Origin: Saprospiraceae bacterium
GTDB lineage: Bacteria > Bacteroidota > Bacteroidia > Chitinophagales > Saprospiraceae
Length of the DNA stretch: 64,000 nt
NCBI GenBank assembly: GCA_022448955.1
Contig: JAKVCU010000067.1
Span: 1 to 64,000 of the forward strand
Reading direction: 5' to 3'
Under the pieces are notes generated by a model, which had not been told where the DNA came from, searched no databases, and worked only from the letters and a program-made list of their open reading frames with translations. Shown here one piece after another: positions 1-64,000 of the stretch; position 1 is the first letter of the stretch; each line of letters opens with the position of its first letter. The translations under genes were made by a program, and so were the position numbers.

Positions 1-295
1 TCAAATTAGTCTAGTGTATCTTTATACACTAGCATTAATTGGATAATGATATATTATCACTATTTCATTAAAAAAAAATTGGTGTAGTAAGGAATACTGA
101 GATAGGATGTATAGTTCAATTTGGAGTACAAAATCTTTATGAAAAGATATACTTTTTCTTTTTGATGTTTTATCATGGGATTAAAAATTTACATTACGAA
201 AGTAAATTAAAAAAATTGAAATCCCAAAATTCTTTTAAAAAATCAAGTCTGTTTTTTAAAAAACTACCTTTTGTAAGGTATTGCTAAGAAACTTA
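1..295. other. AT-rich intergenic stretch with a perfect hairpin
   Basis: No open frame worth calling. The only structure seen is a 9-bp perfect inverted repeat with a 4-base loop at positions 11-32 (CTAGTGTAT / ATACACTAG). It has no T-tract on either side, so it is not a typical terminator. It could belong to a gene outside the window. Confidence 0.4.
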
Positions 296-1690
296 TTAAA
301 TTGTTTTTAAATATTCAAGGAGGTCTATTCGGGCTTGCTCTGATAATTTATCTCCAAAGTAATGCCCTCGATTGGAATATGCGGGTAGAGTAGTATCATA
401 GGTAGTCTTACTCTTTTTCTTTTTTTCTATGTTATAGATCCAACCAATATTGATAGGATCATAAATTATTTGATCAATATTTCTTGACCAATATTTTGGC
501 CTATGACTACTATTCAAAAGTGAATAAATATTTGGTACCGAGCCATTGTGTAAATATGGGGCACTAGCCCAGATCCCATCAAGAGGTGGAGCTATATATC
601 CGAGGGATGGTTCAAAGAATGATTTTGGGGAAGTTTGAGCAAACCAACTTTTATTATACCAATCGACAATACCTGACTCAGTGGCGTATATAGCATAACT
701 AGGATCTGTTTTGATGACTTCTAATGCAATGATTTTATTAGGATAGGTTTCCTCTTCACCATAAGTACCATGACATTTGCTACAATTTTTTTCAAATATA
801 ATTTTTCCTTTCGCTGCTTTTTCTTGATCAATAGGAAAAGGATATCTTGGAGGCTCGAGTTCTTCTAACCATGCCAATACGTGTTTAAATTGCTGCACTG
901 CATGTCTGGCAGCGGTACTATCCGAGATACCCAATACAGATGCTTGGAAAAGTAATTTTGTAAAATCTCCTCTGCCAATTCCGTTGTAATATAGTCCATT
1001 TTTTTTCTTTACGTTCCAAAGTGGAGGGACATCTGTAGCAATAGGGTAAGCCGTCATTTCATAATTAGGCTCTTCTTGGTAACTGAGGTCTGATGGATTC
1101 CTATAATTCATGCAAGCTTCTGCCAAACGAAAAGCTGGATTAACTCCAAATTGATTCGTTTCAATTGTTGGAGCCATGGCTTTAAAGTAGTGGCCAAAAT
1201 CTTCATAGGCTTTCCATTCTTTTGAGTCTTTTCTATACTTTAGCTTCATACCTAGATTCACCAAGGAAGCAAGTTGACTCCAATTTTTATCATAATCAGA
1301 GAGATGATTGCCTAAGCCCAGTATAGTTTGGCCATTGACTGCTGCAGCATGGCAGGTGAAGCAGTTTCCACTCATCACCTCAACACCATTTGCAGCTGTA
1401 AAGGCAGTCAGTACATATGGTAGGTTGGCATTTACACCTTTTCGATTTAAAACAGTATCCCTTACAGAAAATCGATCACCATAAAATGTTAAAGGAACTC
1501 CAGAGCCAATGTAGTCTCCATTTATTAGATATTCTAAACCCTGTGCGGCATCTCCACCTGTTTGTTGAGAGTAAGAGGGGATCTTTTTTACCTTCCATTC
1601 ATTAATGGAATAGTGTTTAGGGAGATCATTAATGGTACTACATGCAAAAAAAAAGGATAACACTAGAATAGTCGTAACGAATCTTCTCAT
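296..1690 (-). CDS. Di-haem c-type cytochrome lipoprotein
   Basis: 464 residues. The N-terminus has a short hydrophobic signal ending in FFACS, a lipobox-like cysteine near residue 17, so export and lipidation are likely. Two haem c motifs are visible: CFTCH at 110-114 and CSKCH at 303-307. A later motif, APYLHNGSVPNIYSLL (about 377-392), is typical of large di-haem cytochromes related to cytochrome c peroxidase and the RoxA-type oxygenases. I infer a periplasmic or outer-membrane-facing redox enzyme, but cannot tell peroxidase from oxygenase or plain electron carrier. It stands alone, and the next gene on the same strand lies about 200 bases upstream. Confidence 0.8.
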   Translation of the reverse strand: MRRFVTTILVLSFFFACSTINDLPKHYSINEWKVKKIPSYSQQTGGDAAQGLEYLINGDYIGSGVPLTFYGDRFSVRDTVLNRKGVNANLPYVLTAFTAANGVEVMSGNCFTCHAAAVNGQTILGLGNHLSDYDKNWSQLASLVNLGMKLKYRKDSKEWKAYEDFGHYFKAMAPTIETNQFGVNPAFRLAEACMNYRNPSDLSYQEEPNYEMTAYPIATDVPPLWNVKKKNGLYYNGIGRGDFTKLLFQASVLGISDSTAARHAVQQFKHVLAWLEELEPPRYPFPIDQEKAAKGKIIFEKNCSKCHGTYGEEETYPNKIIALEVIKTDPSYAIYATESGIVDWYNKSWFAQTSPKSFFEPSLGYIAPPLDGIWASAPYLHNGSVPNIYSLLNSSHRPKYWSRNIDQIIYDPINIGWIYNIEKKKKSKTTYDTTLPAYSNRGHYFGDKLSEQARIDLLEYLKTI

Positions 1691-1892
1691 GAGCTGTAAA
1701 TTAAAAATACATCATATAACAAAGGACATAAATGAAATGTTTATAGACCTTCATGGAATTAAGAAGTACTGCGATACTCGTTTTTTGCTATGCGTTTAAA
1801 TATTAGCTAGGCTTAATATGATCATTGGATATTTATATAGCATCACTCAGAATGAATTATCTGAACAAAACAAAAAAATGTGACACTTCAAT

Positions 1893-2969
1893 TTATGGCT
1901 CATTCGAAGATCGGAAAAAATTGTTGAAGAGTGATTGACTTAACTCCTCTGCTGTAGAATTTAATGCGAAAGTTTTGTCTACAACTAGAAGCTTCATGAA
2001 GAAGCGACTTTTATCAAAAGAATTGATATAATTTTCATTAAAGTAAAATTGCAGATCATCAAAAACAGAGCATTGCATAAGTTGAAAAGCTTCATCTCGT
2101 ATGCTGTAAATAGCAATTAAAAATATATTTTGGTGTTGGTCAGGACGAATAGCTACCATCAATGGATAGTCAAAATATTGCGCACGCCAAAAACCAAATA
2201 AGTTAGCTTCAAAAAGAGGATAATAGTATAACTTAGAAGTTATGCCATCAGTTGATAACTGCACAGATAATTCAGATAATTTACTTTTTATCTTTTCTAA
2301 AGGAATTTGTTTTTGCTTAAGAGATTTGAAAGGAAGCCAATGACCAGTCTTTAAATCATAATAATCTACCTCTCCAATCCTGAGTTTGTAGTTGAATCGA
2401 CTATAACCTGGCACTACATATCCGGGGTAATAGAATTGAATACCCCTTTCCAAACAAAATGTCATCTCGATTAGCATCGTCAAATAGCCTAAACTATATT
2501 GACGATATTCTGGATCATATATACCAATAATACTGGCAGCCGATTCATTACCAATATCAAAAAAACTGCATGAGATTAAACGCTTCCCATGATGAATACT
2601 TACTTCTAAGGTATTATATATATTATAGTCCTCGCCATCTAGAAGGGAATCACGAAGACTTGGAGCAATAATACCCGGAAAGTTTGCCTTGTACTTTCGA
2701 TACAAACGTTCTTTTTCTTCATCAATTCGACCTTGCCTCACCTCAATTTTAAAAGTACTCATACTTTTTCGAAGTAGCTTTCTCTGACTTTTGCTAAACT
2801 GAAAGTTCTCTAAATTCTGACGAACCCAAACTGCAGAGTAGAATTGCTCTCCAAAACAAAGGAAATGCGTTGTGAAAATAGTTTGTCCCATTCGATACCA
2901 ACCTCTTGCTAGATAGGTATCTAGCTCTTCAGGCATCAAGATTTCTGGATAGTGTTTTTCAGCAAACAT
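1893..2969 (-). CDS. ATE1/Bpt-like aminoacyl-tRNA-protein transferase-fold protein
   Basis: 358 residues. The middle part resembles the C-terminal domain of arginyl- and leucyl-tRNA-protein transferases (GNAT-like fold): a basic LYRKYK stretch, then NTLEVSIHHGKRLISCSFFD, then SLGYLTMLIEM and a YYPGYVVPG segment followed by NYKLRIG, which corresponds to the conserved stretch that ends these enzymes. About 120 extra residues follow, without a recognised domain. The N-terminus lacks the cysteine cluster of classical ATE1/Bpt. Family members add Arg or Leu to protein N-termini as degradation signals. Whether this one is active on that substrate is unknown. Monocistronic, with free space on both sides. 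Confidence 0.6.
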   Translation of the reverse strand: MFAEKHYPEILMPEELDTYLARGWYRMGQTIFTTHFLCFGEQFYSAVWVRQNLENFQFSKSQRKLLRKSMSTFKIEVRQGRIDEEKERLYRKYKANFPGIIAPSLRDSLLDGEDYNIYNTLEVSIHHGKRLISCSFFDIGNESAASIIGIYDPEYRQYSLGYLTMLIEMTFCLERGIQFYYPGYVVPGYSRFNYKLRIGEVDYYDLKTGHWLPFKSLKQKQIPLEKIKSKLSELSVQLSTDGITSKLYYYPLFEANLFGFWRAQYFDYPLMVAIRPDQHQNIFLIAIYSIRDEAFQLMQCSVFDDLQFYFNENYINSFDKSRFFMKLLVVDKTFALNSTAEELSQSLFNNFFRSSNEP

Positions 2970-3424
2970 GGAACTAGAATCACATTTTCGTAAAAGGCCA
3001 AATAATATTCCTTTCTAGGCTAAAGGATTTCATTCTTATGGTCCAATAAACGTAATGAAATGAGTAATCGTTCATTTGGTTTGGTAACAAGACGGGAAAT
3101 TAACAATTTTCTTTTAGATTTTAAGCTAGACTAAGTATTGCTTAGCTGTTTTCTAGGCCTGTTCGACCCTAAATATGAGCTGAGCTAGTCAAACATTCAA
3201 TTAAGCTTTTACAAAAAGCTACACTTATCCTTCAAAACTATTAATAGTTTTTTGTATCTTGACCAACACAAACCTTCCATATTTCAAATCTGGTACTTTC
3301 AGTATTGATTTGTAAATGTATTTTTTCGCAAACCTTCGAATTATTCACAATTTATAACCTTTCGCTACTATCCTCATGCGCTGCATGAGCCAATTATTTC
3401 TACATTTCATTTAAATTTTTAACG
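2970..3424. other. Intergenic region between divergent genes
   Basis: About 455 bases, AT-rich, between the ATE1-like gene on the minus strand and the secreted metalloprotease on the plus strand. It should carry both promoters. I found no clear TAnnTTTG element, no RNA gene and no repeat in it. Confidence 0.35.
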
Positions 3425-6400
3425 ATGAGACATTTATTATTAATGTTGTCGTGCTGGCTTTGCTATGCACCTATCTTAAGGGCACAAATCACTCCAAAAC
3501 TATTGGGAAATCAAATCCAAGCCCAAGCATTTATTCAAGAAAATTTCGAAGGACAGCCTGCTTTATCCAAAATGACAGAAATCCTAAAAGACAATCCCTC
3601 TGGTCAATGGGAAGTCATCGAATCTTCCACACAATGGCAGTTTTTCTTAGACCAGCAGCTCATGTTTAACTTTGGTATAGAAGACCAAATTAATGCTGAT
3701 GGACTTTACTGTGGTACATCTCCTACATTTTATGCTCATCAGGTAGATGTTCGCCATCCTACTTTGAGTAAAACCTTTTCTCGTTATCAGGTATTCCAGC
3801 TAGATGCTCAGGCTATTTGGGATTTTGCGAAAGCAGAAAATGATGGAAAATTCAAGTTTAATTTGATGCTTGCTAACCACAAATGGCCGATTGATCTTCG
3901 ACCAAATGATTTTTTTGCTGAAAACTTAAAGATTAAAGTCTTAAGTAGAAATGGCATCCAATACCAAGAGATATCTAATTATTTCTACGAAGGTACTGTG
4001 GGAGGAAAGCAGGAAGACCAAGCAAGGTTTACTATTGCACCAGATCATATTATGGGGTTGGTTCAGAAAGGGGAGGAGGAGTTTATGTTAGAACCACTTC
4101 CTTCTTTTATTGGGCAAAAAGGAGAAGGCCTTTATGTACTTTATAAAACTTCCGATGTATTATCTAATCCTGAATGGTCATGCGGTTCTGTCGAAGCAGA
4201 GAAACATCATGTTAGAACTCATCATCATGATCATTCAACTAATCGTATGCCTGATCCTGGTTGTTATGATGTAACAGAATTAGCTTTAGCAGCAGCTTAT
4301 GATATGGTGGAGAAGTTTGGAACAATAGGGGCTACAGCAGCTCATTTATTTGAAATAACGGCATCAATGGAACTACTTTTCGAAACCTTCGATTTGGACT
4401 ACAAAATTGTTGATATTGTTATTCCAAGCTCAGAAGCATCAGACCCTTGGTCTACCAGTGCCTTTATGGATATTCTACTTCCTGATTTTGCTACGTGGGG
4501 GAATACTGGAAGTAATTTTGAACCTCACGATATAGGCCAATTGTGGGTGGCAAGAAATGTATTTAGAGGTTCTGTCGAAGCTCCAGAATTTGGACTGATT
4601 GGAAGAGCTGATGGAATTGGTGTGGTGTGTACGGCTGATCGCTACAATGTCTGTGAAGATTTTGATGCTTCTATATCCTGCTTGCGTTCTTTGAGTGCTC
4701 ATGAAATAGGGCATTTGTGGGATGGAATTCACGGCGATGCTACCGAGGGGGTAACTATTATGAGTCCTACTATTGTTTGTGCAGCAACTGCTTTTACAGC
4801 AGCTAATCAAACCAATATTCAAAACCACATTAATTCTAGAGCTTGTTTAGAAGAAGATTGTTGCAGATTGATTGTGGATTGCAGCAATATTATTGATCAA
4901 GATTTGGATTGTCGGTCTGATCTTCCACCTGTTGATTTAGATCTTCCCATAATCAGTGAGGCTTGTGGTGTGCCTGCTGTGAGCGTTTTAACAATTATAC
5001 CTAGTAATTCTGGATGTCCAGGTAATGAGGTATTGATTACACGCACTTATTTTATACAAGATGATGGAGATTTATTCCAATGTTATCAAGAATTTACAGT
5101 GGAAAGTACAAATGGGCCCTCTGCTTCATGCCCAATTACCGAGGTTGATCTTGATGCAGACTGTAATTACTCTCTTGAGAATTTGACCAACTTGGTAAAT
5201 GCAACTGCGGAATGTAACGATTTTAGCATTAGTGTAGCTCAAATCAGTCCTTCTCCCGGAACAGTTTATAGTGGAGAGCAAACAGTCAATGTTTCTATGG
5301 AGGTTACGGATGAATGTGGTAGAACAGATAATTGCAATATTTTGGTTATTTTAAGAGATAATACCCCTCCAATAATTAATCAATGTGATGGAGGTTTTGT
5401 AGATTTTAATGGAGAAGAGAGTATCCCTTCTTCTGATGCTATTGCTTTGGATGTAGAGGATAATTGTGGTGTGGCATCTGTTACTTATGATCCTCCAACT
5501 ATTTTCTGCGAAGAATTAGGGGATGATATCATTGTGACCGTTGAAATTACAGATATTTATGGAAATACGAGTGTCTGTTCTCCTATTGTTACGGTTGATG
5601 GTCTTCCATGTGGTTGGATGAATACAGACGGTATTGGGTGTATTGGAAATAATGAGGCAGATTATGATGTACCTACCGAAACATTCACTTTAACGAGTGA
5701 TGGTTGTACGCCGTCTTATCCATACATTTCTGATAATCAAAGCTTCATCAAATACGAAATGTGTGGTGATGGTTATATTAAAGCATATGTGGACCAAATT
5801 AATGGTCATGCTTACGCAGGGGTTGAGCTTCGCAATAGCATCGCAGCAAATGCTAAGAAAGTGGCGATGGGAACCAATACGGTAAATAGACTAATTAGAA
5901 TAGCAAGGGTATTAGAAAATTATCCAGCATGGCCACAGCAGGTATTTTCTCTAGATAAGTTCTGGGTAAAAATTGAACGTTCTGGAAATATTTTTAGGGC
6001 CTATGCTTCACCTGACGATGTGATATATTTTCCATATTTATTCCAATTTATCCCAATGGATGAATGTACTCAAGTAGGACTATTTGTCTATAGTTCTACT
6101 CCAGGTGATGTTGTAACTGCAGATTTTACAAATGTGGAAGTTGTGCTTGGGACACCATTTACTGCAGGTACACCGAGCGATATAGAGCAAAACATAGCAC
6201 AGCAGCAAAGCTTGAATATTGGGCTTACGCCAAATCCAGCTAGAGATGAAGTCCTGTTAAACCTGCATAGTTTCCTCGGAGAAGATTTGATGATTAGTAT
6301 TTTCAATATTCAAGGTCAATTGATGGAGCATATAGCGTTGGATAAGGTAGAAGAGGCTACTGAAGTGTTTGCTGTAGATCATTTACCGGAAGGTACCTAC

Positions 6401-6460
6401 TACGTAAATATCCGCAACAGCGAACAGCAACAAACGTTGAAACTGATTATTCAGAGGTAA
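3425..6460 (+). CDS. Secreted metzincin-type metalloprotease with T9SS sorting domain
   Basis: 1011 residues. A signal peptide ends near ILRAQ (about residue 21). The catalytic zinc motif HEIGHLWDGIH begins at residue 426 and matches HExxHxxxxxH of metzincins (reprolysin-like, M12B type). It is followed by TIMSP, a plausible Met-turn. A His-rich patch (HHVRTHHHDH) lies upstream, near the expected pro-peptide/catalytic border. Residues from about 500 to 730 are Cys-rich and contain HYR/Ig-like beta modules. The final 80 residues (LTPNPARDEVLLNLH, then FNIQGQLMEHI, then LPEGTYYVNI, ending in a basic IIQR) are a type A T9SS C-terminal domain, so the protease should cross the outer membrane and be anchored or released at the surface. 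Monocistronic, followed by a terminator. Confidence 0.9.
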   Translation: MRHLLLMLSCWLCYAPILRAQITPKLLGNQIQAQAFIQENFEGQPALSKMTEILKDNPSGQWEVIESSTQWQFFLDQQLMFNFGIEDQINADGLYCGTSPTFYAHQVDVRHPTLSKTFSRYQVFQLDAQAIWDFAKAENDGKFKFNLMLANHKWPIDLRPNDFFAENLKIKVLSRNGIQYQEISNYFYEGTVGGKQEDQARFTIAPDHIMGLVQKGEEEFMLEPLPSFIGQKGEGLYVLYKTSDVLSNPEWSCGSVEAEKHHVRTHHHDHSTNRMPDPGCYDVTELALAAAYDMVEKFGTIGATAAHLFEITASMELLFETFDLDYKIVDIVIPSSEASDPWSTSAFMDILLPDFATWGNTGSNFEPHDIGQLWVARNVFRGSVEAPEFGLIGRADGIGVVCTADRYNVCEDFDASISCLRSLSAHEIGHLWDGIHGDATEGVTIMSPTIVCAATAFTAANQTNIQNHINSRACLEEDCCRLIVDCSNIIDQDLDCRSDLPPVDLDLPIISEACGVPAVSVLTIIPSNSGCPGNEVLITRTYFIQDDGDLFQCYQEFTVESTNGPSASCPITEVDLDADCNYSLENLTNLVNATAECNDFSISVAQISPSPGTVYSGEQTVNVSMEVTDECGRTDNCNILVILRDNTPPIINQCDGGFVDFNGEESIPSSDAIALDVEDNCGVASVTYDPPTIFCEELGDDIIVTVEITDIYGNTSVCSPIVTVDGLPCGWMNTDGIGCIGNNEADYDVPTETFTLTSDGCTPSYPYISDNQSFIKYEMCGDGYIKAYVDQINGHAYAGVELRNSIAANAKKVAMGTNTVNRLIRIARVLENYPAWPQQVFSLDKFWVKIERSGNIFRAYASPDDVIYFPYLFQFIPMDECTQVGLFVYSSTPGDVVTADFTNVEVVLGTPFTAGTPSDIEQNIAQQQSLNIGLTPNPARDEVLLNLHSFLGEDLMISIFNIQGQLMEHIALDKVEEATEVFAVDHLPEGTYYVNIRNSEQQQTLKLIIQR

Positions 6461-6482
6461 GAATTTAGGATAATAAATAGAC

Positions 6483-6521
6483 AGAGGCTTTCACTGAATT
6501 TGGCGAAAGCCTCTATCTTTT
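6483..6521 (+). terminator. Rho-independent terminator after the metalloprotease gene
   Basis: A 10-bp perfect stem (AGAGGCTTTC / GAAAGCCTCT, 6483-6492 and 6505-6514) is followed by a T-rich run. It lies 23 bases after the stop codon and separates this gene from the convergent ubiD-family gene. Confidence 0.8.
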
Positions 6522-8350
6522 TATCCCCATTTTGCTAAGGGACCGCCTTTGGCGAAAAGCTGATCAACTTTTTGACTGACCTTAGGGTCCTCGATCAATG
6601 GAGGTGCATGATGAGGCTTGATTCTAGCATCTATAATTAACGGGCCTCGACAGCCCCAATGTTTATGCTCTACAAAGCTATTTATGCCATAAATGTCATG
6701 AGAAGGATTGGCTCGTGTGAAGGCGACCCAAACGAAGTTGTTGAGCGTAGCAGCAGTGAAAGATGCATCATCTACCAGCAAGATTAATGGGACTTTCGTC
6801 AAATCGTATGCTGAAAGATGTTCTGCAAGGATTTGAGCTTCTCTATAGCTTTCTTCTCCTGTAAACTTTGCACCTTCAATGGCTAAAATACCTTTTTGTA
6901 CAAATTGAGGATTCGAGAAGCCTTTCGGCAAATCAAAATTTTGCGGAAGCTCTGCTTTTAATTCACGTATAGGATCACCACAGCAGGCCACGACTACCTT
7001 AGACCCCGCATTCCAACCTGAACCTGAATAATCCAAGGTATCAATCGTAGTTTTTGTATGAAAATGAAGGTCGCGTGTCCAGTCCACTCTTCTGAGTACA
7101 TGATCAAAAAATCCTCGTACATCATGTGTTGTCAGCTTAGGATCATCGCCCTGAGCAGCAATCCATAAGAATTTTGCTAAGGAAGTCTGCCCTGAGCCAA
7201 TTATTCTGTTGGCTTGTGTCAAAATCTCTTCTGGTCTTCGCTCACGGAAAGGCATATAACGCTCACTACCAATCGCTAATAAAAGTGGGTGAACACCCGC
7301 AGCATCTACGGCATTGATTTCTTTTACACCTGGAAATTCTTGTGGTGTCAGTAATTTTACCAGTTGATGGATAAGGTAGCCAAAGCTAGAGTCCTCCGCA
7401 GGAGGCCTACCAACAACAGAGAATTGCCAAATTGGATTTTTTCTGTAATAAACATTTTCGACCTCCATGACCGGAAAATCATGTTGAAGGCTGTAATAAC
7501 CTAAATGATCACCAAATGGTCCCTCAGGTTTCTTTTCTCCTTTTCGAATGATACCTGTAATCACAAAGTCTGCGTCAGAAGATAAATGGAATCCATTACG
7601 CTTAGTATACCTAAACCTTCTTCCACCCATCATTCCTCCAAAGGTCAACTCCGTCAAACCTTCGGGCATAGGCATAATGGCTGCAAACGCATGGGAAGGA
7701 GGCCCACCAATAAAAACGGAAGCTCTAAATGGCTCATCATTCTCGTTATACTGCGTATGGTGTACCCCAATGCCTCTGTGTAATTGGTAATGCATACCGA
7801 TTTCTTCATTCATGATGTATTCATTACCAGAGAGTTGTATTCTGTACATGCCAAGGTTGGACTCCATCATGTTGGAACTCTTTGGTGGCAAGGTGAATAC
7901 CTGTGGCAAAGTCACAAATGCGCCACCATCATCTGGCCATGATTTTATCTGTGGTAACTGATCAATCGTTGTTGTCCCATAGGTAACAGGTGCTTTCAAC
8001 CAACTTTTTGCTGGAAGTGCGGAAACTGCTGTAAAAGGGGCACTTAGATACCGAAGTGGATTTTTGAAGAAATTGCCTGGATCAGCTTTTAATTCAATGA
8101 CTTTCTGGACCTTTTCAATAGTATGTCTGAATATAAAATCCGTTCTTTCAAACGTTCCATATATATTTGAAACGGCTTCAAAAGGACTTCCTTTGACTTT
8201 CTCAAAAAATATCGCAGGTCCTCCTGCATCAAATATTCGGCGATGAATAGCTGCCATTTCGAGGTTTGGATCCACTTCTTCTTTTATACGAATTAAATGA
8301 CCATTTTTTTCAAGATCATTTACACAATCACGCATACTTTTATAGCTCAT
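6521..8350 (-). CDS. UbiD-family prenyl-FMN-dependent decarboxylase
   Basis: 609 residues from the start chosen here (MSYKSMRDC). The frame stays open for 73 more codons upstream, but that part is Phe/Leu/Lys-rich, overlaps the thyA promoter region and does not resemble the family. The body shows UbiD signatures such as GGPAIFFEKVKG, the MQYR-like NEEIGMHYQLHRG region, PEGPFGDHLGYY and GGMMGGRRFR. UbiD enzymes remove a carboxylate from aromatic or unsaturated acids using prenylated FMN. In Bacteroidota, proteins of this length are often linked to menaquinone biosynthesis. That would suit the menaquinol-driven respiratory chain nearby, but the substrate is inferred. No UbiX partner is in the window. 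Confidence 0.85.
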   Translation of the reverse strand: MSYKSMRDCVNDLEKNGHLIRIKEEVDPNLEMAAIHRRIFDAGGPAIFFEKVKGSPFEAVSNIYGTFERTDFIFRHTIEKVQKVIELKADPGNFFKNPLRYLSAPFTAVSALPAKSWLKAPVTYGTTTIDQLPQIKSWPDDGGAFVTLPQVFTLPPKSSNMMESNLGMYRIQLSGNEYIMNEEIGMHYQLHRGIGVHHTQYNENDEPFRASVFIGGPPSHAFAAIMPMPEGLTELTFGGMMGGRRFRYTKRNGFHLSSDADFVITGIIRKGEKKPEGPFGDHLGYYSLQHDFPVMEVENVYYRKNPIWQFSVVGRPPAEDSSFGYLIHQLVKLLTPQEFPGVKEINAVDAAGVHPLLLAIGSERYMPFRERRPEEILTQANRIIGSGQTSLAKFLWIAAQGDDPKLTTHDVRGFFDHVLRRVDWTRDLHFHTKTTIDTLDYSGSGWNAGSKVVVACCGDPIRELKAELPQNFDLPKGFSNPQFVQKGILAIEGAKFTGEESYREAQILAEHLSAYDLTKVPLILLVDDASFTAATLNNFVWVAFTRANPSHDIYGINSFVEHKHWGCRGPLIIDARIKPHHAPPLIEDPKVSQKVDQLFAKGGPLAKWG

Positions 8351-8409
8351 AGAACAAGAACTTTCAATTTTTACTGAAAGAAAAATAAATTGCTTATATT
8401 TAAGGCCAA

Positions 8410-8442
8410 CAAAGATAAAAAGGAATAGTTCTTCAGTAACAA
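8410..8442 (-). promoter_or_regulatory. Bacteroidota-type promoter for the UbiD-family gene
   Basis: On the minus strand TATCTTTG (8410-8417) matches the -7 consensus TAnnTTTG, and a TTG lies 22 bases upstream (8440-8442) as a -33 element. It sits 60 bases before the chosen start, which supports that start over the longer frame. Confidence 0.5.
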
Positions 8443-8499
8443 GTGAAGTGTAGAGAAAGATAAATTTAAGAAGCACTATTAAATGATTAATGCTTTGTA

Positions 8500-8507
8500 T
8501 ATTTTTG
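8500..8507 (+). promoter_or_regulatory. -7 promoter element for thyA
   Basis: TATTTTTG fits the TAnnTTTG -7 consensus and lies about 28 bases before the thyA start. No good -33 TTG is seen. An upstream in-frame ATG at 8490 would precede this promoter, which argues for the start at 8535. Confidence 0.45.
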
Positions 8508-8534
8508 CGCTTACTAAAAAGCAGTAGTGAATTT

Positions 8535-9329
8535 ATGAAACAGTATCTTGATTTGGTGCGACACATCATCGACCATGGTGTCGAAAAGGGTGATCGTACA
8601 GGAACAGGAACATGGAGCGTATTCGGGCATCAAATGCGTTTTGATTTGAGTCAGGGTTTCCCCATGTTGACTACTAAAAAGTTGCATTTAAAGTCCATTA
8701 TTTACGAATTATTGTGGTTCCTAAATGGAGATACAAATGTTAAATACCTTCAAGAAAATGGCGTTCGTATTTGGAATGAATGGGCGGATGCAAATGGAGA
8801 CTTAGGACCTATCTATGGCAAACAATGGGTTGCTTGGCCAAAAGACAATGGTGAAACTATTAATCAGATTGCAAAAGCAGTAGATTCTATAAAAAATAAT
8901 CCAAATTCTCGTCGGATTATTATCAATGCATGGAATGTTGCAGAATTAGACCAAATGGCACTTACTCCTTGTCATGCACTTTTCCAATTTTATGTAGCAG
9001 ATGGTAAATTATCATGTCAATTGTATCAGCGATCCGCTGATGTTTTTCTAGGTGTTCCATTTAATATAGCATCTTATGCGCTTTTGACGATGATGATGGC
9101 ACAGGTGTGTGATCTGGAAGCAGGGGAGTTTGTCCACACTTTTGGCGATGTACACTTATACAAGAATCATTTGGAGCAAGCAAAGCTTCAATTGTCCCGT
9201 GTACCAAGGTCTTTACCCTCAATAAAAATCAATTCTGAGGTGAAAGATATCTTTTCGTTCCAATTTGAGGACTTTGAGTTGATCGATTATGATCCTCATC
9301 CACATATCAAGGCAAAAGTAGCTGTTTGA
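8535..9329 (+). CDS. thyA: Thymidylate synthase
   Basis: 264 residues from [10 protein letters not shown], the same length as the E. coli enzyme. It converts dUMP to dTMP with methylenetetrahydrofolate. The catalytic cysteine is Cys146 in [11 protein letters not shown]. Other family motifs are DRTGTGT (near residue 20, phosphate binding), [13 protein letters not shown] and [22 protein letters not shown]. An ATG 15 codons upstream is in frame, but the extension is not homologous to ThyA and would start before the probable promoter. Divergent from the UbiD-family gene. No dihydrofolate reductase gene follows, although folA is often adjacent in other bacteria. Confidence 0.97.
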
Positions 9330-9505
9330 TATAAAATTTACACTTTTGTGACTTTTGCAAAATTATATAGGGTTTCGACCTTCAAAAAGCATAGTCCAAA
9401 AGGAAAAAAAATGAAATGCTCAAATTATGTATTTAGCTAAGTAAATATGTTTAGCGCCTTCTTATTTAGAGGGAGTCTAAATAAAGTGTAACTTCTGTGT
9501 AAAAG

Positions 9506-9537
9506 TTGCTAAAAATCTTAACCTAATTATATATTTG
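9506..9537 (+). promoter_or_regulatory. Promoter of the alternative complex III operon
   Basis: TTG at 9506-9508 and TATATTTG at 9530-9537 are separated by 21 bases and match the Bacteroidota -33/-7 pattern. It leaves an untranslated leader of about 55 bases before actA. This is the only good promoter found upstream of the act genes. Confidence 0.55.
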
Positions 9538-9599
9538 CGCCGAAATGAACAAGAAAATATTAGAAACAAAATTGAAATATATTTAAATATATAGCTCAC

Positions 9600-11015
9600 A
9601 TGATATATAGATCGTTGTTCAACCGAATGTTAGTTCTTCTGTCTTTACTAGTGTTTTCACAGACTTTGATGGCACAAGAGGCAGCTGTTGACATTGAAGC
9701 AGGGAAAGTCCTTTTCCGTAATAACTGTGCTTCATGTCACAATAAGAACATGAAAGATGATATGACTGGTCCTGCACTCGGAGGTTTAGAAGAGCGCTGG
9801 GCAGACTACCCAAGAGAAGACCTGTACAGTTGGATTCGTAACTCTCAAAAGTTGATAGGTGAAGGGCATCCTCGGGCTACAGAATTGTGGGCAGATTGGG
9901 GTCCAGCTATCATGGGAAATTTCAACCTTAAAGATGATGAAATTGAAAATATCATTGCTTACATCAATGATGTAGTTAATAATCCTGTAGTTGTAGGAGG
10001 ACCTACTGGAGACGGTGATACTGCTGGTGGAGCAGTTGCAGCCACAGATTACACTTCATGGTATATTGTTCTAGCTGTTATTCTTGGTCTTTTAGCCTTA
10101 GTATTGGCACGTATTCTTTCTAATCTGAACTACATGGTTCAAGTGCGCGAAGGCAATGCACCAGCTCGCCGTCAAACGATTGCTGAAATGTTGACAAGTA
10201 AAGGAGTGATTGCTTTTGTACTTTTCGCTTTAGTTGTATTAGGTGGTTATACAACGGTAAATAATGCCATATCCTTAGGTCGTCAACAAGGATATCAACC
10301 AGAACAACCGATCAAGTTTTCTCACGCAACCCACGCTGGCTTACAGAAAATCGATTGTCAGTACTGTCACGATGGTGCTCGTCGTTCTAAGCATTCTGTG
10401 ATCCCTGCTGCAAATACATGTATGAATTGCCACAAGGCAATTAAAGTAGGTTCTCAATATGGAACTGCTGAGTTAACAAAAATTTATGCTTCAATAGGTT
10501 ATGATCCAACTTCTGATAAGTACATCGACAATTACGAGTCTTTATCTCAAGATGAGGTTTCAAAAATTTACAAGAATTGGATTAGCAGTAACCACATCAA
10601 AGAAGGAAAAGAAGGTGATCCTGAAGAGGTAGCTAACGATCAATGGGACGCTATCGTAGAAGCATTGACTGATCCTACAGTAGGTGATAATACAGTACAA
10701 GGTCCAATCGAGTGGGTACGTATTCATAACTTACCTGATCACGCATACTTCAATCACGCTCAGCACGTATCAGTTGGTAAAGTAGAATGTCAGACTTGTC
10801 ATGGTCAAGTTGAAGAAATGGAAGTTGTTGCACAGCATGCTCCATTATCTATGGGATGGTGTATTAATTGTCACCGTCAAACGGAGGTACAGTTCGCAGA
10901 TAATGACTATTACAAGTCTTACGAAAATTACCACAAGGAAATCGCAAACGGTGAAAGAGACAAAGTGACAGTAGAGGATATCGGTGGTTTGGAATGTCAG
11001 AAATGTCACTACTAA
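9600..11015 (+). CDS. actA: Alternative complex III subunit A, multihaem cytochrome c (ActA)
   Basis: 471 residues with a cleavable signal (ending LMAQ, about 25). Six CxxCH haem motifs: 43-47 in an N-terminal monohaem domain, then 253-257, 274-278, 397-401, 421-425 and 466-470 forming the pentahaem part. The two domains are separated by membrane segments near 153-175 and 203-220. ActA passes electrons within the quinol:acceptor oxidoreductase that replaces the bc1 complex. As far as I recall, the added N-terminal monohaem domain is usual for Bacteroidota ActA. First gene of actABCDEF. Confidence 0.9.
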   Translation: MIYRSLFNRMLVLLSLLVFSQTLMAQEAAVDIEAGKVLFRNNCASCHNKNMKDDMTGPALGGLEERWADYPREDLYSWIRNSQKLIGEGHPRATELWADWGPAIMGNFNLKDDEIENIIAYINDVVNNPVVVGGPTGDGDTAGGAVAATDYTSWYIVLAVILGLLALVLARILSNLNYMVQVREGNAPARRQTIAEMLTSKGVIAFVLFALVVLGGYTTVNNAISLGRQQGYQPEQPIKFSHATHAGLQKIDCQYCHDGARRSKHSVIPAANTCMNCHKAIKVGSQYGTAELTKIYASIGYDPTSDKYIDNYESLSQDEVSKIYKNWISSNHIKEGKEGDPEEVANDQWDAIVEALTDPTVGDNTVQGPIEWVRIHNLPDHAYFNHAQHVSVGKVECQTCHGQVEEMEVVAQHAPLSMGWCINCHRQTEVQFADNDYYKSYENYHKEIANGERDKVTVEDIGGLECQKCHY

Positions 11016-11046
11016 AAAGCGATTAGAGAACACTTTTAAAAAAAAT

Positions 11047-11074
11047 TGCAGATGGGATTAAGTTCGCATCTGCA
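11047..11074 (+). promoter_or_regulatory. Intercistronic hairpin between actA and actB
   Basis: Perfect 8-bp stem TGCAGATG / CATCTGCA with a 12-base loop, 13 bases before actB. There is no T-run after it, so an mRNA processing or stability element is more likely than a terminator. Confidence 0.5.
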
Positions 11075-11086
11075 TAAACCATAAAG

Positions 11087-14000
11087 ATGAAAAACAAAAA
11101 GCAAGCAGTTTGGGTTGGAGTAGATCAAATCAAAAATACTCCAGCTTATCAGGAAGCCACAAAGCAAGAATTCAACGAGTTGCCAGTAATCGATCAAATG
11201 GCCGATAGGAAAGCAATGAACGTAGAAACCAACCGTAGAGATTTCTTAAAGTATCTTGGGTTTGGTCTTGGTACTGCAACCATTGCTGCTAGTTGTGAAA
11301 TTCCAGTGAAAAAGGCGATTCCTTATGTAATTAAGCCAGATTCCATAGTTCCTGGTGTTGCTACTTACTACGCATCTACTTTCGTCCAAGGTGGCGACTA
11401 TTGCCCCGTTTTGGTTAAAACTCGCGAAGGTCGTCCAATAAAAATTGAAGGTAATACACTTTCCCCAATTACATTTGGTGGCACATCTGCAAGGGCTCAA
11501 GCAAGTGTATTAAGTTTATATGATACTAGTCGCTTCGAAGGACCTTTTAGCATCGCTGAAGGGAAAGTATCCGAAAAAATGACTTGGGAAGCAACTGACC
11601 AAGCAATCATGAGTAAGCTGAACGCAAGTTCACAAATTCGAATAGTTAGTACGACTATTCTAAGTCCTACCACTAAAAAAGTTATCGCTGATTTCACGGC
11701 GAAATATCCTAATACTAAAGTGATCACTTATGACGCTATGTCATCTTCTGCTATGCTTCAAGCCAATGAAGCTACCTTTGGACAAAAGGTGATACCGAAT
11801 TACCACTTTGACAAAGCAGAGGTCATTGTAAGTTTTGATGCTGATTTCTTAGGAACGTGGATCTCCCCAGAGGAGTATTCTGTTCAATACGTAAAGAATC
11901 GAAAAATAACAGACGTAAAGAAAGCTAAGCTTTCTCGTCATATTCAGGTGGAAAGTCAGATGAGCCTTACGGGTTCAAATGCGGATAATCGTATTCTGGT
12001 TAAGCCATCTGAGCAGGGGGCAGCTATCCTTGCATTATACAATGCATTGGGTGGAAATGCTAGTGGACCAAAACTAGATGCGAAGAAGACAGCTAAAATA
12101 AAAATGATAGCTGATGAGTTGAAAGCTGCAAGCGGCAAAGCACTAGTAGTTTCTGGTTCTAATAGTATGGCAGAGCAGGTACTTGTAAATGCCATCAATG
12201 ACTTACTTGCGAGTTATGGAAATACTATTTCGTTTGCTAATGCTTCTCTACAGCGTCAGGGAATTGATGCTGATATGCAAGCATTGATTAAAGACATGAA
12301 CAGTGGTCGTGTAGATGCAGTATTAATCATGGATGGAGCAAACCCAGCTTATGATCTTCCAAACTCAGATCAATTTATTGCTGGTTTATCTAAAGTTGGT
12401 TTAAAAGTTTCTTTTGCTGCAATTCCAGACGAAACAGTTGTTAATTGTGACTATGTTACGCCTACCAATCATTATCTGGAAAGTTGGGGTGATGCTGAGG
12501 CAAAAAGAGGACAGTACTCTTTAATACAGCCAACTATTGCTCCAATATTTGAAGCAGTTGGAAGAGCTGGTACACGTCAAGCAGAGGCAAGTTTGTTATC
12601 TTGGTCTGGCAATCTTCCTGAAGGTGATCAAGCATATATGACTTACCTAAAGAAACACTGGGAGGAAGTAGTTTTCCCTCAGCAGTCAGAATATACTACA
12701 TTCCAAGTTTTTTGGGATAACGCATTGCATAATGGTGTATTTAATGTTGAAATGGCTAGTGTGGAGCCTGTGTTCCAAGCTGATATAAATACTTATGCTT
12801 CAAAAATTGCTAAACCATCTCCAGAAGGGACATTAGAGATTAGCTTCTTTGAGACTGTGAACATGGGAGCTGGCCAATATGCGAATAACCCATGGTTGAT
12901 GGAAATGCCTGATCCAATTACACGTTGTGTATGGGGTAACTATCTGGCTATTCCGGTAATGTGGGATGGTGGAAATGAATTTTCTTCTTACAAAAACTTA
13001 AATGCTAGCGAATTTTATAGCGAAGCAGATAAGGTAGATGTTGAAATTGAAGGAGTGAAACAAACTGCGACCGTTATTCGTCAGTTTGGCCAAATGAGAG
13101 AAACCTTTGCTTTAGCAGCGGGCTACGGAAGAACCCTTACCGGAGCAGCTGGAAAAGCACTGGGCGAAGATATAGGTGTAAATGTATTTCCTTGGATGTC
13201 AATTGATGAAGATGGAAATACGCAGTATTACGCCAAAGATGTAAGTGTTTCGGATAGAGTAGGGAAAGATTTGGAGTTTGCTTGCGTACAATACCACCAT
13301 ACAATGGGAGTGACGGCAAGAGACGAAAGTGGCGAAGTCGTTAAGGCGGAGAGTGGCGAACCATTAAACGTAGATGAGAAAACTTCAATGACCATTGGTG
13401 CAGGTTATCAAGGGGGATTAGTAAATCGTTCTATCATTTATCAAGATTCTCTAGACCACTTGGACGACTTAGTACACCACATTGAAGAGAAGCGTGCAGA
13501 AGCACAAAAATTAAATAGCAAAGGCCTTTATCCACTCGAAGAATATACAGACAAGTTTTATAGCCAAGGGCATCATTGGGTAATGCATGTTGACTTAAAC
13601 TCTTGTACAGGCTGTGGAGCTTGTCAGGTAGCCTGTGTTGCAGAGAATAATGTTCCTGTGGTTGGTAAGAAAGAAGTACATCGTCATCACGAAATGACTT
13701 GGTTACGCATTGATCGTTACTACTATGGAGATTATGAAAACCCAAATGTAGTTTACCAACCCATGTTATGTCAGCATTGTGATAACGCTCCTTGTGAGAA
13801 TGTTTGTCCAGTAGCTGCAACGAATCACTCTTCAGAAGGTTTGAATCAAATGACCTACAACCGTTGTATCGGTACTCGTTATTGTGCCAACAACTGCCCT
13901 TATAAAGTACGTCGTTTCAACTGGTTAGATTATACCACTGCAGATTTATTCGCTTACAACGAAGATAGGCTAAATGGGGAAGAAATTCCATTTGGTGCAG

Positions 14001-14335
14001 ATAACCTTACACGTATGGTCTTAAACCCAGACGTAACGGTTCGTTCTCGGGGTGTAATTGAAAAGTGTAGCTTCTGCGTACAACGTATTCAAGAAGCAAA
14101 GCTTACTGCTAAGCGAGAAGGTCGTGCCTTAGGAGGCAATGATGTTAAGCCAGCATGTCAAACAGCTTGTGGTACGGGTGCAATTGTTTTTGGTGACCGC
14201 AACGACAAGGATAGTGAGGTGGCTAAGTTAATTGAGAACCCACTGAACTATTTAGTTCTTGAGGAAATCAATGTACAATCTTCTGTTTATTACGCAGCGA
14301 AAGTAAATAACAGAAAAGAGGAATTAGACGCATAA
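11087..14335 (+). CDS. actB: Alternative complex III subunit B, molybdopterin-like/iron-sulfur protein (ActB)
   Basis: 1082 residues, a fusion of a molybdopterin-oxidoreductase-like domain (roughly 90-760) and a four-cluster ferredoxin domain (roughly 835-1060). A Tat-type signal is visible: NRRDFLKYLGFG near residue 50. The ferredoxin part begins with Cys840-x2-Cys843-x2-Cys846-x3-Cys850 and continues with CQHCDNAPCENVC, CIGTRYCANNCPY and CSFC...CQTACG clusters. In characterised ACIII the molybdopterin domain holds no cofactor and the Fe-S clusters take electrons from menaquinol. It is membrane-associated on the periplasmic side. Same operon as actA. Confidence 0.93.
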   Translation: MKNKKQAVWVGVDQIKNTPAYQEATKQEFNELPVIDQMADRKAMNVETNRRDFLKYLGFGLGTATIAASCEIPVKKAIPYVIKPDSIVPGVATYYASTFVQGGDYCPVLVKTREGRPIKIEGNTLSPITFGGTSARAQASVLSLYDTSRFEGPFSIAEGKVSEKMTWEATDQAIMSKLNASSQIRIVSTTILSPTTKKVIADFTAKYPNTKVITYDAMSSSAMLQANEATFGQKVIPNYHFDKAEVIVSFDADFLGTWISPEEYSVQYVKNRKITDVKKAKLSRHIQVESQMSLTGSNADNRILVKPSEQGAAILALYNALGGNASGPKLDAKKTAKIKMIADELKAASGKALVVSGSNSMAEQVLVNAINDLLASYGNTISFANASLQRQGIDADMQALIKDMNSGRVDAVLIMDGANPAYDLPNSDQFIAGLSKVGLKVSFAAIPDETVVNCDYVTPTNHYLESWGDAEAKRGQYSLIQPTIAPIFEAVGRAGTRQAEASLLSWSGNLPEGDQAYMTYLKKHWEEVVFPQQSEYTTFQVFWDNALHNGVFNVEMASVEPVFQADINTYASKIAKPSPEGTLEISFFETVNMGAGQYANNPWLMEMPDPITRCVWGNYLAIPVMWDGGNEFSSYKNLNASEFYSEADKVDVEIEGVKQTATVIRQFGQMRETFALAAGYGRTLTGAAGKALGEDIGVNVFPWMSIDEDGNTQYYAKDVSVSDRVGKDLEFACVQYHHTMGVTARDESGEVVKAESGEPLNVDEKTSMTIGAGYQGGLVNRSIIYQDSLDHLDDLVHHIEEKRAEAQKLNSKGLYPLEEYTDKFYSQGHHWVMHVDLNSCTGCGACQVACVAENNVPVVGKKEVHRHHEMTWLRIDRYYYGDYENPNVVYQPMLCQHCDNAPCENVCPVAATNHSSEGLNQMTYNRCIGTRYCANNCPYKVRRFNWLDYTTADLFAYNEDRLNGEEIPFGADNLTRMVLNPDVTVRSRGVIEKCSFCVQRIQEAKLTAKREGRALGGNDVKPACQTACGTGAIVFGDRNDKDSEVAKLIENPLNYLVLEEINVQSSVYYAAKVNNRKEELDA

Positions 14336-14352
14336 TTATTGAACTATAAATA

Positions 14353-14373
14353 AGCCTGATTTTGTGTCAGGCT
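14353..14373 (+). promoter_or_regulatory. Intercistronic hairpin between actB and actC
   Basis: A 7-bp perfect stem (AGCCTGA / TCAGGCT) with a 7-base loop. It is not followed by a T-run. Together with the actA-actB and coxA-ctaB hairpins it suggests segmental mRNA stability in the operon. Confidence 0.4.
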
Positions 14374-14396
14374 GACAACCATACAAAAAAATAAAT

Positions 14397-15803
14397 ATGA
14401 GTGCAACAGTATCTACGATACGCCAACCATTGATCGAGGGAGGAAAAACGTATCATCAGATTACAGAAGACATTTGTACACCAACGGAGCGCACACCAAG
14501 TACTGCATGGGTTATTGCCTTCTTATTTGCAGTAACAGGCTTGGCGGTTTATGTATTCTGTTTGGCTTGGACGATTTGGAACGGTATTGGTACTTGGGAT
14601 TTGAACCGTACCATCGGTTGGGGTTGGGATATTACCAACTTCGTTTGGTGGGTAGGTATTGGTCACGCCGGGACCCTAATTTCAGCCATTCTTTTACTTT
14701 TCCGCCAGAAATGGCGTACTGGTGTAAACCGTGCTGCTGAGGCGATGACGATCTTTGCCGTAATTTGTGCGGGTCAGTTCCCACTAATCCATATGGGGCG
14801 TCTTTGGTTAGCATTTTTTATCTTTCCTTATCCAAATACAAGAGGACCACTTTGGGTGAACTTTAATTCACCACTGCTTTGGGACGTATTTGCGATCTCT
14901 ACTTACTTCACCGTATCTCTTTTATTCTGGTACACAGGTCTAGTACCTGATTTTGCGACTATTCGGGATAGAGCCAAAGGGATTCGCCGTAAGTTGTATG
15001 ATTTCTTAGCTTTTGGATGGACAGGATCTGCAAAGCATTGGCAACGTTGGGAAAGTTTATCATTAGTGTTAGCTGGCCTAGCTACACCATTGGTACTTTC
15101 TGTTCACACGATTGTATCTTTTGACTTCGCCACTTCCGTAATACCTGGTTGGCATACCACGATCTTCCCACCTTACTTTGTAGCGGGTGCGATTTTCTCT
15201 GGTTTTGCAATGGTACAAACACTGATGTTGTTGACTCGTAAAGTGCTTAATCTAAAAGAATACATCACTCTTGAGCATATTGAGAGTATGAATAAAGTAA
15301 TTTTAGCTACAGGTACAATTGTAGGTGTAGCCTATCTTACAGAGTTATTTATCGCTTGGTACTCCGGTTACATCTATGAGCAGTATGCTTTTTATAATCG
15401 TGTACTTGGGCCTTACTGGTGGTCATACGTAGGTATGATGGCTTGTAATGTGATTTCTCCTCAGGTTTTCTGGGTGAAGAAATGGCGCCGTAGCATTTTT
15501 GTCACCTTCTTCATGTCTATTTTCGTGAATATTGGTATGTGGTTTGAGCGTTTCGTGATTATCGCGACTACGCTTGCGCGTGACTACTTACCATCAAGCT
15601 GGAGTTACTATACACCAACTTGGGTAGAGATAGGATTATTTGTAGGAACACTTGGTTTGTTCTTTACTTTATACTTAATCTTCTCTCGTGTAGCACCTGT
15701 TATCGCGATTGCAGAGGTGAAAAGTATTTTGAAGTCTTCTGGTGATCAGTACGCTGGTCCAAATGCTGCTCATCAACATGCAGCTCATTCAGAAGCTCAT
15801 TAA
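14397..15803 (+). CDS. actC: Alternative complex III subunit C, NrfD-type membrane protein (ActC)
   Basis: 468 residues, polytopic with about ten hydrophobic segments. It resembles NrfD/PsrC quinol-binding membrane anchors: GIGHAGTLISAILLL, then GQFPLIHMGR, and VLSVHTIVSFDFATS. ActC binds menaquinol at the periplasmic side and docks ActB. The C-terminal tail is His-rich (HQHAAHSEAH). Placed between actB and actD as in other Bacteroidota. Confidence 0.93.
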   Translation: MSATVSTIRQPLIEGGKTYHQITEDICTPTERTPSTAWVIAFLFAVTGLAVYVFCLAWTIWNGIGTWDLNRTIGWGWDITNFVWWVGIGHAGTLISAILLLFRQKWRTGVNRAAEAMTIFAVICAGQFPLIHMGRLWLAFFIFPYPNTRGPLWVNFNSPLLWDVFAISTYFTVSLLFWYTGLVPDFATIRDRAKGIRRKLYDFLAFGWTGSAKHWQRWESLSLVLAGLATPLVLSVHTIVSFDFATSVIPGWHTTIFPPYFVAGAIFSGFAMVQTLMLLTRKVLNLKEYITLEHIESMNKVILATGTIVGVAYLTELFIAWYSGYIYEQYAFYNRVLGPYWWSYVGMMACNVISPQVFWVKKWRRSIFVTFFMSIFVNIGMWFERFVIIATTLARDYLPSSWSYYTPTWVEIGLFVGTLGLFFTLYLIFSRVAPVIAIAEVKSILKSSGDQYAGPNAAHQHAAHSEAH

Positions 15804-15857
15804 ACTGCGCTTTTGCGGAATTAAACAAATTGAAAAACATTTCTCAATTATAAGAAA

Positions 15858-16388
15858 ATGAAGAAAGGAGCAAACGAAGTTTTATTCGGTCTTTATGATG
15901 ATGAAGAAATTTTGCTAAAAGCAGTAAAACAGGCAAAAAATGATCATCTAGATATCATGGATGTATACACGCCATTTCCTGTTCACGGCTTAGATCCAAT
16001 TTTAGGATTGTCTGAAAGTCGTTTACACGTTGCTGGTTTCATCTATGGTGCCATTGGGTGTTTATTTGGGTTTTTATTTATGACATGGGTATTTACTCGT
16101 GATTGGCCAATTATTTTTGGTGGAAAGCCTTATTTCTCTGCACCAGCTTTTATTCCAATCACTTTTGAGTTGACTGTATTGTTTGCAGCAGTAGGTATGG
16201 TTGTTACCTTCTACGTGATCTGTGGAATGGGCCCTGGCACTATCAATCCTACTTTAGATGATAGAATCACAGACGATAAATTCTGCATTGCGTTTAATAC
16301 AAATGATGCTAACCAAGATGCTATCGATAGGTTAAAAGGATTCTTTAGTGCAACAGGTGCATCTGAGGTGAATACGAAAACGATTTAA
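15858..16388 (+). CDS. actD: Alternative complex III subunit D (DUF3341, ActD)
   Basis: 176 residues. A soluble N-terminal part of about 60 residues (ending in PFPVHGLDPILGLSESRL, a family hallmark) is followed by two membrane helices (about 56-76 and 98-120) and a C-terminal soluble tail. ActD is a small structural subunit on the cytoplasmic side. Gene order actC-actD-actE is conserved. Confidence 0.9.
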   Translation: MKKGANEVLFGLYDDEEILLKAVKQAKNDHLDIMDVYTPFPVHGLDPILGLSESRLHVAGFIYGAIGCLFGFLFMTWVFTRDWPIIFGGKPYFSAPAFIPITFELTVLFAAVGMVVTFYVICGMGPGTINPTLDDRITDDKFCIAFNTNDANQDAIDRLKGFFSATGASEVNTKTI

Positions 16389-16418
16389 TCAAGAAAGAAG
16401 CTTTTCAAACATAGACGA

Positions 16419-17375
16419 ATGAAAAATATAAGGTTAACTCTAATTACTCTCGTAGCAGCTTTGGTATTGTACTCTTGTGCACCAGCTGAGGGTGATTATC
16501 CAGGGAGTGAATATATGCCCGATATGGGGCACTCGTTAGCAGTAGAAGGAAATGTTTATACTTACTACTATTACAATACTTGGGATAGTGCGAGTGTGAT
16601 TAAATTAAAAGACTTAGCGAATCCAGGTTTGCCAACAAATGGAACGGTACCACGCGGATATGCAGGAATCGGTTTAGCGGATGCAAAACATCATACGGAT
16701 ATGATGAAAGCTTTACGTGGTGAGGATAGAGTGAATTCGATGCCAGTTCCAGTAAATGGTAATGTCCCTTATTACTACGAAGACACGGAAGAGGAACGTA
16801 CACGTGCTATTGCAGAAATTATCGATAATCCTTTCCCGATTACAGCTGATGGCTTAGAAAGGGGAGAAGATTTGTACAATAAGTTCTGTGGAATCTGTCA
16901 TGGAGAAAAAGGAGATGGTTTAGGTTGGTTAGTAGCAGAAGAGAATACCAATGCAAAATACCCAGCTGCACCAGCTAACTTTTTATTAGACGATCACGCT
17001 AATTCTTCTAATGGTCGCTACTATCATGCGATCATGCATGGTAAAAACGTAATGGGAGGTTATTCTGATAAGGTTTCTTACGAAGAAAGATGGCAAATTA
17101 TCCACTGGATTCGTGCATTACAAGCTAAGGATAAAAAAATGGCTTACAACGAAAACGAAAATACACTTAATCCTTTATTTGGAATGCCAAATGTACAATA
17201 CCTTGCCATGATGGGAAGTGCAATTAATCATGATGATGAAACACATACAGAAGGGGAACATCATTCTGATGATGCACATCATTCTGATGAAGCTGGCCAT
17301 GATGATGGGCATCATGAAGAAGATAGTCATCATAATGATGGCGATCATGGGCATGGCGGTTCAGGAGACCACTAA
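16419..17375 (+). CDS. actE: Alternative complex III subunit E, monohaem cytochrome c lipoprotein (ActE)
   Basis: 318 residues. A lipoprotein signal ends in VLYSC (Cys20). One haem motif, CGICH, lies at 157-161, and an axial Met is probably in NVMGGY near 212. ActE is the exit point for electrons from ACIII. The last 48 or so residues are an acidic/His tail with about 14 His (for example GHDDGHHEEDSHHNDGDHG), unusual for a cytochrome and matched by a His-rich loop in ActF. Metal binding or storage is a guess. Confidence 0.9.
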   Translation: MKNIRLTLITLVAALVLYSCAPAEGDYPGSEYMPDMGHSLAVEGNVYTYYYYNTWDSASVIKLKDLANPGLPTNGTVPRGYAGIGLADAKHHTDMMKALRGEDRVNSMPVPVNGNVPYYYEDTEEERTRAIAEIIDNPFPITADGLERGEDLYNKFCGICHGEKGDGLGWLVAEENTNAKYPAAPANFLLDDHANSSNGRYYHAIMHGKNVMGGYSDKVSYEERWQIIHWIRALQAKDKKMAYNENENTLNPLFGMPNVQYLAMMGSAINHDDETHTEGEHHSDDAHHSDEAGHDDGHHEEDSHHNDGDHGHGGSGDH

Positions 17376-17423
17376 GCCAAACAAGATAAAACATTAGCAA
17401 GCTCTTTAAATTGAAGATATATA

Positions 17424-18812
17424 ATGAACCAATTCACATTTGAAGCAAGACAAAAAGCAACCTTAGGAGGATTTATGATTCTAGGTTTGTTGTGTATGGG
17501 ATTGACGGCCATAGGGGATGACGGTCATTACACACGGCTATGGTCAAACTATTTGCATAACTCTGTATTCTTCACAGGCATTGCATTATTCTCCTTATTT
17601 ATTATCTCGGCTTTTACAACAGCTTGGGCTGGTTGGTACAGCCAGTTCAAACGTATTTTCGAAGCATATTCTTTATTCCTTATACCGGGTTTGGTATTGA
17701 TGTTAGTGATTGTCGCAGGACTTTGGGGAGGAATGCATCATCTTTACCATTGGGCTGACCCTAATACACTCGATCCAAATTCAACACATTATGATCCAAT
17801 TCTAGTAGGAAAGTCTTCTTTCTTAAATGCAAATTGGTATACTTTTGGTACACTAGTCTTTATGGCTATCTGGATTTTCTTTGCATGGAAGATGCGTCAA
17901 ATTTCTCTGGATGAGGATACAAACGGAACGACAGACTGGAACCATCACCATAGATTGCGTATCTGGGCAGCAGCCTTCTTGCCAATTGCTGGTTTTACAA
18001 GTGCAGCAGTAGTTTGGCAATGGGTAATGTCAGTAGATTCACACTGGTACTCCACCCTATTTGCATGGTATTGTGGTGCAAGTTGGTTCGTGTCAGCTAT
18101 TGCTCTAGGAATTATGTCTTTAGCATGGTTAAAGTCTAAAGGGTATTACGAGCGTGTAAGCTCAGAACACCTTCATGACTTAGGTAAGTTCTTGTTTGCA
18201 TTCAGTATCTTCTGGACTTACTTATGGTTCTCGCAATTCATGTTGATTTGGTACGGAAATAATGGTGAAGAAACAGTTTATTTCTTTGAAAGAATGAATA
18301 ACTATCCTGTATTATTTTATGGGAACTTAGCTATCAATTTCATTCTACCATTCTTTATCTTGATGCGTAATGATACAAAGCGCAAATATGGTACCTTGAT
18401 TTTCGCTTCTATCCTAGTATTATTTGGCCACTGGCTGGATTTCTTCTTGATGATTAAGCCTGGTGTTTTACATACAAAGCATGAAATGAGCGGCCATCAT
18501 GGTGCTGGTCACGGCGATGCTGGACATCATGGGACAGATCATGCAGCAGACGCAGGCCATCATGTAGCAGATGCTGCTGGGCATGGTGCAGATCACGCTG
18601 CAGATGCAGCTCATGGCGTAGCAGAAACTGCAGCACATCATGCATCATCTGCATTTGAAGCTGGATTCTCTTTACCTGGATTGCTAGAGGTGGGTACTTT
18701 CTTAGGTTTCTTAGCTTTCTTTTTGTATATGTTTTTACATAACTTATCTAAAGCTAATTTAGAACCTAAAAATGAGCCATATTTAGGAGAAAGTTATCAT
18801 CATCACGTATAG
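17424..18812 (+). CDS. actF: Alternative complex III subunit F, membrane protein (ActF)
   Basis: 462 residues, about ten membrane segments, related to ActC. Motifs include HHLYHWADP (105-113), WQWVMSVDSHWYSTLFAWY (198-216) and LFGHWLDFF. Between the last two helices lies a loop of about 57 residues (350-406) with 15 His and many Ala/Asp/Gly, and the extreme C-terminus is YHHHV. ActF is described in other Bacteroidota as a quinol-binding-like membrane subunit. It ends the act genes. A 118-base gap follows before coxB. Confidence 0.92.
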   Translation: MNQFTFEARQKATLGGFMILGLLCMGLTAIGDDGHYTRLWSNYLHNSVFFTGIALFSLFIISAFTTAWAGWYSQFKRIFEAYSLFLIPGLVLMLVIVAGLWGGMHHLYHWADPNTLDPNSTHYDPILVGKSSFLNANWYTFGTLVFMAIWIFFAWKMRQISLDEDTNGTTDWNHHHRLRIWAAAFLPIAGFTSAAVVWQWVMSVDSHWYSTLFAWYCGASWFVSAIALGIMSLAWLKSKGYYERVSSEHLHDLGKFLFAFSIFWTYLWFSQFMLIWYGNNGEETVYFFERMNNYPVLFYGNLAINFILPFFILMRNDTKRKYGTLIFASILVLFGHWLDFFLMIKPGVLHTKHEMSGHHGAGHGDAGHHGTDHAADAGHHVADAAGHGADHAADAAHGVAETAAHHASSAFEAGFSLPGLLEVGTFLGFLAFFLYMFLHNLSKANLEPKNEPYLGESYHHHV

Positions 18813-18930
18813 TTATTTAGATTAATTCTAAACAAATTATGCGTAGTGCACAACTTTACATTCTCTTTGTTTAATGAGTGTAAATTTGCAGAAACACATT
18901 TGATTTAAAATATATTCAATATAAGCTATA

Positions 18931-20451
18931 ATGACAGCATTAACGATTATTTTATGTCTTATACTCCTTGTAGTAATTATCGTTCAGATTGGTAAAGTTA
19001 CTGAGCTTGCTGCAAAAATACGTGGTGAAGAAGAAGTTCAGGAACGTTCTAATAGAACCCAAGCATCTTACATGATGATCTTTATGGTTGTCTTCTTAGT
19101 TGCTTCTGTTGTGTCGGCATATTACTACAAAAATTGGATGTTGGGGTATGGCCCTCATGCTGCAGCATCGCAACATGGCGGTTCTCTTGATTATCTTTTT
19201 GACATTACCTTATTCTTTACAGGTATTGTATTTATTGTTACTCAAGTACTTCTTTTCTACTTTGCTTGGAAATACAAATCGCAGAAAGGACGGGTAGCAA
19301 AGTTCGTTCCTCATGATAACCGTCTAGAGGTAATTTGGACGATCATTCCTGCCGTTGTAATGACATTCTTAGTAGTGGGTGGTCTGGATGTATGGAATGA
19401 AGTAATGGCTGATATCCCAGAAGATTATGTTTCTAAGTTGGTTCCAGAAGCTGAAAACGAGTATATTGAGATTGAAGGTACCGGTTATCAGTTCGCTTGG
19501 CACCTCCGTTATCCTGGTCCTGATGGCAAATTAGGGACACGTAACTTCAGAAAGATTGATGCGACGAACCCACTGGGCCAAGTTTGGACGGATGAAAAGA
19601 ATATAGATGATTTTCATCCAAGTGAGATTGTTTTGCCTGTTGGTAAAAAAGTGCGCGTACGTATCACTGCTCGTGACGTGCTGCATAACTTCTATTTACC
19701 ACACTTTCGTGTAAAAATGGATGCGATCCCTGGCCTTCCAACTTACTTTGTATTCACTCCAGAAAAAACGACAGAAGAGTATCGTCAATCATTGAGAGAA
19801 TATCCAGAATACCAGCAACCAGATCCAGAAGACCCAGAAAAGCAACTTTGGGAAACTTTCGACTATGAGTTAGCATGTGCAGAACTTTGTGGTAGTGGTC
19901 ACTTCTCAATGCGTCGTGTGGTGCGTATTGTTTCCATGGAAGAATACAAAGCTTGGTTAGAAAATCAACAATCTTATTATCTAAGTTCTATCCGTGGTTC
20001 TGATAGTGATCCATTTAAAGATCAATTACTGGATTTCGAAATTAGCGAGCGTAAGCAAGAGTTTGATGATGCACTTGAGCAGGCGCTTAGTGCAGTTGAA
20101 CAGAATGCCAAAACCATTCAGTTTAACTATGTTAACTTTGAAGAGGGTTCCGCAGATTTGACGTCATTGTCGAAATATGAATTAGACAACTTAGTTGAAG
20201 CTTTAAATAAATATGATAATATGACATTAGAATTAGCAGGCCATACGGATAATACAGGTGATCCTGACTCTAATATGGCGCTTTCTGATGATCGAGCTAC
20301 AGCTGTTTATAACTACTTAACATCTAAAGGTATCAGTGATAATCGCCTTACACATCTTGGTTATGGGCAGACTAGACCAGTAGATACCAATGATACCGAT
20401 GCAGGTAGAGAGAAAAACAGACGAACAGAATTTAAAATCCTAACTCAGTAA
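18931..20451 (+). CDS. coxB: Cytochrome c oxidase subunit II fused to a C-terminal OmpA domain
   Basis: 506 residues. The N-terminal region has two extra helices (1-20, 47-65), then the two COX2 helices (about 90-113 and 135-155). The CuA domain carries His252 in LHNFYLPHF and Cys316, Cys320, His324 and Met327 in CAELCGSGHFSM. After a linker with a coiled-coil look (about 340-395) there is a full OmpA-type peptidoglycan-binding domain (396-506). It has LELAGHTDNTGDP, then LSDDRATAVYNYL, then LGYGQTRPV and EKNRRTEFKI, including the Asp440/Arg455 pair that binds diaminopimelate in this family. The frame is continuous with no stop or repeat. The CuA side faces the periplasm, so the fused domain could reach the cell wall. 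A TAAATTTG -7-like box lies at 18881-18888. Confidence 0.92.
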   Translation: MTALTIILCLILLVVIIVQIGKVTELAAKIRGEEEVQERSNRTQASYMMIFMVVFLVASVVSAYYYKNWMLGYGPHAAASQHGGSLDYLFDITLFFTGIVFIVTQVLLFYFAWKYKSQKGRVAKFVPHDNRLEVIWTIIPAVVMTFLVVGGLDVWNEVMADIPEDYVSKLVPEAENEYIEIEGTGYQFAWHLRYPGPDGKLGTRNFRKIDATNPLGQVWTDEKNIDDFHPSEIVLPVGKKVRVRITARDVLHNFYLPHFRVKMDAIPGLPTYFVFTPEKTTEEYRQSLREYPEYQQPDPEDPEKQLWETFDYELACAELCGSGHFSMRRVVRIVSMEEYKAWLENQQSYYLSSIRGSDSDPFKDQLLDFEISERKQEFDDALEQALSAVEQNAKTIQFNYVNFEEGSADLTSLSKYELDNLVEALNKYDNMTLELAGHTDNTGDPDSNMALSDDRATAVYNYLTSKGISDNRLTHLGYGQTRPVDTNDTDAGREKNRRTEFKILTQ

Positions 20452-20511
20452 AATAAATTAAGATCATCGCAATTCTATATTGGATTGTAAAAAGTTAAAT
20501 ATATTCAGCGA

Positions 20512-22368
20512 ATGAATGATGTAGTAACAACAACGACTTATGATGAAGATGTGTTGATTCAGGAGCTTGGCTATGATGATCATTTTCATGACCATCATCA
20601 CGGTGACAAGTATCAGTCCAACTTTATCATGCATTACATTTTTAGCATGGACCACAAGATCATTGCACGCCAGTTTTTGATTACTGGTATGTTTTGGGCG
20701 GTCATTGGTGGTTTGATGTCTTTAGTATTTCGTTTACAATTAGGCTTTCCAGAAGAAAGTATGGCTTGGTTAAAGCCTGTTCTTGGAAAGTGGATCGTAT
20801 TAAATGATGCTGGTATCGGTACATTAGCTCCAGAGTTTTATTATGCTCTGGTGACGATGCATGGTACAATTATCGTATTCTTTGTACTGACTGCAGGTCT
20901 AAGTGGTACATTCAGTAATCTCTTAATTCCATTACAGATTGGTGCGCGAGATATGGCATCGCCTTTCCTTAATATGCTTTCCTATTGGTTCTTCTTTTTG
21001 GCAGGTGTTGTAATGTTTGCATCGCTGTTCTTGAGTACTGGACCGTTTTCTGGTGGTTGGACGGCTTATCCTCCTTTAAGTGCACTACCTCAGGCCTCCA
21101 CAGGCTCTGGTGCTGGTATGACTTTATGGGTAACAAGCTTAGTATTCTTTGTTGTTTCTGTCTTACTGGGTGGTGTTAACTACATCACAACGGTATTGAA
21201 TATGCGTACAAAGGGTATGACGATGTGGCGTATGCCGTTGACGATTTGGGCCTTCTTTATTACCGCTATTATAGGTCTTTTATCTTTCCCTGTATTGGTA
21301 TCCGGTTTATTGATGGTAATGATGGATAGAGGTCTAGGTACTTCATTCTTCCTTAGTGAAATCTTTATTGGGGGTCAAGCATTAGAACATGTTGGTGGTA
21401 GTCCAATACTCTATCAGCACTTGTTCTGGTTCTTAGGGCACCCTGAAGTATATATTATTATTTTGCCAGCTATGGGTATTGTGTCAGAAGTTTTATCTGT
21501 ACATGCGCGTAAGCCGATCTTTGGTTATAAAGCCATGGTTTACTCCATCTTGGCAATTGCATTCTTATCATTTATTGTTTGGGCTCACCACATGTTTATG
21601 TCAGGTGTAAACCCATTCATCTCTAACTTCTTCGTAATCTTTACCCTGATTATTGCAGTACCATCTGCAGTAAAAGTATTTAACTGGATTACGACACTAT
21701 ATGGTGGTAATATCAGATTCAACTCTGCGAACTTGTTCGCTATCGGTTTCGTTTCGATGTTTATCTCTGGTGGTTTGACAGGTATCTTCTTAGGTAACTC
21801 TGCTATCGACATCCAATTGCACGATACTTACTTCGTAGTGGCTCACTTCCACATCGTAATGGGTATTGCGGCATTCTTCGGTATGTATGCCGGTGTCTAT
21901 CACTGGTTCCCTAAGATGTTTGGTCGTTTTATGAACGAAACCTTGGGTAAAATCCACTTCTGGGTAACAATGATTGGTGCTTACGCAATCTTCTGGCCAA
22001 TGCACTATATTGGTATGGCAGGTGTACCTCGTCGTTACTACAGCTTTGATAGCTTCCAAGCATTTTCTCATTTCTCTGAATTAAACCAATTCATCACTAT
22101 TGCAGCAATCATTGTATTCGCAGCACAGGTGTTAATGGTAATTAACTTCTTCTACAGCATCTGGAGAGGAAAAGTCGTAACAGAGAAAAATCCATGGGGT
22201 GCAAGTACACTAGAATGGACAACACCCATCAACGCTGGTCACGGTAACTGGGAAGGAAATATCCCTGCTGTTCAACGTTGGCCTTATGATTATGGTAAAG
22301 ATGGTAAGGAATTCATTCCTCAAATCGTACCATTAGCAGAAGGTGAAAAAGATGGTGGTGACCATTAA
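20512..22368 (+). CDS. coxA: Cytochrome c oxidase subunit I
   Basis: 618 residues, twelve or so helices. Metal ligands are recognisable: MHGTIIVFF (haem a His), FLGHPEVYIIILP (CuB His and cross-linked Tyr, with the Glu of A1-type D-channel enzymes), WAHHMFMSG (two CuB His) and HDTYFVVAHFHIVMG (haem a3 and haem a His). The N-terminal 35 residues are unusually rich in Asp and His (DDHFHDHHHG). It reduces O2 to water and pumps protons. In operon with coxB, 60 bases apart. Confidence 0.96.
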   Translation: MNDVVTTTTYDEDVLIQELGYDDHFHDHHHGDKYQSNFIMHYIFSMDHKIIARQFLITGMFWAVIGGLMSLVFRLQLGFPEESMAWLKPVLGKWIVLNDAGIGTLAPEFYYALVTMHGTIIVFFVLTAGLSGTFSNLLIPLQIGARDMASPFLNMLSYWFFFLAGVVMFASLFLSTGPFSGGWTAYPPLSALPQASTGSGAGMTLWVTSLVFFVVSVLLGGVNYITTVLNMRTKGMTMWRMPLTIWAFFITAIIGLLSFPVLVSGLLMVMMDRGLGTSFFLSEIFIGGQALEHVGGSPILYQHLFWFLGHPEVYIIILPAMGIVSEVLSVHARKPIFGYKAMVYSILAIAFLSFIVWAHHMFMSGVNPFISNFFVIFTLIIAVPSAVKVFNWITTLYGGNIRFNSANLFAIGFVSMFISGGLTGIFLGNSAIDIQLHDTYFVVAHFHIVMGIAAFFGMYAGVYHWFPKMFGRFMNETLGKIHFWVTMIGAYAIFWPMHYIGMAGVPRRYYSFDSFQAFSHFSELNQFITIAAIIVFAAQVLMVINFFYSIWRGKVVTEKNPWGASTLEWTTPINAGHGNWEGNIPAVQRWPYDYGKDGKEFIPQIVPLAEGEKDGGDH

Positions 22369-22405
22369 GATTTTTGATTAAAATCGCTGTTATATAAACT
22401 TATTG

Positions 22406-22446
22406 AAGGAGGTTGTCAAAGTGATGAACACAATGATAGCCTCCTT
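22406..22446 (+). promoter_or_regulatory. Intercistronic hairpin between coxA and ctaB
   Basis: AAGGAGG (22406-22412) pairs with CCTCCTT (22440-22446), and the stem can be extended inward with G-U pairs. A short TTT follows. It may be a partial terminator that lowers expression of the downstream assembly genes relative to coxBA. Confidence 0.45.
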
Positions 22447-22473
22447 TAAAATAACGGATAAAGAATACCAAAA

Positions 22474-23370
22474 GTGGCTTTAAGAACGATAGAAGGTAAG
22501 TGGACACAGATATTGATGCAGAGATTGAAGGATTTTCAATTGCTAGTCAAACTTAGGCTATCATTGACCGTCGTTTTTTCTTCTGTTATGGCGTTTTTGA
22601 TTGCATCGAGTGGAAGTATCGAATGGCAGCATATTTTTATATTAGGTTTAGGAGGTTTCTTGGTAACAGGAGCTGCAAATATTTTAAACGAAGTACTCGA
22701 AAAGGACTTTGATAAACTCATGAAACGAACGGCTGACCGCCCGCTTGCTGCCGGTAGAATGCAAGTCGCTGATGCGGTAATGGCTGCTGGTTTTATGAGT
22801 ATGTCCGGAATTACATTGCTTGCTTTGTTTAATCCATGGACGGCTTTTCTGGGAATGTTATCTCTGGTAACTTATTCCTTTGTCTATACACCGATGAAAC
22901 GCATTTCTCCCACTGCAGTGGTAGTAGGAGCTATTCCTGGTGCATTACCAACCTTAATCGGGTGTGTGGCGGCACAAGGAGAATTGACTTTATTAGGCTG
23001 GTCTTTATTTGCTATCCAGTTCTTATGGCAATTTCCACATTTCTGGTCAATTGGTTGGTTAGGATTTGAAGACTACAAAAAAGCAGGTTATAAACTATTT
23101 CCCGAGAAAGATGGAAAACAGGACACAAGCCCTGCATTACAAGCTTTTGTATATGCTCTATTGTTGATTCCTACTGGTTTATTACCTTATTATCTTGGAG
23201 CAAGTGGCATCGTATCGGCTATTTTAGTAGGTATAATGAGCGTAGCTTATGCTTGGTTTGCTTTGGGATTCTACAGACAAAACGATCGAAAATCGGCTTT
23301 ACAATTGATGTTTTTCTCTTTTATTTTTATTCCAGTATCGTTAATTGTATTGTACATCGATAAATTATAA
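22474..23370 (+). CDS. ctaB: Protohaem IX farnesyltransferase (haem O synthase)
   Basis: 298 residues with a GTG start. An ATG 14 codons later (22516, MQRLKDFQL) fits the usual family N-terminus better and may be the true start. UbiA-type prenyltransferase with about eight helices and the Asp-rich prenyl-diphosphate motif in NEVLEKDFDKLMKRTADRPL, followed by YTPMKRISPTAVVVGAIPGA. It makes haem O for the oxidase. Placed between coxA and the subunit III genes, as in many Bacteroidota. Confidence 0.93.
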   Translation: MALRTIEGKWTQILMQRLKDFQLLVKLRLSLTVVFSSVMAFLIASSGSIEWQHIFILGLGGFLVTGAANILNEVLEKDFDKLMKRTADRPLAAGRMQVADAVMAAGFMSMSGITLLALFNPWTAFLGMLSLVTYSFVYTPMKRISPTAVVVGAIPGALPTLIGCVAAQGELTLLGWSLFAIQFLWQFPHFWSIGWLGFEDYKKAGYKLFPEKDGKQDTSPALQAFVYALLLIPTGLLPYYLGASGIVSAILVGIMSVAYAWFALGFYRQNDRKSALQLMFFSFIFIPVSLIVLYIDKL

Positions 23371-23375
23371 ATATT

Positions 23376-23960
23376 ATGAATGCAGGTGCAGTGACAGAAA
23401 TTAGAAATTCAAGAAGTAAAATCCATCCTAAGCAGTTTGCCTTGTTAATAGCATGTGCCAGTATTATGATGATGTTTGCTGCTTGGACTAGTGCCTACAT
23501 TGTTCGTCAGGCAGCAGGTAATTGGCTGGAGTTTAGGATGCCTGATTTGTTCTTTGTAAGCACTGCTGTAATCTTATTGAGTAGCCTTAGCTTACATTCT
23601 TCATATATCTCTTTTAAAAGAGGAAATGAACAAATGTATAAATTGCTACTTGTGACAACCTTTATTTTGGGTATTGCTTTCCTAGTATTACAATACATGG
23701 GATGGCAAGCTATGATCGAAATTGGCGTACCATTAAAAACTAATCCTTCAGGGGATTTTGTATATATGATTTCAGGGGCACATGCCCTACATATTCTAGG
23801 AGGAATTGCTGTGTTAATTGTTGCAATGCTTCATGCATTTATTCTGAAGTTTAATCCAACCCCAGCAAGAAAACTCCGCTTTGAATTGACATTAACTTAT
23901 TGGCATTTCGTAGATTTGCTGTGGGTTTATTTATTGTTATTTTTGACCCTTCAAGGTTAA
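23376..23960 (+). CDS. Cytochrome c oxidase subunit III, first copy
   Basis: 194 residues, five hydrophobic segments, short form lacking the first two helices of the mitochondrial type. Family motifs: MISGAHALHILGGIAVLIV and LTYWHFVDLLWVYLLLFL. Only 5 bases separate it from ctaB. It is the first of two subunit III-type genes in a row. Confidence 0.9.
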   Translation: MNAGAVTEIRNSRSKIHPKQFALLIACASIMMMFAAWTSAYIVRQAAGNWLEFRMPDLFFVSTAVILLSSLSLHSSYISFKRGNEQMYKLLLVTTFILGIAFLVLQYMGWQAMIEIGVPLKTNPSGDFVYMISGAHALHILGGIAVLIVAMLHAFILKFNPTPARKLRFELTLTYWHFVDLLWVYLLLFLTLQG

Positions 23961-24016
23961 AATAAACTATAGAGACAAATAAAAAATATTAGCCTAACAA
24001 AAAATTGTGATTACTG

Positions 24017-24862
24017 ATGGCAACGGAAACAGTTATGGAGCATGATGTAGACAAGCACGATGATGGTGGTAATGCGTGGTCAGGAGCCAAGTCGCCTTTT
24101 AAGGCCAGTTACGGCAAACTGATGATGTGGTATTTCCTTTTATCGGATGCATTTACATTTGCAGGATTTCTTATCGCATATGGTGCTATACGTTTTAGTA
24201 GTCCAACTTGGCCAGTTCCAGATTTTGTATTCTCGACAGCGCCCTTTGGAGTTCATGACGCACCACTTATTTTCGTTACAATTATGTCTTTCTTATTGAT
24301 CATCTCTTCCGTTACAATGGTGAGAGCAGTACAAGAAGGGCATCGTGAAAATAAGAATGGCGTAGTATTTTGGATGCTTTTGACCATTGTAGGAGGAGCT
24401 GGATTCCTCGGTTGCCAAGCATGGGAATGGAATAATCTGATTGGAACAGAGCACATGACTGTAAACACCAACCCTTTTGGTAGTCATGAGTTTGCTGGTG
24501 AATATTTAGACGAAAAAGGAGGTTCTTTCGATGCAGGTGATAGTTACCTAATTCACGGACATACAGCTGAAAATGGAGAATTCCAATGGGATCAGCGCCC
24601 CGTACGTTATGAAACTGGTGAAACTACTGTAGAACAGTTTGGTCCAAAATCATTCGGTGCATTATTCTTCTTTATTACTGGTTTCCATGGGTTCCACGTA
24701 TTCTCAGGTGTTGTTTTCTTATTGATCATTTGTATCAATGTTGGAAGTGGACTGTATGTCGAAAGAAAAAATGGCTACGAAATGGTAGAAAAGATTGGAT
24801 TATATTGGCACTTTGTCGATTTAGTCTGGGTATTTGTATTCTTAGTGTTCTACCTTTTGTAA
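24017..24862 (+). CDS. Cytochrome c oxidase subunit III, second copy with hydrophilic insert
   Basis: 281 residues. Motifs FITGFHGFHVFSGVVFLL and LYWHFVDLVWVFVFLVFYLL identify subunit III. Compared with the preceding 194-residue copy it has a hydrophilic insert of about 65-75 residues (about 145-215, rich in Gly, Glu, His and Phe) between two helices. Paired subunit III genes are seen in Bacteroidota cox operons; the two may form one unit. Confidence 0.9.
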   Translation: MATETVMEHDVDKHDDGGNAWSGAKSPFKASYGKLMMWYFLLSDAFTFAGFLIAYGAIRFSSPTWPVPDFVFSTAPFGVHDAPLIFVTIMSFLLIISSVTMVRAVQEGHRENKNGVVFWMLLTIVGGAGFLGCQAWEWNNLIGTEHMTVNTNPFGSHEFAGEYLDEKGGSFDAGDSYLIHGHTAENGEFQWDQRPVRYETGETTVEQFGPKSFGALFFFITGFHGFHVFSGVVFLLIICINVGSGLYVERKNGYEMVEKIGLYWHFVDLVWVFVFLVFYLL

Positions 24863-24896
24863 TCCAAATTTATAAACAAACATAATTTAGCTAGTC

Positions 24897-25316
24897 ATGG
24901 CAAATGTATCATACGAAGAATCCATCAAGAAAGTATATTGGGGATTGACTTTATTGGCTATCGTTACGCTTGTGGAGGTTGGTGTATCTCTATTGGGTAA
25001 AGGCCATATTATCTCTGGGGCTGAAGATATGATGTGGTTGGTATACCTTACAGGCTTAATCATCATCGTTCTTTCGATATACAAAGCATACTTCATTATT
25101 TACGAATTTATGCATATGCGGTATGAGGTGAAAGGGCTCGCTGTCAGTGTACTCTTACCTACAGCCTTATTAATCTGGGCGATCATTGCTTTTTTCCAAG
25201 AAGGAGATTCTTGGAAAAATCGTCGCCAACAAATTAAGGAGAAAAACCAAGAGAAAATCGATCCACAAGGCATGTATGATGATAGTGATGTTATCCGCCT
25301 TGATGAACTTGGATAA
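24897..25316 (+). CDS. Cytochrome c oxidase subunit IV (prokaryotic type)
   Basis: 139 residues, three helices (about 14-36, 44-68, 80-100) followed by a charged Lys/Glu/Arg tail. The size, topology and position after subunit III match the small CoxD/CtaF-type subunit. It ends the structural genes and is followed by a terminator. Confidence 0.82.
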   Translation: MANVSYEESIKKVYWGLTLLAIVTLVEVGVSLLGKGHIISGAEDMMWLVYLTGLIIIVLSIYKAYFIIYEFMHMRYEVKGLAVSVLLPTALLIWAIIAFFQEGDSWKNRRQQIKEKNQEKIDPQGMYDDSDVIRLDELG

Positions 25317-25337
25317 TCTTTCATTAACGATAAAAGA

Positions 25338-25370
25338 AAAAGGTGAGAAAGTAAATTTCTCGCCTTTTTT
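25338..25370 (+). terminator. Terminator after the cox structural genes
   Basis: Stem AAAGGTGAGAAA / TTTCTCGCCTTT (one G-U pair) with a 4-base loop and a TTTTTT tail, starting 22 bases after the stop codon of the subunit IV gene. Confidence 0.8.
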
Positions 25371-25530
25371 AGTATTTCCCGAAAGGAGACCCACTTCAAT
25401 TCAAAATAGTGTAAAGCAAAAAATAGAATAGAAATAGGCTATCGTCCCATCTTTTTTGGGGTTTTCTTTTCACTTTACACAAAGCTGATTAAAATTCCTA
25501 AACTAACTCCTTTTATCCCTGTTTTCTTAC

Positions 25531-25717
25531 TGAAGTTGTTTAAAAAGTATGTTGCCAATCTAGAATAATAGCTTGAGTGCTAAGACAAAGCCCTTTTTGA
25601 GTTGCATAGTTTTAGTTACGAGACGAACAAAACCTGCCCGTCCGGCAGGCGGGACTAAAATATTTGCTGCTCAATGTACTGTTCGTAGGTGGTATGGTAT
25701 AGTTTTAAACAACTTCA
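25531..25717. repeat. MITE-like element with 15-bp terminal inverted repeats
   Basis: TGAAGTTGTTTAAAA (25531-25545) is repeated perfectly in inverted orientation at 25703-25717, bounding 187 bp. Inside are a second inverted pair, ACGAACA and TGTTCGT, and a GC-rich palindrome (CCTGCC / GGCAGG, 25633-25649). No coding capacity. A non-autonomous mobile element or a large foldable RNA are both possible. The right arm ends 19 bases before the SCO-like start codon. Confidence 0.5.
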
Positions 25718-25735
25718 CTGTTTAAATTTATAGGT

Positions 25736-26386
25736 ATGAATACACAGAAAAAGAAATTTCCTATTCTAAAAATGTTAGCATTATTTATGATGCTAGTCGT
25801 CTTACCAGCAGGATCATGGTATTATCTAAAGCAAGGGTATGAATATCGTAAGGCTTCTTTGGATAAGTTGCAAGAATTAGGGACTGCACCTTCCTTCTCT
25901 TTTGTTAATTATGACAGTACTATAATCAATTCTGAGGATTTAGAAGGTAATGTAGTAATAGCTGGAGTATTTGATTATAAAAATGGCTTAGAAGAGGATT
26001 TAAAGGCTAAAATTGGCAAATTATTTACACAGTTTAATAGAAGAGAAGAATTCTATATGATTGTGCACCTAAATGGGGTATCCGATAGTACCGTTCAGCA
26101 AGTAGGAGAAACATTGGTCGAGGATTATAACTTTGAGTTTCCCGAACGTTTTTATCTCACTAGTGGTACCACAGAATTTGCATGGAATACCTACAAAATT
26201 CCAGCGAGCAAAGAGGAACTGAATAGTAAGAATATGTTGGTTTTGATAGATGCCAAGCAAGAGGTGAGAAATTATTATAATTTAAATGACGAAGAAGAAA
26301 TTAAACTACTAGTGCATCATGTGACTATTGTACTTCCGAAAAAGCAAGAAAAGGATATCATTATTAAAAGAGATACTGAAAAATAA
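25736..26386 (+). CDS. SCO1/SenC-like thioredoxin-fold protein without cysteines
   Basis: 216 residues. One N-terminal membrane anchor (about 9-30), then a redoxin-type domain opening with GTAPSFSFVNYDSTIINSED and a strand GNVVIAGVF. This is where SCO proteins carry the copper-binding CxxxC. Here the segment reads FDYKNGLEE, and the whole protein contains no cysteine. A conserved-looking His pair, VHHVTIVLP, sits where SCO has its third copper ligand. Position (cox operon, before a DUF420 gene) supports SCO ancestry. Copper delivery by the normal mechanism is impossible, so it may be a chaperone or a degenerate subunit. Overlaps nothing; 6 bases to the next gene. Confidence 0.72.
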   Translation: MNTQKKKFPILKMLALFMMLVVLPAGSWYYLKQGYEYRKASLDKLQELGTAPSFSFVNYDSTIINSEDLEGNVVIAGVFDYKNGLEEDLKAKIGKLFTQFNRREEFYMIVHLNGVSDSTVQQVGETLVEDYNFEFPERFYLTSGTTEFAWNTYKIPASKEELNSKNMLVLIDAKQEVRNYYNLNDEEEIKLLVHHVTIVLPKKQEKDIIIKRDTEK

Positions 26387-26392
26387 TTAAAG

Positions 26393-26971
26393 ATGGAGGC
26401 CAATTTAAAACTAGAGAAAAAATTAAATGTAGCAGCTTGGATTGTCACTGGTGCTGTGCTTATCTTAGTAGGCCTGATGCGTCAGGTAAAAATTCCATTA
26501 CCAGATGGATGGGATTTTAGCTTTTTGCCACCATTTCATGCCACACTAAATGCATTAACAGCAGTTGTCTTAATCATTGCTTTTTATTTTATTAAACAGA
26601 AAAATGTAGAAGCACATCGCAAAGCAATTTTTGTGGCAATAGGATTGTCTGTATTGTTTTTATTGTCTTATGTCGCCTATCACTTTACCTCTCCAGAGGT
26701 GATTTTTGGCGATTTGAATGCGGATGGTGTATTGAACGATACAGAGCGAGTTGCTGTCGCCGGAATTCGTCCATTCTACCTTGTGTTATTAATTAGTCAT
26801 ATTACCTTAGCGGGATTGATCCTACCATTCATTTTACTTACTTTTATCAGAGCGTATACTAATCAGATAAACCGCCATCGTAAAATGGCAAGATGGGTAT
26901 TCCCCATTTGGTTGTATGTCGCTGTCACAGGGCCAATATGCTATTATATGCTAATGTCCTATTATCCTTAA
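26393..26971 (+). CDS. DUF420-family membrane protein, probable oxidase assembly factor
   Basis: 192 residues with five helices. Family traits are the LPPFHATLNALTAVVL helix, KQKNVEAHRKAIF, and LISHITLAGLILPF with conserved His. DUF420 proteins are regularly encoded beside SCO and are related to the CtaM-type assembly factors. The loop after helix 3 contains DLNADGVLNDTE, which matches a 12-residue EF-hand/dockerin calcium loop (D-x-N-x-D-G...E). I do not expect this motif in the family. Confidence 0.8.
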   Translation: MEANLKLEKKLNVAAWIVTGAVLILVGLMRQVKIPLPDGWDFSFLPPFHATLNALTAVVLIIAFYFIKQKNVEAHRKAIFVAIGLSVLFLLSYVAYHFTSPEVIFGDLNADGVLNDTERVAVAGIRPFYLVLLISHITLAGLILPFILLTFIRAYTNQINRHRKMARWVFPIWLYVAVTGPICYYMLMSYYP

Positions 26972-26986
26972 GTTAATTGAAGAGTT

Positions 26987-27259
26987 ATGCATAAATCATT
27001 AAAATCTATAGCCTTAATTGCCTTAATACTTGTCTTAATAACTGTATTCTCAGCGGATCTAGATGCACAGTGCCCCATGTGTAGAATGGCTGCTGAGAGT
27101 AACTTGAAAAACGGTGGTACCATGGGGCAAGGGCTAAATAATGGTATCTTGTATCTATTAGCTACGCCTTATCTTTTAATCGGTGGCCTAGCTTATTTTT
27201 GGTGGAGAAATCGTCGAAAGAATGTAGATGCAGAGAAGCAGGAAGCAGTCAGTGCTTAA
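26987..27259 (+). CDS. Small exported membrane protein with CxxC motif
   Basis: 90 residues. A signal-like N-terminus ends near LDAQ (about 29), directly followed by CPMCRMAAES. One helix follows (about 54-73), then a basic tail. Similar small CxxC proteins follow the DUF420 gene in Bacteroidota cox loci. The exposed cysteine pair could bind copper, an appealing complement to the cysteine-free SCO-like protein two genes upstream; this is inference. Confidence 0.75.
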   Translation: MHKSLKSIALIALILVLITVFSADLDAQCPMCRMAAESNLKNGGTMGQGLNNGILYLLATPYLLIGGLAYFWWRNRRKNVDAEKQEAVSA

Positions 27260-27282
27260 GAAAAAGTATTATTGGCGAACCT

Positions 27283-27328
27283 AAAAAGGAGAAAACACTC
27301 ATCATGAGTGCTTTCTCCTTTTTTTTTA
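27283..27328 (+). terminator. Terminator of the respiratory supercluster
   Basis: Long stem AAAGGAGAAAaCACTCA / TGAGTGcTTTCTCCTTT with a small loop, followed by eight T. It closes the SCO-DUF420-CxxC unit. Confidence 0.85.
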
Positions 27329-27461
27329 AAAAAAACATATGAAGAACTTTACTTTCTGCAGGGCTTTATCGTACTTGTCTGATCATTTAGTCTTATTCAA
27401 TTATCCATCAAAAAAATGAGGCGAACGAAAATGATCTCAGATTATTTAATGCCTTCTAATC

Positions 27462-28748
27462 ATGATGACAAGCAAACAAAGTGTTCATGTAAATCTGAAC
27501 TTGAATGTTCGAGCTTTAAAAAGATCAGCTACTTTAGCGATCAACGAACGAAGCCAAGCTCTTGCTGATCAAGGTAAGAAAATCTACCGACTTGGATTTG
27601 GACAATCTCCGTTTCCAGTACCATCTATTGTTGTAAAAGCACTTCAAGAGCATGCTTTCCAAAAAGACTATCTTCCTGTAATGGGGCTTCCTGCACTTCG
27701 CGAAGCTATTGCTAATTTTCATAACAAAGGGTACGACTTAAACTGTACCAAAGAAAATATTCTCATTGGACCAGGTTCAAAGGAATTACTCTTTAACCTC
27801 CAGTTAGCTTTTTATGGCGATTTACTCATCCCTTCTCCAAGTTGGGTTTCTTATGCTCCACAAGCTTTTATTCTTGGTAAAAAGGTCAACTGGATTCCTA
27901 CAAAAGCAGAAAATAATTGGCGATTAAGTGCGGAGGATCTAGAAGCGGTTTGCCAGGATGATCCTGCCAAGCCACGGATATTGATCCTTAACTATCCTTC
28001 TAATCCAACAGGGGCAACGCTAGGAACCAAAGATTTAGAGGCTATCGCACAAGTAGCTAGAACATATAACCTTATTATTATCGCTGATGAAATCTACGGC
28101 GAACTCCATCATGATGGTGCACATCAGACGATTGCCTCCTTCTATCCAGAAGGTACAATTATCAGTAGCGGCCTTTCGAAATGGTGTGGTGCAGGAGGTT
28201 GGCGTCTTGGCTATTTTATCTTTCCAACTGAATTGGCATGGCTACAAGAAGCAATGGCTGTAGTAGCCAGTGAAACATTCACTTCTACGAGTGCTCCCGT
28301 ACAGTATGCAGCTGTGATGGCATTTAGCGAAAGCGAAGAGATCGAAAACTACCTCTTTAATGTAAGAAGAATTTTAAAAGTATTAGGAAGTACCATTCAT
28401 CAAAAACTGCAATCTGCTAATATTCATTGCCCCAAACCGGAAGGAGGCTTTTATCTTTTCCCTAACTTCTCCGCTTTTCGGGATCGTCTAAAGCAAAAGG
28501 CTATTCATTCCAGTGTAGATATATGCGAAACATTGCTGAATGAAACTGGAGTAGCATTATTACCAAGCACAGATTTTGGAAGACCATTATCTGAGCTATC
28601 TGCGCGTCTTTCTTACGTCAACTTTGATGGCGCAAAAGCATTGGAAGCTGCAAAAGCATTAAACGTCCTAGATGAGCAATTTTTAAAGGAGTATTGCAAA
28701 GAGAGTCTAGAGGCAATTCGCTTAATTTCTGATTGGATAAAATCTTAG
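27462..28748 (+). CDS. PLP-dependent class I/II aminotransferase
   Basis: 428 residues, aspartate-aminotransferase fold type I. Visible active-site residues: Asn181 in YPSNPTGA, Asp209 and Tyr212 in ADEIYGE, Lys240 in SSGLSKWCGAGGWRLGY (Schiff base) and Arg248. The C-terminal Arg lies in ELSARLSYVNF. The substrate cannot be told from sequence. There are two adjacent Met codons at the start (27462 and 27465). Monocistronic. Confidence 0.9.
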   Translation: MMTSKQSVHVNLNLNVRALKRSATLAINERSQALADQGKKIYRLGFGQSPFPVPSIVVKALQEHAFQKDYLPVMGLPALREAIANFHNKGYDLNCTKENILIGPGSKELLFNLQLAFYGDLLIPSPSWVSYAPQAFILGKKVNWIPTKAENNWRLSAEDLEAVCQDDPAKPRILILNYPSNPTGATLGTKDLEAIAQVARTYNLIIIADEIYGELHHDGAHQTIASFYPEGTIISSGLSKWCGAGGWRLGYFIFPTELAWLQEAMAVVASETFTSTSAPVQYAAVMAFSESEEIENYLFNVRRILKVLGSTIHQKLQSANIHCPKPEGGFYLFPNFSAFRDRLKQKAIHSSVDICETLLNETGVALLPSTDFGRPLSELSARLSYVNFDGAKALEAAKALNVLDEQFLKEYCKESLEAIRLISDWIKS

Positions 28749-29166
28749 CACTTTAGTGAGTTTATTCTTTGAGTCGAACGAACTTATGATTGGTATTTAA
28801 CTGATAACTAATGACTATCTTTACCTCAGGCTGGGGGAATCTACTCCTATGAAATCCCTATTTTAGACTATTAGATCATTTTTTGCGGCCTATTTGCAAA
28901 AAAGTAAGCAATAGATTTATATATATTGAAAAAAAAGTATTTATTTGTACATAATATATTTTTTTAAGACCTTGTTAAAACAAAAAAATCCACCTCTCTG
29001 TACAGCTAAGCCCATTAATATTCGTTATTAGCACATTTCTTACAAATCATTATACTACTTTCTAAATACGCTTTTTAGAGCATCTAATTAGTTGTATAAT
29101 TTGTTAAATGACCCCATTTAACCCAAACAGGTTTTGATTTAATTCTTACATAAAAGCTGCTTTACT
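28749..29166. other. Intergenic region, nothing recognised
   Basis: 418 AT-rich bases after the aminotransferase gene. I see no gene, no RNA, no clear terminator and no repeat. Confidence 0.3.
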
Positions 29167-29391
29167 ATGTATTTGTACGTCATCAAAGTCAAAGATGAGT
29201 ACCGCATTGTCGATCGAGCGTCAAGTTACATCTACAAAGGTACTCGAGAGGAATGTGAGTATTGGTTAAATTCCAAACCTACTTCCAAAGAAGAAGCCCG
29301 GCAACGGCAAGAAAAGTTCTTAGCAGAATCCCATCGAGGCCAAGGATGGCGAAGAGGGATCAAAGGCGTTATTGTTAGCCAACCGAAATAG
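29167..29391 (+). CDS. Small hypothetical protein
   Basis: 74 residues, not recognised. It starts with a beta-strand-like segment (MYLYVIKVKDEYRIVDR), then a Tyr/Lys/Glu-rich middle and a basic Arg/Gly C-terminus (RGQGWRRGIKGV). The amino-acid balance is that of a real soluble protein, and it lies alone in a non-coding stretch. The short length keeps confidence moderate. Confidence 0.5.
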   Translation: MYLYVIKVKDEYRIVDRASSYIYKGTREECEYWLNSKPTSKEEARQRQEKFLAESHRGQGWRRGIKGVIVSQPK

Positions 29392-29840
29392 GAAAGTAAT
29401 TAAACACAATATTGGATAAAAGATTTTTCAAAAGCTGGACAAACACAAACACAAGACGGACACATAACAACACAAAAGAAATTTCCGTTCTCAATAATCA
29501 TAAACATGGGTTTTTTAAACTCATCGCTTTAATAAAATCGATTTCAATACTATTCTATTTCAGGCTTCAAAAAGCTAGTTTTGAGCAACTCTTGTTTGTA
29601 TTAGAACATAATCCTTATGTTATTATATGATCTATTTGCTGCGAAACTAGCTTTTATCATTATTTGTTTAATCATCATTCCTATCATTGCATCGTTATAA
29701 GCATTCTGAAAAAATACCTTCTGAAAGTAATGACCAATAAGTCTTTGGGGGCTCCTACTGTAGCTTTGCTACTGTAGTCAGGCTATCCGCTATTATCCCG
29801 CTTTTCCTTTATCAAAAAAAGCGGGATACCGCTACTATCC
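29392..29840. other. Intergenic region with a dispersed-type repeat at its end
   Basis: About 450 bases. The first 350 hold no convincing gene; a 72-codon open frame at 29412-29630 has a low-complexity Asn/Thr/Arg start and is probably random. The end contains the repeat element described separately. Confidence 0.4.
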
Positions 29841-29847
29841 TTAGCCC
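29751..29847. repeat. Intergenic repeat element with GC hairpin
   Basis: The element combines a tandem CTACTGTAG pair (29755-29776) with two similar blocks, TCCGCTATTATCC and ACCGCTACTATCC. These flank a hairpin of ATCCCGCTTT and AAAGCGGGAT. I recall similar repeats with CTATCCGCT and mirrored ATCCC blocks as frequent intergenic repeats in Bacteroidota genomes (memory, not a search). It touches the stop codon of the minus-strand MFS gene and may serve as its terminator. Confidence 0.5.
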
Positions 29848-31037
29848 ATCCTAGGCTCGTCTTTATGAGCCTCGCGATAAGTGTACAGAAATTGTAAATA
29901 ACAAAAGCCCAAAAAGCAAAAAATGGCCATGATATTAAAAGTAAAACTGAACTGATCTGGCTTGTTGTTATATAAATAAGCTGAACTGACTGCTCCTAAA
30001 CCTATGGAAGCCTCCAGTGCAATGAATAATGTTGCTAAAGCTCTGCCTCTGCGCTTAGGATGACTCAGGTCCACCGCCCATGCAAATAAGGTAGGGGAAG
30101 CTGTACCCATCGCAAAGCCCATAAAACCAGATGAAATTAAAATATCTGTTGGACTATCAGATTGCCCAATATTCCAAAGCGAAATGGCCAACATCACTGT
30201 AGCAATCTTTAAAACAGGGACTCTCCCAAATCGGTCAGAAGCCTTTCCCGCCACAATTCTCGATAATAGAGAGCTGGCTGTATAACTAGTAAAGAATAAG
30301 CCCTTATTGGAAAGGCCAAGGTAATCACTTTGATCAGGAATAACCGTCAATACGGCCCCGAACCCAAAAATGACAAAAAACATCGTAATGCCTGCCGGTA
30401 AAGCTGCTTTGTCAATAATCTCATCGCGTTTGACTAACAATAATCTAGGATGGAATCGCTGTTTTTCTTTCAAAGTCTCTTTCATCCCTAACAAAATCAC
30501 TAAGGCTAAAAGGGCAAGACCCGATGAAACATAAAACATCATATCCAAAGAATAGTTATTCACTAAATGACTCCCCAAAGGTGGGGAGGCAGAGGCACCC
30601 GCATTCATGAAAACACTTAGAATACCCATCGCTTCTCCACGACGCTGGACAGGTACAATATCTGCCACATAAGCAGATACTGCTGTCGGCGTAAAGCCAG
30701 TAGAAAACCCATGTAAAAATCGCAATAATAAAAATCCAGATACTGTACTCAAGATAGGGTAGAATAAACTACAAATTACACAAACTAACGTACCAATAAT
30801 CATGATGGGAATCCTACCAATCGTATCCGTTAATTTTCCACTAAATGGCCTAGAAAGACCAGCAGTAAGCGTAAATAAACCAATGATCAAACCCTTATAA
30901 TCTGCTCCACCCAGGCTACTCAAGTAGGCAGGTAGCTCTGGAATAATCATATTAAAACTCGCTGCAAATAAAGCATTACTTGCACAGAGTATACCAAATT
31001 GTAAAGTATATAAGCGATTATTGGTCGTTGCAGTCAA
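29841..31037 (-). CDS. Major facilitator superfamily transporter
   Basis: 398 residues, about twelve helices in two halves. The MFS loop motif is visible as GKLTDTIGRIPIMIIG between helices 2 and 3, with a second related copy GKASDRFGRVPVLKIA in the second half. Proton-driven drug or small-metabolite export is typical, but the substrate is unknown. Next upstream on the same strand is folC, about 100 bases away. Confidence 0.88.
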   Translation of the reverse strand: MTATTNNRLYTLQFGILCASNALFAASFNMIIPELPAYLSSLGGADYKGLIIGLFTLTAGLSRPFSGKLTDTIGRIPIMIIGTLVCVICSLFYPILSTVSGFLLLRFLHGFSTGFTPTAVSAYVADIVPVQRRGEAMGILSVFMNAGASASPPLGSHLVNNYSLDMMFYVSSGLALLALVILLGMKETLKEKQRFHPRLLLVKRDEIIDKAALPAGITMFFVIFGFGAVLTVIPDQSDYLGLSNKGLFFTSYTASSLLSRIVAGKASDRFGRVPVLKIATVMLAISLWNIGQSDSPTDILISSGFMGFAMGTASPTLFAWAVDLSHPKRRGRALATLFIALEASIGLGAVSSAYLYNNKPDQFSFTFNIMAIFCFLGFCYLQFLYTYREAHKDEPRMG

Positions 31038-31137
31038 GTTATTCTATTTTCAAATTGCCGCAAAGGTGCTTATAATTTGGGAACTTGCTACCAAATTCCC
31101 GAATATTATTTCTACTTCATCCAAAGACTTTTCAGAA

Positions 31138-32421
31138 CTACAAAACTTCTGCCACTACAAAAATGCTTCCGCCTACAAAAATTAGGTCATCTGCTTTTGC
31201 TACTTGTTTAGCAGCTTGGAAGGCTTCAGCAACACTTTTATAGGCTTTTCCACGAAGCCCCTTTTCTTGTGCTGATTTTGCCAATATATTTGCCGAAAGG
31301 CCTCTAGGAATGTTGGCTTTTGCAAAATAGTAAACCGCTTCTTTGGGTAATTGCCCAAGTAGCTTAGAAATATCCTTATCATTCACCGTTCCAATCACAA
31401 TATGAAGCTGCTGATAATCCATTTCTTGTATTTGCCGAAAGGCATATTCGATTCCTGCTTCATTATGTGCGCTTTCGCAAATGATAGTAGGGGAGGTGCC
31501 AAGCACTTGCCATCTTCCCATAAATTGAGTCCTAGTTCTCAAGTCTTTTAAACCCAAGCGGATAGAGGCTGGCGATATAGGGAAGTGGTCATAGAGATAT
31601 GCTATACTTTGCAAACAAGTTTGTAAGTTTTTGATTTGATAATCGCCGCTCAATGCTAAATGGAGCTCCTCATAAATCAACTCCTCATCTTTATAAACAT
31701 CAAAAACTGTACTTATAAGATCCTTCTTCAAAAGATTTGCACGAAAGTGCTGATCTGCAAAAACAATGGGTGCTTCTTGTTCTGCTGCTTTATTTTCAAA
31801 TACTTCTTTTGTCTCTGGATGAGTTTCTCCAATAACTACAGGTACCTGCTTTTTGATGATACCTGCTTTTTCACTTGCAATGAGTGGAAGGGTATTGCCC
31901 AGCATATTCATATGATCAAAACTGATATTGGTGATGATACTCAGTAGTGGCTTAATAATATTGGTTGAATCCAAACGCCCGCCGAGACCTGTTTCTATCA
32001 CCGCTACATCGACCTCTTGCTTAGCAAAATAATCAAATGCCATTGCTACCGTAATTTCGAAAAAAGAAGGTTGTAGCTGTTCAAAGTAACCTTTATGCTG
32101 TGCAACGAAGTCAATGACTGCTTGTTCTGTAATGAAGGCTCCGTTGATTTTTATGCGTTCTCTAAAGTCTTTATAGTGAGGTGAAGTATAGAGTCCTACT
32201 TTTAATCCACTGGCCTGCAGAATAGCTGTTAGCATATGAGCCGTTGAGCCTTTTCCATTGGTCCCTGCCAAATGAATACTCTTAAATTGAGTATTGGGAT
32301 GACCAAGGTACTCAGACAAGGCAATGATGTTATCTAAGTTCTTTTTAAATGCAGCACTTCCAACTCTTTGAAACATGGGCAATTGCTGGAAAAGATAATC
32401 GATCGTCTCTTTGTAGTTCAT
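31138..32421 (-). CDS. folC: Folylpolyglutamate/dihydrofolate synthase
   Basis: 427 residues, Mur-ligase fold. The ATP-binding loop is AGTNGKGST (52-60). Further family motifs are TSPHYKDFRERIKINGAFI, AVIETGLGGRLDSTNI and ITNISFDHMNMLGNT. It adds glutamates to folate, and a bifunctional role with dihydrofolate synthesis is usual. Downstream of tonB but separated from it by a terminator hairpin. Two exact copies of the 14-mer ATTTGCCGAAAGGC lie within it on the opposite strand. Confidence 0.93.
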   Translation of the reverse strand: MNYKETIDYLFQQLPMFQRVGSAAFKKNLDNIIALSEYLGHPNTQFKSIHLAGTNGKGSTAHMLTAILQASGLKVGLYTSPHYKDFRERIKINGAFITEQAVIDFVAQHKGYFEQLQPSFFEITVAMAFDYFAKQEVDVAVIETGLGGRLDSTNIIKPLLSIITNISFDHMNMLGNTLPLIASEKAGIIKKQVPVVIGETHPETKEVFENKAAEQEAPIVFADQHFRANLLKKDLISTVFDVYKDEELIYEELHLALSGDYQIKNLQTCLQSIAYLYDHFPISPASIRLGLKDLRTRTQFMGRWQVLGTSPTIICESAHNEAGIEYAFRQIQEMDYQQLHIVIGTVNDKDISKLLGQLPKEAVYYFAKANIPRGLSANILAKSAQEKGLRGKAYKSVAEAFQAAKQVAKADDLIFVGGSIFVVAEVL

Positions 32422-32443
32422 ATATGAGGTATATAGACAGAAA

Positions 32444-32464
32444 AAGGGGCTAAAGTAGCCCCTT
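32444..32464 (-). terminator. Terminator after tonB (minus strand)
   Basis: Perfect 9-bp stem AAGGGGCTA / TAGCCCCTT with a 3-base loop. On the minus strand it is followed by TTTTT. It lies between tonB and folC. Confidence 0.75.
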
Positions 32465-32494
32465 ATCTTTATGTTGCATGATCTAAAATAGAAG

Positions 32495-33406
32495 TTATTT
32501 CAACTTAAAATTATAAGTGATGGTACCGCACTGTTTATCAACAATACCTTCTTTAAAACGCCATTTTCTGGCGCTCTTTAAAGCTAATTTGCGCAAATTT
32601 GAACTAGAACTAGTGGTTCCCTTCTGAGTAACTTTGGCGCTAATGACGTTTCCAGATTCATTTACACAAACTTCCACGACCACTGTGCCAGTTTCTTGGG
32701 AGTTATCTGTAGGGGTATGTGATTTGGTCACCCCACGGTCGCCTAATCCGCCACCTACTCGACCAGATCCTGTACTTATGCCATCAAGCTTATCAGCGTT
32801 AGGATCACCATCTGGATCGCCCTGATTACCGGGCTTACCGGTATTACCTTTTCCATCGCCATCACCAAATAAGCCGCTTAGTTCATTTTTTAGTTTAGCG
32901 GCGTCTGCTTTTTTCTTAGCTTCTGCTGCTTCTCGCTCTGCTTTTTCTTTGGCTTCCTGTTTTTTACGTTCTTTTTCTTTGCGGTCACGCTCTGCTTTTT
33001 CCTTGGCTTCTTTTTTCTTTTTTTCCTCCTCTTTCTTTTTAAGCGCTATTTCTTCAGAATTATCATCTGTGATAATTTCTTTGCTGGGCTCTGGCTCAAC
33101 TGGTGTTGGCTCATCAACTGGTTCTGGCTCATCAACTGGCTCTACGACTTCAGGTTCAGAAGTTTCTTCAACGGGCTCTTCCTCTTGTTCTTCTACCACT
33201 GGTTCGGCAGGGCCTGCATTATCATCACCTTGACCTTCATCAGGTAAACCTAAATTTACTAGAATCCCTTCCTGACCAGGAGGAGGATCTGGCAGTTGCA
33301 AGAATGGCCAAAGCGCCAGTAAGATCAACAGAATATGAACAATCATACTCGTGATCATACCTCGACGTTTATTTTTCTGCTCTTGTTGTGTAACCAGTAT
33401 GTCCAT
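32495..33406 (-). CDS. TonB-like energy transducer protein
   Basis: 303 residues. One N-terminal helix (about 18-38), then a Pro/Glu/Val-rich periplasm-spanning stretch (about 68-112), a Lys/Glu/Ala-rich coiled region (about 122-178), a Gly/Asp-rich linker and a C-terminal TonB domain (about 225-303: GTVVVEVCVNESGNVISA and LALKSARKWRFKEG). Two Cys in the last domain could form a disulfide. It carries proton-motive energy from ExbB/D to outer-membrane receptors. Encoded with exbB and two exbD genes. Confidence 0.88.
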   Translation of the reverse strand: MDILVTQQEQKNKRRGMITSMIVHILLILLALWPFLQLPDPPPGQEGILVNLGLPDEGQGDDNAGPAEPVVEEQEEEPVEETSEPEVVEPVDEPEPVDEPTPVEPEPSKEIITDDNSEEIALKKKEEEKKKKEAKEKAERDRKEKERKKQEAKEKAEREAAEAKKKADAAKLKNELSGLFGDGDGKGNTGKPGNQGDPDGDPNADKLDGISTGSGRVGGGLGDRGVTKSHTPTDNSQETGTVVVEVCVNESGNVISAKVTQKGTTSSSSNLRKLALKSARKWRFKEGIVDKQCGTITYNFKLK

Positions 33407-33568
33407 TAATTCTTTATTTATTTACCCTTTAAACGATTCAAATCTCAAAAGTCATTCAAATGGCTAATTAATTTACACTTTTTTAACCTCCTTTCAAAGG
33501 AAACGTTAATGTTCACTTTAGTGGATAGTGAATAGTTGATTGTTGTTGCCGTTATACGAAGTTTAACC

Positions 33569-33970
33569 TTATTTCTCCGCGGCTAATATGCCGTTGATTT
33601 TATATCGCATAGCGATATCCATCACTGCAACTACATTTTCGATAGGTGCGTCTTGGTCTGGTGCTATGGTGATATTTAGTTGTTTTCTACTGCGGTTAGC
33701 TGCGCGGGCTAGTGTTCTTTCCAAATCATCAATAGAGATTCTTTTTCTATTAAAATAGTACTTACCGCTATTTGAAACTTTCACCTCATCAATTTTGGTA
33801 TTGCTTGGGGGTTGCTTGCGATTAGGGCTACCTGGCAATTTCAGATTTAATGAGTTGGGTGCAACTAGCGAAGAAGTTAGCATGAAGAAGATCAATAGCA
33901 AGAAAATGATGTCTGTCAAAGACGACATACTAAATTCTGCACTTACTTTATTTCTTTTTTTAATTCCCAT
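33569..33970 (-). CDS. ExbD/TolR biopolymer transport protein, second copy
   Basis: 133 residues. The N-terminus is nearly identical to the other ExbD (KKRNKVSAEFSMSSLTD), with a single helix carrying the conserved Asp20 used for proton passage. The periplasmic part is the usual 90 residues or so, and ends in YKINGILAAEK. Two consecutive exbD genes are common in Bacteroidota. Confidence 0.9.
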   Translation of the reverse strand: MGIKKRNKVSAEFSMSSLTDIIFLLLIFFMLTSSLVAPNSLNLKLPGSPNRKQPPSNTKIDEVKVSNSGKYYFNRKRISIDDLERTLARAANRSRKQLNITIAPDQDAPIENVVAVMDIAMRYKINGILAAEK

Positions 33971-34083
33971 TTTATTGGTGTTAATGATTAACAGTCAACC
34001 CTTAATCGTAATAGGTTTTGTTTCACGAAAGTGTAGATAAACAATTAACCATAATACGATTAACGATTATACACCATTCTTTT

Positions 34084-34482
34084 CTAACTTCTCGGCTGCG
34101 TTGCGATGATGGCTTTCACTTTTAGCTTTGCAGCAATATTCATCACATTTCGAACAGCTTGCCAAGGTGTACCGACTTCTGAAACAATCGTTACTGTTAC
34201 ATTTTCACGGTTATCAGTGGTACGTACTTCCTGCCTAAGCACTTTTTCTAGTGCTCTAGCTGAAATATCTTGGTTATTCAAAGTGTGTGTTCCATCCTTT
34301 TCAATAGAAACTACAATTGAGGTAGCCGCTACCGTCTTTGAATCTGATTCTGGTAATTCAAAAGGCTGAATTTGAACGAAGTTGGAAGTTAGCATGAAGA
34401 AGATCAATAACAAGAAGATAATATCCGTCAAAGACGACATACTAAACTCTGCACTGACTTTATTTCTCTTTTTTAATCCCAT
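34084..34482 (-). CDS. ExbD/TolR biopolymer transport protein, first copy
   Basis: 132 residues. Same architecture as the next gene: basic cytoplasmic start, one helix with Asp20, periplasmic domain ending in KVKAIIATQPRS. The strong identity of the first 30 residues with the second copy, and divergence after that, suggests an old duplication with the membrane helix conserved for ExbB contact. Confidence 0.9.
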   Translation of the reverse strand: MGLKKRNKVSAEFSMSSLTDIIFLLLIFFMLTSNFVQIQPFELPESDSKTVAATSIVVSIEKDGTHTLNNQDISARALEKVLRQEVRTTDNRENVTVTIVSEVGTPWQAVRNVMNIAAKLKVKAIIATQPRS

Positions 34483-34583
34483 ATTTTTAGGGTTAATGCT
34501 TAACGGTTTAATAGTTGAATGGTGGTGGTTAATAGTCAGCTAAAACAGTTTACTATTAACCATTAACTATATCCCATTAACGA

Positions 34584-35276
34584 TTAGGCCGTAGGCTCTT
34601 GCAATAAATCCATAAATTCTACTGTCGTTCTTTCCATTTTGAAGACGACTTTTTCTACGTTGGCTACAAGGACGTTGTAACCCACAAATGCAAGGATACC
34701 GATAAATAGACCAAATGCAGTCGTAATGAGGGCTTGGTAAATACCGCCTGCTAGTACGTCTGGTGTAACGTTTTGTTCGGTAGCCATTTTATAGAATGCT
34801 AAAATCATACCTGTTACTGTACCAAAGAATCCAATCATAGGCGCTGCACCGGCAATACTAGCTAGTGTCGAAAGGTTTTTCTCCAGTTTAAAGATTTCGA
34901 GGTTACCTACGTTTTCGATAGCAGCATCAATATCTCTAAGTGGTTTACCGATACGTTGGATACCTTTTTCAACCATACGGGCTACTGGAGAATTAGTAGA
35001 CTGACAAAGCGCTTTGGCACCCTGAATATTTCCAGAACCTACATTAGCTCTAATGTTATTCATAAAGTTTTCGTCAATACGTGCGGCCTTTTTGATCGTT
35101 AAATAGCGTTCTACGAAAATATATACAGCAATAATCGATAAGACCACTAATGTCAATACGATCAACATACCAAGTGGACCACCAGAAAGAATAATATCCA
35201 TGAAGCTTTGAGTCTCAATCGCTGATTCTGGCTCTGAATCAGTTTGGAAAAGTAGTAATACAGGGTACTGAAACAT
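34584..35276 (-). CDS. ExbB/TolQ/MotA-type proton channel protein
   Basis: 230 residues with three helices (about 30-55, 135-158, 180-203). Family motifs: the LEKNLSTLASIAGAAPMIGF FGTVTGMI helix and the ALITTAFGLFIGILAFVGYN helix. First gene of exbB-exbD-exbD-tonB. The complex converts proton flow into force on TonB. Confidence 0.9.
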   Translation of the reverse strand: MFQYPVLLLFQTDSEPESAIETQSFMDIILSGGPLGMLIVLTLVVLSIIAVYIFVERYLTIKKAARIDENFMNNIRANVGSGNIQGAKALCQSTNSPVARMVEKGIQRIGKPLRDIDAAIENVGNLEIFKLEKNLSTLASIAGAAPMIGFFGTVTGMILAFYKMATEQNVTPDVLAGGIYQALITTAFGLFIGILAFVGYNVLVANVEKVVFKMERTTVEFMDLLQEPTA

Positions 35277-35692
35277 GTAATCTTGGTTTTTAGTTTTGAA
35301 GACTTTCAGGACTATTGAAAGTGAATCATTTTAAACTGGATAATTACTATAAAATCTACAAACGAATAACAGTAATTAAGATGTATAATCAAAGACCTAA
35401 ATTTAAGAATAATATTATAATTTAAGTTATCTATAACATTTTTGGTGACTCATAGCTATGAAATGCTTTGATTCACCTATTAAACCAGTATAATATTTTT
35501 AGTTTTTTAGTCTGCATACTTACCCAAATTTTGACTAATAGCGAATTTTCGCTAATTTCGGCAAACTTTGAATGATTTCAGATCGTTTAAATATCACGAA
35601 ATAGATTTGTCTTACAATAAAAGATTAACCAACCCGTCTTTGTAAAGCGTTTCTTTAAAGTTTTATAAAGTCGGTATCAACACCTATTTTAA
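35277..35692. other. Divergent intergenic region
   Basis: About 415 bases between exbB (minus) and the hydroxyacyl-CoA dehydrogenase gene (plus). TAGATTTG at 35602-35609 is a good -7 candidate for the plus-strand gene, without a clear -33 box. Nothing else recognised. Confidence 0.35.
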
Positions 35693-38083
35693 ATGAGTAG
35701 AAGAATCAAAAAAGTTGCTGTTTTAGGTTCAGGGGTTATGGGCTCTGGAATAGCATGTCATTTTGCAAACATTGGATTAGAGGTTCTGATGTTGGACATT
35801 GTTCCTTTCGACTTGAAAGAGGAAGAGAAAGGTAATAAGGTTGCACGAAATCGAATAGTCAATGGTGCTTTAAAAGCTACCCTAAAAGCAAAGCCTGCGC
35901 CTTTATTCGATAAAGCATTTGCATCAAGAATTACTACTGGCAACTTTGATGATGATTTTGAGAAGATTGGTGATTGTGATTGGATTATCGAGGTAGTGGT
36001 AGAACGCTTAGATATCAAAAAGCAGATTTTTGAAAAAGTAGATCAATACCGTAAAGCAGGTTCTTTAGTAACGTCTAATACTTCTGGTATTCCAATTCAC
36101 ATGATGTTGGATGGTAGAAGTGACGATTTCCAGAAAAACTTCTGTGGTACACACTTCTTCAATCCACCTCGTTACTTACGTTTGTTTGAAGTTATTCCTA
36201 CTGCAAAAACAGACCAAAGTGTAATTGACTTCTTTATGCACTATGGTGATGTTTATTTAGGAAAGAAAACCGTATTAGCGAAAGATACGCCTGCTTTCAT
36301 CGGTAATAGAGTAGGGGTATATGCAATGGCAAAAATCTTCAACCTAACAACAGAATTAGGTTTGACGATTGAAGAGGTTGATCGTTTGACTGGTCCTGCA
36401 ATTGGTCGTCCAAAAACAGGTACTTTCCGCTTAGGTGATTTGGTGGGTCATGATACGAGTGCTAAAGTAATCATGGGGATCAAAGAAAACTGCAAAGACG
36501 ATGAGCAAGCAGAAAACTTCAAGATTCCTAAACACTTACAGTTCCTACTAGATAATAAATTCTTTGGTGACAAGAGTGGCCAAGGATTTTATAAAAAGAC
36601 AAAGGAACGCGACGAAAAAGGTAAGCGTGTTATTCTTTCTTTAGATTTAGAAACTTTAGAATATAGACCAAATCAGCGTCCAAGTATTCCAAGTTTAAAA
36701 ACCGCAAAGCAAATTGATAATTTGCCGAAGCGTGTTGTTGCATTATTTGATGCAGATGATAAAGGAGGGGAGTTTACTCGCCGTACACTAGCTGGTTTAT
36801 TCTCTTATGTTTCTAATCGTATTCCTGAAATTGCAGATGATCTTTACAGCATCGATGACGCGATGAAAGCAGGTTACGCTTGGGAAATGGGGCCATTCGA
36901 ATACTGGGATGCCATTGGTATCCAAAAAGGAATCGAAGCAGCAGAAAAAGAAGGGCATCCTGTAGCAGACTGGGTTAAAGAAATGGTGGCTGCTGGTAAT
37001 GAATCTTTCTACAAAAGAGAAGATGGTTCATTGAAGTATTACCACATTGGTTCGAAATCATACAAAACAGTAGCAGGTACAGAAGAGTTTATCATCTTAG
37101 ATAACCTAAGAGATAAAGCGCCTGTATTCAAAAATAGCGAAGTTATCCTTCATGATATTGGCGATGGTGTATTGAACTTAGAATTCACTTCTATGCACAA
37201 TACCATTGGAGAAGGCGTGGTTAGAGGATTAAACGAAGCATTGGATATTGCAGAGCAAGGTGATTGGAAAGGAATGGTTATCGGTAATAATGATACCAAC
37301 TTCTCCGTAGGTGCGAACTTGATGATCATCGCACAATTAGCTTACCAACAAGAATTTGATGAATTGAGCATGGCAGTTTCTGCTTTACAGCAAACATCTA
37401 TGCGTCTGCGCTATTCTGCGATTCCTGTAGTTGCGGCAACGCAAGGTTATGTATTTGGTGGAGGTATTGAGTTGTCTATGCATTGTGATGCTGTTGCAGC
37501 TTCCGCTGAATCGTACATTGGATTAGTAGAAGCAGGTGTAGGTATCTTGCCAGGTGGTGGTGGAACAAAAGAATTTGCCGTAAGGGCATCAGATGCGTTC
37601 TTCCAAGGAGATGTAATGATTCCTACGATTATTGAAAAGTTCCGTACGATCGCTACAGCATCAGTAGCTACTTCAGCACATGAAGCATTTAACTTAGGTT
37701 ATTTGACAGCAGGTCGTGATTTTGTGGTATTAAACAAAGATCGTGCAATTGCTGAAGCTAAGAAAAAAGTACTAGAATTAGCTGACAATTATACGCAACC
37801 AGTTAAGAAAGAAGTAACGGTACTTGGTCGTACTGGTCTGGCTGCACTATACGTAGCTGGTAACGAATTGAAACTAGGAAAATACGCTTCTGAGCACGAT
37901 ATCAAGATTGCTAAAAAGATTGCTTACGTGCTTTGTGGTGGTGACTTGACTGGTATGCAAAAAGTTTCTGAACAGTACTTATTAGACATCGAAAGAGAAG
38001 CATTCTTAAGTCTTTGTGGTGAGCAAAAAACTTTGGAACGTATCCAACACATGTTACAGTACAACAAGCCGTTGAGAAACTAG
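35693..38083 (+). CDS. 3-hydroxyacyl-CoA dehydrogenase / enoyl-CoA hydratase fusion
   Basis: 796 residues. The NAD-binding dehydrogenase comes first (Rossmann GSGVMGSG at 12-19), followed by its C-terminal domains (DTPAFIGNRVGVYAM, and a second copy near 360-420). The hydratase/isomerase (crotonase) domain is at the C-terminal side (about 480-690: GGGIELSMHCDAVA and EAGVGILPGGGGTKE). This is the reverse order of E. coli FadB/FadJ and is usual for Bacteroidota. It performs the hydration and oxidation steps of beta-oxidation. In operon with the thiolase gene downstream. Confidence 0.92.
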   Translation: MSRRIKKVAVLGSGVMGSGIACHFANIGLEVLMLDIVPFDLKEEEKGNKVARNRIVNGALKATLKAKPAPLFDKAFASRITTGNFDDDFEKIGDCDWIIEVVVERLDIKKQIFEKVDQYRKAGSLVTSNTSGIPIHMMLDGRSDDFQKNFCGTHFFNPPRYLRLFEVIPTAKTDQSVIDFFMHYGDVYLGKKTVLAKDTPAFIGNRVGVYAMAKIFNLTTELGLTIEEVDRLTGPAIGRPKTGTFRLGDLVGHDTSAKVIMGIKENCKDDEQAENFKIPKHLQFLLDNKFFGDKSGQGFYKKTKERDEKGKRVILSLDLETLEYRPNQRPSIPSLKTAKQIDNLPKRVVALFDADDKGGEFTRRTLAGLFSYVSNRIPEIADDLYSIDDAMKAGYAWEMGPFEYWDAIGIQKGIEAAEKEGHPVADWVKEMVAAGNESFYKREDGSLKYYHIGSKSYKTVAGTEEFIILDNLRDKAPVFKNSEVILHDIGDGVLNLEFTSMHNTIGEGVVRGLNEALDIAEQGDWKGMVIGNNDTNFSVGANLMIIAQLAYQQEFDELSMAVSALQQTSMRLRYSAIPVVAATQGYVFGGGIELSMHCDAVAASAESYIGLVEAGVGILPGGGGTKEFAVRASDAFFQGDVMIPTIIEKFRTIATASVATSAHEAFNLGYLTAGRDFVVLNKDRAIAEAKKKVLELADNYTQPVKKEVTVLGRTGLAALYVAGNELKLGKYASEHDIKIAKKIAYVLCGGDLTGMQKVSEQYLLDIEREAFLSLCGEQKTLERIQHMLQYNKPLRN

Positions 38084-38094
38084 GCGATTGGTTA

Positions 38095-38178
38095 ATAGTT
38101 GTTCGTTGATGGTTTTTAGTTGTTTGTTGTTTGTTTGAGCATTTAACCAAAAACCAAAAACTAGCAACCAACAACTAT
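38095..38178. repeat. Palindromic intergenic repeat between the beta-oxidation genes
   Basis: Imperfect 84-bp palindrome. The outer arms are ATAGTTGTTCGTTG and CAACCAACAACTAT (13 of 14 pair), with inner GGTTTTTAG-type arms. It belongs in style to the GTTAATAGTT/AACTATTAAC-rich spacers found at several other places in the window. A transcript through it would form a long hairpin. Confidence 0.45.
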
Positions 38179-38237
38179 ATTGAATAAATTTTCGAATGTA
38201 CATAAGTAGTTAAACTGCTTATTCAAAATAAAAAAAC

Positions 38238-39410
38238 ATGGAAGCATATATCGTAGCAGGTTACCGTTCAGCGGTAGGAAAAGCTAAAAAAGGTGGTTTC
38301 AGAAACTATCGCTCTGATGATTTAGCGGTAGATGTTATTAAGCATATGATGGAGCAAATGCCATCAGTTGACCCACATTTGGTAGATGATGTGATTGTTG
38401 GTTGTGCCAACCCAGAAGGGGAGCAAGGATTCCAAATTGGTCGTCAAATTTCTTTACGTGCATTAGGTAAGCCAGTTCCTGGCGTAACCGTAAATAGATA
38501 TTGTGCATCAGGTCTAGAAACAATTTCTATGGCTGTTGCCAAAGTTCGTGCTGGCATGGGTGAGTTATTCATCGCTGGTGGTACGGAAAATATGAGCGTT
38601 ATCCCAATGACGGGTTACAAATTAGCACCTGCTTATGCAGTGGCTTCTAGTACACCAAATTACCTTACAGGTATGGGATTAACGGCAGAAGCGGTTTCTA
38701 AGAAATATGAAATTTCTCGTGAGCAAGCCGATCAGTTTGCCTATGAGTCGCATGTAAAAGCTGCTGCTGCTATTGATGGCGGTAACTTTACCGATCAGAT
38801 CGTTCCAGTTACTGTAAAAGAGGTATTCGTGAAGAATGATAAAAGAATGGAATCTGAGCATACGGTAGCAATGGATGAAGGCGTAAGAAGAAGTACAACG
38901 CCAGAAGCTTTAGCTAGATTACGTCCTGTGTTTGCACAGGGAGGCGTAGTTACAGCAGGTAACTCTTCTCAAACTTCTGATGGTGCAGCATTTGTAATGG
39001 TCATGAGTGAGCGTATGGTGAAAGAACTGAACCTGACACCAATTGCACGTATGGCTTCCTGCTCTGTTGCAGGCGTAGATCCTTATTACATGGGAATTGG
39101 TCCATGTGCAGCTATTCCTAAGGCATTGAACCAAGCAGGTCTGAAATTAGCAGATATCGATCAGATTGAGTTGAACGAAGCTTTCGGAGCTCAAGCTTTA
39201 GCGGTAATTAAAGAAGCAGGATTGAATCCTGATATCGTAAATGTAAACGGTGGTGCGATTGCTTTAGGTCACCCACTTGGATGTACGGGTGCTAAATTAT
39301 CTGTACAATTGTTCTCTGAGATGCGTCGTCGTGGCCAGAAATATGGTATGGTGACTGCATGTGTTGGTGGTGGACAAGGTATCGCTGGCGTTTACGAGTT
39401 TTTGAACTAG
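38238..39410 (+). CDS. Acetyl-CoA C-acyltransferase (3-ketoacyl-CoA thiolase)
   Basis: 390 residues, thiolase fold. Nucleophile Cys89 in VNRYCASGLETI, catalytic His in NGGAIALGHPLGCTG, and the second Cys near 380 in TACVGGGQG. It cleaves 3-ketoacyl-CoA to acetyl-CoA and a shorter acyl-CoA and works with the preceding fusion enzyme. An acyl-CoA dehydrogenase gene, which often follows, is absent here; a terminator comes next. Confidence 0.93.
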   Translation: MEAYIVAGYRSAVGKAKKGGFRNYRSDDLAVDVIKHMMEQMPSVDPHLVDDVIVGCANPEGEQGFQIGRQISLRALGKPVPGVTVNRYCASGLETISMAVAKVRAGMGELFIAGGTENMSVIPMTGYKLAPAYAVASSTPNYLTGMGLTAEAVSKKYEISREQADQFAYESHVKAAAAIDGGNFTDQIVPVTVKEVFVKNDKRMESEHTVAMDEGVRRSTTPEALARLRPVFAQGGVVTAGNSSQTSDGAAFVMVMSERMVKELNLTPIARMASCSVAGVDPYYMGIGPCAAIPKALNQAGLKLADIDQIELNEAFGAQALAVIKEAGLNPDIVNVNGGAIALGHPLGCTGAKLSVQLFSEMRRRGQKYGMVTACVGGGQGIAGVYEFLN

Positions 39411-39434
39411 GTCACATTGTTATTATCATACAGG

Positions 39435-39467
39435 AGCTGAGCAATTTATTTTGCTCAGCTTTTTTTT
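39435..39467. terminator. Terminator between convergent thiolase and rimM genes
   Basis: Perfect 10-bp stem AGCTGAGCAA / TTGCTCAGCT with a 6-base loop, then a run of T. It can serve the thiolase transcript, and the position 8 bases after the rimM stop suggests use in both directions. Confidence 0.85.
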
Positions 39468-39474
39468 GCGAAAG

Positions 39475-39990
39475 CTAAATGTCAAAAATCCCGTCAGGTA
39501 GCTCCATCAAGATGATTTTATTTTCAGGATCGATATCTTGAATGAAAAACTCATTAAGCGGCACCATCACTTCCTTCTCTTGATAGCTTAAGAATGCCAT
39601 AAATTGCTCTGGCATTTCAACGACCTCATCAATAATACCAATATCTCCTAGTTCCATTTCTTTAATCAGAAAGCCTTCAAAGTATTTAAAATCGTTGGCC
39701 AGATCAAATTCTCTTTGTTCCTCTGGCAGCAAATCCTGTTCTTTCATGGAAATAGGATTGCCACTAAGCATAACAGCATCTTCTTTTCGATCTACCTCTT
39801 CAAACTTTGCAATGATGGCATTTCCGAATTGAAGTTTCTCGATGAAGTAGGGTAGTTGTTGCCCTTTTATTTCAATAAAAAAGACTTCTGCCTGCTTTGC
39901 GTCTTTGAGGTAATAGTCTTCGATATGAATTTTGATTTCGCCTTTTACACCATGCACTTTTTTGGTGTAACCAATTTGTACCAATTCCAT
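39475..39990 (-). CDS. rimM: 16S rRNA processing protein RimM
   Basis: 171 residues. N-terminal RimM domain with IGYTKKVHGVKGEIKI, followed by the PRC-barrel part (YFEGFLIKEMELGDIGIIDE and PLNEFFIQDIDPENKIILME). It helps 30S subunit maturation by binding ribosomal protein S19. In many genomes it sits with rpsP and trmD; neither is adjacent here. Confidence 0.9.
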   Translation of the reverse strand: MELVQIGYTKKVHGVKGEIKIHIEDYYLKDAKQAEVFFIEIKGQQLPYFIEKLQFGNAIIAKFEEVDRKEDAVMLSGNPISMKEQDLLPEEQREFDLANDFKYFEGFLIKEMELGDIGIIDEVVEMPEQFMAFLSYQEKEVMVPLNEFFIQDIDPENKIILMELPDGIFDI

Positions 39991-40060
39991 TTTTAAAAAT
40001 TTGGCGAAAGATACCTAATCTAAAAAAATGAAAGGTACTCTTCTAGAGAATAAGTAAGGT

Positions 40061-40440
40061 TTAGGCTTTTAAAAAATTCCCTGAATCAATTTGGTAACCG
40101 TTTTGGTAAATTGAAATGAAATAAATTCCTGTAGGGAAATCACTTACATCAAGATCAGTTTCATTTGAAATAATTATCATCTTTTTTAAAACTTTACCAT
40201 ATGCATCAAAAATTCTGAACTCCTTTTCCCCTTTTAGTTGAGTTATAATTTTTAAAGAACTATTTGTTGGATTTGGAAATAAATTAAGCTTTTTGTGAAC
40301 ATCTAATTCAATAATATTATCGACTAATAATGAATCGCAGACAGAATTTTCTAGAGGACCTAATTTTTCATTTGGATAATGTGGTATCGTATGTTGTATT
40401 CGTTTATTTAATTTTAAACCTTCTGTAACTTTGTCTGATT
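40061..40440 (-). pseudogene. Orphan T9SS type A sorting-domain fragment
   Basis: Reading the minus strand from about 40437 to the stop at 40061-40063 gives about 125 codons with no start codon. The final 80 or so are a clear T9SS C-terminal domain: LNLFPNPTNSSLKI, FRIFDAYGKVLKKM and SDFPTGIYFISIYQNGYQI. An in-frame TAA immediately upstream cuts it off from any larger protein, and the 190 bases before it do not continue the homology. It is the 3' end of a lost secreted protein, left next to another decayed gene. Confidence 0.75.
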
Positions 40441-40627
40441 AATAGGGAGCTAAACCAGATACAGACAAAATGCTCACACATTTTGCTACAAGCCCTTTTT
40501 TCGCCTTACCATGTATTAAATATCAGTAGTTTCAAACTTCCTCCCCATAATTTTATCCGCCTCTGGCGTGAACTTGTCTGCCTTAGGCTGACTGCGGGTA
40601 GCTTCTCATTAGGATGAAGGAAATTTG

Positions 40628-41029
40628 TTAGTGTAAAAAACCTTCCTTTTCAAGAGAAAGAAAATCTACTCGACTATTACCAAGGAGATCACCAATTCGT
40701 TTCCCATTATTTACTAATGCCACAAAAACTTCTAAAGGCCATAGAATTAAGGTGACATTTCGTAAAACTTTAAAATATTTTAATTCTTGTTCACTTCTGC
40801 CAGCAGAAGATTTTACATGTAAACAAAGATTCATCTTTAGTTTTCCATAAGAACCTCTCTTAGAGTATAAATCCTTTAAGAAAAAAAGTAAAAATGAAGA
40901 TACTACTGTAAACTTTAGAATAAAGTCCGCATCTAGAAAAGCTGCAACCAATGCGATCGGAGCAGTTATGATACCAACTAAATTCATGTCTATAAATATA
41001 GCAATTACCCTATAAGTTAAAAGTTTCAT
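40628..41029 (-). CDS. RDD-family membrane protein
   Basis: 133 residues, three hydrophobic segments (about 8-30, 34-50, 88-106). RDD traits: Arg7 and Asp14 in the first helix (RVIAIFIDMN), the DLYSKRGSYGKLKMNLCLHV loop and NGKRIGDLLGNSRVD at the end. Its start codon overlaps the stop of the upstream Hint-domain remnant by four bases (ATGA), so the two were translated as a pair. In toxin loci the gene in this position is often an immunity protein. Whether this RDD protein had that role is unknown. Unlike its neighbour it is intact. Confidence 0.72.
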   Translation of the reverse strand: MKLLTYRVIAIFIDMNLVGIITAPIALVAAFLDADFILKFTVVSSFLLFFLKDLYSKRGSYGKLKMNLCLHVKSSAGRSEQELKYFKVLRNVTLILWPLEVFVALVNNGKRIGDLLGNSRVDFLSLEKEGFLH

Positions 41030-42457
41030 AATCGTTTATTATGGACAAGTATCCCATTAGCAAAAAATGAATGAAAATTCTTAACATTTTCAATATTATA
41101 CATCTCTACATATTCTTCTGTATCCTCTATTGAAATAATTTTTATTGGGGTTAATTCTCCCTCTTTATAAATCAGAAGAGTATCTCCAGATTCCATTTTC
41201 TTTACACTAAACTCTAATTCCCTTTTAGCTTCCTCAAGATCATAAACGCTCCATCCTTTACCTAATACATAGAATGGATGAGCTGGGGAAAATTCTACTA
41301 TTCTTTCATCTTCAGTAAGTAATCTAATTTTTCTATACTTTTTAATTTTAGTGGGTAGCTCACATACAGTATCTCTTCGAATTTTCATATTTGATATGTC
41401 AACTGCAAGAACAATATCTCCTTTTTTATATTTTCTATGGACTTAGTTTCACCTGAGTCAAGCAAAATTTGTGTTCCTTGAACAAAACACGTATTTTCCC
41501 ATCTCGATCTACTAGGCCTCTTTGATGTTTGAGGCTCATGATAATGTATCCCTGCCTCCAATCGGATTCCAAAGTTGAGCTTAATTACAGTATGACCAAT
41601 TTTTGTATTTCTACTTTATTGAGACTTTCCAACAGGAGTTCGAGTTGTAGAATCAATGACCCTAGACAGTGCGATTCCCTCTGCTTCCAAGGGCTTTCCC
41701 CAGTCAATTCCACGAACTGGTTTACTTATTTCAACAAAATTTCTTTGCGTTTTAGTAAATTCGTGCTCAGTTCCAAACCAAGTAACCTTAGTTGTTTTGG
41801 TTGTATTTTCTTCAGAGGTTTGGGGTTCTGCTCCCCCTCTTGCTGTGTACTCAATCCCATGAGATTCTTCGACAGTTTCTTTTCCAAGTCCAATTGGCCC
41901 ATAAACTATCTCTGCCCCATATGTTTTTCTGGTCCAGAACCAAAGTTTGAGAACTTATATTGAAAGGTCCCACCATCAAGAACGAAACCGAATCCTACTC
42001 CTCCAATTCTGTACTCGAATCCAAAAGTCAAACCCCATCCAACTTTAATTTCAAACTCAACACCTTTATTACATGGAGGATTGGGACAACCACCATCCTC
42101 TTTTGTTTCCTTATCGTTACCATGTCTTGCTCCTAAAGCCTCCATTCTATCAAACAAAGAAACTCTCATTCCATCAGGGTCAATAAAACGAGTAGGATTC
42201 CCAACCATATAATTATATGGTGAATAAGGATAATACCCTTCTGCCAATGGATCTACAGCATTCCGTCTAGCAATAGCCGCATCATACCACCTAGCCCCAT
42301 AATCATTCTAATTCAGTACAACTTCTTCATTCAGCTCTTTTCCATTATACTGATTCTTATTTTCAGGAGCAGTGGTAGCATACCAATCGATGACTTGATT
42401 CAAGTCGAAGGAAGCATATCCCAATTTTCTTATAAAGGAAATATGCCATGAATACCA
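41026..42457 (-). pseudogene. Decayed Rhs-core / Hint-domain gene (polymorphic toxin type)
   Basis: Pieces of one gene can be followed in order. First is the Rhs core ([50 protein letters not shown]). A variable region follows, then a Hint (intein-like) domain starting with CFVQGTQILLDSGETKSIEN (Cys codon 41487-41489) and ending with FFANGILVHNKRL. Four lesions break it: TAG at 42308-42310 replacing the Trp of a WYDYG-like motif, a one-base shift near 41914-41928, an in-frame TAA at 41616-41618, and a one-base loss in a run of six A at 41422-41427. The N-terminal YD repeats are missing: the remnant abuts the stop codon of the hydrolase gene. No toxin domain follows the Hint His-Asn. In this family Hint self-cleavage releases C-terminal toxins. 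Confidence 0.8.
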
Positions 42458-43258
42458 TTAACTCCCAAAGCAAAAATCTGCAAATTGGCGGATAATCAGT
42501 TGGGTTGGTTTTTCTGCTTCAAACATGCCCATGTGGGCTACTTTGGGTAAGATATGGATAGAGGCTGTTTCTGCCAGATGTGTTTGCTCCATGCTGTATT
42601 CATGCGGAATGGCTTGATCTTTTTCTCCAATGATAAAAAGCACAGGCACTTTGCTGTTGCGTAATACATCACTTCGATCAGGGCGGTTTTTCATGGCAGT
42701 CAATGCATCGATAATGCCTTGTGATTTATAGCGTGATGCTCTAAAAATGAGCTTATCCACCATAAAAGAATTGCTTCGAACAGCTTTTTCTGTAAATAAA
42801 GTGGGGATTAATTGTTTGACGTATAATGGATGCCCCATTCGAGTGATAAAATCAATGCCTTTTTCTCTAGCTGCTTTTTTCTCTTCTGAATCTGCAAAAG
42901 GATGAGAATGAATAAGACCTATACCAGCGATATTTTCTGGGTACTTTTCAAGGTAGTTTAACGTAATATACCCCCCCATAGAATGTCCCATTAAGACAAA
43001 AGAGCTAAGTTTCAATTCTAATAAAACAGCATGGACGGCATCCGCCATTTTAGCAATAGAAGGCTCTTCAATAAGATCACTTTCACCAAAACCAGGCAAA
43101 TCAATCGTAATGACTTTGTAATTTTCTTCTACTAAATCTTGCATAAAATCTTTCCATACAAAAGAGTCTGAACAAAAACCATGTAAAAGTACTACTACCT
43201 TCCCTTTTCCATGCACCTCATAGGCTACTTGCTTATCATTCCAGCTTACGTATTTCAT
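42458..43258 (-). CDS. Alpha/beta hydrolase
   Basis: 266 residues. The catalytic triad is visible: Ser93 in MGHSMGGY, Asp214 in IGEKDQAIP, and His242 in KVAHMGMFE; the oxyanion HGFCSDS is near 26-32. A soluble cytoplasmic enzyme with no signal. Its start overlaps the stop of the glycosyltransferase gene upstream by four bases (ATGA), so both are co-translated. The substrate is unknown; a link to queuosine modification is not known to me. Confidence 0.9.
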   Translation of the reverse strand: MKYVSWNDKQVAYEVHGKGKVVVLLHGFCSDSFVWKDFMQDLVEENYKVITIDLPGFGESDLIEEPSIAKMADAVHAVLLELKLSSFVLMGHSMGGYITLNYLEKYPENIAGIGLIHSHPFADSEEKKAAREKGIDFITRMGHPLYVKQLIPTLFTEKAVRSNSFMVDKLIFRASRYKSQGIIDALTAMKNRPDRSDVLRNSKVPVLFIIGEKDQAIPHEYSMEQTHLAETASIHILPKVAHMGMFEAEKPTQLIIRQFADFCFGS

Positions 43259-44361
43259 TCTTGCTTGATTTGTGAAAATGTCATGTCATAAATGTCAGCT
43301 AAATTACTCCAATCATAGCGAGCTACAAAATCTGAAAGCTTTTCTACTTCCCTAATTTGGTCGATATTTAGAATAGCCTCTTTTAATTTTTGATATAACT
43401 CTTCTGTTGAACTATACAAATGTTCTTGCCTTTTATCCTCAGGGATATGCTGAGGGTAAGCTAAGCGATTAGGGAGTAAGGGATAACAACCGGCATAAAT
43501 AGCTTCGACTACGGAAATTCCAAAAAAATCTTGATAGCCAGTTACCGGCAGGATATCTGCCTCTTGGAGTAGTTGGATATATTTTTCTTTGCTTGGCGCA
43601 AAACCAAAGTGTATGATTTCGTCGGCCAATCGTTTTTTTGCTTCCGCAAAAATCGCGGGCGATTTTTTGTAAGATTCACCAAGAACGATAAGCTTAAATT
43701 CAATTTTTTCTTCTTTTAGACGGAAGAGCAATTGGAAAAACTCCTCGGGATTTTTGTCGTATTCCCAACGATGATTCCATAGGAGTGTAGCATTTTTATG
43801 CTTTTGGACGTTGTATAAAGAAAGACTTTTTAAGTCAAGACCAAGTGAAAGCACTTTGCTCTTATCTTCAATCCGTTTTATATTGTCGAGTCCTCGATGA
43901 TCAGGGAATTGTTTTAGGAAAGGGATTAGACCTTCGAGGAAGCTGCTTTTATGATACTCAGAATTAAAAAACACTTTATCAGCAGCTAATGCTGACGTAT
44001 AGTTGATGAAGCCGTACTGGTTATTTCGCTGTAGCGAAATGTCAGGATCAGTGGGTGACCAAGGGTAGGTGATTTGATTTTCGTGAAAGTAAATGGCGAG
44101 TGGAATTTGCCGAAAGGCAGGAGGCAATAAAGAAGAGAAAGTGCACAAGTCTGTCATGTCAGAGAGCAAAAAAAGATTCGTTGGAACAGGTGCAGCAGCA
44201 AATTTTTGCGCAAGCGTAACAGCCCCACCAAACATGCGCCACTTCCAGTATTTGCCTTTAAGGCTAAGTATATGCACATTATGCTGACTGTGCTTTTGAT
44301 ATTGTAAAGCCCACTGCTGATGACTACCCGTGAAAAAAGGCTCTACAAGAGTAAGGTGCAT
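43255..44361 (-). CDS. tRNA-queuosine mannosyltransferase-like glycosyltransferase (DUF3524)
   Basis: 368 residues, GT-B fold. The N-terminal domain is the DUF3524 type found in human GTDC1/QTMAN: LVEPFFTGSHQQWA at the start, GKYWKWRMFGGAVTLA, AIYFHENQITYPW and GFINYTSALAADKVFFNSE. The C-terminal half is a group-1 glycosyltransferase domain (FGISVVEAIYAGCYPLLPN). Animal members mannosylate queuosine in tRNA-Asp. Bacterial members are less well studied, so the acceptor here is an inference. No queuosine genes are in the window. Confidence 0.8.
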   Translation of the reverse strand: MHLTLVEPFFTGSHQQWALQYQKHSQHNVHILSLKGKYWKWRMFGGAVTLAQKFAAAPVPTNLFLLSDMTDLCTFSSLLPPAFRQIPLAIYFHENQITYPWSPTDPDISLQRNNQYGFINYTSALAADKVFFNSEYHKSSFLEGLIPFLKQFPDHRGLDNIKRIEDKSKVLSLGLDLKSLSLYNVQKHKNATLLWNHRWEYDKNPEEFFQLLFRLKEEKIEFKLIVLGESYKKSPAIFAEAKKRLADEIIHFGFAPSKEKYIQLLQEADILPVTGYQDFFGISVVEAIYAGCYPLLPNRLAYPQHIPEDKRQEHLYSSTEELYQKLKEAILNIDQIREVEKLSDFVARYDWSNLADIYDMTFSQIKQE

Positions 44362-44647
44362 AAGGTTAAAATTTTAGTAAAATAATGCTGATATTACGAA
44401 AAATCACAAAAACATAACACCTTTAAAGTAGAAAGAAGCGTTTTATAATTGCTGGTTTTTTATCTTTATGATGCACAGGAAAATATTTATCAAAAAAATC
44501 AAACGTTATAAGCATTTAGACTAAAATATTCTCTTCATTTTTATCAAGATAATGTTTAGAACTTTCAGACATCTAGTTCTTTATTGTTATCGAAAAAATG
44601 TGGTGATACAATGATTCACGCTTAGTTACCTTAAATACAAAAGTACA

Positions 44648-45913
44648 ATGTCGGGTTTTTCAGAACTCAAGAGGGGATTGTCAAGTATAGAAACATTAGA
44701 ACGAGAGCTTAACTTAAAGCACTTGCAGATTAATCGTTTGCTAAATATTACGCAAGCGATTAACAACAATGTTTCGGCAGAAGGCCTATTCAATATGTAC
44801 AACTCATTTTTGAGCTGGGAAATTGGTGTGCGAAAAATGGCATTATTTGTAAAGCAAGATTTTGGATGGATGTGTGCCACTTCTATCGGTATTCCATCAG
44901 AATTGTTGGAAGAAGAAGTAACAGATCGCTTAGCAAAATATACAAGATTAAATAATGTAGAGGGAAGTGATCATCCATTAATCAAAGAATTTGATGTGGT
45001 AATTCCTGTTCGGCATAAAGATCAGCCTATTGCTTATGTATTTATTGGTGGTTTTTCGGAAGATGAGGACATGTATAATAAGGTGCAGTTCATCACAACA
45101 ATTACTAATATCATTGCTGTAGCCATTGAGAATAAGCGTTTATTTAGAAGGCAATTGGAGCAAGAGCGTTTGAAAAGAGAAATGGAGCTAGCTGGCGAAA
45201 TGCAAAAAATGCTCATTCCGAATACCCTGCCACATAAAGACTGTTATGAACTGGCAAGTATTTACAAACCGCATTTGGGGGTTGGAGGTGATTATTTTGA
45301 TTTCATTGAATTTGAAAATGGAAAGATCGTCTTTTGTGTTGGAGATATTTCAGGTAAAGGAATTGCAGCGGCCTTATTAATGGCCAATTTTCAAGCCAAT
45401 TTCCATACGTTAATCAATAAGCGTACAAACTTAGATGAGTTTATTCAGGATTTGAATACCTCTGTCAACTTGATCACGCAAGGAGAGCGATTTATTACTT
45501 TCTTTATCGCAGAGTATGACATTAACTCGAGAACGCTCTCTTACGTAAACGCTGGACATAATCCGCCAGTTTTAGTAAATAAGGACGTAGTTTATCCATT
45601 GGATAAAGGCTGCACTATTTTGGGTTCTTTCGAGGAGCTTCCAACGGTAGAAGTCGGTTCTCTTGAAATAGAAGGAGAAGCTGTTGTTTTATCTTTTACA
45701 GATGGATTGACCGATTTGAAAGACGATAATGGCCATTACTTTAGTGAACAAATGCTATACGATTTCACGGCGGAGCATTACCGCTCTACAGCCAAGGAGT
45801 TTAATGCGAAATTGATGGAGCATATCGAAGTTTTTAAGGGGGACCAAGCATATCCTGATGATTTCACCGTATTAACGTGTAAGTTATTTACGCCTGAAAT
45901 TTCTTGTAGCTAG
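44648..45913 (+). CDS. GAF-PP2C (SpoIIE/RsbU-type) serine phosphatase
   Basis: 421 residues. A GAF-like sensor domain (about 20-170) is followed by a helical linker (LEQERLKREMELAGEMQKML) and a PP2C phosphatase domain. The metal-binding motifs are GGDYFDFIEF, GDISGKGIAAALL and FTDGLTDLKDD, with NAGHNPPVLV between. Such proteins act in partner-switching cascades that control sigma factors or secretion. No anti-sigma or STAS gene lies beside it, so the target is unknown. Confidence 0.88.
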   Translation: MSGFSELKRGLSSIETLERELNLKHLQINRLLNITQAINNNVSAEGLFNMYNSFLSWEIGVRKMALFVKQDFGWMCATSIGIPSELLEEEVTDRLAKYTRLNNVEGSDHPLIKEFDVVIPVRHKDQPIAYVFIGGFSEDEDMYNKVQFITTITNIIAVAIENKRLFRRQLEQERLKREMELAGEMQKMLIPNTLPHKDCYELASIYKPHLGVGGDYFDFIEFENGKIVFCVGDISGKGIAAALLMANFQANFHTLINKRTNLDEFIQDLNTSVNLITQGERFITFFIAEYDINSRTLSYVNAGHNPPVLVNKDVVYPLDKGCTILGSFEELPTVEVGSLEIEGEAVVLSFTDGLTDLKDDNGHYFSEQMLYDFTAEHYRSTAKEFNAKLMEHIEVFKGDQAYPDDFTVLTCKLFTPEISCS

Positions 45914-46164
45914 GCCTTGTTAAGGGTTAAAAGTCTTATTGTTTGCTAGAGATATTCGTGTCGTTAATGATTTAGCATTAACCTTCTCGATAAGGCACTA
46001 ATAATGATTAACTATTGTACCAATAACTATTTATTACATCATTACACGACTAAACCTTCTCATCCGTCTAAGATAGGCGGTCATCAATCGAATGATATTT
46101 TCTTTTTGATGATTTTTTTGTTTTATGATTTATAAATCATTGAAGGAATTACCATAAGTTAAAA

Positions 46165-47001
46165 ATGAAAGAAAAAAACGTAGCTGGAATATTAGCATTA
46201 TTTACGGGTGGATTAGGAATACACCGTTTCTATTTAGGGCAAACTGGCCTAGGTTTTTTCTACTTATTCATGTTTTGGTTTCCCATAACATGGATTGTCG
46301 CCCTCGTTGATGCCATTGTATTTTTCTCAATGGATCAAGACTTATTTGATCTGAAATATAATAAAAGCTATTATCATCTCGATAGAGAAAAAAGAACAGA
46401 CTTCAACCGAAAAAGAGAGTTTGAAAGAGAAAGAGAACGCGATCGAAGAAGAGCTAGACGCAATCGTGAACGTTGGGAAGAAAGAGATAATAGAAGAGAT
46501 ATGCCGCAACGCAATAAGCGTAAACAATACGAACGTCCAAAGCCGAAGCCCGCCAAGCGTAATAGCCAATACAAAATGAGTGGTATTCAAAAATACAAAG
46601 ATTATGACTACGACGGAGCTATCACAGATTTTAATAAAGCTCTAAAAGAAACACCAAAGGACATTGCTGTGCATTTTAATTTAGCATGTGCTTATTCTTT
46701 AACAGAAGAAGCTCAAAAGGCTTTTGAACATATAGACAAGGCTGTAAGCTATGGTTTTAATGATTTTGAACGCATCAAAACGCACGATGCATTAGCTTTC
46801 TTGCGTATTCAACCAGGCTTTGACGACTTTCAAATGAATGAATATAGACTGACTTCTCGCTTGGAACCTCCAAAAGAAGATTTGCTCAATACTAAAACAG
46901 ATTTACTGGAGCAACTCAAAAAATTGGGCGATCTAAGAGAGAAAGGCCTATTAACAGAGGAAGAATTTGCAGCGCAAAAGAAACGCTTGCTAGATGATTA
47001 A
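46165..47001 (+). CDS. TM2 domain protein with TPR and SHOCT modules
   Basis: 278 residues. An N-terminal TM2 domain (about 1-70: GGLGIHRFYLGQTGLGFFYL and a second helix ending VDAIVFF) is followed by an Arg/Glu-rich linker (about 72-115), a TPR-like pair (about 140-215: DYDYDGAITDFNKALKETP and FNLACAYSLTEEAQKAFEHI) and a C-terminal SHOCT-like helix (LREKGLLTEEEFAAQKKRLL). The modular mix suggests a membrane-anchored scaffold. No function is known to me. A strong hairpin separates it from the CBS gene. Confidence 0.8.
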   Translation: MKEKNVAGILALFTGGLGIHRFYLGQTGLGFFYLFMFWFPITWIVALVDAIVFFSMDQDLFDLKYNKSYYHLDREKRTDFNRKREFERERERDRRRARRNRERWEERDNRRDMPQRNKRKQYERPKPKPAKRNSQYKMSGIQKYKDYDYDGAITDFNKALKETPKDIAVHFNLACAYSLTEEAQKAFEHIDKAVSYGFNDFERIKTHDALAFLRIQPGFDDFQMNEYRLTSRLEPPKEDLLNTKTDLLEQLKKLGDLREKGLLTEEEFAAQKKRLLDD

Positions 47002-47004
47002 ACG

Positions 47005-47046
47005 ATCTTTCTTTGTGCGAATTTGAATATTCGCACAAAGAAAGAT
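47005..47046 (+). promoter_or_regulatory. 18-bp perfect hairpin between the TM2 and CBS genes
   Basis: ATCTTTCTTTGTGCGAAT (47005-47022) is perfectly complementary to 47029-47046 with a 6-base loop. No T-run follows on the plus strand. It begins 3 bases after the TM2-gene stop, so it may be a 3'-end stabiliser or a non-canonical terminator. Confidence 0.6.
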
Positions 47047-47063
47047 GGACAAATTAATAAATT

Positions 47064-47723
47064 ATGGTCGCAAAAACACTCCTATCTCAAGCAATCGTTC
47101 CACTCCGTACATCTGATACCGGGGAGGAAGCCTTAAATATGATGGATGACTTTTATGTCAAACATCTTCCGATTGTCAATAATCAACAATTATTGGGAGT
47201 CGTTTCTGAAGGTGATATTTTTAATTTTGACGTCAATGAAGCAGTTGGTTCTTACAGTCTTTCCTTAGTGCGTCCATACGTAAAAAGCGATGATCATCTA
47301 TACGAAGTGATGCGTATTTTAGCACTCCACCAGCTCACGGTTGTACCTGTTGTTGATTACCATGATAACTACATAGGCGTAATTACCCTCGAAGATTTGT
47401 TACGCCACTTTGCCTCTACTACGCCATTTTCAGAGCCAGGGAGTATTCTTGTATTAGAAATGAATAGACGTGATTACACTCTTGCTGAGATCGCACGTAT
47501 CATTGAATCTGAAGGTGCTCATATTTTGAGCTGTTTTGTGTCGTCATTTCCTGATTCTACCTTACTAGAGGTTACCCTAAAGATCAATCGACAAAGCATC
47601 CAATCCATCATCTCTACTTTTGAACGCTTTGATTATCAAATAAAGGCTTCTTTTAATGAAACCGAATATTTAGATTCATTAAAAGAGCGTTATGACGCGT
47701 TTATTGCTTACCTAAATGTGTAA
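47064..47723 (+). CDS. CBS-domain protein
   Basis: 219 residues with two CBS domains (about 8-60 and 70-125: HLPIVNNQQLLGVVSEGDIF and LTVVPVVDYHDNYIGVITLE) and an ACT-like C-terminal part (about 137-205). CBS pairs bind adenine nucleotides. In Bacteroidota a CBS protein gene is often near nadK and a BamA-type gene, as here. Role unknown. Confidence 0.85.
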   Translation: MVAKTLLSQAIVPLRTSDTGEEALNMMDDFYVKHLPIVNNQQLLGVVSEGDIFNFDVNEAVGSYSLSLVRPYVKSDDHLYEVMRILALHQLTVVPVVDYHDNYIGVITLEDLLRHFASTTPFSEPGSILVLEMNRRDYTLAEIARIIESEGAHILSCFVSSFPDSTLLEVTLKINRQSIQSIISTFERFDYQIKASFNETEYLDSLKERYDAFIAYLNV

Positions 47724-48057
47724 AAGCCTCAATTCGTAAAAATAAGTACGGTTTAATTTCAAAATATTTTTTAATTTACGAGTAATCGTAAGGGTATATT
47801 CCTTTTAATACCCAACACCTATTTGATTCCTTAAAGCATGAGCACGCTCTGTCCTTCGCGATAGGATACTGACTTATTGCTGGATACACGAATAGTTTCT
47901 AGCACTCATCTACTTATGGATTTTTCAAATGAAAATGCCAATAATTTTTTACTTGGTGAGTTATATTAATACCATACTAAAATAAATATGGTTTCCTAAT
48001 GGTAGTCAGGTGATATGCTAGCCTATTTCTAGTGAAGATTTAAGAACGAAAGCGATA
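47724..48057. other. Intergenic region, nothing recognised
   Basis: 334 bases upstream of the outer-membrane protein gene. No gene, RNA, repeat or clear promoter was found. Confidence 0.3.
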
Positions 48058-49473
48058 ATGAGGTTTTTCAGAATTACACATTACATATTAGTCTTTCTAT
48101 TTATCAATGCCGTTACGACCACAGCACAAGAGGCGATCTATGTAGATACAATTAGTGTAGAAGGCAATAAAAAGACCAGCACAAGTATCATTCTAAGAGA
48201 ACTACATTTCAAACTGGGGGATACCATTTTCATCGCCGACCTAGAATGGATTCTGGAGGAAAGCGAACAACTGGTCATGAATACGGGATTGTTCAATAAA
48301 ACGACAATTAGCTTCAAAAACTGGGAGGGGGCAACTAATAAAGTACATATCCACATCGAAGTTGAAGAGGCCTGGTACATTTATCCTGTTCCTATCTTTG
48401 AATTAGCGGATCGCAACTTTAATGTATGGTGGGTTGAGCAAGGCCGGTCCCTCCAACGTATCAATTTTGGCGTAGAGTTTACCCACATCAACTTTACTGG
48501 TCAAAAAGATAAACTTAAACTTACTGCTAAATATGGCTACACACGAAGTTACTCTTTGAGGTATAGTCTTCCATATATTAATAAAGCCCAAACATTAGGT
48601 ATAAACTTCAATATATCTTATAGCCGAAATCGAGAAATTAATTATTTAACCCTTGGCAATAAACAAGCCTTTTATAGAGATGAAGATCGTTTTATTCGTA
48701 AGCGATTTTGGGCCATCACTGGGCTCTCCTTTCGACCTGGGCTCAGAGCAACTCACCTCTTTAAAGCTTCTTTTATTCAAAATACAATTGATAATGTTGT
48801 CGCCAAAGATCTTAATCCAGACTACTTCATTGATGGCCGTTCACTGCAACGATTTTTTAAGCTCAGCTATCGTTTTGCCTATGATTACCGAGATATTCGT
48901 CCTTATCCTGAAAAGGGATATTATATCGAAGCCGAGATAGAAAAAGACGGCTTAGGTATTTTTAATGATCGAAATGCCCTGACACTACAGGCAAGATATG
49001 ATGCTTACATACCTATTTCAAACCGATGGACCACCAGCCTGAAAACAAGAGGGAAATACTCTTTTATACGCAAAAAACAACCCTACAATGACAACAGAGC
49101 AATAGGGTTTGGCCAGCATGTTATCCATGGGTTTGAACTCTATATCATTGATGGCCTAGATATGGTTTATACACAGTCTTCTATTCGCTTCAAATTTTTT
49201 GAAAACAAAATAAATTTCGGTAAGTTAATGCCAATAAAGGCATTTCGTAATATGCCTTTCAAAACTTATCTTACATTCAATAATGACGTAGGTTTCGTCA
49301 ATGCCCCGTTCACAACTGAAAATAATCAAAATATTCTGGAGAATACACTCCTTTGGGGTGGAGGAATAGGTTTGGATATAGTACTATTTTATGACAAGGT
49401 CATAAGCATAGAATATAGCCATAATCATCTGTGGGAAAGTGGATTATTTTTACATCTTAACCTTAATATTTAA
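48058..49473 (+). CDS. Omp85-family outer-membrane protein with POTRA domain (BamA/TamA-like)
   Basis: 471 residues. A signal peptide ends at about TTAQEA (residues 20-25). One POTRA domain follows (about 28-105: ISVEGNKKTSTSIILRELHF and VMNTGLFNKTTISF), then a beta-barrel (about 150-471) with alternating aromatic strands, an RPYPEKGYYIEAEIEKDG strand typical of the family, and a terminal strand. It is shorter than true BamA, which has five POTRA domains. The start codon of nadK overlaps its stop by one base (TAATG). Confidence 0.82.
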   Translation: MRFFRITHYILVFLFINAVTTTAQEAIYVDTISVEGNKKTSTSIILRELHFKLGDTIFIADLEWILEESEQLVMNTGLFNKTTISFKNWEGATNKVHIHIEVEEAWYIYPVPIFELADRNFNVWWVEQGRSLQRINFGVEFTHINFTGQKDKLKLTAKYGYTRSYSLRYSLPYINKAQTLGINFNISYSRNREINYLTLGNKQAFYRDEDRFIRKRFWAITGLSFRPGLRATHLFKASFIQNTIDNVVAKDLNPDYFIDGRSLQRFFKLSYRFAYDYRDIRPYPEKGYYIEAEIEKDGLGIFNDRNALTLQARYDAYIPISNRWTTSLKTRGKYSFIRKKQPYNDNRAIGFGQHVIHGFELYIIDGLDMVYTQSSIRFKFFENKINFGKLMPIKAFRNMPFKTYLTFNNDVGFVNAPFTTENNQNILENTLLWGGGIGLDIVLFYDKVISIEYSHNHLWESGLFLHLNLNI

Positions 49474-50357
49474 TGCAGGTTGTCGTTTATAGCAAATTAC
49501 TGAAAGACAAAGATATTGAACCCGTACAACTTCTTTTTGATACCCTTTTTGATGAAGAAATTAGCATCTTTGTTTATGGCCCTTACCTCGAACAACTTCG
49601 TGGAAAAGTGACTTTCAAAAAGGATGTATTGGTCTTTGAAAGCTATTGGGATCTTTTTCGAAAAAAGCTAGATTTTTTTATAACTCTAGGTGGCGATGGT
49701 ACTATTCTCTCAGCTATTACGCATGTGCGAGATAGTAATGTTCCTATTCTTGGTATCAACCTCGGCCGATTAGGATTTCTTGCTAGTATTGAAAAGAAAA
49801 AAATAGTCAATGCTATTCAATTATTGAAAAGAGGAATGTATGAAATAGATGAGAGAGACCTGCTATACCTAGAATCTAATCTTCCTATTTTTGGAGAGAT
49901 TCGCTTTGCGCTAAATGATTGTACCCTACTCAAGCGCGACACCTCCTCTATGATTACTATCCATACCTTTATAAATGGTACCTACTTAAATTCTTACTGG
50001 GCTGATGGCATTATCATTGCAACTCCCACGGGTTCGACAGGTTACTCATTGAGTTGTGGTGGACCAATTATCTTTCCTAATTCTGGTAATTTTGTTATTA
50101 CGCCAGTTGCTCCCCACAATCTAAACGTACGTCCAGTTGTAATTTCTGATGATTCAGTGGTATCTTTTGAAATAGAAGGAAGGGCAGAGCAGTTTTTATG
50201 TACACTTGATTCCCGATTCGAAACCATTACTGCTGCGCACCAATTAGCCATACGAAAAAATAGCTTCACAATCAAATTAGTTCAGATTCAAGACGTTGGC
50301 TTTATGCAAACTATACGCGACAAACTAACGTGGGGAAATGATTCTAGAAATCATTAA
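49473..50357 (+). CDS. nadK: NAD kinase
   Basis: 294 residues. The catalytic GGDGT is at 73-77 (Asp75). Further motifs are LGINLGRLGFLA, NDCTLLKRDTSSM and a Gly-rich ATPTGSTGYSLSCGGPI. It phosphorylates NAD to NADP. Translationally coupled to the upstream Omp85 gene through the one-base overlap. Confidence 0.95.
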   Translation: MQVVVYSKLLKDKDIEPVQLLFDTLFDEEISIFVYGPYLEQLRGKVTFKKDVLVFESYWDLFRKKLDFFITLGGDGTILSAITHVRDSNVPILGINLGRLGFLASIEKKKIVNAIQLLKRGMYEIDERDLLYLESNLPIFGEIRFALNDCTLLKRDTSSMITIHTFINGTYLNSYWADGIIIATPTGSTGYSLSCGGPIIFPNSGNFVITPVAPHNLNVRPVVISDDSVVSFEIEGRAEQFLCTLDSRFETITAAHQLAIRKNSFTIKLVQIQDVGFMQTIRDKLTWGNDSRNH

Positions 50358-50745
50358 ATCGAGTTGAAAAATTTCTTCTCGTCAGTTTCTTATGATTTTC
50401 GAAAGGGCCATTTTATTATACAAGTAATTTTATCTAGCCGCGCTTGTGTTATGATTAGCATATATTTTCATTAATCTATTATTGCTCTACAAGTTATACT
50501 TTCACCTTGACCTATTAAGTCACTAGACTTACCAGCAACAGCATCTTCATTGGTTTATTTAGTTGATATTTGGTGTAGATCTACACTTAGAGCAAGATCA
50601 TACACGACCTGCCTACTAGCTCTTATTTTAGTTTGAAGTTCAATCCTAGACATCGTTTCACAATAGTGAACTAGCTATCAAATATGGGTCATGCAACTTG
50701 CTAAGTTTCAAACGGTTTTTAATACCTGCTTTTGCAAAATTCATT
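50358..50745. other. Intergenic region with half of a palindromic element
   Basis: 388 bases between nadK and the next gene on the minus strand. Apart from the repeat copy at 50379-50441 I see no gene or RNA. Confidence 0.4.
50379..50441. repeat. Half copy of the 58.6-kb palindromic element
   Basis: 63 bases that align without gaps to 58664-58726, differing at 7 positions. The first 23 bases (TCGTCAG...TTTTCG) and the block TTTTATTATACAAG are identical. Only the right half of the palindrome is present, beginning 22 bases after the nadK stop. Confidence 0.75.
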
Positions 50746-51069
50746 TCAATTTTGTGGAAGTAGCTTATTATTATCAAGGTTTCTCGATCTTAGCTGATAT
50801 GCTTTTCTTGCATAATCAAGCAAGATATTCGCCATTGCTGAATTGAGCCTCTCATAAATGGGCCTATAAACCCTACAAAAAGGTGCTCCTTTAATAATAT
50901 GAATGAGGCAGACAGACCAAGTTCCATCACTATTGGCTCGCTTACAAACATCTATCACTGACATTTCTTCACTTAGGTACTCAAAAATCCCATCATCTGC
51001 AAACTCTAATAATTGGTGACTATCAATGTAATCACACAATATTTGATGATATGCTAAGGTTTTATTCAT
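50746..51069 (-). CDS. Small hypothetical protein
   Basis: 107 residues, not recognised. Soluble, mixed alpha/beta composition with three Cys (positions about 12, 42, 54) and a basic C-terminus. Motif-like pieces are EYLSEEMSVIDVCKRA and GTWSVCLIHIIKGAPFCRVY. It lies alone upstream of dps on the same strand, with its start 110 bases from the dps terminator. Codon use looks like that of its neighbours. Confidence 0.6.
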   Translation of the reverse strand: MNKTLAYHQILCDYIDSHQLLEFADDGIFEYLSEEMSVIDVCKRANSDGTWSVCLIHIIKGAPFCRVYRPIYERLNSAMANILLDYARKAYQLRSRNLDNNKLLPQN

Positions 51070-51180
51070 CTGTTTTTTGTTATTTAGACTAAATTAAAAT
51101 AACTTTGTAAAACAGACAAGGCTACAGGCAAAAAGTTGTTCAAGTTGCCCTGAAACTGATGTTTTTTGACATAAAAAAGA

Positions 51181-51213
51181 AAAAAGCTATGTGCGGATAC
51201 ATCATAGCTTTTT
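51181..51213 (-). terminator. Terminator of the dps gene (minus strand)
   Basis: Perfect 11-bp stem AAAAAGCTATG / CATAGCTTTTT; on the minus strand the T-run continues after it (TTTTTTCTTTTTT). It starts 26 bases after the dps stop. Confidence 0.8.
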
Positions 51214-51238
51214 AGTTACATGGAAAAGGGCTTTTATC

Positions 51239-51739
51239 TTACGCTAGATGAGAGCGGAGCATCCAAGCCATTTTTTCATGCATTTGCATTAGACCTGTAA
51301 GGAAGTCGGTTGTGCCGGCATCATTATAATCAATCTCTAGATTGTTAATGTCGTGACGAAGAATTTGGATGATTGCTTCATGATCAGCTAATAAATCTTT
51401 GATCATTTGCTTGCCATCTCCATTTCGGTTACCACTTTCCTTCAAGCGTGCCATTTGTTGGAATTCTTCCATAGAGCCTGCAGAGAAAAATCCAAGACTA
51501 CGAATACGCTCTGCGATATCATCAATTTTTTCAGCAATATCATCGTACTGGTCTTCGAATAATCCGTGCAGAGCTTGGAAGAACATCCCAGTAACATTCC
51601 AATGATAGTTACGCAACTTAATGTATAAAACATGTTCATCTGCCAGAACCAAGCTAAGCATTTGAGCAATACTTGCGCGCTGCTGCTCTTCAATTCCTAT
51701 TTGGATAGATGCTTTTGAAGACTGCATTGTTTTTTCCAT
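51239..51739 (-). CDS. dps: Dps-like DNA-protecting ferritin
   Basis: 166 residues. Ferroxidase-site residues are in LRNYHWNVTG (His) and GLFEDQYDDIAEKIDDIAER (Asp/Glu). The C-terminal helix ends MHEKMAWMLRSHLA. Dps forms 12-mers that oxidise and store iron and shield DNA in stress. Two start codons are close (MEKTM), and I kept the first. The AT-rich 5' region has no clear Bacteroidota -7 box. Confidence 0.93.
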   Translation of the reverse strand: MEKTMQSSKASIQIGIEEQQRASIAQMLSLVLADEHVLYIKLRNYHWNVTGMFFQALHGLFEDQYDDIAEKIDDIAERIRSLGFFSAGSMEEFQQMARLKESGNRNGDGKQMIKDLLADHEAIIQILRHDINNLEIDYNDAGTTDFLTGLMQMHEKMAWMLRSHLA

Positions 51740-51876
51740 TTTATGTCTTTTTAGTTGGCGCGTTTTGGCGCTAAATAATTAATAATGAGTAGGGTATTTA
51801 AACACATGCATGCCCGTAAAGTTGACTAATTTTCAATATTGAAACAGTAAATTACTGGACTAAATCTAAATAAAAC

Positions 51877-52056
51877 ATGAACAATAAATTTCAATTACAA
51901 CCAATCCATCCTATTGGGATGCCCGCTCCAATACCAGTGGGCGAATTAAAAATTGAGGCAAAAAAGAAAAAGAAATGCTGTAAAAAGTATAAAAAAGGGA
52001 AAAGATGTAAAAAATGCCCTTGCTTTGACCTTAGCTTCTCCCACAATCTTACATAA
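51877..52056 (+). CDS. Conserved-looking 59-residue Cys/Lys-rich mini-protein
   Basis: A 59-codon gene from ATG 51877 to TAA 52056. A Pro-rich N-terminus (PIHPIGMPAPIPVGELKIE) is followed by a basic Cys cluster, KKKKKCCKKYKKGKRCKKCP, with spacing CC-x8-C-x2-C-x-C. I recall small Bacteroidota proteins ending in the same CCxxYKKGxxCxxCP pattern, which argues it is a real gene. The cysteine set could hold a metal; nucleic-acid binding is plausible from the charge. Both are inference. It lies divergent from dps. Confidence 0.65.
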   Translation: MNNKFQLQPIHPIGMPAPIPVGELKIEAKKKKKCCKKYKKGKRCKKCPCFDLSFSHNLT

Positions 52057-52585
52057 CTTTAAAAGTTGGAACTTATCTGGAAATTTGTTCTTTGATTCGA
52101 TTCTGTCATCTATTCGTTGATGACCGATCAATTTAAGTTAATGTAATACCTGCAAGACCAACTAATAAATTCCAGATAAGTTCTATTTCAAAGTAATTAG
52201 GCATTGCTCTCTCTTTAAAAGATTACTCTGATATCATTTAGCGTCTACGCTACGATCTGATTTTTTTTTGTTGTATCAACTCAATCAAAGATTATAAATT
52301 AAAATCCTACTGCTTAAGATTAGCTTTAGAGTAAATCAAGTTACTTATGAGGGACTCTAAGGCTGAATAATTTAATCCTATAACGATCATAACCCATACT
52401 ACTACCTCCTTTATCTACTCCATAATGCTAAGCTACTTATTCTTCATAGGGGCTCCTGGAAAAGGTGAAAATGAAGTTTAATAATTTATTACCACCAAAA
52501 AATATCCCCTATCTACAGGCCAAATAAAATAGCTATCTTGTTGGTCTATCCAAAAAATTTTGGATTTAAACGATCAAGGATTGAT
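52057..52585. other. Intergenic region with an inverted-repeat element
   Basis: About 530 bases. The first part holds the inverted repeat 52069-52183. The rest is AT-rich with no gene, RNA or clear promoter. Confidence 0.35.
52069..52183. repeat. Inverted repeat bounding 115 bp
   Basis: GAACTTATCTGGAA (52069-52082) recurs in inverted orientation at 52170-52183, and the match can be extended with mismatches (TTGTT / ATTAGTT). No coding content. It begins 12 bases after the mini-protein stop. MITE-like size and shape. Confidence 0.4.
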
Positions 52586-54043
52586 ATGAAAAGTAAACAA
52601 TTATCAAACTATGGGATCATCTCCTTGCTTGTAATTATGGTATCCTGCCAACCAAGCGGCCGAATATATGAGGGAGCGGTCTGTATCCATAATATACATA
52701 CTATTGATGCAGAAAGTGGGCTACTAAAGAATCAAACTGTAATCGTAAAAGGAGAAAAAATTCTAAAAATTGCACCTAGCCAAGAGCTCAAACTGGCTCC
52801 TGAAAATACTATTATTGATGGCCAAGGTAAGTTCTTGATTCCAGGGCTATGGGATGCTCATGTGCATTTTGCATATATAGAAGAGCTAGCCCCTGTAATG
52901 TTCAACCTATTTTTGGGCTATGGAATTACGAGTGTCAGAGATACTGGTGGTAAAATAGACTTTGTAAAAAAATGGAAATCAAAAGCAGAAGCTGATCCAA
53001 CTGCCGCTCCTAGGGTGAAAATTGCAGGCCCGCTAATGGATGGAAAACCTAACGTTTATGATGGAAGTATTCCAACCAGACCTGAACTCTCAGAAGGTTT
53101 CGCTACAGTAGAAGCAGCAGTGAAAAGGGTAGACGAATTAGCCGCACTTGGTGTAGATCTCATAAAGGCTTATGAAATGCTCTCCCCCGAACAATTTAAA
53201 GCCATTACTAAAAGAGCTCGAGAACTTAATTTGAATGTAACCGGGCATATTCCCTTGAGTATGGATGCCATCACTGCATCCAAAGGTTTTAATAGTATCG
53301 AACATCTTCGCAACTTAGAAATGTCTATGACTGCCAATCCAACTATACTTTTGGCTCAAAGACGAAAATTATTGGAAGAAGGAAAAAATGAGGCAGGTGG
53401 AGATTTGAGAGCTAGATTACACGATGCTCAAAGATATGCTGCTATTGAACTTATAGACACAGTCCAAAGAGATAAAGTTATCCAAGCATTATTAGAAAAT
53501 GATACTTGGCAAGTACCTACCCTGACCCTAGCGTCTGGAGCAAAAAATAAACATTTTACAAAATCAGTTTATCAGAGTAGCTTTAATTACCTACCTGAGA
53601 AAATCAGCAAACAGTGGAAAGAAGGCGCAGCTATTGCTGCTGGAGTAATAGCAACGCCTAGTAGAGCCGCTTATGCGGACTGGGTAGTAGAGATTTCAAG
53701 TATTTTGCATAAAGCAAAAGTTGAATTCATGGCTGGTACAGATTGTCCTATTTATTTCCTTACCCCTGGCTTAAGCCTACATACAGAATTAGAAATGATG
53801 AGCAAGGCTGGAATGAGTCCGACTGAAGTACTTAAAGCAGCAACCCTTAATCCTGCCCGATACTTTGATATGGAAGAAGAGCTGGGCCTTATTAAGGAAG
53901 GTTATATCGCAGATTTATTGATTCTTGATGCCAATCCTCTTGAAAATATAAGCAATACACAAAAAATTAATACAGTAATTAAATCAGGAAAGAGTTATGA
54001 TAGAGCAACACTAGATGCTATGCTGAGAAAGGGGAGTGAATAA
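52586..54043 (+). CDS. Amidohydrolase-family lipoprotein
   Basis: 485 residues from MKSKQLSNYG. A lipoprotein signal ends VSC (Cys21). An ATG 16 codons earlier is in frame but would spoil the signal peptide. The metal-binding GLWDAHVHFAY follows, with more ligands in TGHIPL and EFMAGTDCPIYFLTPG, and the C-terminal EELGLIKEGYIADLLILD typical of imidazolonepropionase-like and prolidase-like amidohydrolases. It probably hydrolyses a cyclic amide or peptide in the periplasm or at the surface. Monocistronic. Confidence 0.88.
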   Translation: MKSKQLSNYGIISLLVIMVSCQPSGRIYEGAVCIHNIHTIDAESGLLKNQTVIVKGEKILKIAPSQELKLAPENTIIDGQGKFLIPGLWDAHVHFAYIEELAPVMFNLFLGYGITSVRDTGGKIDFVKKWKSKAEADPTAAPRVKIAGPLMDGKPNVYDGSIPTRPELSEGFATVEAAVKRVDELAALGVDLIKAYEMLSPEQFKAITKRARELNLNVTGHIPLSMDAITASKGFNSIEHLRNLEMSMTANPTILLAQRRKLLEEGKNEAGGDLRARLHDAQRYAAIELIDTVQRDKVIQALLENDTWQVPTLTLASGAKNKHFTKSVYQSSFNYLPEKISKQWKEGAAIAAGVIATPSRAAYADWVVEISSILHKAKVEFMAGTDCPIYFLTPGLSLHTELEMMSKAGMSPTEVLKAATLNPARYFDMEEELGLIKEGYIADLLILDANPLENISNTQKINTVIKSGKSYDRATLDAMLRKGSE

Positions 54044-54145
54044 CCATTAGTAGTCATCATTATTTTTATACCCTAAAAGAAAACACAAAATCAGATTGCA
54101 CTCCCTCGCAAACAAATGTCATATCTTTTGAAATATACAGTATAG

Positions 54146-55798
54146 TCAAGCAAAAGGAGCAACTACTTCAAATTCCATCCATTCTTTACTTTCTGGATGC
54201 ATAAAAGAAAGAAACTCTGCATGTAAATGCAACCTTTCTGCTTTAGACCCATATAAAATATCACCTGTAATTGGACAGTTCAATCCCTGTGAGTGTGCAG
54301 CATGTACGCGTAGTTGATGCGTACGACCAGTCTTGGGAAAAAAGTGGATATAGGTCTGCTTTTCTGTGCGCTTAATAACTTTAAAATCCGTCGTGGCTTT
54401 CTTACCATATTCATAACATACCAACTGACGAGGGCGATCTTCTAAGTCTACTCTTAATGGTAGATGAATAGCCCCTTCGTCCGCTGATACAATACCGTCC
54501 AAAACAGCATGATATCTCTTTTTAACAATTCTCTTAATAAATTGATACTGCAAATATTGATGGGATTCTTTGGTTTTTGCAATTACCATCAAACCAGAGG
54601 TTGACATGTCTAATCGATGTACAACCAAAGGACCTGTCGCATCTGGATACTTTACTTGCATTCTGAACTGCACCGAGTCCTCCACATTTTTCCCAGGGAC
54701 CGATAAAAATCCATGTGGCTTGTTGATAATGAGAAGGAAGTCATCTTCATATATTATTGGAAGTGTTTTTCCCAACGCTTGATTTTCCAACATAGGATTT
54801 TCATCCATTGGTATCCCTTTCAGCATGTGCCCTAAGATAGGACGACACTTCCCCCGGCAAGCTGGATAATAATGAAGATGTTTTCTAACTTCTGATTTTG
54901 GCGAAAGCCCCCACCAGAATTCTGCCATTGTAATCGGCTTGAGCTCCTGCTCAAAGGCATATTGAAGTAACTTTGGCGCTGCACATTCACCAGAACCTGC
55001 GATAGGTGGCGTATCATTGAAGATATCCAATAAATGTTTGATCTCCCCATTTTGGTTGAGAAACTTAAACTGTCTAAAGAGATAGTCTTGAAGCGCAGAC
55101 GATATATTTTTTCGTTGCTCTTTTAGCGCATTAATACCTTGGCGGTACTTGACGACAGCCAACTTCTTTTCTGCATTACGTTTTTTCCATTGTGCTCTTA
55201 GGCGCTTTAGACGAATATTACTCCATTTACTTTCTAATCCTAGCTGTTTGGCGAGCTGTTCATAATTCTCTTTGGATAAATTGGCTTTTCCGTCTCTTCG
55301 TTTTTGATCACGTTCTTTTTTCTCTTCCTGCAAACGTTGTTTAGCGGCTGCTAATTCCTCTTTTGCTTGCCATTCAGTTTGCTGCTGATCATTGGTCAAT
55401 GTGGCTAATTCTTCACTTTCCTCCATTGCTTTTATCCTAGCATTGATAGCTGTAACTTCTGTAGCGCCTATCTCGAATTGTCCTCCTTTTGAAAATACAT
55501 CAAATACAGGCGGTACAAATCCAGGATGATAGTTTGTATCTCCTATTTTGCCTGAAAAGGCAGATAAATAACCTAGCGCACCTTCTTTATTTTGAACCAC
55601 TAATACACCAAACATCTTTCCCACCTCTGCTCTTCCCTCTACCAAACCAAAGTGGTAACCAAAATCTGTTTGCTCAATATGTTCTTGCAATTCTTTAGCC
55701 GCTAGCTCTGCTAAAGCATGAGGCTCATAGTAGAACGGAAAAGTAAACCGCTCTGGTAAAACAATATGATCAATTGGTGATTTAAAAGCAGTAAACAT
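54146..55798 (-). CDS. RluA-family pseudouridine synthase with long N-terminal extension
   Basis: 550 residues. The catalytic domain is C-terminal (about 345-545): LLIINKPHGFLSVPG, VVHRLDMSTSGLMVIAKT with the catalytic Asp in HRLD, and KTGRTHQLRVHAAH. The first 320 residues form an extension: a globular start, a long charged coiled coil (about 120-235) and a Cys-bearing piece (GSGECAAPKLLQYA and CRGKCRP). Such long forms exist in other bacteria. The RNA target is unknown. A 21-bp palindrome lies upstream. Confidence 0.88.
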   Translation of the reverse strand: MFTAFKSPIDHIVLPERFTFPFYYEPHALAELAAKELQEHIEQTDFGYHFGLVEGRAEVGKMFGVLVVQNKEGALGYLSAFSGKIGDTNYHPGFVPPVFDVFSKGGQFEIGATEVTAINARIKAMEESEELATLTNDQQQTEWQAKEELAAAKQRLQEEKKERDQKRRDGKANLSKENYEQLAKQLGLESKWSNIRLKRLRAQWKKRNAEKKLAVVKYRQGINALKEQRKNISSALQDYLFRQFKFLNQNGEIKHLLDIFNDTPPIAGSGECAAPKLLQYAFEQELKPITMAEFWWGLSPKSEVRKHLHYYPACRGKCRPILGHMLKGIPMDENPMLENQALGKTLPIIYEDDFLLIINKPHGFLSVPGKNVEDSVQFRMQVKYPDATGPLVVHRLDMSTSGLMVIAKTKESHQYLQYQFIKRIVKKRYHAVLDGIVSADEGAIHLPLRVDLEDRPRQLVCYEYGKKATTDFKVIKRTEKQTYIHFFPKTGRTHQLRVHAAHSQGLNCPITGDILYGSKAERLHLHAEFLSFMHPESKEWMEFEVVAPFA

Positions 55799-56219
55799 AA
55801 GCTAAAGCGTCATTACAATTTTGAAGGCCGAAAGTAAGACTGTTTTTACTGTAAAGCAAGCATAAAGCTCCTCTAGATAAGTATTTACACTAAAGTTTAG
55901 TGTAAGTTAAAATGATCCCATTTTATCAGCTGCAAAGCAGATCATTCCGCTCTATAATGATAGTATCTTCCATTCGCTACAATAAATAGCCAGTCTCAAA
56001 TAATCAAAGTAGTATACGTTTAAATTTTAATTCCAATTGACAATCAACGACTTGAGCCTGCCTACCAGCAAAGGTAGGGTTTTGGCTAAGGCTTCGTGAA
56101 GGCGTTTAGCGAGCTAATGACTGATCCAATCGAACAACATAGTTCTGAAAGCTTTGGTTTTCAGGCATTAGAAAAATTAAACACGCTCTTTATTAATAAA
56201 ATAAATGCATAAACTTTTC
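55799..56219. other. Intergenic region upstream of the pseudouridine synthase gene
   Basis: About 420 bases. Contains the palindrome at 55885-55905 and a small GC-rich palindrome, CCTACC / GGTAGG (56061-56078). No gene or RNA seen. Confidence 0.4.
55885..55905. promoter_or_regulatory. 21-bp palindrome, possible operator
   Basis: TTACACTAAA-G-TTTAGTGTAA is symmetric around one base with no mismatch, the shape of a dimeric repressor site. It lies 87 bases upstream of the pseudouridine synthase start codon on the minus strand. No regulator gene is nearby. Confidence 0.35.
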
Positions 56220-57248
56220 TTAAAAAGTTCCACTTGCTTCCTTATATAAAACGGCCAATACTACTTGTCCAACTGCACGCAATGTTCTTTTATCAATGAT
56301 ATCCATATCATCGTTTTGAGTATGCCAGTGAGAACCAAAACCTCTATTATTTGAATTAGGGGGCAAATTAATGATATCAATCATTGGAATGCGTGCATAA
56401 GTCGCTACAAAAAAGTGATCGTCTGTTATACCTCCACCTTCAGCATCAGCGAAATAATTGCCATAACCCATTTTTGCAGCAAGTTTCCAAACCTTATCTA
56501 CCACTTGTGGTGCAAATTGACGAGAGTATTGTTCCTTCGGGAAATAAGCGTTACGTGAGCCCACCATATCCAGCAAAATACCATAACGAGGACGATACCC
56601 ACTAACATGTAAATTTTGTGCCCAATATTGAGAGCCTAAACCCCATGTAAAGGTAGATTTTTGTGCATCTGCTTGTGATTCATACTCGCTTTTACTTTCA
56701 CCATGATCCTCTGCATCAAACAACACAATATCCACCCCCATATCAGTAGGGTTTTGCCCTAACTGGCGAGCCACTTCTAGCAGAACCCCGACACCACTTC
56801 CACCATCATCTGCTCCCAAAATGGGTTCATTTTGTCTTTCTGTACTTAATGGGGAGTCTGCAATATGTCTGGAATCCCAATGTGCGGAAAGCAAAATACG
56901 CTTTGGTGCACTTGGATTAAATTGAGCAATAATATTAGTGGAATTTAACTTCGTACCAGTGTACGCTTCAGCTACAAAATCTTGCTCAATTACTTCTGCT
57001 CCAAAAGACTCCAACTTACCTACTAACCAATCTTTACATGCCTTATGTGCATCTGAATTGGGCACTCTTGGCCCAAAAGAAACTTGCTTAGCTACATAGG
57101 CTAATGCAGAATCTCTTTCAAATTTTGGTACATCGTATTTTTTTGCAGCAGCAGGTGCCTGCTCTGTCTGTGTATTCGTTTGATTCGCATCATTTTGACA
57201 TGCGGTGAAAATCAATAAGCAACAGCTGAAAAGTAGGGAAAGTCTCAT
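56220..57248 (-). CDS. M28-family peptidase / glutaminyl-peptide cyclotransferase-like lipoprotein
   Basis: 342 residues. A lipoprotein signal ends LIFTAC (Cys17). Zinc ligands of M28/glutaminyl cyclase fold: His/Asp in SAHWDSRH (about 121-128), Asp147/148 in LGADDGGSG, Glu180 in FDAEDHGES, and a late His in SHWHTQNDDMDIID. The TWGLGSQYWA segment and SHWHTQNDDM resemble bacterial glutaminyl cyclases more than aminopeptidases. The reaction (pyroglutamate formation versus amino-acid release) is therefore uncertain. Confidence 0.85.
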   Translation of the reverse strand: MRLSLLFSCCLLIFTACQNDANQTNTQTEQAPAAAKKYDVPKFERDSALAYVAKQVSFGPRVPNSDAHKACKDWLVGKLESFGAEVIEQDFVAEAYTGTKLNSTNIIAQFNPSAPKRILLSAHWDSRHIADSPLSTERQNEPILGADDGGSGVGVLLEVARQLGQNPTDMGVDIVLFDAEDHGESKSEYESQADAQKSTFTWGLGSQYWAQNLHVSGYRPRYGILLDMVGSRNAYFPKEQYSRQFAPQVVDKVWKLAAKMGYGNYFADAEGGGITDDHFFVATYARIPMIDIINLPPNSNNRGFGSHWHTQNDDMDIIDKRTLRAVGQVVLAVLYKEASGTF

Positions 57249-57261
57249 TTTGATTTAGTTG

Positions 57262-57330
57262 TTGGTTAATGGTGTAATAGTTAATAGTGTCAAACCATAA
57301 TAGATTCCCATTACACTATTAACGATTAAG
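57262..57330. repeat. GTTAAT/ATTAAC-type palindromic spacer
   Basis: Left arm TTAATGGTGTAATAGTTAATAG and right arm CATTACACTATTAACGATTAAG pair imperfectly. It belongs to the family of TTAAC-rich spacers in the window and lies between thiL and the M28 gene. Confidence 0.4.
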
Positions 57331-57336
57331 CTTGAT

Positions 57337-58395
57337 CTAGTTATTTTCTGGATTAAAATGCCTCCATCCTTGTGCTTTAATAGGATGGATATTACCTCCT
57401 TTAGTATGCAATTTCACACCTTCTGATTTTGGGACAATTTCTCCCATGATATAAATGTCTGGAAGGTACTTCACCTTATCCACATCCTTTGGATCAATGG
57501 TGAATAATAATTCATAATCCTCCCCTCCACTCAATGCACAAGTAATGGGATCCATTTTGAAATTAATCGCCTGCATTTGTGCGTCTGGATGAATCGGCAC
57601 ACCACTTTCTTCTACAAAAGCACCTACATCAGATTGCTTGCAAATATGAAAAATTTCTGACGCTAATCCATCCGAAATGTCAATCATGGATGTTGGAACC
57701 AAGCCATTTTTGGAGAAAAAGTTAACCATATCTCTTCTAGCTTCCGGCTTTAGCAAACGCTCCACTAAAAATTTATGCTCTTCTAATTCTGGCTGAAAAT
57801 TCGGATCCGCTAAATAGACCTGCTTCTCTCTTTCTAATAACTGTAATCCTAAATAAGCTGCACCTACATTTCCGCTCACACACATCAAATCCCCTACCTT
57901 CGCACCATTGCGATATGCCACTTTATCTTTATCTACTTGACCAATTGCTGTAACACTTATATATAGACCTTTGGGTGAAGAAGTAGTGTCTCCCCCTACC
58001 AAATCAACATTGTAAAACTTACAAGCCTGATATATTCCTGAATAGAGCTCTTCTAGTGCTTCTACAGAAAATCGATTGGACAAAGCAATCGATACAGTGA
58101 TTTGCTTTGGCAAACCATTCATCGCATAGATGTCCGATAGATTCACTACGACTGCTTTATAGCCCAAATGTTTTAAAGGCGTATACATCAGGTCAAAATG
58201 AATACCTTCTACTAAAGCATCTGTCGATACTAAAGTATATTGATCTCCGCCCGTATCAATCACCGCTGCATCATCCCCAACTCCATATATAGTCGACGGA
58301 TTTTGTTTTTTAAAACTCCTCGTCAGGTGATCAATCAACCCAAATTCCCCTAGGGCATTAACATCTGTTCTTTTTACTTTTCCCTCTTCCGACAT
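57337..58395 (-). CDS. thiL: Thiamine-monophosphate kinase
   Basis: 352 residues, PurM-like fold. ATP/Mg motifs GVGDDAAVIDTGG (Asp41/42), STDALVEGIHFDL and VGGDTTSSPKGL, then MIDISDGLASEIFHICKQS and LSGGEDYELLFTI. It makes thiamine diphosphate, the cofactor of pyruvate and 2-oxoacid dehydrogenases. No other thiamine genes are here. It lies upstream of the M28 gene on the same strand, with a palindromic spacer between. Confidence 0.93.
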   Translation of the reverse strand: MSEEGKVKRTDVNALGEFGLIDHLTRSFKKQNPSTIYGVGDDAAVIDTGGDQYTLVSTDALVEGIHFDLMYTPLKHLGYKAVVVNLSDIYAMNGLPKQITVSIALSNRFSVEALEELYSGIYQACKFYNVDLVGGDTTSSPKGLYISVTAIGQVDKDKVAYRNGAKVGDLMCVSGNVGAAYLGLQLLEREKQVYLADPNFQPELEEHKFLVERLLKPEARRDMVNFFSKNGLVPTSMIDISDGLASEIFHICKQSDVGAFVEESGVPIHPDAQMQAINFKMDPITCALSGGEDYELLFTIDPKDVDKVKYLPDIYIMGEIVPKSEGVKLHTKGGNIHPIKAQGWRHFNPENN

Positions 58396-58565
58396 ATTTT
58401 TTTATTGATAGATCGCTTACTGATAGTTATCAGAAAGCTAATTAGTTATTTATATGCTAGTACAATGTTTAAGCGTTTTAAACACTGAAAAAATTATTCC
58501 GCGAATATACGATTAAGCTTTCACTCCTGACTATTAACGCTTAATTCCATTAACCATTACACCAT

Positions 58566-58736
58566 TAACGGTTAAGTAGTTAGGCTAGAACCTGTCAGCC
58601 TCTGGCTGAAATTGGTACAATAAAATTTTAGCGTCCCTTCAAAAACCATGCGTAACTTTTCTATCGTCAGTTTCTTATGATTTTCGTAGGGACAATTTTA
58701 TTATACAAGCAATTTTGACTAGCCGCTTAACCGTTA
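58566..58736. repeat. 171-bp nested palindromic element (full copy)
   Basis: Three nested inverted pairs: TAACGGTTAAG / CTTAACCGTTA (58566-58576 and 58726-58736), GGCTAG / CTAGCC (58583-58588 and 58719-58724) and GTACAATAAAATT / AATTTTATTATAC with AGGGAC arms. A short palindrome (TCAGCC / GGCTGA, 58595-58609) sits inside. The right half recurs at 50379-50441. The right outer arm covers the stop codon of the FAD/Fe-S dehydrogenase gene. No coding capacity. Confidence 0.7.
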
Positions 58737-61661
58737 CACCTTTAAAGATTTATACATAATCTCAATTGGGTGCATCGCCTGCTTTTTTGTACCATCTTTT
58801 ATTTGATGGCGACAGCTTGTTCCTGCAGCGGCGATAACAGTTGTTTTTTCTGCTTTTCTAACTGCTGGAAACAGCACTTGTTCCCCTACCTGCATACTCA
58901 ATTCGTAATGTTCGGCTTCGTAGCCAAATGAACCAGCCATACCACAACATCCCGAAGGAATAATTTCTACCTGATGTCCCTTTGGCAAACCTAACACCCA
59001 AGCAGATTGTTCAACGCGGCTTAAAGCCTTTTGGTGGCAATGTCCATGAAGCAATATAGTCTGCGGCCTTTCGGCAAATTGGTCTGCAGTAATATTTCCT
59101 TTTTCGATTTCTCGAAAGAGAAATTCTTCTAGCATCAAAGCGTTTTGCCCTAATGCTTTTGCGGAAGCTTGATCTTCCTCCTTCACTAACTTCGGATACT
59201 CATCTCTAAAGCCTAATATAGCGGAAGGTTCTACGCCTAATAAAGGCGTTTTTTCACTTACAATATCTTTGAATACAGTCACATTTTCCTGTGCCATTTG
59301 CTGTGCTTCATCCAACAAACCTTTCGACATATGCGCTCGACCACTTTCTGCATGTTTTGGCATTGCTACTTCGTAGCCTAATGCTTTTAACAATTTGATC
59401 GCCGTAATTCCAATATCGGTATCATTAAAATTGGTAAACTCATCGCAGAAGAAATAAACCTTCCTTTTTAGTATTCCTTGAACAGGCAAAGCTTTGCCTG
59501 TTTTTCTAAACCAAGCTCGCAGGGTTTGTTTATGTAAAGTAGGTAGAGAACGATCTTTAGCTACGCCTAAGAATCTTTTCATCATTCCGCTAGTCAAAGA
59601 ATTGCTCAACATAAAATTCGTCAAGCCTGGTACTAATGCGCCCAAACCATTCAGTTTACCAATATTCGCTATGGCTTTGCTACGCAGAGGTACACCATTC
59701 GTTTTGTAATATTGATAAAGAAATTCTGCCTTTAAGGTTGACATATCCACATTTGATGGACATTCAGAAGTACAGCCCTTACAAGACAAACATAAATCCA
59801 TTGCCTCCTTAATTTCTGGATGATCAAATGGATTGTCTTTAGTATTCATGGTTAAGAAAGTCCGAAGGACATTTGCTCGGCCACGAGTGGTATCTTTTTC
59901 ATTGCGTGTTGCACGGTAACTTGGGCACATCGTGCCTCCAGAAAAATTCAATTTTCTACAATCGCCACTTCCGTTACATTTTTCAGCGGCCCTAAGAATG
60001 CCTTCTGTTGCAGAGAAATCAAATTTTGTGTCAAAATCCGGTGTTGCTTGATCTGGCTTATACCGCAAAGAGGTATTCATAGGCGCAGCATCTACAATTT
60101 TGCCTGGATTAAAAATACCTTTTGGATCCCATATTTTTTTGACTTCTTTGATCGTTTCATAGTTCTTCTCTCCGATCATAATCGGGATAAAAGCAGCCCT
60201 CACTCGGCCATCGCCATGCTCCCCACTTAAAGAACCATCATATTTTTTCACTAACTCTGCAGAAGCTTTGCTAATATCATAAAACATCTGCTGGTCCTTT
60301 GATTTTTTCAAATCTAAGATAGGCCGAAGGTGTATTTCACCCGCCCCTGCATGCGCATAATACACCGAACGCTGACCAAAGCCTTCCATGATTTTGGTAA
60401 AATCAGCGATGTAGGCTGGCAGGTCTTGAATGTCCACAGCAGTATCTTCGATACAAGCCACTGCTTTTTCATCGCCCGGTATGTTTGCCAAAAGGCCCAA
60501 ACTTGCTTTACGCAATGCCCAAACTTGTTTGGTTTTTGGCGTTTCTACGATAGGATAACTATAACCTAATCCTGCTGCTTTCATTGCAGCAATCATCTTT
60601 TCCGCTTTACCTCTGGCTTCCGCCAAATCTTTACCTCGGAATTCGACCATCAATACGCCTTCTGGATCGCCTTCTACGAAGAAGCGATTTTTTTGCTGTT
60701 CGATATTATCTTTTACACAATCCAGAATAATTTTATCCATCAATTCGCAAAGCGAAGGTTGATATTCCATGGCCACCAAAACCGCTCTTAGCGATTCGTC
60801 AATGCTTTCAAAATGCACACAAGCAACGACATCTACCGGATCAGGTACAGGAGAAAGATTTAGTTTAATTGCCGTCGTAAAAGCTAAGGTTCCTTCAGAA
60901 CCTGTAAGCAATTTACAAAAGTCAAAATCAGCACCATTAGATGCAAAAGGTTGTTGTTCGATCAATAGATCAACTGCATAGCCTGTATTTCTTCGATCAA
61001 TACTTGATTTAGGGAATTCCTTTCGAATTTCAGCTTGTACTTGTTTTGGCGAAAGCAGCTGGTGCATTTGATGGTAAATCTGGCCTTCTAGGCTACTTGA
61101 TTTTTGCTTTTGCTGATAACTACTTGGATCTAGTGTTTGAAAAGTAGTTTCTTCTCCATTACTCAGCAAGACCTCTAGCTCAAGTACATGATCTCGTGTA
61201 CTTCCGTAAACAATAGAAGTCGTACCACAAGAATTATTCCCCACCATTCCTCCAATCATACAACGGTTGGCCGTGGAGGTATTTGGTCCAAAGAATAATC
61301 CATAGGATTTTAAATAATGATTCAATTCATCTCGAATGACACCAGGCTGCACCTTCACCCAGCTTTCTTCCTCATTCAATTCGATAATTTGATTCATATA
61401 TTTGGAGACATCCACTACAATACCTTCCCCTACACATTGCCCAGCTAAGGAAGTACCTGCTGCCCGAGGGATGAGAGATGTGCCATGTGTATTTGCGAAA
61501 GCAATCAGTTTTTGAACGTCGCCTTTATGCTTAGGCAAAGCTACCGCCAAAGGAAATTCCTTGTATACCGAAGCATCCGTTGCATAAAGCGTTCGCATCA
61601 ATTGATCGTAATATAATTCGCCATCTAGCTCGTTTGCGAGCTGTTCCAAATGCACCTGCAT
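58734..61661 (-). CDS. FAD- and Fe-S-containing D-2-hydroxyacid dehydrogenase (GlcD-GlcF fusion, YdiJ-like)
   Basis: 975 residues. The FAD-binding PCMH domain comes first (about 40-220: IPRAAGTSLAGQCVGEGI), then the FAD-oxidase C-terminal domain (about 255-530; SGEHGDGRVRAAFIP), then a two-cluster ferredoxin (CNGSGDCRKLN and CLSCKGCTSECPSNV) and CCG repeats (LLHGHCHQKALS and PSGCCGMAGSFGYE). It oxidises a D-2-hydroxyacid such as lactate, glycolate or 2-hydroxyglutarate, passing electrons to an unknown acceptor. One 14-mer ATTTGCCGAAAGGC copy lies in it at 59066-59079. Confidence 0.92.
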   Translation of the reverse strand: MQVHLEQLANELDGELYYDQLMRTLYATDASVYKEFPLAVALPKHKGDVQKLIAFANTHGTSLIPRAAGTSLAGQCVGEGIVVDVSKYMNQIIELNEEESWVKVQPGVIRDELNHYLKSYGLFFGPNTSTANRCMIGGMVGNNSCGTTSIVYGSTRDHVLELEVLLSNGEETTFQTLDPSSYQQKQKSSSLEGQIYHQMHQLLSPKQVQAEIRKEFPKSSIDRRNTGYAVDLLIEQQPFASNGADFDFCKLLTGSEGTLAFTTAIKLNLSPVPDPVDVVACVHFESIDESLRAVLVAMEYQPSLCELMDKIILDCVKDNIEQQKNRFFVEGDPEGVLMVEFRGKDLAEARGKAEKMIAAMKAAGLGYSYPIVETPKTKQVWALRKASLGLLANIPGDEKAVACIEDTAVDIQDLPAYIADFTKIMEGFGQRSVYYAHAGAGEIHLRPILDLKKSKDQQMFYDISKASAELVKKYDGSLSGEHGDGRVRAAFIPIMIGEKNYETIKEVKKIWDPKGIFNPGKIVDAAPMNTSLRYKPDQATPDFDTKFDFSATEGILRAAEKCNGSGDCRKLNFSGGTMCPSYRATRNEKDTTRGRANVLRTFLTMNTKDNPFDHPEIKEAMDLCLSCKGCTSECPSNVDMSTLKAEFLYQYYKTNGVPLRSKAIANIGKLNGLGALVPGLTNFMLSNSLTSGMMKRFLGVAKDRSLPTLHKQTLRAWFRKTGKALPVQGILKRKVYFFCDEFTNFNDTDIGITAIKLLKALGYEVAMPKHAESGRAHMSKGLLDEAQQMAQENVTVFKDIVSEKTPLLGVEPSAILGFRDEYPKLVKEEDQASAKALGQNALMLEEFLFREIEKGNITADQFAERPQTILLHGHCHQKALSRVEQSAWVLGLPKGHQVEIIPSGCCGMAGSFGYEAEHYELSMQVGEQVLFPAVRKAEKTTVIAAAGTSCRHQIKDGTKKQAMHPIEIMYKSLKV

Positions 61662-61876
61662 GAAAATTTGAATTTATTTTTCCACAAAATACGTGCTTTG
61701 CACGGGCTTTGTTTGGCTAAGGAGGGCTAAAAGGTAAGGTTTTACGATTTTATAACTTTTCTAGATTAAAAATCAAGTCTAGCATATTGCCAAACTTAGG
61801 CTTTTATGAGCTTTTGTAATTAAAAAATTGCAGTTTTAATAAATACTCCATCTTATGTCATTCTAAAGCTATCAAA

Positions 61877-62701
61877 ATGAAAACGCAATTTTTTATTTCT
61901 ATCATTTTTTGCTCTTTCTTCCTTATTAATTGTTCTAAAAATAAAATCTCGCCAGATACTGGTTTAGACATCAAATCAACCACCGAAGGACAGTCTCTAA
62001 AAGCTATAGAAAGTTACAACAACGTTATTGTTGATATATTTTCTAATTACGATTCTTATGATGGCTCCATTAGCATTCATTACAATGATCATCAATCCAT
62101 CGAACACATTACTTTTACAGATCGTGATGGTTCAATTAGTGGTTCTGTTGACATAACCTATCAAAATCTAAAAGCTTCAAGGATAAAGGCTTCGAATATA
62201 ACTTACGATATAGTTTATCAAGGTAATAAGGTTTCACTTTTACCTACAACGAATAGTCCTAAGCGGGAGTACACTATTACGGATGGTTACATAGATTCCT
62301 ACACGAAATATCTTTCTACATCTTCTAATAATAAAGTAGTATTTACTTTCAAAAGAGATCAGAACAATAATATTGATACCATTTCTGTCGCTTCATTTTC
62401 CCCGACTAATAATGGTGAAATTGGAACAGAATATTATTATTTAGGCCATAACTCTTCAGCAGATGTTTTTGATGGTTACAATCCCATTTATGATTGGTTT
62501 ATATTCAATGGTTCTTTAAGGTTGACTGGAGAAATTCTTAATTTCAAAATCTCTAATCATCCGCCAACTGTTGTTTCCAAATGGACTATTTATGATGGCT
62601 ATCATGAAAATGAGTACTTCTCAACGATTACAATGGATAAAGATGGAAGGCCTACTCAAGTAAATGGAGGTTCTCATATTAATAAACTTAGATATAAATA
62701 A
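61877..62701 (+). CDS. Hypothetical lipoprotein
   Basis: 274 residues. A signal ends LINCSKNK (Cys19). The mature part is rich in Tyr, Asn, Ser and Asp with alternating strands (for example SIHYNDHQSIEHITFTDRDG), a pattern of beta-rich surface lipoproteins like the DUF4595 group. I cannot assign a function. Its base composition looks somewhat more AT-rich than its neighbours. It ends 350 bases before the restriction-type gene. Confidence 0.75.
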   Translation: MKTQFFISIIFCSFFLINCSKNKISPDTGLDIKSTTEGQSLKAIESYNNVIVDIFSNYDSYDGSISIHYNDHQSIEHITFTDRDGSISGSVDITYQNLKASRIKASNITYDIVYQGNKVSLLPTTNSPKREYTITDGYIDSYTKYLSTSSNNKVVFTFKRDQNNNIDTISVASFSPTNNGEIGTEYYYLGHNSSADVFDGYNPIYDWFIFNGSLRLTGEILNFKISNHPPTVVSKWTIYDGYHENEYFSTITMDKDGRPTQVNGGSHINKLRYK

Positions 62702-63052
62702 TTCTATCCAAACTTTTATAAATCAGCTTTCGCTTATACATTAATGGCCATGTAGGTAGGTGGTTTATTTTTGGTTGTTTTGTAAAAGAAGATAATCTGT
62801 TCTTTTTTTTCATTGCATAAAAAAAGAACCAAAAAAATGCTAGGCTGTCGCAGCTACACTAAAAAACTAGCTCTTGATTCGCAATCCAAGCCGTTTCGTT
62901 CATTACTACTTCGTTTTGCGATTTGCTGCTTCGCGGCGAAACTCGTGGATTGCTCTTTTGCCTTCCGCTAGTTTTTCTGCCTGAGGCAGACAGGTCTTAA
63001 CGTTTCGTTGCTAAGGCCAGTCCTTTATTTGTGCGGATGTTAGTTTTGAGAT
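62702..63052. other. Intergenic region with a palindromic element
   Basis: About 350 bases between the lipoprotein gene and the nuclease-like gene. The second half is filled by the palindromic element at 62862-62976 and a perfect CTGCCTGAGGCAG palindrome (62977-62989). No gene. Confidence 0.5.
62862..62976. repeat. Palindromic intergenic element
   Basis: AAAAACTAG (62862-62870) pairs with CTAGTTTTT (62968-62976), and GCAATCC (62881-62887) with GGATTGC (62947-62953), giving about 115 bp that can fold on itself. It is GC-richer than the flanks and contains CGTTTCG/CGAAAC-type inner arms. No coding frame. Possibly a MITE or a regulatory RNA. Confidence 0.5.
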
Positions 63053-63649
63053 TTACTTTTCTGCTTTCTTTATAGCAAGAATATGTTCTTTTAAAGCTAC
63101 ATATCCGATTGGAGTAGCGATGGTTCTTAATGGTTTTAGACTAAGTTTTTTCTGTGTTGGAAATTTTTCATTTAATGTTTTAGTTGGTACGACGTAAAAT
63201 TCCCATTGCTCCATTTTTAGGGGGTTTAGAGTATTTTGATCTTTATGCTTTAATAGGCAAAAAACATATACATCGGCCTGTCTTTTTGAGGTATCACTTC
63301 TTTTACTTCCTTCATATCCTTTAGTAGGCTTTATGTCGAATTTAATATCTGACTCTTTTTTTTGCTCCCAGCTCTGTATGTAGGAAGAAGATTTCACTTC
63401 TATTCTTAGGCCATTCTCCATCTCCAAATCATAATCGTCCCAATCTACTCTTACTTGATTACTAGGTAAGCCTAAGGCTGTATGGACAATAAATTCTGCA
63501 AAAGCTCCTCTTATTTTATTCATTGCTAAATCTGAAAAGCTCCAACGCCAGAAATCTATTAGCTTTGTATCTAATACTTTTCCTTGATTACTCATGGGCT
63601 CATTGCCTGATTGTTGCTGGATATTGAGTTTTCCTAGATTCTTTTTCAT
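63053..63649 (-). CDS. PD-(D/E)XK nuclease-like protein beside a type I R-M locus
   Basis: 198 residues. Core motif DWDDYDLEMENGLRIEVKSS (about 84-103), the Asp...Glu-x-Lys arrangement of PD-(D/E)XK nucleases. It is preceded by FWRWSFSDLAMNKIRGAFAE, a conserved-looking helical segment. The rest has no recognised domain. I recall related proteins from restriction and mobile-element neighbourhoods. It is divergent from hsdM, 108 bases away. It may be a nuclease subunit or a modification-dependent accessory. No restriction subunit is visible because the window ends. Confidence 0.65.
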   Translation of the reverse strand: MKKNLGKLNIQQQSGNEPMSNQGKVLDTKLIDFWRWSFSDLAMNKIRGAFAEFIVHTALGLPSNQVRVDWDDYDLEMENGLRIEVKSSSYIQSWEQKKESDIKFDIKPTKGYEGSKRSDTSKRQADVYVFCLLKHKDQNTLNPLKMEQWEFYVVPTKTLNEKFPTQKKLSLKPLRTIATPIGYVALKEHILAIKKAEK

Positions 63650-63757
63650 AATCAGTCTTTCTTTCGCTTTCGCTAAAAGTTCTAAATTAATTTAGATATA
63701 TTAAATTTAGTTTTTATTATACTTTTTTATTTTCAAAACTGACATTTAAGCCATTTT

Positions 63758-64000
63758 ATGATTACTGGAGAGTTGAAATCACAGGTCGATAAGATTTGGG
63801 ATCACTTTTGGTCGGGTGGGGTAGCCAATCCACTAACGGTGATTGAACAAATGACCTACCTCCTGTTCATCCGACAATTGGATAAAAAACAACAAGTAGA
63901 GGAAAAAAAGGCCAATATGCTAGGTATTCCTATGCAAAAGTCTTGGTACGATGAAAAGGAACAGGTCTTCCGTTGGTCGCAATTCGACAGTTTTCGAGAA
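63758..64000 (+). CDS. hsdM: Type I restriction-modification methylase subunit, 5' end (partial)
   Basis: 81 codons, running off the window edge. The N-terminal HsdM domain is clear: MITGELKSQVDKIWDHFWSG, PLTVIEQMTYLLFIRQLDKK and KSWYDEKEQVFRWSQFDSF. The catalytic methyltransferase motifs (NPPF/Y) would lie further on. With hsdS and hsdR genes, HsdM forms a complete R-M system. Neither is in the window. Confidence 0.9.
   Translation, partial: MITGELKSQVDKIWDHFWSGGVANPLTVIEQMTYLLFIRQLDKKQQVEEKKANMLGIPMQKSWYDEKEQVFRWSQFDSFRE

Follow-up and report, generated by a model that had tools for sequence, protein, structure and literature searches.

Subunit II of an aa3-type cytochrome c oxidase fused to an OmpA-type domain in Saprospiraceae: a putative peptidoglycan tether for a respiratory supercomplex

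Results

Within the 64,000 nucleotides of Saprospiraceae DNA that were analysed (the window), the gene at 18931-20451 encodes subunit II (CoxB) of an aa3-type cytochrome c oxidase, joined through a linker of about 45 residues to an OmpA domain. In relatives, the same type of domain is carried by ActE, a subunit of the alternative complex III (ACIII) encoded in the same operon, and this pattern of sequences suggests that the whole respiratory complex is tethered to the cell wall. CoxB-OmpA is probably a peptidoglycan tether for an ACIII-aa3 supercomplex, one that would be needed at most once and on either subunit.

Structure of the coxB-ompA gene and its product

The reading frame ran uninterrupted from ATG to stop (506 aa, no internal stop codons), in agreement with the earlier note on this DNA, which had described coxB and OmpA in one continuous frame. 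Three Pfam domains scored above their gathering thresholds: COX2_TM at residues 77-149 (3.1e-11; 43.7 bits versus a cut-off of 22.8), COX2 at residues 231-277 (3.6e-11; 43.5 versus 22 bits), and OmpA at residues 403-497 (PF00691; 1.4e-21; 77.1 versus 27.2 bits, with positions 2-98 of the 98 profile positions covered). Against the NCBIfam CoxB equivalog TIGR02866, the protein scored 128.7 bits in two stretches, under the cut-off of 147.7; it is therefore a divergent subunit II and no equivalog by that model, its identity as subunit II being supported by Pfam, the CuA ligands, the fold, and its place in the operon.

Table 1. Features of the coxB-ompA gene and of the surrounding operon (window coordinates)
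Feature	Position	Strand	Evidence
actA, multihaem cytochrome c subunit of ACIII	9600..11015	+	Pfam cytochrome families; operon order
actB, iron-sulfur subunit of ACIII	11087..14335	+	Pfam Fer4 families
actC, NrfD-type membrane subunit of ACIII	14397..15803	+	Pfam NrfD, 1e-19
actD	15858..16388	+	Pfam ActD, 1.7e-57
actE, mono-haem cytochrome c subunit of ACIII, without OmpA	16419..17375	+	Pfam cytochrome c; phmmer to 6f0k_E, 6lod_E, 6btm_E
actF	17424..18812	+	Position and similarity across loci only; no Pfam match
coxB-ompA fusion gene	18931..20451	+	Single frame, 506 aa; Pfam COX2_TM, COX2, OmpA
Four predicted membrane helices, residues 1-158	18931..19404	+	Hydropathy and model; COX2_TM corresponds to helices 3-4, and helices 1-2 are additional at the N-terminus
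Periplasmic cupredoxin part with CuA site	19459..19962	+	Pfam; ligand residues; superposition on 1ar1_B
Linker, residues 351-395	19981..20115	+	Model; predicted helix 368-387
OmpA-type domain, predicted to bind peptidoglycan, residues 396-505	20116..20445	+	Pfam 1.4e-21; superpositions; conservation; DAP-site D440/N448/L451/R455
coxA, oxidase subunit I	20512..22368	+	Pfam COX1, 1.3e-145
UbiA-type gene	22474-23370	+	Pfam
COX3-type genes, two	23376-23960, 24017-24862	+	Pfam
COX4-type gene	24897-25316	+	Pfam

The membrane part had previously been called a normal four-helix part. Four helices are indeed predicted, with hydropathy peaks at residues 3-21, 45-63, 94-112, and 134-152, and with helices at residues 2-31, 33-65, 81-114, and 130-158 in an AlphaFold model (48-row alignment, mean pLDDT 86.0, pTM 0.70), but only helices 3-4 correspond to subunit II: Pfam and the solved subunits II matched the protein from about residue 66 onward, and helices 1-2 form an N-terminal addition common to the aligned Bacteroidota relatives. 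The CuA residues named in the earlier note (Cys316, Cys320, His324, and Met327) were all present, with H252 and E318 completing the site, and all six ligand positions were invariant across 48 aligned proteins. By analogy with the aa3 family, we take the ligands to be two Cys, two His, one Met, and the Glu carbonyl, provided by the motif CxExCxxxHxxM and an upstream His.

Residues 66-350 of the model superposed on subunit II of Paracoccus (1ar1_B) with a Z-score of 16.3 and an rmsd of 2.3 Å over 209 residues, and residues 382-505 superposed on the OmpA domain of Capnocytophaga (5wtl; Z 16.4). The OmpA part of the model also matched TagL (5m38; Z 15.4), as well as the OmpA of A. baumannii in its diaminopimelate (DAP)-bound (3td4; Z 14.6) and peptidoglycan-peptide-bound forms (3td5; Z 14.9).

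The operon has the order actABCDEF-coxB-coxA, followed by UbiA-, COX3-, and COX4-type genes, so that a full ActA-ActF set adjoins coxB, with ActF assigned by its position and cross-locus similarity only. The window's ActE ends in a His- and acid-rich tail that might bind metal, and similar tails were observed in L196 and L101.

The putative DAP-binding site

Residues D440, N448, L451, and R455 of CoxB align, with equal spacing, to the DAP-site residues of TagL, given as Asp486, Asn494, Leu497, and Arg501 in PMC8253398. The pair D440/R455, which had already been pointed out and is present as stated, corresponds to D271/R286 of A. baumannii OmpA (PMC6572160); the site also includes N448 and L451. 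DapF is present in the host genome, as expected if DAP is made. CoxB-OmpA fell below the cut-off of each Pal/OmpA/YiaD-type NCBIfam family among the 25 of 47 matches listed.

All four DAP-contact residues were kept in 66 of the 67 distinct CoxB-OmpA domains, in 18 of the 21 ActE-OmpA domains, and in 25 of the 26 other OmpA domains examined, counts in which decayed copies are under-represented since the profile used to find the domains was built from intact ones. The sole CoxB-OmpA exception, from a Lewinella (L108), has G at D440. Across 48 proteins, T439, N448, L451, S452, and R455 were invariant, and D440 was present in 90% or more. This conservation, centred on the DAP site, argues against the domain serving mainly for protein-protein contact (dimerisation of the supercomplex, or attachment of a partner in the outer membrane or the periplasm) instead of wall binding. 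Such a role would fit the dimerisation of OmpA through its C-terminus described in PMC6572160, as well as the occurrence of domains without an intact site on the ActE of family f74 and in L089, L090, and L176; we consider it quite unlikely.

These last three loci form a single, Haliscomenobacteraceae-like lineage, whose CoxB ends in a degenerate OmpA-like tail and no longer has the DAP-contact residues. In a profile comparison with the fused proteins, this tail gave an E-value of 7.5e-10 with the linker included, and of 3.5e-4 (probability 37) for the OmpA part alone. An absence of the contact residues in close relatives, which the earlier note would have taken as telling against the fusion's role, was thus observed in this lineage, but nearly all CoxB-OmpA proteins retain them, and this objection too largely fails.

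The pN/pS ratio of the OmpA part ranged from 0.12 to 0.41 in nine out of nine sequence pairs, and was mostly lower for the CuA part (0.06-0.23); because synonymous sites are near saturation, these ratios are just a sign of constraint.

Distribution of the CoxB form

A search of coxB homologues for the domain pair, as proposed in the earlier note, found the fusion to be widespread in the window's family, which the named loci place as Saprospiraceae and close neighbours. CoxB-OmpA aligned over its full length in 72 of the 87 sampled family genomes, its own included, with 13 partial alignments and two genomes without a match (G280 and G293); the 87 also include G301, which is cut by a contig end, and one of the 72 (G213) has a stop codon within the aligned stretch. 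At the level of the order, 283 of 298 genomes had a match at an E-value of 1e-31 or better, and the fusion was also found in at least five genomes from three other families (G088 and G212 in f8, G059 and G072 in f4, G054 in f19). Five RefSeq isolates carry it (L070, L078, L079, L086, and L108), the species being Membranihabitans marinus, M. maritimus, Lewinella sp. W8, Lewinella sp. IMCC34183, and Neolewinella antarctica.

The same junction recurred in dozens of separate assemblies and in the five isolate genomes, with a similar linker length (31-67 residues, median 45, in 66 CoxB-OmpA proteins). That a frameshift, a chimera, or an annotation error had joined coxB to a separate ompA gene is therefore next to impossible, even if frame breaks do occur in the coxB of a few loci (L102, L105). 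An assembly or frameshift artefact is ruled out by the 72 family genomes and the five isolates, and the concern that the OmpA part might be a separate protein fails in the face of an in-frame fusion across many independent genomes.

Outside the order, no CoxB aligned over the OmpA part among the matches listed for the class (about 150 of 232 matching; 345 class genomes), nor in 198 phylum genomes (all 49 matches); an OmpA stretch matching separately and too weakly for the E-value cut would not appear in either set. OmpA was found on CoxB in none of the 17 class loci with long CoxB frames that were read. The extra length lay ahead of the COX2 part in 15 of these frames, and C-terminal tails were found in L150 and L153.

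In class relatives L137-L146 and L152 (e.g., L140:1685-3217, minus strand), the COX2 part begins at frame residue 148-212. In the four loci checked (L137, L139, L140, and L152), Pfam placed a cytochrome c domain ahead of the COX2 part, and in L140 and L152 this leading part of CoxB is similar to the N-terminal region of the window's ActA. Since the N-terminal haem domain of ActA in F. johnsoniae has been proposed to shuttle electrons to aa3 (PMC8552683), the N-terminal cytochrome c on CoxB may represent a further case of ACIII and CoxB having a domain in common. In L143, a separate OmpA-domain protein of 380 aa (5185-6324, minus strand) lies about 2 kb from an OmpA-less CoxB and is possibly an unfused counterpart. 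Two loci labelled as Thermoanaerobaculia (L071) and Streptomyces griseus (L117) contained a Bacteroidota-type CoxB, and are probably mis-binned or mislabelled MAG contigs.

In several close relatives (L042-L045, L101, L170, L171, L173, and L174), the domain was present on neither subunit, and the OmpA domain is therefore dispensable: useful in some lineages, not required. In Phaeodactylibacter xiamenensis (L101), as well as in G014 (L043) and G021 (L044), the C-terminus of CoxB is a short acidic tail.

The ActE form and its relation to the CoxB form

In other members of the window's family (L038, L039, L040, L095, L097, and L098), it is the C-terminus of ActE, encoded in the same operon, that is fused to OmpA. 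The same fusion was observed in families f12, f2, f22, and f85 (L046, L047, L154, L155, L157, L158, and L164-L169), and the ActE form is thus present in the window's family and at least four further families. Wherever coxB fell within the stretch (all loci but L154 and L155, with f74 set apart), it lacked OmpA. In family f74 (L159-L161), the OmpA domain of ActE lacks the D and N of the site, and no coxB was found beside it within the stretches fetched. The linker of ActE-OmpA measured 30-88 residues in 20 of the 21 proteins, and 231 in the remaining one, from a locus with a run of N. In L095, L097, and L098, CoxB ends in a low-complexity tail of 117-159 residues.

Within the order, at least 13 of 298 genomes carried the ActE form, 11 of the 13 listed belonging to f12; this is a lower bound, as G057 (L047) was missed in that survey. 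Within the class, it was found in at least 5 of 295 genomes (f85 and f74), and in the phylum no match spanned both parts among the matches listed (247 genomes).

Both genes were seen at 114 loci: the domain was on CoxB only at 40, on ActE only at 16, on neither at 58, and on both at none. These counts give no estimate of frequency, as the loci were partly picked for having or lacking the domain; some genomes, present in two collections, are counted twice (12 duplicate CoxA sequences), and the degenerate L089, L090, and L176 and the frame-broken L102 are scored as "neither". The carriers cluster phylogenetically, so the lack of overlap rests on far fewer independent events than the counts would imply. 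In all 72 family genomes with CoxB-OmpA, the match to the ActE-OmpA model (408 positions, with the OmpA part beginning at about 300) went no further than position 302, and the frames were no longer than 353 aa; the cut of 1e-50 used in this survey hides separate OmpA pieces, and the longest of these frames (G161, L196; 353 aa) was read and contained no OmpA.

A CoxA tree (quick method, midpoint root, 119 of the 143 distinct rows, with 24 rows, all fusion-less, dropped by hand) placed the ActE form close to the family's base, the CoxB form within the crown, and several losses after that. It required five changes for the ActE label and 13 for the CoxB label, the latter being slightly too high since L102 was labelled as lacking the domain only from its frame breaks. 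Trees of the OmpA domain were based on 110 columns, with AU tests on 68 or 57 of 114 rows. A single clade of all ActE-OmpA domains gave p-AU values of 0.021 (68 rows) and 0.067 (57 rows); a single clade of all CoxB-OmpA domains was not rejected (0.23 and 0.136), nor was one joining the CoxB and ActE domains of the family (0.505; 57 rows). The domain trees are too short to choose between a move within the operon and repeated capture, and we therefore make no claim as to which took place.

The losses within the family implied by the CoxA tree, together with the degenerate copies in L089, L090, and L176, would also be expected if an abundant, promiscuous OmpA domain had been captured by a periplasmic C-terminus and tolerated, with little function. 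The OmpA part has 25 further matches in its own genome, and the frequency of OmpA domains in these genomes makes chance capture easier than for a rare domain. Set against such nearly neutral accretion are the full-length fusion in 72 of 87 family genomes, the binding residues kept in all but one of 67 domains, the signs of purifying selection, and the occurrence of the domain on two different subunits of one system, never on both at one locus; we regard it as unlikely.

Discussion

The reading that we prefer is that of a tether. CoxB is itself embedded in the membrane as part of the oxidase. From the periplasmic side, the OmpA domain would extend into the wall, where it would bind a diaminopimelate side chain. 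If ACIII and aa3 form one body in this organism, a domain that binds the wall, whether carried by ActE or by CoxB, would anchor both; one tether per supercomplex would then be enough, and lineages could place it on CoxB, as in this genome, or on ActE. A single tether serving both complexes would be an economical explanation of why the domain occurs in two places and why no locus was found with it on both subunits. In two relatives, F. johnsoniae and R. marinus, ACIII and aa3 (caa3) have been isolated together (PMC8552683). For the organism studied here, we infer the supercomplex, the binding of peptidoglycan by the OmpA domain, and the benefit of tethering. That benefit would most likely be to hold the complex in place close to the wall, and stabilisation of the supercomplex is another possible one. 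The more general proposition, namely that ACIII-aa3 is wall-anchored by at most one kind of tether, placed alternatively on ActE or CoxB several times, has in our judgement an even chance of being correct.

The earlier note had proposed that the fusion could tie the oxidase, and with it ACIII, to the wall. This idea gains strength, at the level of sequence comparison, from the alternation between CoxB and ActE (none of 114 loci with both), with the amendment that the domain is not always on CoxB. The linker had been singled out for comparison with the distance from membrane to wall: if extended, its 45 residues could exceed ten nanometres, but the model predicts a helix there. A span of over ten nanometres would be enough reach by the dimensions of the periplasm.

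Other observations point away from an essential role. Some close relatives have the domain on neither subunit, and one lineage has a degenerate domain without the binding residues, so that fixing the position of the complex as a general need is not borne out, given L101 without the domain and L089, L090, and L176 without the contact residues. The incomplete site of ActE-OmpA in f74 (three proteins), the G in place of D440 in L108, and the degenerate tails of L089, L090, and L176 likewise weigh against the tether itself.

If the proposal is true, respiration would be held at the wall, and the presence of the domain on either subunit would itself be evidence for an ACIII-oxidase body. The alternative placement on CoxB or ActE constitutes independent genomic evidence for such a body, which to our knowledge is otherwise known from complexes isolated from two species.

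Comparison with known systems

The set of genes found here, ActA-F with an aa3-type oxidase, is the same as that of the ACIII-aa3 of Flavobacterium johnsoniae and Rhodothermus marinus (PMC8552683). The portion of that article at hand does not mention OmpA on ActE or on the oxidase, "ompA" there designating a promoter, and an OmpA domain on CoxB or ActE is likewise unreported in the available portions of PMC8552683 and PMC12487129. In a search of a collection of PMC papers by title and start of abstract, no description of an OmpA domain on CoxB or ActE was found.

Pal, OmpA, and YiaD have an OmpA-type domain with DAP pocket residues, as does CoxB-OmpA. These are outer-membrane proteins or small lipoproteins. 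The flagellar stators MotB, PomB, and MotS are inner-membrane complexes that use an ion-motive force, and an OmpA-type domain at the C-terminus is what holds them to the wall; MotS, MotB, and MotY chains were among the matches of the OmpA part of CoxB. The flagellar stator must be anchored to do work, whereas an oxidase can turn over without an anchor, and the domain is missing in some relatives.

Type VI secretion offers the closest functional parallel: an inner-membrane complex there bears an OmpA/Pal/MotB-type domain with the same four DAP-contact residues. Many of these systems have the wall-binding domain as part of TssL itself, and others have it on TagL or another accessory subunit (PMC8253398). 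The type VI apparatus is an envelope-spanning secretion machine, in contrast to the respiratory oxidase and quinol oxidoreductase described here.

Motors and secretion machines, which need a foothold, are known to be anchored to the wall by OmpA-type domains. No such need exists for a respiratory oxidase, and a conserved tether on it therefore raises the testable question of where and why respiration is held in place. Subunit II and the OmpA domain are each ordinary parts; within the PMC papers searched, what is new is their combination and the placement of the domain on either of two respiratory subunits.
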